26,538 nucleotides of DNA from the IMG/VR virus record IMGVR_UViG_3300047322_000219, positions 1 through 26,538 of that record; one strand, given 5' to 3'. Made by a program: the position numbers and the translations under genes. Below are positions 1 through 26,538 of this stretch, piece after piece. The notes under the pieces were generated by a model. That model was not told the origin of the DNA. It did not search any database and saw only the letters and a list, made by a program, of their open reading frames with translations. Numbering within the stretch: position 1 is the first letter of the stretch; every line of letters starts with the position of its first letter. This DNA is from a virus.

Positions 1-91
1 GCCAAGTCGCGTGCCGTAATCGTCGCGCCCGATCCCGCATCGCGCGCCGCGCCCGCGGCGTCCCTGTTCCCCTGTCGTCCATCCCGTGATT

Positions 92-376
92 ATGGCGTTG
101 CGAATTAACGCCGACGGTACCCGTGTCGACGTGACGCCCCGCGACGGGCGCGCGTTCGCCCTGGACGAACTACAAACGATCGTCGCGGGATATATCGAAG
201 CGATCTACTTGCGCGACGGGCGGATCATGTTCTGCAACGAAGACGGGAAACGGTTGGCGTTGCCGCCCAACCGGGCGGCGACGACCATCGCGCACACCAA
301 CGCGGCGATCATCCCGGGCGATAGCGTCGTCGGCGACGTCGTCATCGGGACGCGCCGCGAGTTCGGGGAGTCGTGA
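92..376 (+). CDS. DUF3846-domain protein
   Basis: A small protein of about 94 residues that matches the pattern I know for DUF3846: an N-terminal strand (LRINADGT), then FALDELQTIVAGYIEAI, a short strand pair with DGRIMFCNEDGK, the LPPNRAAT motif and a closing GDSVVGDVVI strand. The family is widespread in phages and plasmids and its biochemical role is unknown. An in-frame GTG lies six bases upstream at 86; I prefer the ATG at 92 because the conserved domain begins directly after it, but no good ribosome site precedes either. The TGA shares one base with the next ATG, so the two genes are probably translationally coupled. It is the first whole gene of a six-gene plus-strand cluster. Confidence 0.85.
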   Translation: MALRINADGTRVDVTPRDGRAFALDELQTIVAGYIEAIYLRDGRIMFCNEDGKRLALPPNRAATTIAHTNAAIIPGDSVVGDVVIGTRREFGES

Positions 377-594
377 TGCGCCGCCGCCACGATCCGACCT
401 GTCTGGAACTGGCGACGATGATCGCCCGGGCGGTCCTGGCGGTCGCCGACCGCCCGCGCCGCCGCGACGCGACCGCCGACCCGGGAACCCAGGCGGTACT
501 ACGCATCCTGCGTCGCACCGATACATGGTTCATTCGCGCCGACCGCGACCGCCACGGGATTTGGTTGGCGGAAACCCGCCGCCGTTTGTTGTGA
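376..594 (+). CDS. small Arg-rich hypothetical protein
   Basis: A protein of 72 residues that I do not recognise. It is strongly basic with many Arg pairs, and a predicted helix covers CLELATMIARAVLAVAD, followed by a second amphipathic stretch (AVLRILRR) and a short WFIRADRDRHGIWLAETRR tail. The ATG overlaps the preceding TGA by one base, and a GGGGAG ribosome site sits 5 bases upstream at 365-370, which supports this start over the GTG at 373. Its size, basic charge and position suggest a small nucleic-acid-associated phage protein, but that is inference only. Confidence 0.6.
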   Translation: MRRRHDPTCLELATMIARAVLAVADRPRRRDATADPGTQAVLRILRRTDTWFIRADRDRHGIWLAETRRRLL

Positions 595-604
595 GGGGGC
601 AACG

Positions 605-847
605 ATGCGATTCCAACCACGCGGGTTCGACCGACTGCACACGTACGCGAATCTCGTCCTAGACATTCGTCGGAAGCTAGACGCGATCGCCGCCGCGAAT
701 GACGTGTCGCGATCGTTCGTGATCACGACGTTACTCGCCCGTCAACTGCACATTACCCGCCCGGAGTGTGACTTTGAAGAATACCGATCAGATTCGGAAC
801 GAGGTCATGATCGTCGGCATCACGGCCAGATTAGAAGAATTAAATAG
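605..847 (+). CDS. ribbon-helix-helix-like small protein
   Basis: A protein of 80 residues with a clear ribbon-helix-helix signature in the middle: a short strand (YANLVLDI), helix one (RRKLDAIAAANDV), then S-R-S-FVITTLLARQL as helix two. Proteins of this Arc/CopG type dimerise and bind DNA operators through the strand pair. A strong GAGGGGG ribosome site at 592-598 fixes the ATG. The last 25 residues overlap the next gene in another frame and are low-complexity and charged, so the functional part is probably the first 55 residues. It is one of three RHH-like proteins in the window and a candidate regulator of the shared operator motif, which has not been tested. Confidence 0.7.
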   Translation: MRFQPRGFDRLHTYANLVLDIRRKLDAIAAANDVSRSFVITTLLARQLHITRPECDFEEYRSDSERGHDRRHHGQIRRIK

Positions 848-1079
848 GGAACGGGCGACGTTGATCCGCATGTTGCAACGCGCCCAGGGCGGCGGCGCCC
901 CCGTCAGTCTCACGATCCCCGACGACGCCAAATCGTCGACGAACGGGCACGGGCGCAAAAAGTATCTGCATTGGATGCAACGCCCGGAAAACGCGGCGCG
1001 GGTTCGGAAGACGATCCGTAAAATGCAACGCATGGCGGCGGCGAAACGGCGGAAACAGAAACACAAATCCGCGGAGTAA
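774..1079 (+). CDS. small basic coiled-coil protein
   Basis: A protein of about 101 residues that I do not recognise. It has a short N-terminal coiled coil (ITARLEELNRERATLIRMLQ), a flexible middle with GHGRKK, and a very basic C-terminal helix ending in KRRKQKHKSAE, which suggests nucleic-acid binding. The start is uncertain. A GGAG motif at 763-766 has the right spacing for the TTG at 774, a GTG lies at 768 just after it, and an ATG at 807 begins directly before the coiled coil but has no well-placed ribosome site. Any of these overlaps the end of the preceding RHH gene. Confidence 0.6.
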   Translation: MKNTDQIRNEVMIVGITARLEELNRERATLIRMLQRAQGGGAPVSLTIPDDAKSSTNGHGRKKYLHWMQRPENAARVRKTIRKMQRMAAAKRRKQKHKSAE

Positions 1080-1082
1080 TCC

Positions 1083-1328
1083 ATGTCCGACGGTCCCGTC
1101 GTGTTCGTCCTGGGCGACTGTCTCATTTGTCGTCGCCGGTTTATATTTCACCCGTTCCGCGTCCCGTCGATTACCTGGAAAGGTTCCCGGGAACCCGTGT
1201 GCGCGGATTGCATGGAACGGTTCAACCGCGACCGCGTCGCGCATGGGTTGCCCCGCGTCGAACCCCTTCCAGGCGCCTACGAACCCGCCGACGAATCGGA
1301 ATGGATGTTCGCCGACGATGATGTTTGA
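1083..1328 (+). CDS. small zinc-ribbon protein
   Basis: A protein of 81 residues with two CxxC pairs, C-L-I-C near residue 14 and C-A-D-C near residue 40, separated by an aromatic and basic stretch that includes ITWKGSREPV. This is the layout of the small treble-clef or zinc-ribbon proteins common in actinophage-like and related genomes. The first half should bind one zinc ion; the acidic C-terminal tail (ADESEWMFADDDV) looks disordered. A GGAG site lies 6 bases before the ATG. The gene overlaps the start of the next gene by 11 bases. The molecular role is unknown; DNA or protein binding is the family expectation. Confidence 0.7.
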   Translation: MSDGPVVFVLGDCLICRRRFIFHPFRVPSITWKGSREPVCADCMERFNRDRVAHGLPRVEPLPGAYEPADESEWMFADDDV

Positions 1329-1794
1329 TCGGGCGTTGTATTACGTCCTGGACGCCAACGGCGAACCCGCCGTCGTCGACCTGGATAATTGGGGGGCATG
1401 GTTTGACGACGCCGACGCGCGCATCGTCATGCAAACCCGGATCGCGAAGGGACGCGCCGTCGAATGTCGCCCGCGGGCATGGGGTCGCGGCGGCGTCGTC
1501 GTGTCGACCGTGTTCCTCGCGATCGATCACGCGCACGACCTGGGACCGCCCGTCTTATGGGAAACGATGATCTTCGGGGGACTCATGGACGGCGACCAAT
1601 GGCGATACCGATCCCGCCTGGACGCCCTGACGGGGCACGCCGCCGCCGTGCGGCGCGTCCAGGCGATCCGCCGTCTACCTCGCAAAACCAAGATCGCCCT
1701 GGCGACCCGAACCCGCGGGCGCCTGACGCCCCGCCAGGGGCGCCGGGTCGCCCGGTTCGACGCCCAGGTATCCCGTATAGACGCTATGGTTTAG
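1318..1794 (+). CDS. conserved phage protein of unknown function
   Basis: A protein of about 158 residues. The segment STVFLAIDHAHDLGPPVLWE followed by TMIFGGLMDGDQWRY and a later GHAAAVRRV helix is a pattern I recognise from a very common uncharacterised phage protein family; the order AWFDDADARIV, then STVFL, then the E-T-M-x-FGG motif, is typical. No catalytic role has been assigned to that family as far as I know. Two consecutive ATGs at 1318 and 1321 could each serve as the start. The C-terminus is longer and more basic than usual (TRTRGRLTPRQGRR). The TAG stop lies inside one arm of the inverted repeat before the next promoter. Confidence 0.75.
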   Translation: MMFDRALYYVLDANGEPAVVDLDNWGAWFDDADARIVMQTRIAKGRAVECRPRAWGRGGVVVSTVFLAIDHAHDLGPPVLWETMIFGGLMDGDQWRYRSRLDALTGHAAAVRRVQAIRRLPRKTKIALATRTRGRLTPRQGRRVARFDAQVSRIDAMV

Positions 1795-1818
1795 GCGCGG
1801 TCCTAAACCCTATGGTTT
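1784..1818. repeat. operator-like repeat cluster upstream of the integrase operon
   Basis: Two direct copies of CTATGGTTT occur at 1784-1792 and 1810-1818, the second within CCCTATGGTTT. Between them GGTTTAGG (1788-1795) and CCTAAACC (1802-1809) form a perfect 8-bp inverted repeat around a 6-base loop. The cluster ends just before the -10 element at 1825. The same motif recurs around the promoter at 22253. I infer protein-binding operators; a weak hairpin terminator for the upstream cluster is a second reading because the preceding stop codon lies in the left arm. Confidence 0.65.
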
Positions 1819-1821
1819 CCA

Positions 1822-1830
1822 TGGTATAAT
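1822..1830 (+). promoter_or_regulatory. extended -10 promoter for the integrase operon
   Basis: TGGTATAAT gives a perfect -10 hexamer (1825-1830) with the TGn extension. No good -35 lies 16-18 bases upstream, which fits an extended -10 promoter. The hexamer ends 7 bases before the ATG at 1838, so transcription should begin at or one base before the start codon and the mRNA should be leaderless. No ribosome site is present. The flanking CCCTATGGTTT copy at 1808-1818 would place a bound regulator directly on the core promoter. Confidence 0.7.
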
Positions 1831-1837
1831 CGACGCC

Positions 1838-2110
1838 ATGCCGAACGCCCCCCGCACGCTATACGACGTCGCGCGCAAAATCTGCCATGACGCCGGGTAC
1901 CCGTGGACGGATCCGCGCACGGGCATCACGTATCCGCCGAAACGCTTTGTCGTGCATTCGACCCCGCCTAGTTCGGTCGGGCGCCGTGTCGTCGATCCGC
2001 ATCGCGTCGTCGACACGACGACCAATTCCACGATCGATAGTTATTCCTCGAAACGCGCCGCGACGATGCACGCGGCGTATCTGAACAAGTACGAAGGGAA
2101 AAGTAAATGA
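1838..2110 (+). CDS. hypothetical protein, first gene of the integrase operon
   Basis: A protein of 90 residues that I do not recognise. It begins with TLYDVARKICHDAG, similar in flavour to the opening of other small phage proteins, then has a Pro- and Val-rich middle and a C-terminal helix (SSKRAATMHAAYLNKYEG). There is no signal peptide or cysteine cluster. It starts 7 bases after a TATAAT, probably on a leaderless message, and its TGA overlaps the integrase ATG in an ATGA junction, so both proteins should be made together. Genes in this position sometimes encode a recombination directionality factor or a regulator, but the sequence itself does not show which. Confidence 0.7.
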   Translation: MPNAPRTLYDVARKICHDAGYPWTDPRTGITYPPKRFVVHSTPPSSVGRRVVDPHRVVDTTTNSTIDSYSSKRAATMHAAYLNKYEGKSK

Positions 2111-3885
2111 GTGCCCCGCAGTTCAAACCCCTGGGCGAGATCGGCGCGATCTACGTTCGCAAGTCGAACGAACAACGCGGCGTCAGTTCCGACGCGACGT
2201 CGATCGCCCGCCAGTTAGATCACGGGCGACAGTTCGCCGCGAAAAAGGGCATCACGATCCCCGACGAATACGTGTTCGTCGACGACGGCGTATCGGGCGG
2301 CGAGATTACAACCCGCGCCGAATTGGTCCGGTTGCGCGCGGTTGTTGGCAAGTCGTCGCCGTTCCAACATTTGATCGTTCCCGACCTGGACCGCCTGGGG
2401 CGCGAGTCCGTCGGAACATCTATGGTCATGAAGGATCTGGACGAAGCAGGGGTCCAGATTTGGGAATACATGCGCGGCGAACGCGTCGCCCTGGACTCGC
2501 CGACCGACGTGTTGGTTATGCAGGTTCGGAACTACGCGAACGCGATGCAACGCGCGTCGATTCGGATGCACGTCCTGGACAAATTGACGCGCAACGCGAA
2601 GGCGGGATACTCGACGGGCGGGCGTACCTACGGGTACGACAATCGCGACGTCATCGGACCCGACGGCAAACGGTCGCACGCGATCAAGGTACCGAACGAC
2701 GCCGCCGCGATCGTCCGTCGCATGTTCGACCGCGCCGACCCCAACGGGTCGGGACGCGGCAAACACACGATCGCAAAGGAACTGACCCGCGACGGGATCC
2801 CGACCCCGACGGGGCACGGCGAATGGAGTCCCGCGACGGTCGCCGGAATTCTCAGTCGCCCGATTTACAAGGGGGTCGGCGTCTATGGACGGACGCAACA
2901 AAAAAACAAATGGGGGTCGAAACAGTACCGCCGCAAACCCGCGGCGGAATGGATGGCGGCGACGGCGGCGGGTCCGGCGATCGTGTCCGTCGAACAGTGG
3001 GACCGCGTCAACGCGACCGCCGCGTCGCGAACCGCCCGCCTCGCCGATGCCGGTCCCCGCGGCGGGAAACTCCGCGACGGCGCGTCGCATTACCTTCTGA
3101 CGGGGAACGCGCGTTGTCCCTGCGGGGCGCCGTTCCACGTCATGTGGAAAAGTCGCGAACGCGGCGCCCGCCGCCCGTATTACGCGTGCTATGCCTACCA
3201 AAAACGGGGGCGCGCGACATGCGCGGCGACCAACGGGACGCACGTCCCCGTCGTCGACGTCGAACGCGCGGTCATCAACGGGATCACGGATGCACTCGCC
3301 CGCCGATTTGACCCCGCCGCGATCGCCGCGGAGTTCGTCGCCGAATCGACCCGCCGCCAGTCGAAGGGGGGCGCCGCGAAACTCCGCGTCGAGGTCGCGC
3401 GCCTGGAACGGGAACGGGCCAAGTACGCCGCCGCCATCGGCGCGGCGGGGAACGTCGACGTCCTGTTGACCGAACTGGCGAAGCGTACCGACCGCCTCGC
3501 CGTCGTGCGCGCGGAACTGGACGCCCTGACGACGCCGCGGGGTCGGGTCGCCCTGCCGCCCGCCAACGTCCTGGCGAAAAAGATCGCCGCCGAATTACGG
3601 ACGTTCCGGGCGACCCTGGGCGGGTCGAACATGGGCGCGGTTCGCGACGCCGTGCGCGCCGCCCTGGACGGTCCCTTGACCGTCGCCCCCGCCCCGTTGG
3701 TCGGCGCGAAAACGCGCCACGATCAGGCGAATACGCATCGGTTTGAAATTACCGGCGTGATTCGGGGGGATCGGTTCCTGCGCGCCATCGTCGGGCAATC
3801 CCCCATATTGGGTGCATCGGGTTCCCGACGCACTCAAATAGGGGGATCGATCCCCTTTACCGTCATCGTCGGCGCCGCCGCCTAA
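2107..3885 (+). CDS. int: large serine integrase
   Basis: A site-specific recombinase of 592 residues that integrates and excises the phage genome. The N-terminal resolvase domain (about 10-155) carries YVRKS with the nucleophile Ser20 and Arg18, DGVSGGE near 60, and DLDRLGRE near 94 with Arg97 and Arg100. The recombinase domain (about 165-310) includes GYSTGGRTYGYD and IPTPTGHGEWSPATV. A zinc ribbon follows with Cys337, Cys339, Cys361 and Cys372; the first pair is C-x-C rather than the usual CxxC. A coiled coil runs from about 424 to 470. An AAGGG ribosome site precedes the ATG. The last 30 codons contain the presumed attachment site, so the final 20 residues would be replaced by host-encoded sequence after integration. 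A hairpin lies downstream. Confidence 0.95.
   Translation: MSAPQFKPLGEIGAIYVRKSNEQRGVSSDATSIARQLDHGRQFAAKKGITIPDEYVFVDDGVSGGEITTRAELVRLRAVVGKSSPFQHLIVPDLDRLGRESVGTSMVMKDLDEAGVQIWEYMRGERVALDSPTDVLVMQVRNYANAMQRASIRMHVLDKLTRNAKAGYSTGGRTYGYDNRDVIGPDGKRSHAIKVPNDAAAIVRRMFDRADPNGSGRGKHTIAKELTRDGIPTPTGHGEWSPATVAGILSRPIYKGVGVYGRTQQKNKWGSKQYRRKPAAEWMAATAAGPAIVSVEQWDRVNATAASRTARLADAGPRGGKLRDGASHYLLTGNARCPCGAPFHVMWKSRERGARRPYYACYAYQKRGRATCAATNGTHVPVVDVERAVINGITDALARRFDPAAIAAEFVAESTRRQSKGGAAKLRVEVARLERERAKYAAAIGAAGNVDVLLTELAKRTDRLAVVRAELDALTTPRGRVALPPANVLAKKIAAELRTFRATLGGSNMGAVRDAVRAALDGPLTVAPAPLVGAKTRHDQANTHRFEITGVIRGDRFLRAIVGQSPILGASGSRRTQIGGSIPFTVIVGAAA
3798..3847 (+). other. attP: candidate phage attachment site (attP) inside the integrase 3' end
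   Basis: The 50 bases are an imperfect inverted repeat centred on the dinucleotide TT at 3822-3823. By hand, 19 of 24 positions pair across the centre. TCGGG (3817-3821) mirrors CCCGA (3824-3828), GTGC mirrors GCAC except for one changed base nearby, and CCCCC (3800-3804) mirrors GGGGG (3841-3845). Large serine integrases use attP sites of about this length with a non-palindromic central dinucleotide, and the phiC31 site likewise has C-rich and G-rich outer arms around a central TT. A terminator is unlikely because it lies within coding sequence and lacks a T-run. Confidence 0.7.
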
Positions 3886-3907
3886 CCCCGACCGTTCCCC
3901 GCCCCCT

Positions 3908-3932
3908 GGACGCGGGCATCCCGCCCGCGTCC
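3908..3932. terminator. hairpin between convergent integrase and late operons
   Basis: GGACGCGGGC (3908-3917) and GCCCGCGTCC (3923-3932) form a perfect 10-bp GC stem with a 5-base loop in the 88-base gap between the integrase stop and the end of the minus-strand operon. On the plus strand it is followed only by CTTTCC, and on the minus strand there is no T-run, so it may pause or end transcription from either side without being a strong intrinsic terminator. Confidence 0.6.
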
Positions 3933-3973
3933 CTTTCCTGCAACCCCGCCCGTCCAACGCAACCCGCGGGCGC

Positions 3974-4318
3974 CTAGCGCGCCAAAACGACCAATACGGC
4001 GGCGGCGGTCGGCAACGCCCGCAACCATGCCACGTCAGGCGACCCGGGCGTATACCCGACGTCGACCCACGATTCGTTTTCCAGGACGTCGACGATGGTT
4101 GCGGGACTGACGGGGAACCGGGACGCCAACGCCCTGGCTTGCCGGGTCCGGGCGAGTCCGAACCCCTGCCGCGCCGCCCAGGTTCGGATGTCGGCGACGT
4201 CGGCGGGCGTCAGTTTCCGCCGCCGACCGGACACCCGGCAACCGCCCGTCGGCATCGTGACGCCGAACGCGCGCCCCTGGCGGCGTCCCGCGCGTTGCGC
4301 CATCCCGTAATCGGTCAT
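3974..4318 (-). CDS. HTH-like DNA-binding protein
   Basis: A protein of 114 residues. Residues about 34-88 read as a helix-turn-helix: RKLTPADVADIRTWAARQG, then ALASRFPVSPATIVDVLEN and SWVDV. That is the layout of small phage HTH domains where LAxxFxVSxxTI forms the turn and recognition helix. The first 33 residues are basic and probably disordered. The C-terminus is hydrophobic (AAAVLVVLAR), which is unusual. The ATG overlaps the preceding TGA in an ATGA junction, so it is translated with the upstream gene as the last gene of the late operon. An HTH protein in this place may regulate, but its target is unknown. Confidence 0.75.
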   Translation of the reverse strand: MTDYGMAQRAGRRQGRAFGVTMPTGGCRVSGRRRKLTPADVADIRTWAARQGFGLARTRQARALASRFPVSPATIVDVLENESWVDVGYTPGSPDVAWLRALPTAAAVLVVLAR

Positions 4319-5358
4319 CGCATCGCGAACACGGCGTGATGCGCGTACGGGGTCGACGGAACGATCGGCGGTTTGACGGGCGGGGGTTCGATCGGGGGTT
4401 TGGTCGGCGGCGGGTCGATCGGCGGTTCGACCGGCGGTTCGACCGGCGGTTCGACCGGCGGTTCGACCGGGGGCGTCACGGGCGCCGACAGGTCGACCCA
4501 TTGCGGGACCGCGGGCGCGACCTGGGCGGCGGCGCGCACGTAGCGGATCGCGCCGGTCGCGTCCATTGCCAGGACGACTAGATCGTTTGGTCCCTCGCCC
4601 TGGGTTGTCGACCATGCGATCCAGAGTTCGCCGCCGACGACGCGCATGTGCGCGTTGAACGTCAGGGGGCGCGCGTCGAGGATCACGCCGTGCGGGTCGC
4701 CGTCCGGTTGTAGGACGCATCCCCGCGATTCCGACCAATACAAGATCCAATCGACGCCGTTGAACGCTTGCAACTGAACCGCCTGGGCGTCGGCCAACGT
4801 CGGACGGGTCGGCGCGCGTCCTTCCGCGCCGCCGCGCCAAATGGCGACGCCCGCGCCGATCACCTGGACGTCGACGGGCGGGACGCCGGGAACGATGACC
4901 GCGCGCCCGTCAGGACTCACGATCGCGAGTCCGTATCCGTCCTGGCGATTCGGGACGTAGGCGATTGTTCCGTCAGGGGCGACCGACCGCGGTCCCGCCG
5001 TCCCCGCCGTCGCGAGATGGGCGCGCACTTCGTCGGGCGATCCCGCGATGCGCGATTCAAGGGAACCCCACAATCCGAACCCGGCCAACCATGCGACGAA
5101 CGCGCCGCCGCCGCCCGCCCAATCGTTCGCGCCGCGGGCGAGTAACGCGGGTCCGGCATGGGCGCGGCAAAACGCCAACGTTCCAGGCGACGGGTCGCGC
5201 AATTGTTCGATCGCCGTCCCGACATCGTCCAACCAACAACCCCCGCCGTAGGTTGCGAAGGGAAACGGCACGGGCGGATCGCCGCCAGGAGTCCAGAGGG
5301 ATCCTTGTAATCCGCCGCCGCCGCACACGACATACCCGCGCCCGTCCATGATCGGCAT
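4315..5358 (-). CDS. hypothetical secreted or tail-associated protein with Pro-rich repeats
   Basis: A protein of 347 residues that I do not recognise. Residues 1-270 are rich in Gly, Trp and short strands with repeated phrases (APDGTIAYV, SPDGRAVIVPG, GGELWIAWS) that suggest a beta-propeller-like fold. Residues about 290-335 are a Pro-rich linker made of VEPP repeats followed by IDPP, IEPP and KPPI variants. There is no signal peptide or lytic motif. A strong AAGGGG ribosome site precedes the ATG at 5358. Its place after the fibre and exported proteins suggests a host-interaction or tail-associated role, but this is inference. It overlaps the HTH gene by four bases. Confidence 0.7.
   Translation of the reverse strand: MPIMDGRGYVVCGGGGLQGSLWTPGGDPPVPFPFATYGGGCWLDDVGTAIEQLRDPSPGTLAFCRAHAGPALLARGANDWAGGGGAFVAWLAGFGLWGSLESRIAGSPDEVRAHLATAGTAGPRSVAPDGTIAYVPNRQDGYGLAIVSPDGRAVIVPGVPPVDVQVIGAGVAIWRGGAEGRAPTRPTLADAQAVQLQAFNGVDWILYWSESRGCVLQPDGDPHGVILDARPLTFNAHMRVVGGELWIAWSTTQGEGPNDLVVLAMDATGAIRYVRAAAQVAPAVPQWVDLSAPVTPPVEPPVEPPVEPPVEPPIDPPPTKPPIEPPPVKPPIVPSTPYAHHAVFAMR
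4421..4468. repeat. four perfect 12-bp tandem repeats
   Basis: GGCGGTTCGACC occurs four times head to tail with no mismatch; imperfect copies flank it on both sides. On the minus strand each unit encodes four residues of the VEPP linker, so copy-number change keeps the frame. Confidence 0.9.
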
Positions 5359-5371
5359 TCGGTTCCCCTTC

Positions 5372-5614
5372 CTAGATCGGTCCCCCGAATAGCAAGTGAT
5401 ACAACAACAACCCCGCCAACCCGCCCGCCGTGAATCGCCAGATCCGCCGTAGCTTCCGCATCCATTGCGACACGGTCGGACGATGCGATCGGAACAATTC
5501 CCATTCCGCCAGGACGACGGCGACCGCGATCGCGAGTAAGACCCAACCCGCCGCGTTCGACGCCGCCGGGTCCGCGGGCGGCGGCGGCGGGTCCGGGCAC
5601 TGCGTCGCCGTCAC
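5372..5614 (-). CDS. small two-helix membrane protein, holin candidate
   Basis: A protein of 80 residues with a Pro-rich N-terminus, one hydrophobic helix (GWVLLAIAVAVVLAEW, about 23-38), a basic middle (RKLRRIWR) and a second hydrophobic helix (FTAGGLAGLLLYHLLFG, about 61-77). Two membrane spans in under 100 residues with a charged loop fits class II holins, but no endolysin is visible next to it, so the holin reading is weak. It starts at a GTG whose bases overlap the preceding TGA (GTGA), showing translational coupling. Another possibility is a membrane-anchored morphogenesis or exclusion protein. Confidence 0.6.
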   Translation of the reverse strand: MTATQCPDPPPPPADPAASNAAGWVLLAIAVAVVLAEWELFRSHRPTVSQWMRKLRRIWRFTAGGLAGLLLYHLLFGGPI

Positions 5615-5952
5615 GGGGTTTTCGGTTTCGCGATGTACTGCCAGTTGTCGATATTCAGGTCGTACCCGTCGCGTTCCAGGGTTTTCAATTTCGCTTGCAA
5701 CGACGCCCGCGTTTGATCGAATTGGTAATTGAGAACCTGAACCTGGGACTGGATCAACTGCAACGACTTCATATCGTTTTTGATCTGTTCGTGAATCAGT
5801 TCGGGCGGCGGCGGCGGCGCGGTCGGCGGCGCGAACGGCGACGCGGGGAGTCCCGCGCGTTTCGGGGGCATGGGAACCGCCCCGCGTTGCGCGGCGACGA
5901 CGCCGAAAAAGAGTAGCAACGCAACGGACGACGCCAGGACGATCCGCGTCAT
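5611..5952 (-). CDS. exported coiled-coil protein
   Basis: A protein of 113 residues with a signal peptide or N-terminal anchor (MTRIVLASSVALLLFFGVVAA followed by Q), a Pro-rich stretch (about 28-50) and then a heptad-like helix, HEQIKNDMKSLQLIQSQ through LKTLERD. A membrane anchor or signal followed by a Pro linker and coiled coil resembles the general plan of i-spanins, though spanins normally have the coil before the Pro-rich part. The ATG overlaps the upstream TGA (ATGA). It lies between another exported protein and the small membrane protein, so the group may act at the cell envelope. Confidence 0.65.
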   Translation of the reverse strand: MTRIVLASSVALLLFFGVVAAQRGAVPMPPKRAGLPASPFAPPTAPPPPPELIHEQIKNDMKSLQLIQSQVQVLNYQFDQTRASLQAKLKTLERDGYDLNIDNWQYIAKPKTP

Positions 5953-6377
5953 CGCCCGCCCCCCTTTTTTATCGGCGGTTGACCCGCTTTGATCGACGGC
6001 GTAAAGGTTTGCGGCGTCCCCGACACCGTGCCCGGGGGGATCTTCCCGTCTTTTCCACATACTTGGATCACCCGCTTTTGTAACGACACCGTTGAAAAAT
6101 TCATCGTGTTTAATTGCGTCAATAGATCCATGGCGTCGTCACCGAAATATTCGCACGTCAGGATCTTGCCGTCGGGTTTCAGTCCGAACGTGCCGTGTAC
6201 GACTTCGCCCAGGGTCGCGGCGATATGCGCGCCCGCGGCGTCCAGGTTCAACGACATCAACCGAAATTCCGTCGCGCCCGGATCGACGTGGGCGGGTTCC
6301 GTCAGGGTGATCTTTTCCTGGGCGGCGACGGGCGCGAGTAGAACCGCGACCGCGGCGGCGAGTAGTAGCGTCCGCAT
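5949..6377 (-). CDS. exported hypothetical protein
   Basis: A protein of 142 residues with a clear signal peptide (MRTLLLAAAVAVLLAPVAA, cleavage before Q20). The mature part has GATEFRLMSLNLDAAGAHI, a C-E-Y-F-G-D-D motif and a second cysteine in QVCGKDG, so one disulphide is possible after export. I do not recognise the family. The start at 6377 is chosen over a GTG at 6398 because GAAAGG lies 6 bases upstream and the signal peptide begins there. The gene follows the fibre gene by 14 bases and overlaps the next by 4. Confidence 0.7.
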   Translation of the reverse strand: MRTLLLAAAVAVLLAPVAAQEKITLTEPAHVDPGATEFRLMSLNLDAAGAHIAATLGEVVHGTFGLKPDGKILTCEYFGDDAMDLLTQLNTMNFSTVSLQKRVIQVCGKDGKIPPGTVSGTPQTFTPSIKAGQPPIKKGGGR

Positions 6378-6391
6378 GGTTTGCCTTTCGT

Positions 6392-9300
6392 TCAACACGT
6401 CGGGTTTCCCCGATAGAGTAACCCGCCACTATCGACGCATAGGTACGCTTGATTCGTCCCGCTAAATTTTTGTAATCGGACGAAGATCGACGAATCCGCT
6501 TGGATGGTATTAGAGAACCCGCCGCCGCCCGCGTTGATTTGCATTCCCCCGTACACTTGCATCCCGTTTTGAATCGTCGCGTTGTACGCCGTCATAAACC
6601 CATTCGACGCGACGGCGAAATTCCCGTTGATGTTGATCGACCCGCCGCTAATCGTCGCGCTATTCAGAGTCGTACTGTTGATCGTGATCCCGTTGATCGT
6701 TCCAGCCGTGACGGTCCCCAGGTTCGCGGAGATGGCCGATAGCGACGTGACCGCCAACCGATCGGCGGTAATCGATCCCGATTGGATGTTGTTGGCGTTG
6801 ATCGTGCCCGCCGCGATGCGGTCGCCGGTAATCGTCGCCGACGCGATTTCGTTCGCCGTCAGGGTTCCGGTCGCGATGTTCCCCGCGACGATGGCACGGA
6901 CGCCGATTTCGTTCGACGTGATCGTGTTGGCGACCAACGCCCCCGCGGTAATCGTCCGACCCGCGATGTTGCCGCCGGTAATCGTCCCGCCCGCGATGTT
7001 CCCGCCCGTGATAGTCCCCGCGGCGATTTGGGTTGTCGTGATCGTCCCCGCGGCGATTTGCGCGGCGGTGATCGTCCCCGCGGCGATTTGCGCGGCGGTG
7101 ATTGTCCCCGCGGCGATTTGCGCCGACGTAATCGAGTTCGCGACCAAGCGATCGGCGGTAATCGAGTTCGCGCGGATATGTCCCGCGCCGATCTGTAATT
7201 GCATTTCGACGTTATCGATATGGAACGGGGTACAGGCCGTTACCTGACATGTCCAGTTCTGGATCGCCAGGGATACCCACGTCATCCCCTGCGGGACGGT
7301 ATAGACCCATTCGTAATGGGCCCACACGTTCCCTGGCATCGATGTATTGCTTGCACTGATATCCGTTGCATGGACATTCGCGACGTCGCCCGGGTTCAAA
7401 CAACAGGAACTGACCCGCACGTACTGGACGGCGGCGGTCGGTTGATTGCTTTCAAACGCGCGCACCCAAAATCCGCTAACGACGGTCGCCGCCGTGTTAT
7501 AGGAATCCATCGCGATTCGATACGTCGCGCCCGACGTCACCGGGATCGCGCGATATTCAATAATCGTGTAACTCCCCGCGGGCGGCGTGATGTACAACGT
7601 GCCCGGTCCCTTCGACCCACAACACGATTGGGTCGACGTCGGACCCGCGCCCGGATCCGCCGACCAACCCGCCAACGCTTGCGCTAACGTCATACCTTCA
7701 AACGCGCCATTTTTGATCACGTTATCCCCAAACCCCGTCGCGTCGAGTTCGGCAACCGTGATCGAATTCGCCAGGATGTTGGCGGCGGTAATCGTATGCG
7801 CGGCGATCTTGTTCGTCGTGATCACGCCGTCTTTAATCAGGGTCGACGGGACCATTTCTTCAATCCGTACGTCCTGGACTTCGATATACCCCGCGGCGGG
7901 GGACGGATAGTTGAGATAGATTTCAATGCTCGTATTGACCGTCCCCGTTGGGAATTGCGCGGGACCGATCGTCCCAATGTATTCCGTCCACGCGGTCGGA
8001 ATCGCGACGTTGTCAATGGCGATCCCGATTTCGCCGAGATACCCGCCATTACCCCCAAACGTGTTCATCCGAATCGACGAACTACTTACCGCGCCGCCGC
8101 CCGACCGCGCCCACGCGTGGATCCGATAGGTTTTGTGGACGTCAACCGGGGTTGATGGTTGACTCATCGCCGCTTGCGTCCCCGCGACCGATCGTAGCGA
8201 CGTCGTCCCGACGATCCCGTCAGTGATCGTCGTAATCACGGCTGGTGTAAATGCCGGATTCCCGGACGTTACGTACATGCTCGCATCCGACGGATTGGGG
8301 TCGGGGTTCAACGCCGCGCCGCCCGGATGCGCGGTAATGTTCAATTGCGCGGCGGTGATCGTGCCCGCGGTAATGTTGCCCCCGTTAATGTTGGTAATGC
8401 CCGACCCGTTGCCCGCGATCGTCAGGATCGCGCCGTCCCACGTTAGGCGGTTCCCTGCGGGATCGCCGATGCGGAGTTTATAGGCGCCCGCGTCCTGCCC
8501 CATCCAAAACCCTTTCCCGCCGCCGTACGTCGCGGGCAACGGGTTCCCCATGGCAACACTTGGCGCGGTCGGATCAATGCGGAAGACTTGCACGGGCGTT
8601 GCGTCGTAGAGGTCGATCGGGAGATTGCGGATTTCAAATGCCGCCGACGATAGACGGATCATCGGTTGCGTCAGTCCGACGCCGCCGCACAACATCCCGA
8701 ATTCCCCCGCCGACGCCGTGATCCCGTTCAGGTTCCCGAACCGGCATCGGGTCGCCGTGTTGGTCGCGATCGGCGAGGTCGTCCAGGTATTCGTTTGTAG
8801 GTACGGGGCATTCGATCCATTGGCGCCGTCGACCGCGGACATTTCGACGTACCCGTTTCCCGATACGCCCATGTCCTGAACTAATTGGTTGACGGGGACG
8901 ACGGACCCGCCTGTCATCGCCCCGCCGTTCGTGCCCGCGGCGCGCGTCAACGTCCACGATTGTTGCCCCGCGTTGGCGCCCGACCCGTCGGCGTACGCCG
9001 TCACGGATCCGACGCAGTCGGTAATCGTAAACGGGCCAAACGCCGCCCGCGTCAGGACGTGCAACACGACGAAATCGCCGGATTGGAACACGGGCGCGTC
9101 GCCGTACGTGGACGCGTCGTTGACCCATAGCGTTCCCGCCGCGCCCAGGGCGGGGCACGTAAACGGTTGCGCGACGGTCGAATACGATTTCGTGACGCGC
9201 AACGACCCTGCCAGGACGGACTCCGCGTCGGCGGTAAAGAGTTTCGCGCGCAATTCGTCGGCGAACACGTACCGGAAATCCGCGCCGCCCGTTTGGTTGA

Positions 9301-9886
9301 TCTGCCATCCCGCGACTTGCGACGCATAGTTCGCCGTTCCAATCGACGATCCCAATGTGACCGCGCCCGTAATGCCCGCCGTCCCTGCGATCGTCGCGTT
9401 GCCCCCAATCGCCGCGCCGCCCAGGATCGACGCGTTGCCGGAACGGTCGATCGACAGGGGCGTCACCAACGTCCCCAGGGCGTCGTTCAACGTCGACAAC
9501 GTCAGGGCGTTGCCGGTCACGCCGACCGCCCAGGATTTCAGATTCGCGCCCGCGCCCGTGTTCGTCAGGAGTAGCGCGGGCGATGCGTTGGCGATCGTTT
9601 GATTCGCCGTCCAGACGTTCGCGACCGATAACCGCGGGATGATGCCCCAACCCGTCGACGTGAACCCCGACGTTTGTTTTGTGTAGACGTCGCCGGTATC
9701 CGTGCGGACGTAGGTATCGCATCGATTGCCGTTGACCGTGTTCGTCGGGTCGCCCGCGCCGCTAGTGATCAGACATGGACCCGTGACGAGTCCGAACCGA
9801 TCGGCGTAGATCGTTTGGGCGCGCGTCGAGGTCGCCGCCGCCAGGAGTAGCAGGAACGCCAGGACGACGACGGATCTATTCGACAT
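6392..9886 (-). CDS. tail-tip fibre / receptor-binding protein with repeat shaft
   Basis: A protein of about 1,164 residues. The N-terminus looks like a signal peptide (SVVVLAFLLLLAAATS, ending T-R-A-Q). A Gly/Thr-rich shaft follows, with two beta-sandwich-like modules at about 520-680 and 720-905 that resemble carbohydrate-binding folds (GDNVIKNGAFEG, FHIDNVEMQL). The second module has unusual Cys pairs (QSCCGS, SSCCLN). From about 905 to 1055 runs a ten-residue repeat, consensus GTITAAQIAA, and the C-terminus is a short Gly-rich head ending in PTC. Position after the tape measure and hub, and this shaft-plus-tip plan, mark it as the central fibre that touches the host. An alternative TTG at 9892 would add two residues. 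Confidence 0.85.
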   Translation of the reverse strand: MSNRSVVVLAFLLLLAAATSTRAQTIYADRFGLVTGPCLITSGAGDPTNTVNGNRCDTYVRTDTGDVYTKQTSGFTSTGWGIIPRLSVANVWTANQTIANASPALLLTNTGAGANLKSWAVGVTGNALTLSTLNDALGTLVTPLSIDRSGNASILGGAAIGGNATIAGTAGITGAVTLGSSIGTANYASQVAGWQINQTGGADFRYVFADELRAKLFTADAESVLAGSLRVTKSYSTVAQPFTCPALGAAGTLWVNDASTYGDAPVFQSGDFVVLHVLTRAAFGPFTITDCVGSVTAYADGSGANAGQQSWTLTRAAGTNGGAMTGGSVVPVNQLVQDMGVSGNGYVEMSAVDGANGSNAPYLQTNTWTTSPIATNTATRCRFGNLNGITASAGEFGMLCGGVGLTQPMIRLSSAAFEIRNLPIDLYDATPVQVFRIDPTAPSVAMGNPLPATYGGGKGFWMGQDAGAYKLRIGDPAGNRLTWDGAILTIAGNGSGITNINGGNITAGTITAAQLNITAHPGGAALNPDPNPSDASMYVTSGNPAFTPAVITTITDGIVGTTSLRSVAGTQAAMSQPSTPVDVHKTYRIHAWARSGGGAVSSSSIRMNTFGGNGGYLGEIGIAIDNVAIPTAWTEYIGTIGPAQFPTGTVNTSIEIYLNYPSPAAGYIEVQDVRIEEMVPSTLIKDGVITTNKIAAHTITAANILANSITVAELDATGFGDNVIKNGAFEGMTLAQALAGWSADPGAGPTSTQSCCGSKGPGTLYITPPAGSYTIIEYRAIPVTSGATYRIAMDSYNTAATVVSGFWVRAFESNQPTAAVQYVRVSSCCLNPGDVANVHATDISASNTSMPGNVWAHYEWVYTVPQGMTWVSLAIQNWTCQVTACTPFHIDNVEMQLQIGAGHIRANSITADRLVANSITSAQIAAGTITAAQIAAGTITAAQIAAGTITTTQIAAGTITGGNIAGGTITGGNIAGRTITAGALVANTITSNEIGVRAIVAGNIATGTLTANEIASATITGDRIAAGTINANNIQSGSITADRLAVTSLSAISANLGTVTAGTINGITINSTTLNSATISGGSININGNFAVASNGFMTAYNATIQNGMQVYGGMQINAGGGGFSNTIQADSSIFVRLQKFSGTNQAYLCVDSGGLLYRGNPTC
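6741..7190. repeat. about fifteen 30-bp tandem repeats in the fibre gene
   Basis: The DNA falls into consecutive 30-base units in phase with ten-residue protein repeats. Units at 7041-7070 and 7071-7100 are identical, and their neighbours at 7011 and 7101 differ by a few bases; outer units are more diverged. The near-identical core suggests recent duplication by slippage or recombination, and copy-number changes would keep the frame and alter shaft length. Confidence 0.85.
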
Positions 9887-11606
9887 AGCCAACCCCGAAC
9901 ACGTCGGCGCCCGCCGCCGACGGTTGCAATTGCAGTTCGTAAAATTTCGCGCCCGCCGCCAGGGTCACGGAAAAGACGACCGTTTGCCAGATCGTCGACG
10001 TCACGGCGGCGGATACGCCCGCGCACGCGACCGCGTCCGACGCGTTGTAGAGTCGCGCGATCACGGATACGCCCGCCGCCATCGATCGCAACCGGGCGGT
10101 AATGGTTGCCGTCGACGACCCGCGCGTCACGGTATCTAACTGGACTTGAATGGCGCCCTGGCCGATCGCCGACCCACCCGACGCCGGAACCCAATCGCCC
10201 GTGTTGTTCGTCCGTCGCGCTTCCAACCCGGACCCGCCCAGGAAGTAGGACGACCGCCCGGACCCGCCGCCGCCCGTGCCGGGGGTTCCAGGACTCGCCG
10301 CGGGCGTCACGGTTGCCGCCGCGACCGCGCCGCCGCCCGACCATTGTTTGAATAGATTGTCGGGCGCCGCGCCGCGCAGGGTCGCCCCTTCGATCGCGGT
10401 AATCGTCCGTTGCATCGCTTTTTCGCGACTGTTCGCCGTCTGAACCGACGTGATCAAATAGGTTCCGTTGATCCCGCGCGCCGGGACGTTGATCACTTGC
10501 ATCATGCCGGGATGGGCGCCGATCTGTTCCGTCAGGTACGTCACCTGTTTCGGGACGACGATCGCCGTCGACAGATACGCGTTCCCGAACGCGACGGCGT
10601 CGGGTTTGGTAAACACGTCGGGTAACGCGACCGCCAGATCCCACACGCCGTGGATCGCTTGTTCGGCAGTGTTGTTGACGACGACCGCGAACGGATATTG
10701 CGCGACGTAGTCGAGGTAGAACGGGTCGCCGTTGGCGAAGGGGGCATCGCCCGCGCGTTGATAGAGTCCATGGGTTGCCGCGTCCCATTGGACGGGCCAC
10801 TGTGATCCCGTGTTGCCGGGTTCGTACGGTCCCAGGGGGTTGTCGGCGCCGTGCATATGGTACGTCCCGGGCCAATCGTTCGTTGCCGGAACGTCGGTAA
10901 TCCAATGCGTCGTGACGCCGTCGCCGATCCAGTTCTGGCGAATGCGCGACGTCCCCGTGCCCGCCTGGACGATGACGCGGTTGGCGTACTGCCCCGACGT
11001 CCGTTGGGGTTCGACCGTCACGTCGCCGATCACATGCCCGTCGCCCGCCGCGACGTTGAAGGGGGCGGCGATCGTCCCTGGCAGGAATGCCCGCAGGGTT
11101 TTCGCGTAGTCGATTTCCCAGACGTACCCGCCCGCCAGGACGCACGCTTCGTTGAGTGCATCGCGGGTGACTTTGTCGTAGCTGTACGGCATCGCGGGTA
11201 ACGCCGGTCCCGCGACCTGGGCGGCGTCCAACGTGACCCCTGGCAGGTACACCAACATCGCGACCAAAAACGCGTGCAACGTACCGGCGGGCACGTTCGC
11301 GCCGACGTGTTCCCGTTCGGCGATGCCCCCGTAATCGACCCCCTTGATCGCCGTGACGATCCGCCACAGTCCTAACCCGCCGACGCCCGATTCCGCGACG
11401 CCGTCGATCGTTCCGCCAAAAATGCGGACCCCGTTTTCCGTGATGACGATGTCGGCATCTAGGGCGGGGCGGTACGTGCCGTCGAGGGAATAGACCGCGA
11501 TCGACAACGTGTTGCGCGCGTTCGCGGTTTCGGAAATCTGCAACGACCCCAATTGGAACCGTTGCGCGACGCCCGCGATCGTCAGGACGTAGGCGGGGAC
11601 GGGCAT
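9876..11606 (-). CDS. tail hub / distal tail tip protein
   Basis: A protein of 576 residues placed directly after the tape measure gene, where siphoviruses encode distal tail and hub proteins. The N-terminal part (MPVPAYVLTIAGVAQRFQLG, then ENGVRIFGGTIDG near 57-69) and the segment YDKVTRDALNEACVLAGGYVW (about 143-163) are typical of hub-like proteins that recruit the fibre. A Gly/Pro/Ser linker lies near 435-460, and the last 110 residues form a likely beta sandwich (TATITARLRSMAAG, WQTVVFSVTLAAGA) that may bind sugars. The ATG is 5 bases after the tape measure stop with a weak TAGGA site. It overlaps the fibre gene by 11 bases. Confidence 0.75.
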   Translation of the reverse strand: MPVPAYVLTIAGVAQRFQLGSLQISETANARNTLSIAVYSLDGTYRPALDADIVITENGVRIFGGTIDGVAESGVGGLGLWRIVTAIKGVDYGGIAEREHVGANVPAGTLHAFLVAMLVYLPGVTLDAAQVAGPALPAMPYSYDKVTRDALNEACVLAGGYVWEIDYAKTLRAFLPGTIAAPFNVAAGDGHVIGDVTVEPQRTSGQYANRVIVQAGTGTSRIRQNWIGDGVTTHWITDVPATNDWPGTYHMHGADNPLGPYEPGNTGSQWPVQWDAATHGLYQRAGDAPFANGDPFYLDYVAQYPFAVVVNNTAEQAIHGVWDLAVALPDVFTKPDAVAFGNAYLSTAIVVPKQVTYLTEQIGAHPGMMQVINVPARGINGTYLITSVQTANSREKAMQRTITAIEGATLRGAAPDNLFKQWSGGGAVAAATVTPAASPGTPGTGGGGSGRSSYFLGGSGLEARRTNNTGDWVPASGGSAIGQGAIQVQLDTVTRGSSTATITARLRSMAAGVSVIARLYNASDAVACAGVSAAVTSTIWQTVVFSVTLAAGAKFYELQLQPSAAGADVFGVGYVE

Positions 11607-11610
11607 CGTC

Positions 11611-14600
11611 CTACCGATTCAACCCTTGGTCGTACACGTAGGACGACACGGCGGTCGCGATGTCTTTATTCTGGATTTGGACTTTGGACGTCAGGTTGAT
11701 GTTCGCCGTTTTGTTGGCGGCGATCTGTAGCGCGGAACTACTCGCGCCCGCACTCAATACGGGACCGCCCGCGCCCGCCAGTTGCGGACCCAGGGGCGAG
11801 GGGATCGGGATCGCCATGACCGCGTTGGCGACGTCCTGTAATACGCCCGTCACGACGGTTGACCAATCCTTCCAGGCGGATTGGTTGTCGCCGAGTTTCG
11901 ACGACACGACGTCCAACGCTTGCGCGGCGGCGGTCGCGGTTTCGATCGTCGCTTGCGCTTGGACTTCGGTTGTCACCTGGGTCGCGGCGGCGGCGTCGTC
12001 CTGGGCGGATTTCTGATCGTTTAACGCTTTGGTGACGTCGTCGATCGCCGCCTGTGCTTCCTGCGGGTTATTCTTCCCGACGCCCTGGGTTAGCTTGATC
12101 CACAGTTGTTCGCCCGACGCGCCCAGGGCGTCCAATTTGACGTGCAACGCATCAAATCCGCCCATCCCTTCGGCGAATTTGGTAACGGCGTCGCGCCCCG
12201 CCGATCCGAACATGGACGAAAACACTTTCGTGAGTCCGTCGACGATCGGACCCGCAAACGATCCGATGATCGGGATTGCCCCAACAACCCCCTTCGCAAA
12301 GTCGGTCGCAAATCCGGTTGCCGCCTTTTTCGCGATCGCGCCGAACCCGCCGCCGCCCGAAATCGCGGAGTCGAGGATCCCGGGCAGGTTCGACCATGAC
12401 CCTTTCAGTTGTTGCATCCATTGGTTATCCGCGGCGGTATTCGCGTCCGACATGCGTTTCCACGCCGCCTGGATTTCCTGCGCGGTATACAACCCCGATT
12501 CCTTCATTTGGTTGTAATCGCGGGTCGCGGCGGCGGCGGCGGCGTCGAGGTCCGCTTTGGTCGCGACGCCCTGTTGCCGCATTCGCGCTTCGATCGTGTT
12601 GGCGGTCCCCGACGCCATGTCGACTTGATGCCCGTAATAGCGATCGATGTCCGCTCGCGCCTGTTGGTACGCAAACGTCGTATGGTCGACGGTTTCATCC
12701 AGTTTCGCGACCGCGGCGTCGTGTTGCCGATCGATTTGTGCGATCGCGAGGTCGGCGCCCGACAGGTTCATATCGGCGACTTTGTTGTGGTACTCCGTCA
12801 TCGCCGCCAGTTGCGCGGTTTGACTATGGGCGATCGAATCGGCGGTTTTCTCGTTCGCCGCGTTGATTTTGGCGGTCCCTTCGTTGACGAAATGCGCCGC
12901 CTGTTTTTCCATGTCGGCAAACGTCTTCGCCCACATGGTCCCGATTTGGTTGTCGGTAAACGCGTCGGCGACCGCCTGAAGATCCGCCGATACCGCGATC
13001 CCTAACGCGTGCGCTTTGTCGGTCGCCGCCTGCGCCGCCTGCCCGAACACGGCGACCTGTTCCGCCAGGGGCGCCCCCGCCGCCTTCGCCTTATCAATTT
13101 CCGCGGTCAGTTTCGCCAGTTCCGCGGCGAACCCTTTTAATTTGGTCGACGTCGTGTCGACCGCATCGCCGACGCCGCCGTAGGCGTGTTGCGCGACGTC
13201 GGTTGCGTCTTTGATCACTTTCGCAATATCGACGTTCGCGGTTTCGATCCCGCGGAGTCCCGCTTCAATGGTCGCGTGCGCGTTCGCCGACGTCGTCGCC
13301 CATTCCTTATCGGACTTGATCAACCCGTCGATCGCGGTTTGTTGCGACGCCATGGATTGTTTCGCTTCGATCCCCATGACGTGCCAGGCGAACGTTTCGT
13401 AGTTCAGTCGTTCCGCGTTCCAGGGTTGCGTAATCTTTTGCAGTCCTAACATCGCCTCCGCGACTTCCGCGATCGCGAGTTTCGTCGCGTTGTATCCCAC
13501 AACCGCGCCCCGCACGACGATGTCGACTTCGCCGAAAAACTTCCCCAGTTCCGCGCCCGCCGTGACCAACGGTTCGATCCCGTAGCGCACGACGGCGACC
13601 AATCCGTCGCGCAGGTATTCGTACAATTTGATTTGCGCGGCAGTGGCTTCGTTGCCCGTCCCCATCGCTTTCGCGACGGTCGACAGGAACCCGCCGCCAC
13701 CGCCCATTTGTTCTAGACTGCGATTCGCTTGATCAACCGCGGCCTTAAATCCGGTTTGTAAAACCGATTCCAACCCGATCATCGCGGGCATGAACGCGTT
13801 GCCGATGCGCGTCCCGACCGCCTCTAATTGCAGTTCAAATGCCTTGTACCCAATTTCCGCGACATGCGCCGCCGCCGCCTGTTTGGTCGACATGACCAAT
13901 CCGAGTTCTTCCGCCTCGCCGATTAATTTATGGATGTCTTCGGCGGCGAGTCCCGCCATGTCTTTAAACCCTTTGCCAAAAATGGCGGCGCCCGCCGCCG
14001 CTTGTTCGGCGCGGTTGGGGATCTTTTCCAGGGCGGCGATGATGTCGACGAACGCTTGATCGGATCGTTCGTTTTTCAACGTGTTGAGGGACAACCCCAA
14101 CCCGTCTAAATGTTTTTGCGCGGCGACGGCGGCGTCGCCCGTCGACCCCAAAAACTTTTCCATTTTGAATAGGGACGTGCCGATCGTGTCGAATTCGATC
14201 CCGGTTTGCGATGCGACGTAGCGGAACGCGGACAACGATTCGACCGACGCACCCGTTTTCAAATTCATTTCGTAGAGGGAATTGCCCAGGGCGGCGGTAT
14301 GTTCGATCACGGCGGGCAACGCTTCCGCGACTTGCTTGAATGCCTCTAACCCGATTTCCCCGATCTTCTGTAATGCCTGGGCGAGTAGTTCGCCCGTGGC
14401 GACGCCGGTTGCGATACGGGTAAAGAGGTTTTCGGATTTCTCGTCCGCTTGTTTCGTCGCTTCCGCCAACGCCAACATATCGGCGGGCGCCTCTTTTCCC
14501 AGGGCGGCGTACTTGGCGATCGCGTCCGTCAGGGTCGCGTTTAACTTCGCTTGTTCCTTTTCTGTTAAGTCCGTGACGTCGCCGATCCGGTTGACCGCTT

Positions 14601-14784
14601 CAACCGCGGTTTGCGCTTGCTGGATGATCTTCTGGCCGGAAAAATTCGCGACCATTTTGTTCAGGCCAATTTCCGCTTTCGCGGCGCCCTGTTCCAACGT
14701 ATCTAACGACGCGTCGGCGGTTTGGACCGCGTCATAGAAACTGGAAAAGTCGGCCTGCAATTTCCCGGTAAGGGGCGTCGCCAT
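11611..14784 (-). CDS. tail tape measure protein
   Basis: A protein of 1,057 residues, the second longest in the window, following the tail chaperones. It is mostly helical and Ala-rich, with long coiled-coil regions (about 85-160, 560-760), a TTP-measuring N-terminal phage domain containing ALGNSLYEMNLKTGASVESL and LSAFRYVASQTGIEFDT, and hydrophobic segments near 840-885 (FAKGVVGAIPIIGSFAGPIV) that may enter the host membrane during DNA delivery. Using the usual 1.5 angstrom per residue, the tail would be around 150-160 nm, so a long flexible siphovirus tail is expected. The start lies 7 bases after the chaperone fusion stop. Confidence 0.92.
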   Translation of the reverse strand: MATPLTGKLQADFSSFYDAVQTADASLDTLEQGAAKAEIGLNKMVANFSGQKIIQQAQTAVEAVNRIGDVTDLTEKEQAKLNATLTDAIAKYAALGKEAPADMLALAEATKQADEKSENLFTRIATGVATGELLAQALQKIGEIGLEAFKQVAEALPAVIEHTAALGNSLYEMNLKTGASVESLSAFRYVASQTGIEFDTIGTSLFKMEKFLGSTGDAAVAAQKHLDGLGLSLNTLKNERSDQAFVDIIAALEKIPNRAEQAAAGAAIFGKGFKDMAGLAAEDIHKLIGEAEELGLVMSTKQAAAAHVAEIGYKAFELQLEAVGTRIGNAFMPAMIGLESVLQTGFKAAVDQANRSLEQMGGGGGFLSTVAKAMGTGNEATAAQIKLYEYLRDGLVAVVRYGIEPLVTAGAELGKFFGEVDIVVRGAVVGYNATKLAIAEVAEAMLGLQKITQPWNAERLNYETFAWHVMGIEAKQSMASQQTAIDGLIKSDKEWATTSANAHATIEAGLRGIETANVDIAKVIKDATDVAQHAYGGVGDAVDTTSTKLKGFAAELAKLTAEIDKAKAAGAPLAEQVAVFGQAAQAATDKAHALGIAVSADLQAVADAFTDNQIGTMWAKTFADMEKQAAHFVNEGTAKINAANEKTADSIAHSQTAQLAAMTEYHNKVADMNLSGADLAIAQIDRQHDAAVAKLDETVDHTTFAYQQARADIDRYYGHQVDMASGTANTIEARMRQQGVATKADLDAAAAAATRDYNQMKESGLYTAQEIQAAWKRMSDANTAADNQWMQQLKGSWSNLPGILDSAISGGGGFGAIAKKAATGFATDFAKGVVGAIPIIGSFAGPIVDGLTKVFSSMFGSAGRDAVTKFAEGMGGFDALHVKLDALGASGEQLWIKLTQGVGKNNPQEAQAAIDDVTKALNDQKSAQDDAAAATQVTTEVQAQATIETATAAAQALDVVSSKLGDNQSAWKDWSTVVTGVLQDVANAVMAIPIPSPLGPQLAGAGGPVLSAGASSSALQIAANKTANINLTSKVQIQNKDIATAVSSYVYDQGLNR

Positions 14785-14791
14785 TGTTTAG

Positions 14792-15297
14792 TTACTCGTC
14801 CCCGTCATGCGACTTCGACAATTCGTCGATCAGGATGTCGTAAATATCCGCCGGTAAATTCAGGACGTCGCTATACGTCCAATGCATCGTGCGGCAGATC
14901 GCTAGGTCACTGACAACGCGACCGCGGTATCGTTCGTCATTTTTTTTTCCAACGCGTCGGCGTCCATGGCGACGACGTGTTGTTCGATCGCGTCCTTGAT
15001 TTCGACGAACGAATCCCAGTCGAGTCCGTCGACGATCACGGCGATGTCGTCGGGCGTCGCCCCGTCGAGTCGGACGCGCGCCCCACCGTCGTCCGTCAAC
15101 GTCCAGTCGATCAGGTACGACGCGACGACGGCGAGTCCCGTCTGTAACGTGTCGACTTGCATCGGCGTGACGCCCGCCTTATACATGCGCGCGAACATGG
15201 CGCGACGTTCGCCGTTGGTCAACCGTTTGCGGATCGTGATCGTGTCGCCGCCCGAAATCGACAACGTCACGGTTTCGGGTCGAACAAATCTAGACAT
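14792..15297 (-). CDS. tail assembly chaperone fusion made by -1 frameshift
   Basis: Reading the first chaperone frame to the A9 run (14940-14948) and moving back one base yields a 168-residue protein: the first 119 residues of the chaperone followed by 49 residues in the -1 frame, with MHWTYSDVLNLPADIYDILI near the end, then TAA at 14792-14794. A W-x-Y segment followed by a Leu/Pro/Asp-rich helix is typical of second tail chaperones (the T part of lambda G-T). The heptamer A-AAA-AAA in the correct phase precedes the switch. The extension fills the gap that would otherwise be empty up to the tape measure start. The fusion is expected to be a minor product that recruits tube subunits to the tape measure. 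Confidence 0.8.
14902..15297 (-). CDS. tail assembly chaperone (unshifted product)
   Basis: A protein of 131 residues located between the tail tube and tape measure genes. It begins with RPETVTLSISGGDTITIRKR and continues with LTNGERRAMFARMYKAGVTP and DGLDWDSFVEIKDAIEQHV, a mixed strand and helix pattern usual for the first chaperone (lambda G equivalent, related to the phage tail tube-binding family). Its last 12 codons after the A9 run overlap the alternative -1 frame. AGGGA lies 8 bases before the ATG at 15297. It should be the major product; the longer fusion is listed separately. Confidence 0.85.
   Translation of the reverse strand: MSRFVRPETVTLSISGGDTITIRKRLTNGERRAMFARMYKAGVTPMQVDTLQTGLAVVASYLIDWTLTDDGGARVRLDGATPDDIAVIVDGLDWDSFVEIKDAIEQHVVAMDADALEKKMTNDTAVALSVT
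14940..14948 (-). other. A9 slippery sequence for -1 frameshift
   Basis: On the coding strand nine adenines follow GG and precede TGACG. Zero-frame codons are GAA-AAA-AAA-ATG, so the heptamer A-AAA-AAA allows two Lys-tRNAs to slip back one base with full re-pairing. Transcriptional slippage on the same run is another way to make the fusion. Confidence 0.75.
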
Positions 15298-15306
15298 ACG
15301 GGATCC

Positions 15307-15594
15307 CTACTGTTCGGGGGGTCCAAGTTTCGCCAGGATCGCGGACTCGCCGACCTGTAAATCCAGGACGGGCCAGCACCAACGCCCGCCGATGCGCGGC
15401 GCCGTGAACAACAACGGGCGTTGCCGGATTTGGAATTTGTCGACGCGTCCCAGGGTCGCGGTCAGTTTCCAGACGCCGTCGCCGCCCGCGGCAGTCGTTT
15501 CCAGGTTGACCGCCCAGGTTGTCAGGTCGGCGGCGGTTCGGTACCCCCAGGTCAACGACCCGCCGCGCCCGCGGAATGCTAGCGAACGAAACAC
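15307..15594 (-). CDS. small conserved-position tail-region protein
   Basis: A protein of 95 residues lying between the tail tube and chaperone genes. It is strand-rich (LTTWAVNLETTAAGGDGVWKL, then KFQIRQRPLLFTAPRIGG) with two Trp residues near WCWPVLDLQVGESAIL, and may form a small beta barrel. I do not recognise the family. It starts at GTG 15594; no ATG is available in this frame and no strong ribosome site is seen, so the start may be coupled to the tail tube gene 20 bases upstream. A role in tail assembly is inferred only from the neighbours. Confidence 0.6.
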   Translation of the reverse strand: MFRSLAFRGRGGSLTWGYRTAADLTTWAVNLETTAAGGDGVWKLTATLGRVDKFQIRQRPLLFTAPRIGGRWCWPVLDLQVGESAILAKLGPPEQ

Positions 15595-15614
15595 GACGCG
15601 CCCGTGTTACCGCG

Positions 15615-16022
15615 TCAGGGTCCAACCGCCATCGTCCACGGACCCGCCGCGGAAAACGATCCCGATACCGCGGGGGCGCCTTCCACCGTGCAATCAATGT
15701 CGGCGTCGAGGTAGGCGAGTCCCGACCAATGGAACGCGGTTTCCGTCGAATTCGGAACGAGTTTCAACATGCCGGGGACTTCCGCATCCGTCGCGGCGAA
15801 CAGGATCGGCGACGCGGTCGGATCGGAGTTCCAGAACCCCGACACCGTGCCCGATACGTCCTTCAACCCGGGGACGTAGACTTTGTTGGCATCGCCGAAA
15901 CACGTCACGTCCTGTTTGTTGGTTTTGAACGAGGCTTTCCACTTGTTCAACGACACGACGACGACGGGCGTAACGCCCAACGGGTCGTACAACACTTCCC
16001 CGTACCGCCCTGTTTTGATCAT
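15615..16022 (-). CDS. major tail tube protein
   Basis: A protein of 135 residues in the place of the siphovirus tail tube gene: after the head-tail connectors and tail terminator and before the chaperones. Features that fit the tube fold are alternating strands (TPVVVVSLNKWKASFKTNKQ, CFGDANKVYVPGLKDVSGTVSGF) and a C-terminal strand set (TETAFHWSGLAYLDADIDC, AVSGSFSAAG). The GLKDVSGTVSGFW phrase is common in tube proteins. A GGGAACC motif precedes the ATG, and that ATG overlaps the preceding stop (ATGA). Confidence 0.8.
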   Translation of the reverse strand: MIKTGRYGEVLYDPLGVTPVVVVSLNKWKASFKTNKQDVTCFGDANKVYVPGLKDVSGTVSGFWNSDPTASPILFAATDAEVPGMLKLVPNSTETAFHWSGLAYLDADIDCTVEGAPAVSGSFSAAGPWTMAVGP

Positions 16023-16504
16023 GATCGGTTCCCTTTCCTACCCGATGCGCCCGTCGGCGCGAACCCTACGTGATAGACGCCGCCCCGGTGATACCAACGC
16101 AACGACTGATTTTCCCCGTCCACTTCGGGATAGTTGATGACTTCGGTTCGATACGTCGTCATCCATTCGTACCCCGCGACGACGAACGGTTGATCTTCTA
16201 AGACCTGATCGATGCGATACGCCGCCGCGCGCATGTCGTCGATCGCGGGCAACCGCGCGTCGAGTCCAACTGCCTTGACGATGTAGTCCCCGTATTCGAT
16301 CGCGCGCCGACCGAATTCCGCGACGTCGTGCGACCCGCGCAGGGCGACCGTGACGTAGCGGGTTGCCCCCTTCGCGGCGAGTTCGTAATAGACGCCGTTG
16401 GGCATCAACGCCAGGAGTTCGGCATCCGACCCCAATAGCGCGATCAATCCGTTGATGATCAACGACGAATCGGACACGGTCGGCGCGGCGCGCAGTGTCG
16501 GCAT
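16019..16504 (-). CDS. tail terminator / tail completion protein
   Basis: A protein of 161 residues. The order helix (LIINGLIALLGSDAELLALMP), strand (NGVYYELAAKGATRYVTVAL), then YGDYIVKAVGLDAR and a long helix (AIDDMRAAAYRIDQVLED) is typical of the tail terminator family (HK97 gp10- or lambda U-like position). It would cap the tail tube and join it to the head connector. The charged tail (ASGRKGNRS) is unassigned. Start and stop are both coupled: TAATG with the preceding gene and ATGA with the tail tube gene. Confidence 0.7.
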   Translation of the reverse strand: MPTLRAAPTVSDSSLIINGLIALLGSDAELLALMPNGVYYELAAKGATRYVTVALRGSHDVAEFGRRAIEYGDYIVKAVGLDARLPAIDDMRAAAYRIDQVLEDQPFVVAGYEWMTTYRTEVINYPEVDGENQSLRWYHRGGVYHVGFAPTGASGRKGNRS

Positions 16505-16959
16505 TAGTCGCCGCCCCCCGACACGTCGAGTCCCGCCCGCGTCAACAGGTCGACGAAATCCCCGTCCATGTCGCGCCGTTCCCGGATGAGTTCCGGTAGG
16601 AACCCGCGGTCGGGCGGCGCGGCGGGCATTTGCCCGCGGTTGGCGCCGTTGAATGACCGCGCGCCCGCCGTCCCGAATTCGTAGAGTTTCGCGTGATAGG
16701 CGCGCGACTGCACTTCGACGCCCGCGTAAAACCGCCCCGTGCCCGACAGGGTCCGCGTGCGAACGCCCGCGCGCAGGTTGCCCCCTTCATGGGTTTTCGT
16801 CGAGGGACCGACCGGATACCCCATTTGAATATTCGCGGCGGCGCGATCGCCGTGCGACAACACGATCGTTTTTGCCTCGCCCGTCAGGTCGTCGGGCAAA
16901 TTCCGCAACGCGGCGCGGAGTTCGTCCAACCCGGCAAACGACAGGCGTACTTCACTCAT
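16504..16959 (-). CDS. HK97 gp10-like head-tail joining protein
   Basis: A protein of 151 residues resembling the HK97 gp10 family: LSFAGLDELRAALRNLPDDL near the start, then a helix with AKTIVLSHGDRAAANIQ, P-x-GPSTKTHEGGNLRAGV near residue 50-66, and a segment AYHAKLYEFGTA that closes the fold. The GNLR and YEFGT motifs are the best-known marks of the family. It contributes to the head-tail junction. A longer reading upstream in this frame exists but the ATG at 16959 with its ATGA overlap to the preceding stop is the natural start. Confidence 0.8.
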   Translation of the reverse strand: MSEVRLSFAGLDELRAALRNLPDDLTGEAKTIVLSHGDRAAANIQMGYPVGPSTKTHEGGNLRAGVRTRTLSGTGRFYAGVEVQSRAYHAKLYEFGTAGARSFNGANRGQMPAAPPDRGFLPELIRERRDMDGDFVDLLTRAGLDVSGGGD

Positions 16960-17318
16960 GTCGGCGCCACTTCTGAACAGCCGACGATCAATTCCACATG
17001 GCGGCGCCGATGATCGTCGACCGCGACGACGAACAACGCGTGCCCGTCCTGATCGATCAACCGCGACGCCGTCGTGATGTCGGGGCGATACGGACCCGTG
17101 ACCATGACGGAGACTTGCGTCAGGACGCCCGACGACTTCGTCCGTTCCTGATCGCCCGACGCGGCGGGCATGATGTCGACAAACCAATCCGGCGGCGTCG
17201 CGTTGATCCAGGGGTCGACCGCGGGATACCCGTCGACGACGCGCGGCGGCGGCGGGTTCTGGACCGTGACGCGATGATAGACACGGCGTCCACTGGCGAT
17301 CGGGGATCGGTTCAGCAT
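16956..17318 (-). CDS. head-tail adaptor / head closure protein
   Basis: A protein of 120 residues. The layout SGRRVYHRVTVQNPPPP, then a Pro-rich WINATPPDWFVDIMPA and strands TQVSVMVTGPYRPDITTASR and ALFVVAVDDHRRRHVELIVGC, fits the small beta-barrel head closure or adaptor proteins related to SPP1 gp16. The family seals the connector after DNA packaging. The ATG lies 4 bases after the preceding stop. Confidence 0.7.
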   Translation of the reverse strand: MLNRSPIASGRRVYHRVTVQNPPPPRVVDGYPAVDPWINATPPDWFVDIMPAASGDQERTKSSGVLTQVSVMVTGPYRPDITTASRLIDQDGHALFVVAVDDHRRRHVELIVGCSEVAPT

Positions 17319-17322
17319 CGCA

Positions 17323-17685
17323 TCACGCCAGGGCGGGATCCCGTTTCCGCCGCAACAGGTTGGTAATCGTCGGCGACAGTTGCGAAATATCTAGATCGTG
17401 TTCCGGTCCTTCCTTGAATTGGTCGTCGCCGCGGAACCGCCACAATTCCGCAAATTCCAACAAAATCGCCGCCTGGATCACGGGGTCGATCGACGGCGGG
17501 TCGCCGGGATAGATCAACGGGTTGACGACAGGCGGTCCCCCCTTGATGTAGTCCAGGATGATCGCTTCCGCCTGATCTAATTTCAGTTGCAAATCCGCTT
17601 GGCGCGGGTCGGGCGGATCGGTGTCGATCACGATCGGCAACTGCACATGCGCGATCGCCTGTTGAATCGTCACGTAGGTTGCCAT
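17323..17685 (-). CDS. head-tail connector protein
   Basis: A protein of 120 residues with a helical fold expected of HK97 gp6-like connectors: TIQQAIAHVQLPI, then ADLQLKLDQAEAIILDYIKG (two helices), SIDPVIQAAILLEFAELWRF and a C-terminal LSPTITNLLRRKRDPALA. The LLRRxRDPxLA ending is a common mark of this family. It forms the ring just below the portal. The start shares a base with the preceding stop (TAATG). Confidence 0.85.
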   Translation of the reverse strand: MATYVTIQQAIAHVQLPIVIDTDPPDPRQADLQLKLDQAEAIILDYIKGGPPVVNPLIYPGDPPSIDPVIQAAILLEFAELWRFRGDDQFKEGPEHDLDISQLSPTITNLLRRKRDPALA

Positions 17686-18416
17686 TAGCGCGCCCGCCGT
17701 GCGTCATACACTTGTTCCCAATCGCGCCCAGGCGGTCCCGACGGACCCGTCGCGCCGTCCTTCCCCGGGTTCCCCCGTTTGACGATCAGGGACCACGCCG
17801 CCCCCGTCCCGGGTTTCGCCGTCGTCGTCGGCGCGTCGCAATGCCACATGGACCCGTCCCACGTCACGACGGACCCGCGCGTATAGATTGCCCCGGACGT
17901 CCAGACCTTCCGGTACCGCATGATCGGGAACGTCACGGGGAACACTTTCACCCGGTCGCCCTGGGCGAACCGTAGGGCGATTGTCCCCTCGCCGTCGTCG
18001 TCGACCGCCAGGGCGTCGAACCCCAACCCGTCGGCGCCGTCCTTCCCGGGGGCGCCGTCGGCGCCGTGTGCCCCAGGCACGCCGGGAACGGGCGGGCGGG
18101 ACTCTAACGCCGCGATCCGTTCCCGTGTCGCGCCCAGGGCGTCAGGGACGGTCGCCAACGCCCCGACACGCGTGTCCAGGATGGCGACCCGTTCCAGGAT
18201 CGGGGCGATGACGCGGGCGACGATCCCGGGGATGTCGCGGGCGTCGAGTTCGACGACGCGATCGTGGTCGACCGCGGCGGCGGCGGCGACGTCCTGGACG
18301 CGCCCGCCGACGGTCGACAACGCGGTTTCGATCGCGTCCAACCGTTTCGCCAGGGGCGCGATCGCCCGGTCGACGGCGTCCAACATCGCGGCGGCGACGA
18401 CGTCCACGTCGATCAC
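17685..18416 (-). CDS. collagen-like protein with carbohydrate-binding-like module
   Basis: A protein of about 243 residues. A coiled-coil N-terminus (AIAPLAKRLDAIETAL and similar) is followed by a Gly-X-Y run near 108-130 (GVPGAHGADGAPGKDGADG), then a compact module with VWTSGAIYTRGSVVTWDG and a W near its end, which resembles chitin-binding or CBM5/12-type folds, and a second Gly-X-Y run (GNPGKDGATGPSGPPG). I know this plan from other prophages, where it lies just after the portal gene. A trimeric decoration or fibre attached near the head-tail junction is plausible. I chose the GTG at 18416, which forms a GTGA overlap with the portal stop; GTG 18425 is an alternative. Confidence 0.75.
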   Translation of the reverse strand: MIDVDVVAAAMLDAVDRAIAPLAKRLDAIETALSTVGGRVQDVAAAAAVDHDRVVELDARDIPGIVARVIAPILERVAILDTRVGALATVPDALGATRERIAALESRPPVPGVPGAHGADGAPGKDGADGLGFDALAVDDDGEGTIALRFAQGDRVKVFPVTFPIMRYRKVWTSGAIYTRGSVVTWDGSMWHCDAPTTTAKPGTGAAWSLIVKRGNPGKDGATGPSGPPGRDWEQVYDARRAR

Positions 18417-19852
18417 GCCGCCCACCGTCGCCGCGCGCCCCGCGCAATCGCCGCCGCGATCCCGTGCGTCAGATTCGGATCCGGGGCGGGATCCTGAACC
18501 GTCCCAGGCGGCGGGACCGCGGCGGGCGGCGGCGCGGGTTTTTTGGCGAACGGATCCCCGGCATCGCGTTTCGCCAGGGCGTCAAGGGAGTAATACTGTT
18601 GTTGCACCATCGGCGAGTCGCCCCCCTTCGCGGGTCCGACGCCGAAATACTTTTGCCGTGCCTCGTTCGGCGACAACGTCCCCGCCGCCTTTGCCGCCGC
18701 CTCACTCCGCGTCTTCGTATCCATCCAGATCAGATCGTCAATATCGAATTCGGTCCCGTACTGGATCGTCCCCTGGGCGCCCGTGATCGGGTTCAGGATC
18801 CCCAACCCGTCGTCCAACGACGTTTCTAACGCCGTGATCAACGACTGCAAACATTGCGAGTAGTACAACTGGACGAGGGGTTCGACGTTGGCGTACGGGG
18901 GCGGCGACCCGATCCCGATCATGTAGGGGGCAACGTGGAAACACGCGCACACGTTATCCGCCGTCCACTTCAATTGGTCGATCAACTGCGCGTCGACCGC
19001 CGACATGGACATTTGTTCGTATTTGAGTCCGTCGCCCAGGACGGCGACTTTCCCGACGTTGGCGCCCGTGAAATTCGCGTCCCAATACGCTTTCAGTTTT
19101 TGCGCGGTCGCATCGGAAATCGCGCCCGGGGCCAGTAACAACCCGCCGGGATGCGACCCGTTGGCGAACAACTGCGTCGAGTTCCCCTGAATCTTGAGTC
19201 CCTGATACGCCGCGAGTCCGCACGCGTAGATCGGCGACACGCCGACCAACGGGTGATACATGGGGACCATCAAGTCGTGAATGATTTCCGACGCCGGTAC
19301 CCACACGGGTTCGGGGAGTTCGGCGAGGTAGTCGGTTTGTAATTGGTAGTAGACCGATCCGTCGGGCGTAATCGCGGGCCACACGCGTAACGGGTTCAGG
19401 ACGTGCATTTCCTGGACGACGCCGCGCCCGTCGCGCACTTTCAGAACGTACGCGTTGCCCCAAATGAGTTTTGTGATCACCCACGATTCGATTAATTTTT
19501 GCCTCGTCTGATACGCGTTCGGTTTGCGAAGGACGGGGGAAAATGCCGGGGAGTCGGTCGGCGTCCAAATGCCGTCGTCGTCTTCCTGCACTAACCGCAA
19601 CGTCAATTTGCCGATGTCGGACGCGATCAACGTCGCGCACGCGTACACGGCGAAATAGGACAGGACGGAATCGGCGCGTTGTAGGACGTTCTGTTGCCAC
19701 GCGCCCGCGAACGATTCGCGGATCACGGGCCACCAATAGCCCGCCCATCCGTAGCCCGTGCGCCCGATGGCTTGCGCGCCATCGGGCGGCGGGACGTTAT
19801 CGACGCGCGGCGCGGGCCATGCGCGCGAAATGTTCAGACCGAATACCCGCAC
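18413..19852 (-). CDS. HK97-family phage portal protein
   Basis: A protein of 479 residues, the usual length. It contains SYFAVYACATLIASDIGKL (about 65-85), WGNAYVLKVRDGRG, LNPLRVWPAITPDG, a clip or wing section with VPASEIIHDLMVP (about 185-197) and the stem region with GLKYEQMSMSAVDAQLIDQL and ACFHVAPYMIG, which are standard landmarks of the HK97 portal family. The C-terminal 60 residues are Pro- and Lys-rich and look disordered. The portal forms the dodecameric DNA channel and docks the terminase. It starts at GTG 19852; no ATG is in frame nearby and no strong ribosome site is seen. Confidence 0.93.
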   Translation of the reverse strand: MRVFGLNISRAWPAPRVDNVPPPDGAQAIGRTGYGWAGYWWPVIRESFAGAWQQNVLQRADSVLSYFAVYACATLIASDIGKLTLRLVQEDDDGIWTPTDSPAFSPVLRKPNAYQTRQKLIESWVITKLIWGNAYVLKVRDGRGVVQEMHVLNPLRVWPAITPDGSVYYQLQTDYLAELPEPVWVPASEIIHDLMVPMYHPLVGVSPIYACGLAAYQGLKIQGNSTQLFANGSHPGGLLLAPGAISDATAQKLKAYWDANFTGANVGKVAVLGDGLKYEQMSMSAVDAQLIDQLKWTADNVCACFHVAPYMIGIGSPPPYANVEPLVQLYYSQCLQSLITALETSLDDGLGILNPITGAQGTIQYGTEFDIDDLIWMDTKTRSEAAAKAAGTLSPNEARQKYFGVGPAKGGDSPMVQQQYYSLDALAKRDAGDPFAKKPAPPPAAVPPPGTVQDPAPDPNLTHGIAAAIARGARRRWAA

Positions 19853-19859
19853 GGCGGCG

Positions 19860-20171
19860 TTACCGATGATGCGGATCGACGTGCGGGCGCCCTGGCGTGT
19901 CGGGGAGTCCCCCGCCGAGATGCGGCGGGCGCGGGTTGATCGTCGGCGGGCGCCCGCGGCGGCGCCGGGTCGGGTCGGTCGGTTCGATCGGCGGTTCGGC
20001 GGCGCCGACGATACGGACGTGCCCGATGCCGACCAACGTGTTCAGCATCAACGGATCGTCGACCGTCCATTGATCCCCGGGCAAATACACGTCGCCGGTT
20101 TCGTAGTTCGTCGAGTAGACCAACGCTTCTACTAAGGCGGCGGGCGTTGGCGGCGGCAGGGGTTCAGACAT
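19860..20171 (-). CDS. small hypothetical protein with AT-hook-like tail
   Basis: A protein of 103 residues between the capsid and portal genes. The N-terminal half has helix LPPPTPAALVEALVYS and strands (YETGDVYLPGDQWTV, GHVRIVGAAEP). The C-terminal half is Pro/Arg-rich with RRRRGRPPT, an AT-hook-like core, then PRPPHLGGG. I do not recognise the family. The ATG at 20171 is a little downstream of a hairpin and may be read at lower level than the capsid. A DNA- or scaffold-associated role is a guess. Confidence 0.55.
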   Translation of the reverse strand: MSEPLPPPTPAALVEALVYSTNYETGDVYLPGDQWTVDDPLMLNTLVGIGHVRIVGAAEPPIEPTDPTRRRRGRPPTINPRPPHLGGGLPDTPGRPHVDPHHR

Positions 20172-20206
20172 GGCGTTGTATTCCTATCGGGTGAAAACGG
20201 ATGACG

Positions 20207-20234
20207 CCCAAAGTCCGGTATCCCGGACCCTGGG
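20207..20234. terminator. hairpin after the capsid gene
   Basis: CCCA/TGGG and GTCCGG/CCGGAC form a 10-bp stem interrupted by a 2-by-2 mismatch with a 4-base loop. It lies in the 90-base gap between the capsid stop and the next gene. The minus-strand copy has only a late, short T-run (CGTTTT), so partial attenuation or mRNA-end protection for the abundant capsid message is more likely than full termination. Confidence 0.45.
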
Positions 20235-20261
20235 CGCGAACGTCGCGTCGTCGTTTAATAC

Positions 20262-22169
20262 CTACGCGGCGTACGTCTGAACGGTGAACTGGACGGACCC
20301 CGGGCGGGCGCGTTTCCAGTTGATGATTCGGTCGGCGCGGAGTCCGACCAAATTGTTTTGCCACAGGGACGTCATCACGACGGTTGCGTCGGCGGGGTTC
20401 ATCGGCGCGGAGTCCATTTGTACGGACGCCTCGCGCGATACGTCGATTTCGATCCCGCCTTCGTCGGCGATCAAAATCCCTTCGCCGTTGATTAGCACGA
20501 CGTTGTTTCCCAACGCTTGCGACGCGATTGCCTTGTACCCCAGGATCGATCCGCCCAGGGGCGACATCAACGGGAACAACGGTTGCCCCAACGGGTTCAA
20601 CGCCGACGTCAACGCCAGGGCGTTGGTTTCCGACATCAACAACGTCGCTTGCGCGGTCGACATGTTCAACGCCAACATCGCCGCCGCCATTGCTTGAATG
20701 TCGGTTCGGGCGTTGGCGGGCGTCGTCCCCGCCGACGTGATCGGCGTGACGCCGTTGGTCACGGATCCGGGCGACACGTTCGCGATCGCCGCCTTCGTCG
20801 GATCGGTAAATTCGACGTCCAGGAACGACGCGATCCCCTTCATCATGTCGTTACGGATGACGTCTTCCGCCGACGGCGTCGACGTGCGGGCGAGTTCCTC
20901 TGAGATGACGATGATCCCCGCGCACTTCGCGATCGTTAGCGTCGTCGCGCTAAATGCGAGTTTCCCGACAGGCTTTGGGGCGCCCTGCCCGACCCACTGA
21001 TACGTGCCGCCGCCCGTCTGTTGCGCGACGGAAATATTGAACGGCACATGACGCATTCCGGGGATCTTCGACAACACGACTTGCGCGCGAAGGAGTTCTA
21101 GGAATTCCGACGCCAGGGGCACGATCGGCGCCAACGGTCCCGCCCAACCGACGTCGGACGTCGTCCCGATCGCGGTCGCCGCCTTCAACGCGAGTTCCAC
21201 TTCGGGGCACGAATCCCGCCACTGTTTCGCAATTTCGATCGCTTCCATCCGGTTCCCGCGCGCCATGATCATCGCGCGCACATAGCGCACGAACGCGGTT
21301 GCGGGCGGCAGGTTCGACTTGACCGTGATTACGCGACCCGCGGCGGGCGGCGGCGTCGCGGCGCCGCGTTGCGTTGCCGCCAGATCCCCGGGCGTCGCGC
21401 CGACGGGCGCGGCGGCGGCGAGGTTTGCCGCCGACATCGCGTTGAGTCGAACAAGATGCTGATCGATCCCTTTCAGGTCGGTCGCGAGTCCGTCGTATTC
21501 GTCGGCCTGGGCGGGGTCCAACGTGACGCCGCCATCGTTTGCTGCCGTCATGAGTTCGGTTTGGCGCGCGACCTTCGCGGCGCGCGTCGCTTCCCAGGTT
21601 TTGATTTGTTCGCCGATCTTGTTCATGGGGGACGCGTCCTTCAGGGCGCGTACAACGGGAATCCCTGTAACGCCAGGGGTATGACGGGCGCCCAACGCGG
21701 CGCGGTCCAACGCTTTGATCGTGTCGATCGTCGCCGACGCGTTCGCCGGAATCGTGACCAACGACAGTTCCAGGACTTCCGATTTCATAAACCGGAACGC
21801 TTGCGCGTCCTTCATCCAGGTTTCCTCGATCGACCGGAACCCGATCGATACCGCCGCCATGAGTCCCGCTTTGATCGACTGCCATGCCTCATCGATCCGA
21901 TCCTTCAACGTGCCCGGGTCGTCAACGACGGGTAACGTCGCTTCAAAATCGAGTCCGTCGGCGGTCGGCGGGAAAAACCGGACGGACCCGACGGGTTTGG
22001 TCGCGTCGTGGTACAGCAACAGGGGCACGGGGTTTTTGAAACTGATGCCCAGGGGTTCGACGATGTCGCCCAGGCGGTCGGGTTCGGGCGTCGACGCCGT
22101 GCCGGAAATCACCCGCGTAACCGGGTCGGCGGATTTCACCCGGAGAACCGAATACGCGCGTTTCAACAT
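20262..22169 (-). CDS. prohead protease fused to HK97-type major capsid protein
   Basis: A protein of 635 residues containing two proteins normally made separately. Residues about 1-160 are a U35-type prohead protease: the His motif LLLYHDATKPVGSV (His54), the Ser motif AAVSIGF (Ser108) and LELSLVTIPANA with Glu134. Residues about 182-280 are a helical scaffold or delta region (NKIGEQIKTWEATRAA, GLATDLKGIDQHLVRL). From about 285 the HK97 coat fold begins (TAFVRYVRAM), with VPFNISVAQQTGGG, SEELARTS, E-loop-like and P-domain strands, and LGYKAIASQAL through RADRIINWK. The protease would cut the scaffold from the coat during maturation. An ATG at 21626 (residue 182) could also start the scaffold-coat part alone. 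Confidence 0.93.
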   Translation of the reverse strand: MLKRAYSVLRVKSADPVTRVISGTASTPEPDRLGDIVEPLGISFKNPVPLLLYHDATKPVGSVRFFPPTADGLDFEATLPVVDDPGTLKDRIDEAWQSIKAGLMAAVSIGFRSIEETWMKDAQAFRFMKSEVLELSLVTIPANASATIDTIKALDRAALGARHTPGVTGIPVVRALKDASPMNKIGEQIKTWEATRAAKVARQTELMTAANDGGVTLDPAQADEYDGLATDLKGIDQHLVRLNAMSAANLAAAAPVGATPGDLAATQRGAATPPPAAGRVITVKSNLPPATAFVRYVRAMIMARGNRMEAIEIAKQWRDSCPEVELALKAATAIGTTSDVGWAGPLAPIVPLASEFLELLRAQVVLSKIPGMRHVPFNISVAQQTGGGTYQWVGQGAPKPVGKLAFSATTLTIAKCAGIIVISEELARTSTPSAEDVIRNDMMKGIASFLDVEFTDPTKAAIANVSPGSVTNGVTPITSAGTTPANARTDIQAMAAAMLALNMSTAQATLLMSETNALALTSALNPLGQPLFPLMSPLGGSILGYKAIASQALGNNVVLINGEGILIADEGGIEIDVSREASVQMDSAPMNPADATVVMTSLWQNNLVGLRADRIINWKRARPGSVQFTVQTYAA

Positions 22170-22195
22170 GTCGGGATAGTGTGCGCCTACCCGAA

Positions 22196-22215
22196 ACTTC
22201 TGTACGTACAGAAGT
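22196..22215. promoter_or_regulatory. perfect 20-bp palindrome in the divergent control region
   Basis: ACTTCTGTACGTACAGAAGT reads identically on both strands with no spacer. It sits 27 bases upstream of the protease-capsid ATG and 38 bases upstream of the opposing promoter's -35. A loop-free palindrome is a poor hairpin and fits a dimeric repressor or activator operator. The half site CTGTAC is not a recognised LexA box because the spacing is too short. Confidence 0.6.
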
Positions 22216-22225
22216 CCCTTTGTAT

Positions 22226-22272
22226 CCTAGGGTTTAGGGGCGACCCTATGGTTTGACAGAACCCTAGGGTTT
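22226..22272. repeat. three operator-like copies over the cassette promoter
   Basis: CCTAGGGTTT at 22226-22235, CCTATGGTTT at 22245-22254 and CCTAGGGTTT at 22263-22272 are spaced by 19 and 18 bases. The third is inside the palindrome AACCCTAGGGTT (22260-22271) and fills the spacer between -35 and -10; the second runs into the -35. A protein bound there would cover the promoter. The same motif occurs at 1784-1818. Confidence 0.7.
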
Positions 22273-22281
22273 CTGTATAAT
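22253..22281 (+). promoter_or_regulatory. perfect consensus sigma70 promoter for the opposed cassette
   Basis: TTGACA at 22253-22258, a 17-base spacer and TATAAT at 22276-22281 match the sigma70 consensus exactly. The -10 ends 7 bases before the ATG at 22289, so transcription should begin at the start codon or one base before it, and there is no ribosome site. The overlapping operator-like repeats imply tight control of a very strong promoter. Confidence 0.85.
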
Positions 22282-22288
22282 CAATGGC

Positions 22289-22654
22289 ATGAACAACATC
22301 ACGTCGTTAGTCGAATTGAACGCCGCCCACCCGCCCACGTTCCGTGAGTGGATGGGATGGACACTACGCCGCGAATACGCCGTCGGGCGCGCGGGTCGTC
22401 AGAATGCGCGCCGCGGGACCATGGGCGCGAAATCGCATTTGCTTATGGTCGAAGTGATCGTGTCGGTCGGCGATGATGCGAAGTACGCGGATCGCGTCGG
22501 CGAATTGCATCGCGTGCGCGGTTGCACGTCGTCGAACGGACAATTTACCGGAACCGTCGTCAAGGGGGCGGAACTGGCGGGCATTACGTGCAAGCGTTGC
22601 CTATCGAAACTCGCGGAACTGGCGGCGGTTCGCCGCGCCCAGGGGGTTGCGTAA
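22289..22654 (+). CDS. hypothetical protein, first gene of the opposed cassette
   Basis: A protein of 121 residues that I do not recognise as a whole. It opens with NITSLVELNAAHPPTFREW, has a basic middle (GRQNARRGTMGAKS), a strand pair (HLLMVEVIVSVGDDAK), and ends with HRVRGC, a later GITCKRC and a helix LSKLAELAAVRRA. An H-x4-C plus CxxC layout of this type recurs in small phage proteins and may hold one zinc ion. It is probably translated from a leaderless mRNA. The stop shares a base with the next start (TAATG). Regulation by the shared operator motif is likely. Confidence 0.75.
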   Translation: MNNITSLVELNAAHPPTFREWMGWTLRREYAVGRAGRQNARRGTMGAKSHLLMVEVIVSVGDDAKYADRVGELHRVRGCTSSNGQFTGTVVKGAELAGITCKRCLSKLAELAAVRRAQGVA

Positions 22655-22918
22655 TGCCCGCGACGACAAACCGGGATGCGGAATTGATCCGCATCCCGCG
22701 GCGGTTCATCCAGGATTCTAGCGACCGCGGATACATCGTCCCCGACGTCGTGCGCGCGACGTCGCGCCACTTCTGGATCCTGCGTCACGATCCCGCCATG
22801 GCGGAACTGATCGGCGACGCGCGGTTTCTACTCCGACCGCGGCGCCCAGGATCACGACTTCGGCGCCCGCGCGCTACTCCGCGCGTTGGCGTCCCAGGGG
22901 GTCGACGATGCCCGCTAG
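22654..22918 (+). CDS. frameshifted conserved phage protein
   Basis: The first 58 residues read IRIPRRFIQDSSDRGYIVP, then RHFWILRHDPAMAELIGDARF in one frame. In that frame the protein then turns into an Arg-rich shadow up to 23076. Moving forward one base at CGG-TTT-CTA (22822-22830) continues as YSDRGAQDHDFGARALLRAL and ends at TAG 22916, giving 87 residues. This matches a phage family I know in which DARYYAD-like sequence is followed by an ARALLRAL helix, so the break is real relative to the family. It may be +1 recoding, a mutation or an assembly error. It overlaps the next gene by 11 bases. Confidence 0.65.
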
Positions 22919-23150
22919 GACGGCGGCGTCGGTCCCCGTCGTGTGCGATTGGTGCGAACGCCCGACGACGCGCGAACCGCGATACGGGCGCCGCACGCGT
23001 CGCCATAAGTGCCCCCATGGGACTTGGTGTCCGCGCGCCGACCGCCTCCGGTTGCACGACAATCATTACCCCATGAACGGCGTATGCGACGCGTGTCGCC
23101 GTGGGTACTGGGTCCGCGAACATGCCCGCGTCGAAACGAGGGGGAAATAA
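22908..23150 (+). CDS. small zinc-ribbon protein
   Basis: A protein of 80 residues with three Cys groups: CDWC near residue 13, CPHGTWC near 35 and CDAC near 60, interspersed with basic residues (YGRRTRRHK). This suggests one or two zinc-binding ribbons, as in many small phage DNA- or RNA-associated proteins. The start is within the end of the preceding gene, and the stop overlaps the next start (TAATG). I do not recognise a specific family. Confidence 0.7.
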   Translation: MPARTAASVPVVCDWCERPTTREPRYGRRTRRHKCPHGTWCPRADRLRLHDNHYPMNGVCDACRRGYWVREHARVETRGK

Positions 23151-23347
23151 TGCCGATCAAATCGCCGACCCGCGGATACTCGCGGGCGTTTCCGTTCGAC
23201 CCCGACACGCGCAAGCGATACATGTTGGACGACATCCCCGCGGGGTTCTGGATTCGCGTGCGCGCCAAGTGCAAACGCGACGGCGTGTCCGTGCGCGGGT
23301 TGATCCTGTCACTCCTGGCGAATTGGTTGAACGACGGGGGCGAGTAA
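23150..23347 (+). CDS. ribbon-helix-helix-like protein
   Basis: A protein of 65 residues. After a short variable N-terminus (KSPTRGYSRAFPFDPDTR) comes YMLDDIPAGFWIRVRAKCKRDG, then VSVRGLILSLLANWL. A strand followed by helix, a short turn and second helix is the ribbon-helix-helix layout, with the DIPAGFWIRVRAK motif a common variant. It should be a dimeric DNA-binding protein. Both junctions are TAATG. As the RHH member of a cassette driven by the repeat-covered promoter, it is a good candidate for autoregulation, which is untested. Confidence 0.72.
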   Translation: MPIKSPTRGYSRAFPFDPDTRKRYMLDDIPAGFWIRVRAKCKRDGVSVRGLILSLLANWLNDGGE

Positions 23348-23535
23348 TGATCCAGGCCAGTCAACGATCCGTCGACGGGACGACCCTGTATCGTTGGTAC
23401 GTCTTCGTCGGGCGAACGCGGTTTGTTACCTGGGCGCCCACGGTCGACGCCGCGATCGCAAAAACACAACAACGCGCCGCGATGAAGGGGTTGCGCGTCG
23501 ACCGCGTCGAACCCGCGCCGCCCCTCGCCCCCTAA
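23347..23535 (+). CDS. small hypothetical protein, last gene of the cassette
   Basis: A protein of 62 residues that I do not recognise. It has two strands (TLYRWYVFVGRTRFVTWA) and one helix (TVDAAIAKTQQRAAMKGL), then a Pro-rich end. A strand-strand-helix fold of this size may be a small subunit-binding or DNA-mimic type protein, but nothing is diagnostic. The stop overlaps the stop of the convergent RHH gene by three bases (23533-23535), leaving no room for a separate terminator. Confidence 0.6.
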   Translation: MIQASQRSVDGTTLYRWYVFVGRTRFVTWAPTVDAAIAKTQQRAAMKGLRVDRVEPAPPLAP

Positions 23536-23765
23536 TCCCCCGCGCCGTCCCGTTTCGGCCCCGGCGCGAGGTCTGACCAATCGCGCCGCGGGCGGTCGAA
23601 CCGTTCGTCGATCATTTCCCGAATCACGCCCGATACCCCCCGCCCCGTCGCGTCGGCGACCCGCCGCAGTTCGATCCGATGCGCGGGCGTCACCCGCACG
23701 ACGACCCGTTCAGACGCCGTCGTGCCGTACGCGGGCGGTCGCCCCTGGATGCGTTTGTCAGTCAT
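23532..23765 (-). CDS. CopG-like ribbon-helix-helix protein
   Basis: A protein of 77 residues. SERVVVRVTPAHRIELRRVADATG followed by VSGVIREMIDERFD gives strand, helix, turn and second helix, as in CopG/Arc repressors. An N-terminal GRPPAYG segment may contact the minor groove. The C-terminus is charged and short. It is directly downstream of the large terminase (TAATG junction) as the last gene of the packaging block. It may regulate the adjacent opposed cassette or the late genes. Confidence 0.75.
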   Translation of the reverse strand: MTDKRIQGRPPAYGTTASERVVVRVTPAHRIELRRVADATGRGVSGVIREMIDERFDRPRRDWSDLAPGPKRDGAGD

Positions 23766-25540
23766 TACGCCCCCCCTACGACGACGATTTGATATTCCGG
23801 GACGCGGTCGCGCGGCGCCGCGTGCGCGCGTTCGCCCATGATCAACGCGACCGCGCCGTCGATCCGTTTCGCCGGGTTGCGCGGTTTGACGGGGCGAATC
23901 CGTCCGGCGTCGTCGGTTTTGATCGCGATGTTTTCCCAATTCCATCGCAACACCCGGTGCCCGTCGTGATGCACGCGGCGCCCCTTGATCAACGCTTCGA
24001 CGACTTGCGACGGTTCCGAAAACATTTTGTAGTTCTGTAACACTTCGACGACGCGCAATCCGCCCAGGTCGCGGAGTTTCGTTGCGAGGTCGGTCGCGAA
24101 CGCGGGGTCGTATCCGATCGTGCCTTGCTTTAAGGCGGGATACCGCGGGACGATCTTCGTCGTGATGTCGTCGTAGATCCGCGAGTAGTCGATCACGTCC
24201 CCGTCGGTCGCGGTAATCCAGCCGCGGTCAACCCATATCGAATACGGGACGCCGTCCTGTTTTTCGTGTTGCCGTAATGTGTTTTCGGGAATCCAGAAAT
24301 AGGGACGGACGATCAGTTCGTAGTTCAACGCGACCGGAACCCGCAACGTCGCGCCCGTGTCGTCGTCCTTCGCCGCGACGTCCAGGGCGATCGCCGCCGC
24401 CAGGGGGCGCCGGAACACGACGACGAACGCCGCCAGATCCCACTTTTGCGCCAAGTCCAACCCCGCCGCCGCGTCGAGTCCGACGACCTGGGCGTCGCCG
24501 CCGTCGTCCTGACACGCGTCCCACCAATCGATCGGGATCCAGGCGGTCGCCTGATTCGTCCACACGTTCAAATGGTACCGAACAAAATCATTCCGCTTGC
24601 GGGGTTCGGCACTCGCTTCGCGTGCTTCCTCCGCGATGTCGTCGTGTTTGATCGTGATGCCGTGCCCGGGGTTGACCCGCGTCCAGACGGCGGGGTCGTC
24701 GAACGCGTCCCCCTTCGCCGCCTCAAAAATCACGGGCAACGCGGTATCGAGGTCGGCGACGTTCCCCGTCAATACGCGCTTCGCTAAATCGTATTCCTCA
24801 AAACAGATCCCTTCGTCGTCGTCGCCCGCGTGCGTAATGATGATCAACAACGGTTGATCGCGTTTCGCCATGGACTTCCGCAACGCTTCATACAGGTCGC
24901 GGTTTTTTTGCGCGTGCAATTCGTCGAAGATAATCCCGTGCGGGCGGAACCCGTGTTTCGTCGACGCGTCCGACGATAAGACCGACACGCCGGAATGGAT
25001 CGCGGGCCAGGTAATCGCGTTTTTGACAATCGCGCATCCCTCGAATAAGTCGGGGGAATTTTCGACCATGATTTTCGCGTTTTCGTGGACGATGCGCGCC
25101 TGATTCCGATCGGCGGCGACGGCGTACACTTCCGCCGCGGGTTCCCCGTCATAGCGGGCGAGGTAGATTGCCAGTCCCGCGCCCAGGGGCGACTTGCCCC
25201 ACCCCTTCGGGCAAAACGCGAACACTTTGCGGAACCGTCGTAACCCGTCCCGCGTCCGTCGCCATCCAAACGTCGGACGCACGATCAACAACGCTTGGTC
25301 GGCGCGCAGTTCAAACGCTTGCCCCGCAAACGCGCCGATATGATGTCGCAGGAATAACGGGAAAAAACTTTCGGCGCGTTCCGCTTTCGCCGCGTCGAAG
25401 TAGTACCGCCCCGAATGCGTTTCCCATCGGTCGCGCAGGGTCGACCATGTCGCGTGGAAGGGAATCGTGACCCCCGGCCAACGCTCCGCGGGCGAGGGTC
25501 CAACCCCCCACCATGGGCGCGGGCGGCGGGCGGTTGTCAT
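23765..25540 (-). CDS. terL: terminase large subunit
   Basis: A protein of 591 residues that powers DNA packaging and cuts the concatemer. The ATPase has Walker A CPKGWGKS (110-117), Walker B IIFDELH (203-209) and a coupling motif LLIIITHAG (231-239). The RNase H-like nuclease has acidic landmarks VVGLDAAAG (Asp356), IGYDPAF (Asp478) and IDGAVAL (Asp561). The whole is typical of the YmfN/COG4626 group. The ATG at 25540 is chosen because the sequence before it lacks family features; it lies 14 bases after the preceding stop, without a strong ribosome site. Confidence 0.94.
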   Translation of the reverse strand: MTTARRPRPWWGVGPSPAERWPGVTIPFHATWSTLRDRWETHSGRYYFDAAKAERAESFFPLFLRHHIGAFAGQAFELRADQALLIVRPTFGWRRTRDGLRRFRKVFAFCPKGWGKSPLGAGLAIYLARYDGEPAAEVYAVAADRNQARIVHENAKIMVENSPDLFEGCAIVKNAITWPAIHSGVSVLSSDASTKHGFRPHGIIFDELHAQKNRDLYEALRKSMAKRDQPLLIIITHAGDDDEGICFEEYDLAKRVLTGNVADLDTALPVIFEAAKGDAFDDPAVWTRVNPGHGITIKHDDIAEEAREASAEPRKRNDFVRYHLNVWTNQATAWIPIDWWDACQDDGGDAQVVGLDAAAGLDLAQKWDLAAFVVVFRRPLAAAIALDVAAKDDDTGATLRVPVALNYELIVRPYFWIPENTLRQHEKQDGVPYSIWVDRGWITATDGDVIDYSRIYDDITTKIVPRYPALKQGTIGYDPAFATDLATKLRDLGGLRVVEVLQNYKMFSEPSQVVEALIKGRRVHHDGHRVLRWNWENIAIKTDDAGRIRPVKPRNPAKRIDGAVALIMGERAHAAPRDRVPEYQIVVVGGA

Positions 25541-25554
25541 GGTTGCGCGATCGG

Positions 25555-25944
25555 TCACACCAAAAACGGCGGCGGCGTCGGTATTTCCACATGCGTCGCG
25601 CGCCACAAGTGCAACACGTTCGGATGTAGGTTGACGTACTCCGATTTCCGCGGGTGATATTGGATGACGACGTCGTCGTCGTCCCAAAATACTCCCTTCA
25701 CGAACGCCATTTCTTTCCAGGATGGCGTACGTAGGCGCCCCCGACTATGCGCGTGAACACTGACGTGTTCCCATCCCTGCGCGGCGGGGACCGCGGGATC
25801 GTTGCCGTCAGTGGCGATCGTGGACAACGTCCAACCGGGTTCGGGGGACTCGAAATGGAACGCGCCGTAATTGCCGACGCCGTGGGTCGTCCCGAACTGC
25901 GGGTGCATCGTGTCGCGCGATCCTTCGGGAACGTGAAACGCCAT
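25555..25944 (-). CDS. DUF7694-like protein
   Basis: A protein of 129 residues. Residues about 57-118 contain WEHVSVHAHS, RLRTPSWKEMAFVKGVFWDD, VVIQYHPRKSEYVNLHPNVL and HLWR in the order known from DUF7694, a domain common in phages near terminase genes. Its role is unknown; a link to methylation or nuclease neighbours has been suggested for other genomes but cannot be shown here. The N-terminus carries extra glycine-rich sequence (HGVGNYGAFHFESPEPGW). It lies 3 bases after the small terminase stop. Confidence 0.8.
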   Translation of the reverse strand: MAFHVPEGSRDTMHPQFGTTHGVGNYGAFHFESPEPGWTLSTIATDGNDPAVPAAQGWEHVSVHAHSRGRLRTPSWKEMAFVKGVFWDDDDVVIQYHPRKSEYVNLHPNVLHLWRATHVEIPTPPPFLV

Positions 25945-25947
25945 GGT

Positions 25948-26430
25948 TTACCCGCGCATCGCGTTAAAGAATTTCGCGCGTTGCTTATCGATCGCAACCC
26001 GCGTCGACCCTGGACCCTTCGCGACAACCTTGGACCGCGACGTCGGCGTAAACCCTAACCGTTCGTCAACCTTCATCAAAATTTCGATCGTCCGGTTCGC
26101 CTGGACGTGCCATTGATTCGGTACCTGATACCCGTTCCGCCCCGCGGCGATGACGTAGGGTTGCCCCGCGGCGGCGGCGAGTAGCGACGTCCACGTCGCC
26201 CATAGCGTGCAGTGCGAAATCGCCAGGGGACGATCCGCCGCCGTGACGTGCCCGATCCGAATCGCCGGAACAATCCCCCGCGTCCATTCCGCCCGCGCGA
26301 CGGGGTCCGTCAGTTCGTCAGGGATCGCGGCGTCGAGGATATCGGGGATCGGTTCGTCGAGGTTCAACGCCCGTTTGCCGGGGTTCCCTCGTAACACTTT
26401 CAGGCGGGTCGGCGTGTTGTGTCGTCCCAT
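25948..26430 (-). CDS. terS: terminase small subunit, P27 family
   Basis: A protein of 160 residues. RHNTPTRLKVLRGNPGKRALN near the start is the hallmark of P27-type small terminases, followed by IPDELTDPVARAEWTRGIV, a helical middle (ADRPLAISHCTLWATWTSLL), and NGYQVPNQWHVQANRTIEI with LGFTPTSRSKV, typical of the family. It recognises the packaging site and presents DNA to the large subunit. The frame stays open upstream to the window edge, but the family start is at this ATG. The ATG overlaps a copy of the TAAACCCTATGG motif. Confidence 0.92.
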   Translation of the reverse strand: MGRHNTPTRLKVLRGNPGKRALNLDEPIPDILDAAIPDELTDPVARAEWTRGIVPAIRIGHVTAADRPLAISHCTLWATWTSLLAAAAGQPYVIAAGRNGYQVPNQWHVQANRTIEILMKVDERLGFTPTSRSKVVAKGPGSTRVAIDKQRAKFFNAMRG

Positions 26431-26438
26431 AGGGTTTA
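26427..26438 (-). promoter_or_regulatory. operator-like 12-mer over the small-terminase start
   Basis: TAAACCCTATGG on the minus strand is identical to 1804-1815 in front of the integrase operon and overlaps the terS ATG. No -10 element is visible here, so this may act on translation or on promoter sequence outside the window, or be a chance match. Confidence 0.4.
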
Positions 26439-26538
26439 CGCCAGGGTTGGTCCGTCGTCGTCCCTGGGCGCCCCCGGGATCGCCCCCTGGACGCCCCCGG
26501 TTGACCGTCGGAAAGTAGTGCGGTCGCGTGCGGAAGAC
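26436..26538 (-). CDS. possible 3' end of an upstream gene (partial)
   Basis: On the minus strand an open frame enters from the window edge and ends at TAA 26436-26438, 5 bases before the small-terminase ATG, with SARDRTTFRRSTGG and a DDDGPTLA ending. The codon pattern is plausible and an HNH nuclease or similar often precedes P27 small terminases, but too little is visible to assign function. The terS frame is also open here, so the call is weak. Confidence 0.3.
   Translation of the reverse strand, partial: SSARDRTTFRRSTGGVQGAIPGAPRDDDGPTLA

What the first reader, a model, noticed from the sequence alone, without database searches (positions are those of the whole stretch)
1784..1838. Integrase operon promoter predicted to be leaderless and covered by CTATGGTTT repeats
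An extended -10 TGGTATAAT ends 7 bases before the ATG, with no ribosome site. Two direct copies and an inverted pair of the repeat abut it. The arrangement is mirrored at 22226-22289, making a shared regulator and shared leaderless mode likely.
Basis: partly seen in the sequence, partly recalled or inferred. Interest (0 to 1): 0.7.

Follow-up and report, generated by a model that had tools for sequence, protein, structure and literature searches.

The report
Repressor operators on phage integrase promoter
A soil phage appears to control its integrase with a small self-regulating repressor whose 14-base binding sites sit on two promoters, both of which seem to start transcription right at the start codon; the same repressor and sites recur at integrase promoters of many otherwise different uncultured phages.

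Summary
TATAAT occurs only twice in the 26.5-kb window. Both copies lie 7 nt before an ATG without a Shine-Dalgarno (SD) site, and both are flanked by copies of one 14-bp palindrome. The palindromes look like operators. The 22289 promoter drives an operon containing a 65-aa Arc/ParG-like ribbon-helix-helix (RHH) protein (23150-23347). In IMG/VR, 16 of 17 phages whose RHH has the same type of DNA-reading strand carry the palindrome upstream of the RHH gene; none of 12 with other strands does (motif trained on window sites only). In eight phages the RHH gene directly precedes an integrase gene (one serine, seven tyrosine); in the window and two others the integrase is a separate unit carrying the same operators. 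Best explanation: an autorepressing RHH protein shuts off its own promoter and the integrase promoter by covering the -35/spacer. Leaderless starts are well predicted in the window and in several relatives, but other members have SD leaders, so leaderlessness is not general. Binding, start sites and host are untested. RHH regulation of this kind is known (P22 Arc, CopG, ParG); an integrase regulon around this RHH subfamily was not found described in the libraries searched.

The parts
1779..1792 (.). operator d (AGACGCTATGGTTT; right half canonical, left half degenerate); overlaps the stop codon of the upstream ORF (ends 1794)
1805..1818 (.). operator e (AAACCCTATGGTTT), covering the -35/spacer region of the integrase-operon promoter
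1822..1830 (+). extended -10 element TGGTATAAT; no consensus -35
1837..1838 (+). predicted transcription start (0-1 nt leader); inferred from -10 spacing
   Evidence: inference
1838..2110 (+). 90-aa ORF of unknown function, first gene of the integrase operon; start codon position supported by a relative in L018
2107..3885 (+). large serine recombinase (integrase), 592 aa
   Evidence: Pfam Resolvase/Recombinase/Zn_ribbon_recom; phrog_95 integrase E 2e-65
22222..22235 (.). operator a (GTATCCTAGGGTTT)
22241..22254 (.). operator b (CGACCCTATGGTTT), overlapping the -35
22253..22258 (+). -35 TTGACA
22259..22272 (.). operator c (GAACCCTAGGGTTT), in the -35/-10 spacer
22276..22281 (+). -10 TATAAT, 7 nt before the ATG at 22289
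22289..22654 (+). 121-aa ORF of unknown function, first gene of the RHH operon; replaced by an unrelated 134-aa ORF in relative L015
23150..23347 (+). 65-aa Arc/ParG-like RHH protein, proposed repressor binding all five operators

Best explanation
The CTATGGTTT repeats are parts of 14-bp palindromic operators for the phage's own 65-aa Arc/ParG-like RHH protein (23150-23347). RHH dimers bind side by side over the -35 and the -35/-10 spacer of two promoters: the strong promoter at 22253-22281, which expresses the RHH operon itself (negative autoregulation), and the extended -10 promoter at 1822-1830, which expresses a 90-aa protein and the serine integrase. Binding excludes RNA polymerase, so the integrase is made in a burst when little RHH protein is present (entry, or after its dilution or inactivation) and then switched off. 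Both transcripts are predicted to begin at or within 1-2 nt of the start codon and to be translated as leaderless mRNAs. Shown by sequence: operators, promoters, co-occurrence with the RHH subfamily and with integrases. Inferred: binding, repression, timing and leaderless initiation.
For: Motif far above chance and restricted to the two promoters. A matrix from only the five window sites gives a score of at least 12 within 2 kb upstream of the RHH gene in 16 of 17 phages with the [KR]RY[LM]LD-type strand and 0 of 12 with other strands; a permuted half-site motif averages 0.8 of 17. terL relatives L024 and L025, without this RHH operon, have no site. TTGACA with an operator in the spacer is repeated in L170, L175, L176, L177 (two promoters), L181 (two promoters) and L182. 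RHH gene directly followed by an integrase: serine in L169; tyrosine in L170, L174, L074, L178, L179, L183, L189. Integrase as a separate unit with its own operators: window, L177, and L180/G018 about 8 kb away. RHH fold: ParG and Arc are the best PDB matches; phrog_6506 'Arc-like repressor' matches 7 of 9 members, best 5e-8. TATAAT-7nt-ATG conserved in L015 although its first gene differs; TATACT-7nt-ATG in L022; TAGACT-6nt-ATG in L072.
Against: No binding or start-site data. L074 has an RHH gene and integrase but no detectable operator. The window RHH itself gives no PHROG hit and only a sub-threshold ParG hit, and the AF2 model is mediocre (pLDDT 72, pTM 0.42, no defined ribbon strand). The strand-class split was noticed while looking at the motif results, so its p-value is not from a pre-set test. 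The integrase promoter has a degenerate second site and no -35, so it may respond differently. Leaderless starts are not conserved across the regulon. Host unknown.
Confidence: 0.77

Rival explanations
1. The operators belong to the phage immunity (CI-like) HTH repressor encoded beyond the window's right end, not to the RHH protein; the RHH gene is simply one of the repressed genes.
For: A divergent HTH pair lies in the continuation of this phage (L019/L066); several palindromes at early promoters is the classic immunity-repressor layout; 14-bp palindromes also fit HTH dimers.
Against: The motif is absent from the HTH intergenic region and from the whole 13.5-kb continuation contig. The motif follows the RHH strand class across unrelated phages.
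Confidence: 0.12
2. The other window RHH protein (Arc-like, 23535-23765, minus strand) binds the operators.
For: It is an RHH protein (phrog_3431) next to the operon.
Against: Homologues sit in the same place in L024 and L025, which lack the operators.
Confidence: 0.05
3. The promoters are regulated as described but are not leaderless: transcription starts upstream (readthrough from the 86-1794 genes for int, or another promoter) and the ATGs are read from led mRNAs.
For: Upstream genes 86-1794 run towards int on the same strand; several relatives have leaders at equivalent promoters.
Against: The only TATAATs in 26.5 kb both sit 7 nt before an ATG; no SD at either start; spacing conserved in L015 despite a different first gene.
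Confidence: 0.2
4. The repeats are recombination sites (integrase or excision-factor binding, part of attP) rather than transcriptional operators.
For: One cluster is 0.3 kb from the integrase gene.
Against: The other cluster is 20 kb away at a promoter; the same sites occur in phages with serine and with tyrosine integrases and typically overlap promoter elements.
Confidence: 0.02

Closest known systems
P22 Arc repressor and its Pant operator (own knowledge; Arc structures)
   Same: Small phage RHH repressor acting on an early promoter with operator DNA between -35 and -10; negative autoregulation.
   Different: Arc lies in the P22 immI region and controls ant, not an integrase; operator sequence and N-terminal arm differ.
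phrog_6506 'Arc-like repressor'
   Same: Seven of nine members of the RHH family here match it, best E 5e-8.
   Different: The window protein itself does not reach E 0.1; the library names no target or operator for the family.
ParG / CopG plasmid RHH autorepressors
   Same: Fold and mobile N-terminal region; repress their own promoters (own knowledge).
   Different: No partner ATPase seen; second target is an integrase operon; operator unrelated.
CvkR and Arc_1/Arc_2 regulators of type V-K CAST (PMC9938897)
   Same: Regulator encoded in a mobile element represses the element's own mobility genes through a ~15-bp palindrome; cvkR and cas12k are leaderless; some CAST systems carry small Arc-like RHH regulators.
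   Different: CvkR is MerR-type; targets are cas12k and tnsB; cyanobacterial transposon, not a phage.
MrpR / SPBRE of Bacillus phage SPbeta (PMC10516654)
   Same: One phage-encoded repressor acting through a repeated 15-bp element at several promoters in a phage with a serine recombinase.
   Different: MrpR is a recombinase-fold repressor that maintains lysogeny; integrase control through the element was not among the passages read.
Lambda cI mRNA from PRM (own knowledge; also cited in PMC9938897)
   Same: Leaderless phage transcript from an operator-covered promoter.
   Different: The leaderless genes here are an unknown ORF before an integrase and an unknown ORF in front of an RHH gene.

Membership tests
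RHH (MetJ/Arc) DNA-binding proteins | Strand-helix-helix core of about 45 aa | tested here: met
   Helices 31-44 and 48-62 follow the conserved strand segment; Foldseek best matches ParG, Arc, AmrZ, CopG; ParG by profile E 0.058. Model confidence moderate; strand not resolved in the monomer model.
RHH (MetJ/Arc) DNA-binding proteins | Sequence match above curated cut-off | tested here: inconclusive
   Pfam ParG below cut-off; phrog_6506 matched by 7 of 9 relatives, not by the window protein.
RHH (MetJ/Arc) DNA-binding proteins | Dimer reading operator DNA through the beta-strand | not testable with these tools
   Indirect only: strand class and operator presence covary, 16/17 versus 0/12.
Autoregulated phage repressor regulon | Operators overlap promoter elements of the repressor's own operon | tested here: met
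   22222-22281; L022, L072, L176, L181, L182.
Autoregulated phage repressor regulon | Second target with the same operators in the same genome | tested here: met
   Window int promoter; L177 and L180 integrase promoters.
Leaderless gene | -10 element 6-7 nt upstream of the start codon, no SD | tested here: met
Leaderless gene | Mapped 5' end at the start codon | not testable with these tools
   No transcript data.

The most novel reading that the evidence does not exclude
A portable integrase-control module, made of an RHH autorepressor with its palindromic operator set, is shared by diverse uncultured phages, follows the integrase gene whether serine or tyrosine type, either inside its operon or in trans, works apart from the CI-like immunity repressor, and in some phages adds leaderless initiation as a second control layer.
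Probability: 0.4. Interest if true: 0.65.

Novelty: new variant of a known kind. Interest (0 to 1): 0.52.

Why it matters
It turns a repeat seen by eye into a specific, cheaply testable regulon: one 65-aa protein, one 14-bp operator, two promoters. It suggests a recurring way for soil phages to control integrases of either chemistry with a dedicated RHH repressor, assigns a probable target to part of an Arc-like family of unknown role, and provides natural strand/operator pairs for studying RHH specificity.

Tried and rejected
Direct-repeat reading: replaced by 14-bp palindromes. Motif as host-wide or chance signal: rejected. attP or excision sites: rejected. Arc-like 23535-23765 as binder: disfavoured (present in L024/L025 without sites). 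HTH pair: motif absent from its region. The operator-promoter pattern scan of viral contigs also returned eight unrelated low-GC hits (L008-L012, L014, L016, L017), ignored as chance. Three further weak matches in G003 (27302, 27645, 31264) are not promoter-like. The L071:4223 match lies inside an ORF and was judged chance. Host search: the RHH gave no genome hit; terL gave only distant relatives, best 42% in an Acidobacteria MAG, so the host stays unknown. A relative of the window RHH (L072) had no match in INPHARED phages, nor the window RHH in PLSDB plasmids.

Full report
OBSERVATION. The window is a 26,538-bp IMG/VR phage record. Both arrangements are as described. Integrase side: AGACGCTATGGTTT (1779-1792), AAACCCTATGGTTT (1805-1818), extended -10 TGGTATAAT (1822-1830), CGACGCC, ATG at 1838. 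Second side: GTATCCTAGGGTTT (22222-22235), CGACCCTATGGTTT (22241-22254) running into the -35 TTGACA (22253-22258), GAACCCTAGGGTTT (22259-22272) in the 17-bp spacer, TATAAT (22276-22281), CAATGGC, ATG at 22289. Five CTAKGGTTT were found where third-order Markov simulation gives 0.10 (maximum 2 in 300). TATAAT occurs nowhere else in the window on either strand, and both copies lie 7 nt before an ATG (0.04 expected). Neither start has an SD site, while downstream genes of the RHH operon have strong ones.

WHAT THE REPEAT IS. The full unit is a 14-bp palindrome. From 32 sites of the window and relatives, half-site preferences are A/C, A, A, T/C, C, A/C, T, i.e. (A/C)AA(C/T)C(A/C)TA(G/T)G(G/A)TT(T/G). 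At the second promoter the sites cover the -35 and the spacer, where bound protein would exclude RNA polymerase. That is the layout of a repressor operator.

WHO BINDS IT. The operon from 22289 includes a 65-aa protein (23150-23347) with RHH character: weak Pfam ParG, ParG as best PDB sequence match (E 0.058), and an AF2 model (pLDDT 72) whose best PDB folds are ParG, Arc, AmrZ and CopG. Seven of nine family members match phrog_6506 'Arc-like repressor'. Relatives were collected by terminase, operator-promoter pattern and RHH. In the ~95% identical phage L007/L015 the operators, TTGACA and TATAAT-7nt-ATG are kept although the first gene differs; the RHH gene is kept. In L022 the RHH gene itself is first, behind GAATCCTAGGGTTC and TATACT-7nt-ATG. 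In L023 two operators precede an operon carrying the RHH gene. L024 and L025, with 71% and 84% identical terminases, have neither the RHH operon nor sites, although they keep the Arc-like RHH beside terL; this argues against that second RHH as binder.

THE BROAD TEST. A matrix from the five window sites alone was run on 29 dereplicated RHH loci. With the strand class resembling the window's ([KR]RY[LM]LD and close variants), 16 of 17 have a site scoring at least 12 within 2 kb upstream of the RHH gene; with other strands (KRVYFMLD, RRVRFEID and others), 0 of 12. Fisher p = 2.5e-7. Column-permuted half-site motifs average 0.8 of 17; the highest permutation reached 12, probably one close to the true motif. 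The class boundary was noticed from the motif results, so the p-value is descriptive. In several phages the promoter reads operator-TTGACA-operator-(-10) (L170, L175, L181), as in the window.

LINK TO INTEGRASE. In L169 the RHH gene is followed 0.5 kb on by a serine integrase homologous to the window's (E 5e-76), with an operator upstream. In L170, L174, L074, L178, L179, L183 and L189 it is followed by a tyrosine integrase (L178 and L189 were assigned by similarity to the others and by eye, without a Pfam hit; L183 is below the Pfam cut-off). In L177 the integrase is a separate unit with its own operator pair, and in L180/G018 it lies about 8 kb from the RHH promoters with its own operator. 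So the window's split arrangement recurs, and integrases of both chemistries are targets. L074 lacks a detectable operator.

LEADERLESSNESS. With the -10 ending 7 nt before the ATG, initiation 7-8 nt downstream gives a 0-1 nt leader. The same spacing (6-7 nt) is seen in L015, L022, L072 and, with an uncertain -10, L076. L172, L174, L176, L177, L180, L181 and L182 have leaders, often with SD-like sites or small repeated hairpins. Leaderless starts are thus a well-supported prediction for this phage but not a defining property of the regulon.

MECHANISM. Most likely the RHH protein represses its own strong promoter and the weaker -35-less integrase promoter, giving an early burst of integrase and then shut-off. 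Binding, repression and timing are inferred. The CI-like alternative is disfavoured because the motif is absent from the divergent HTH region of this phage (L066) and from the whole continuation contig.

KNOWN CONTEXT. P22 Arc (own knowledge) is the closest working analogue. CvkR in type V-K CAST systems (PMC9938897) shows that leaderless expression and an element-encoded repressor acting on mobility genes occur together elsewhere, and that paper also describes Arc-like RHH regulators in such elements. MrpR/SPBRE (PMC10516654) is another phage repressor acting through a repeated 15-bp element. Searches of the open literature for RHH control of phage integrase gave no direct precedent, but subscription papers are not covered.

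VERDICT. Observation confirmed, interpretation largely right and extended: a new variant of a known kind.

Noticed in passing
window 22196-22215: 20-bp perfect palindrome ACTTCTGTACGTACAGAAGT in the leader of the capsid gene (minus strand); L022 has CCTGATGTACGTACATCAGG with compensating arms; minus-strand RNA folds with z = -3.9. Function unknown: RNA hairpin or a second operator.
   Followed up: partly
window 26538 (right end): Independent contig L013 ends at exactly the same base while L019 and L021 read through it, next to HNH and small-terminase genes: possibly a cos end, or an assembly break.
   Followed up: no
window 22289-23535: A plus-strand early operon sits between large terminase and capsid inside a minus-strand structural cassette; its first genes differ between near-identical phages (L015) and the operon is absent in L025.
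   Followed up: partly
L180/G018 and L177/G015: Operator-led promoters within each phage share a leader hairpin (GCCGCGATGGAGGCGGC in three G018 promoters; GGGCGGAAAGCCC-like in G015), suggesting a second shared layer of control in leadered members.
   Followed up: no
L066 321-962 and neighbour: Divergent HTH pair (CI/Cro-like) in the continuation of this phage, without the operator motif.
   Followed up: partly
L183 660-1000: Two RHH-type proteins in tandem, each behind its own operator, before a tyrosine integrase.
   Followed up: no

Follow-up and report, generated by a model that had tools for sequence, protein, structure and literature searches.

The window, that is, the whole stretch of 26,538 nucleotides that was analysed (positions 1 to 26,538 of IMG/VR virus record IMGVR_UViG_3300047322_000219), possesses a large serine integrase gene, int (2107-3885, plus strand), which encodes a protein of 592 amino acids and carries a putative attP in its 3' end. 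The product contains the Pfam domains Resolvase, Recombinase, and Zn_ribbon_recom, matches the PHROG 95 integrase (E = 2e-65), and, as a predicted model, aligns with the solved SPbeta integrase (9dxh) at a Z-score of 20.4. Beside these domains, two long helices at residues 420-446 and 450-475 of the model represent the coiled coil, and Y16, R18, and S20 of the Y-x-R-x-S motif, which includes the catalytic serine, are at least 90% conserved across 36 relatives. The start codon of int overlaps (ATGA) an ORF of 90 amino acids (1838-2110, plus strand) without a Pfam or PHROG match, whose position makes it a candidate for a directionality factor or a regulator. Right after int lies a perfect 10-bp hairpin (3908-3932, plus strand), a possible transcription terminator, and phage structural genes are present further on (Pfam, PHROG). 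Among the other genes of the window, a single ORF of 635 amino acids (20262-22169, minus strand) matches both prohead protease (Peptidase_S78) and major capsid protein (Phage_capsid); it is a protease-capsid fusion, which PHROG 617 covers as well. Tandem 12-nt repeats (CGGCGGTTCGAC) are found at 4354-4479 within an ORF on the minus strand (4315-5358), and 30-nt repeats at 6768-7127 within a tail-fibre-like ORF (6392-9892, minus strand).

A near-symmetric 50-bp site embedded in the coding end of the integrase had been claimed by a sequence-only reading, and the inverted-repeat search found it at 3798-3847, within the last codons of int: two 24-nt arms (3798-3821 and 3824-3847) are complementary at 19 of 24 positions (79%) around a 2-nt spacer, TT. 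The pairing that had been described for the outer arms and, without mismatch, for an inner 5 bp was also recovered, the outer run measuring 7 bp (ATCCCCC/GGGGGAT) and the inner one 5 bp (TCGGG/CCCGA). This 50-mer has the highest symmetry score in the 26.5-kb window (the runner-up scores 17), a score of at least 19 occurred in one of 60 Markov shuffles of the window (0.017 expected per window), and the background within int is 6.7 ± 2.4 of 24. The centre of the palindrome lies 63 nt before the int stop codon, and the palindrome takes up codons 564-581 (residues 565-580 whole and two neighbours in part). GC content at third codon positions is 0.81 in the body of int, 0.44 in the codons of the site, and 0.91 in the tail that follows; this dip suggests that these codons are under a second, non-protein constraint on the DNA besides protein coding.

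The attP of serine integrases is an imperfect inverted repeat, 45-50 bp long and centred on a dinucleotide (PMC5311408), and the site at 3798-3847 has this architecture, with a central TT (3822-3823, spanning the boundary of codons 572 and 573) that is not self-complementary. The attP sites of phiJoe, phiC31, Bxb1, and A118 are similar to it in size and symmetry and in having nearby an integrase of equal domain plan. However, the phiJoe attP lies 18 bp outside its integrase gene (PMC5311408), whereas the one in the window lies inside the int coding sequence.

Equivalent sites are present in free phages of the same integrase clade. A scan of viral contigs with the single protein returned no relative, while wider alignments did yield relatives. 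The closest integrase found, that of L051, is 51% identical to the window's, the terminase large subunit (TerL) of the same contig being 81% identical, and its palindrome (20 of 24) has its centre 51 nt ahead of the int stop codon. Symmetry near the int end was likewise 20 in L074, 19 in L212 and in Microcystis phage Mae-JY30, 18 in L097, L114, and L128, and 17 in L071. The site of Rhizobium phage RR1-A reaches 12 of 24 only, indicating that symmetry alone misses some members of the clade. The recombinases of Mae-JY30 and RR1-A are only 26-29% identical to that of the window, and yet their sites are also inside the int end, centred 51 nt before the stop codon; a tRNA 3' end is matched by their P half but not by that of the window phage. 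Five more IMG/VR records with different sample numbers (L012-L016) carry a TerL 98-100% identical to that of the window, and one of them, L012 (3300046739), has the same sample number as L054, another phage of the integrase clade.

Integrated relatives were found by a genome scan in Acidobacteria, Nitrospira, and other MAGs, with integrases mostly 28-41% identical to that of the window. In 30 of the 41 genome relatives examined, the int ORF enters or crosses, in constant orientation, an antisense tRNA gene, the tRNA (mostly tRNA-Glu, but also Ala, Ser, Arg, and Gln) supplying the last int codons, which is the pattern expected of attL if attP lies inside int. The complete genome of N. moscoviensis contains a 20-bp direct repeat, TGGTGTCCCCAACGGGATTC, at int and in a second copy 17.2 kb away. 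When its attL and attR were rejoined, the centre AA fell inside this repeat, at the same position as predicted from the free phage L211. Eight elements were rejoined altogether, including N. moscoviensis, two MAGs (whose halves lie on separate contigs, so that the pairing is inferred), and five viral records with tRNA-Met-like ends, and all eight sites were centred on the predicted crossover. Their symmetry averaged 13.6 of 24, being weak in the tRNA-Glu types (11-12) and 12-17 in the others, while 22 attL sites scored 5-14 (mean 8.8). Where relatives target a tRNA gene, the P half brings along the final ten bases of that gene, which is thus restored. A search with a tRNA-Ala pattern gave one place per matching genome, the pattern being over-specific. 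As well, a MAG (L242; G428, contig 85, 144) contains the end of the L143 integrase in an attP-like form, but with the conserved tail motif in a frame other than that of int. The acidobacterial contig PMZR01000055.1 contains two related integrases (L132 and L159) with about 15 kb between them, one ending in a tRNA and the other having a phage-type -QAA end.

Prophage boundaries of relatives had been named beforehand as the point on which the attP reading could fail, and they were found at the place equivalent to the window site, inside the 3' end of int. With the matching palindromes of the free relatives, this argues for the serine-integrase attP that had been proposed, recombination activity itself being a prediction from sequence. 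We therefore regard 3798-3847 as very probably an attP that a large serine integrase carries within the final codons of its own gene. Counting against this reading are the failure to find attB, attL, or attR of the window phage, the missing tRNA signature in its P half, the weak symmetry of RR1-A and of the rejoined tRNA-Glu types, and the out-of-frame tail motif in L242. Alternatively, the true attP might lie elsewhere near int, the palindrome being a chance occurrence or an accessory integrase-binding site, as most phages have attP beside int and not inside it (PMC5311408). This is quite improbable, because the 4-bp overlap with the upstream ORF leaves no gap at the 5' side of int, no other 50-mer of the window exceeds 17, and relatives with known boundaries use the int-end position. 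A transcription terminator, or some other RNA hairpin where int ends, would also appear as a palindrome, but we give this explanation very little credence: the terminator scan of the window reported neither the palindrome nor the hairpin at 3908-3932, this separate hairpin already follows the int stop codon, the centre of the site in relatives is the point of exchange between host and phage, and attL copies no longer show the symmetry.

The attP appears to be unintegrated, as had been suggested, since it combines a symmetry of 19 of 24 with phage genes to its left and right. A linear metagenome contig, as this record is, would also be compatible with an integrated or grounded prophage whose site is attL or attR. 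Such a prophage has almost no probability in our view, for the 22 attL sites score 5-14 against 19 here, no tRNA was found by a tRNA search of the window, structural genes follow the site, and the integrase tail (ending in AAA) is of the phage type. The further suggestion of a circular or packaged genome goes beyond the data, the record being classed as linear; it is probably a fragment, because related contigs run to 37-58 kb.

Neither a lysogen of the window phage nor its attB, attL, or attR was found among viral contigs or in 396 genomes of the phylum of one acidobacterial MAG, and neither half-site of attP has an exact match in the viral contigs. A tRNA target was considered and rejected, for the TGG expected ten bases before the core is absent and GTGCATCGGG precedes TT. 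As the P half has no tRNA 3'-end signature, the target is, judging from its sequence, probably of another kind. At E ≤ 1e-60 the 396 genomes yielded no more than three integrases, each at most 38% identical, and TerL relatives 44-47% identical are present in three genomes of this phylum, which makes it a weak guess for the host.

The site divides the integrase gene. The P half-site (3798-3821) is expected to remain with int after integration, as the int-proximal half is kept in attL of relatives, and the P' half-site (3824-3847) is expected in attR. The codons of residues 573-592 (3823-3885, plus strand) form the exchangeable C-terminal tail, which ends in VIVGAAA, and comparable tails were read in free phages and in attR. 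Read in the int frame, the attR tails end in AIPFQGVVQAA in N. moscoviensis (read by hand from the DNA), in VTVLAA in Nitrospira CR1.2, and in GRFAA and SDVAA in two viral records. They resemble the tails of free phages, such as VKFTGKAA, VAFKGRAA, and FRGLVRAA, and IPFTVIVGAAA in the window. An -AA ending was counted in 17 of 29 free or rejoined forms (a hand-compiled list in which relatives are not independent) and in none of the attL ends tabulated. Other endings (IGC, IEV, ATL, and LSL) are also present, so that, with a list made by hand, -AA is to be taken as a tendency and not as a test.

An AlphaFold2 model of the window integrase (m607b0cc512e5; 34 sequences, pLDDT 82.9), which like the following one rests on a shallow alignment, has a pLDDT below 50 at residues 565-578 and a C-terminal beta-strand at residues 581-589 (codons 3847-3873, plus strand). 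The attP codons are thus predicted to encode a disordered linker ahead of a terminal beta-strand. In the model of the attL-form integrase of N. moscoviensis (m2e68bc9e7dd2), confidence is low from residue 548 to the end and no such strand is found. Alignments with the solved SPbeta and Bxb1 integrases end at residues 553-564, and those with some phiC31 chains at 575; the conserved integrase fold therefore seems, as far as these models indicate, to be complete by roughly the point where attP begins (residue 564-565).

The integrase would occupy the mirrored half-sites as a dimer and pair them with a host attB, the DNA would be cut around the central TT, and strands would then be exchanged. TT as the crossover point is suggested by the symmetry and by relatives, whose centre lies within the attL/attR repeat. 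The P half would remain with int as attL, while the P' half with codons 573-592 would be carried to the opposite end of the prophage as attR. The int ORF would survive integration with its tail replaced by host-encoded sequence, and excision would restore the original. With attP inside int throughout the clade, integration is expected to exchange the tail of the integrase; sequence comparison shows such a swap in integrated relatives, and the window phage would do likewise. The catalytic core would presumably keep working with a different tail after integration, and the tail may matter for integrase activity or stability.

In mycobacteriophage BPs and its relatives, attP also lies within a coding gene near the 3' end. 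In these systems of integration-dependent immunity the gene encodes the repressor, whose lifetime is limited by an ssrA-like tag (PMC4557955), whereas in the window it encodes the integrase itself, a serine enzyme, for which a tag is only conjectural. Archaeal suicidal integrases (SSV1, pTN3, and pT26-2) likewise contain the recombination target inside their own gene, an arrangement described as exclusive to archaea in a 2021 review (PMC8371274). Unlike the integrase of the window, they belong to the tyrosine recombinases, and integration splits and inactivates their gene; in the window the domains are those of a serine recombinase, attP starts at residue 564-565 past the fold match, and the exchange would affect only the tail that follows the conserved fold. 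No prior description of a serine integrase whose gene contains attP was found in the open-access literature (most subscription papers and all preprints being outside this scope).

The arrangement may have been kept because the tail limits the lifetime of the enzyme, as in the BPs repressor, or because the strand affects directionality, and both fit the data; a neutral overlap of attP and int is possible as well. Given the -AA endings and the predicted strand, the loss of a degradation tag or of an inhibitory strand on integration is plausible. More specifically, we put forward tentatively, and at somewhat less than even odds, that integration switches between two isoforms: in the infecting form, the beta-strand and the -AA ending would limit the lifetime or block one reaction, while the lysogen form would have neither.

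A palindrome picked out by eye has thus led to a testable attP for a new integrase, and in this clade, which spans Acidobacteria, Nitrospira, Rokubacteria, and alphaproteobacterial plasmids and phages, attP can be located from the int gene alone and the integrase has its own tail edited by integration. In genomes, many recombinases have a C-terminus (such as those ending in VVAEEGLEPPTRGL or VASPTGFEPV) that is antisense tRNA instead of the native end, and an int cloned from a lysogen would therefore be the tail-swapped form. Control of stability or directionality by the tail is open to direct testing. If the isoform switch is true, the stability or directionality of the integrase would record the state of integration, as a serine-integrase counterpart of integration-dependent immunity.

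Follow-up and report, generated by a model that had tools for sequence, protein, structure and literature searches.

What governs a phage promoter that matches the vegetative consensus at every position, and what are the repeats that lie across it doing there? The promoter in question drives a short cassette of genes in a 26,538-nt viral contig (IMGVR_UViG_3300047322_000219), referred to here in its full length as the window. We describe the control region of this cassette, its second appearance at the integrase operon, and the candidates for the protein that would bind it.

A Consensus Promoter Tiled by Operators

An earlier note had described an exact TTGACA-17-TATAAT promoter with its −10 element 7 bases from an ATG, together with three CCTA(G/T)GGTTT copies spaced by 19 and 18 bases, and each of these features was recovered. 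The −35 (22253-22258) and −10 (22276-22281) hexamers agree with the consensus at 12 of 12 positions across a 17-nt spacer, the ATG at 22289 sits 7 nt past the −10, and exact CCTAKGGTTT copies begin at 22226, 22245, and 22263, with the sole further exact copy in 26.5 kb at 1809 (Table 1). A scan of positions 20000-26538 returned the cassette promoter as the only promoter-like match. In first-order Markov simulations of the window, a perfect promoter arose in none of 300 sequences, exact CCTAKGGTTT copies were expected at a mean of 0.03, and at least two exact same-strand copies within 30 bp arose in none of 2000 sequences, so that the operator array is not a chance product. The control region is real and non-random.

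The full operator element is a 14-bp palindrome, AAACCCTAKGGTTT, from which Op1, Op2, and Op3 depart by three, two, and one mismatches, respectively. Op2 abuts the −35 and Op3 fills the spacer, a placement that would exclude RNA polymerase and that lends good support to the proposed action of a repeat-binding repressor, with the repressor itself putative. The description of the operators as "phased" should be dropped, since spacings of 19 and 18 bp amount to roughly 1.7-1.8 helical turns and do not place the sites on one helical face.

Table 1. Features of the cassette, its flanks, and the integrase (int) operon. Operator offsets take the A of the ATG as reference.
Feature	Coordinates	Strand	Offset	Remarks
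Operator OpA1, AGACGCTATGGTTT	1779..1792	+	−59..−46	2 mismatches
Operator OpA2, AAACCCTATGGTTT	1805..1818	+	−33..−20	0 mismatches
int-operon extended −10 promoter, TGGTATAAT	1822..1830	+		poor −35; 7 nt before ATG
First int-operon gene, 90 aa	1838..2110	+		no assigned family; leaderless (predicted)
Large serine recombinase (integrase)	2107..3885	+		Pfam Recombinase 1.1e-20, Resolvase 7.1e-18; phrog_95 2.3e-65
Prohead protease-major capsid fusion, flanking insertion	20262..22169	−		Pfam Peptidase_S78 + Phage_capsid; phrog_617 7e-132
Operator Op1, GTATCCTAGGGTTT	22222..22235	+	−67..−54	exact CCTAGGGTTT core; same in L002/L006
Operator Op2, CGACCCTATGGTTT	22241..22254	+	−48..−35	covers first 2 nt of −35
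Cassette promoter, TTGACA-N17-TATAAT	22253..22281	+		
Operator Op3, GAACCCTAGGGTTT	22259..22272	+	−30..−17	fills spacer between −35 and −10; same in L002/L006
First cargo gene, 121 aa	22289..22654	+		leaderless (predicted); matches no known family
Second cargo gene	22654..22919	+		apparent 1-nt frameshift near 22825 interrupts frame
Cargo gene, 80 aa, Cys-rich, zinc-ribbon-like	22908..23150	+		CxxC motifs; Pfam matches weak only
Predicted ribbon-helix-helix (RHH, ParG-like) gene, 65 aa	23150..23347	+		candidate autorepressor
Last small cargo gene	23348..23536	+		ATG read near 23347-23349; missing from L006
Arc-like RHH gene, flanking insertion	23532..23762	−		phrog_3431 Arc-like 0.0015

Two weaker operator-like sites overlap start codons elsewhere in the window, one at 25936-25949 (two mismatches) at the start of the gene flanked by terS and terL and the other at 26424-26437 (three mismatches) at the start of terS; both may be chance occurrences. 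A perfect 20-bp palindrome, ACTTCTGTACGTACAGAAGT, separates the cassette operators from the capsid gene at 22196-22215 and is kept in L002 and L006. Similar sequence forms the C-terminal end of the Arc-like gene in relatives, and the palindrome may be a remnant of the 3′ part of that gene. The repeats also resemble the TTTAGGG telomere repeat, a likeness we attribute to chance.

The layout also agrees with the leaderless start that had been proposed. The first cargo gene lacks a Shine-Dalgarno (SD) sequence (anti-SD ΔG of +0.9 kcal/mol) and, with the −10 so near its start codon, is predicted from sequence to be leaderless. AGGGGG SDs of about −10 to −11 kcal/mol precede those internal cassette genes for which the right start was scored (22654, 22908, and 23150). 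The int operon (1825-1840) repeats the TATAAT-N7-ATG arrangement, as does the allelic cassette carried by the close relative L006. Leaderless genes whose −10 adjoins the open reading frame are common in several phyla (PMC3160421, PMC12340547, PMC3898074), and the layout is therefore probably a host habit rather than a special device. At the capsid gene, a GCCGYANNCT-type element (containing the A2 and T6 of a −10) ends 6-8 nt before the start codon in 23 of 39 relatives; the capsid gene of the window has the element at 22170-22190 on the minus strand and no SD, and capsid mRNA may be leaderless throughout the phage group.

The Integrase Operon Shares the Operator

The earlier note had suggested looking for the motif upstream of int in related phages, and the co-occurrence is found inside this phage. 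The only perfect 14-bp operator in the window, OpA2, lies within the int-operon promoter, accompanied by the imperfect copy OpA1. This operon consists of two genes, the last of which encodes a large serine recombinase, and both it and the cassette are oriented opposite to the structural genes. The repeats, present at both promoters, thus point to a small regulon made up of these two operons. One regulator likely governs both, probably the predicted RHH protein encoded among the cargo genes. Searches with the integrase and the 90-aa protein retrieved no close homologues, with L144 sharing only a short motif.

A Probable Moron with Exchangeable Cargo

The gene order TerL, Arc-like gene, capsid gene was found in all ten mapped relatives (G004, G009-G011, G013, G016, G017, G019, G023, and G025; capsid 60-74% identical); the window has antisense genes over 1.3 kb separating the Arc-like gene from the capsid gene. 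The suggestion that the cassette is a moron gains support from its orientation antisense to structural genes, its own promoter, its absence from relatives in which the Arc-like and capsid genes stand side by side, and the exchange of its content; the comparison supports a putative moron inserted antisense between these two neighbors. A differing base composition is a usual, not an obligatory, trait of morons, and that of the cassette is not distinct (65.1% G+C against 63.6% for the window). A terminator scan of 23347-23540 gave no match, and folding there was not decisive. Within the cassette, the 121-aa product of the first gene yielded a fold model without confidence (pLDDT 38). L005 and L136 are near-identical across the frameshift in the second gene, which makes a single-assembly error unlikely. 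The window and L005 both end at 26538 and L136 runs through this point, marking an assembly break there and not the end of the genome.

The repeats were expected to be conserved in related phages, and this proved true of the closest ones: all four close contigs that reach the cassette promoter (L002, L003, L005, and L006) retain the operators, Op2 carrying in L002 and L006 a T-to-G change that stays within the consensus. In contrast, of the 27 other major capsid protein (MCP) relatives searched, 26 are without CCTAKGGTTT, and the remaining one, G024, has a single copy. In the closest colinear relative, G004 (36.7 kb), RHH gene, cassette, and operator are all missing, and G016 has an RHH relative without this operator. 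A capsid protein search of genome contigs recovered distant relatives only (30-44%), in Pseudomonadota genomes, and a DNA similarity search against annotated phages and plasmids returned nothing useful.

Among the close contigs, L006 holds a different allele. It retains the operators together with an RHH gene matching at 194/198 nt, and in place of the 861 nt from the first ATG to the RHH start it has 0.4 kb of unrelated sequence, which encodes a 134-aa protein of zinc-ribbon-like type. The RHH gene is the only cassette gene that the two alleles have in common. The −10 is displaced in L006, giving a spacer of 19 nt, so the perfect promoter belongs to the allele of the window and is not a conserved trait. 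The operators and RHH gene of L006 are no more conserved than the flanking MCP (98%), and their retention may thus only reflect where the exchange fell.

To place the operator more widely, viral contigs were searched for operator pairs. Most matches fell in contigs richer in A+T, in many of which CCTATGGTTT recurs in frame as a coding repeat, and the only relevant-looking ones were the close relatives and one unrelated contig, G034. Combinations of CCTAKGGTTT with TATAAT-N7-ATG beyond the close relatives were A+T-rich and look like chance. The 12-bp palindrome core was not found in a bacterial phage context in the literature searched.

Candidates for the Operator-Binding Protein

The 23150-23347 gene is predicted to encode an RHH protein, on weak scores of which none passes a curated cut-off: the Pfam match to ParG (E = 0.0045) lies below that threshold, the best PDB match by phmmer is ParG at E = 0.43, and a low-confidence model (pLDDT 65) resembles ParG, Arc, CopG, AmrZ, PutA, and MazE with fold-match E values of at least 0.46. 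Two sets of parallels make an RHH autorepressor the best candidate for operator binding. The first comes from relatives G010, G013, and G017 (L117/L118, L121, and L125), in which a BrnT toxin gene stands behind a leaderless-type TACAAT-N7-start promoter, followed in two of the three by BrnA (Pfam-confirmed in G010 and recognized by eye in G017); two of these three promoters have a −35 with 5-6 of 6 consensus positions and repeated GTAGTTACAA-like sites, unlike the window operator in sequence. The second is G034 (L189), an unrelated 34-kb, high-G+C, phage-like contig that carries AAACCCTAGGGTTT between the −35 and −10 of three promoters. Its palindrome sites lie at 1696, 2142, 2175, and 3327, downstream of an Arc-family RHH gene (1324-1539, E = 2e-7), with the nearest promoter about 160 bp off. 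That the RHH protein of the cassette binds the operators is a prediction we hold at about an even chance.

A regulon of the same two promoters could instead answer to another phage regulator, such as the products of 605-847 or 23532-23762, the 90-aa int-operon protein, or one encoded beyond the window, a reading we regard as rather unlikely. Its chief alternative binder is the RHH-like protein of 605-847, whose gene belongs to the lysogeny-strand cluster upstream of the int promoter, weakly matches CopG-like repressors, and is absent from G004, which is also without the operator; against the reading as a whole, no operator copy was found near that gene, and the Arc-like gene at 23532-23762 occurs in relatives that lack the operator.

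A further possibility is that the sites are operators of the main XRE (CI/Cro-type) immunity repressor, the cassette being silenced or tuned by lysogeny. The phage does possess a divergent XRE/XRE pair, seen on L136 (IMGVR_UViG_3300046739_000059), which overlaps window positions 22691-26538 at 99.97% identity over 3848 bp and extends 9.6 kb beyond the window into early genes, a RecT protein, and this pair, and tandem promoter-overlapping operators are typical of XRE-type repressors. Such repressors normally act on their own promoter, however, and the 9.6-kb extension, including the XRE/XRE intergenic region, contains no site within three mismatches of AAACCCTAKGGTTT. Over the region available, the shared operator is therefore probably not the CI/Cro operator, the genetic switch suggested earlier is not supported in the lambda sense, and we consider immunity control of the cassette improbable. 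The L136 search stops about 1-1.5 kb short of the left end of the window, a gap judged from the colinear G004, and this interval could hold a further regulator (the unseen candidate mentioned above) or operator.

An equally improbable reading is a toxin-antitoxin-like module with a toxic first gene, the RHH gene as antitoxin, and the operators as an autoregulatory array. RHH antitoxins are known to autoregulate, L006 resembles such a module in being a two-gene operon with an overlapping TAATG, and the BrnT/BrnA genes of relatives follow a like promoter layout. In the window, however, the cargo comprises three to four genes, the int promoter has the operator as well, and none of the cargo proteins matched a toxin family in four libraries (Pfam, NCBIfam, PHROGs, and PADLOC). 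Binding of a host factor, or use of the sites for activation or as a serine integrase recombination target, would suit an int promoter that lacks a good −35 and might need activation, but is highly improbable given that both operator clusters lie inside promoters, that the cassette promoter is already consensus, and that the operator is missing from nearly all related phages searched, some perhaps sharing the same host.

A Proposed Shared Timer for Integration and Cargo

The promoter, the operators at both promoters, the insertion, and the swap of cargo with operators and RHH gene retained are best explained by a cargo operon under autoregulation by an RHH repressor that governs the integrase too, an explanation for which we infer binding, repression, the leaderless start, and timing, and which we judge as probable as not. 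From the strong vegetative promoter, transcription would begin at or beside the ATG and yield mRNA with no leader. The AAACCCTAKGGTTT sites would be bound by a repressor acting as a dimer, the likeliest being the RHH product of this operon, which would block RNA polymerase at the −35 and the spacer and would also act in trans on the perfect operator copy in the int-operon promoter. At infection, with the repressor absent, integrase and cargo would both be made at once; as the RHH protein accumulates, the integrase would be shut off, and in the lysogen cargo levels would become low and buffered.

More tentatively, and at somewhat less than even chances, the cassette may represent a cargo-slot regulon, in which a fixed chassis (the AAACCCTAKGGTTT-operator promoter at one end and the RHH gene at the other) frames exchangeable cargo and the repressor, independent of XRE, also times the integrase. 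Integration and cargo expression would then run on one timer, with a second, immunity-independent repressor coupling the two. Morons are usually found by chance or through RNA-seq, and the AAACCCTAKGGTTT operator would, if this holds, provide a handle for finding cargo in uncultivated phages of the group. Of most interest are the operator that the cassette has in common with the integrase operon and the chassis that stays fixed as its cargo is exchanged. Swappable cargo and integrase control are linked by a specific operator, one that can be separated from that of immunity.

Comparison with Known Systems

Among prophage morons, STMMW_20121 in ST64B is a locus with its own promoter, antisense to lytic genes (PMC7067206). 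The cassette shares with such morons its insertion between adjoining genes, opposite strand, own promoter, and variable cargo, and differs in its operators common to the integrase promoter and its built-in predicted RHH regulator, as well as in a G+C content that is not distinct (65% vs 64%) and a clear terminator that was not found. Compared with the leaderless genes of other phyla (PMC3160421, PMC12340547, PMC3898074), the TATAAT 7 nt from the ATG and the missing SD are alike; for the cassette the leaderless start is predicted from sequence.

In a lambda-type immunity switch, too, a temperate phage promoter is overlaid by tandem operators, and the lambda cI mRNA from PRM is leaderless, as is predicted for the cassette transcript; the divergent promoter pair is absent here, and the operator is absent from the XRE/XRE region of the phage. 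With RHH-autoregulated operons (ParG, Arc/Mnt, BrnTA, and other RHH antitoxins) the cassette has in common a small RHH gene, here a predicted one, within the operon and short palindromic sites that tile its own promoter, here from −67 to −17. The cassette departs from them in RHH scores below curated cut-offs, in binding that is predicted, in cargo that is no known toxin, and in an operator that occurs also at the unlinked integrase promoter.
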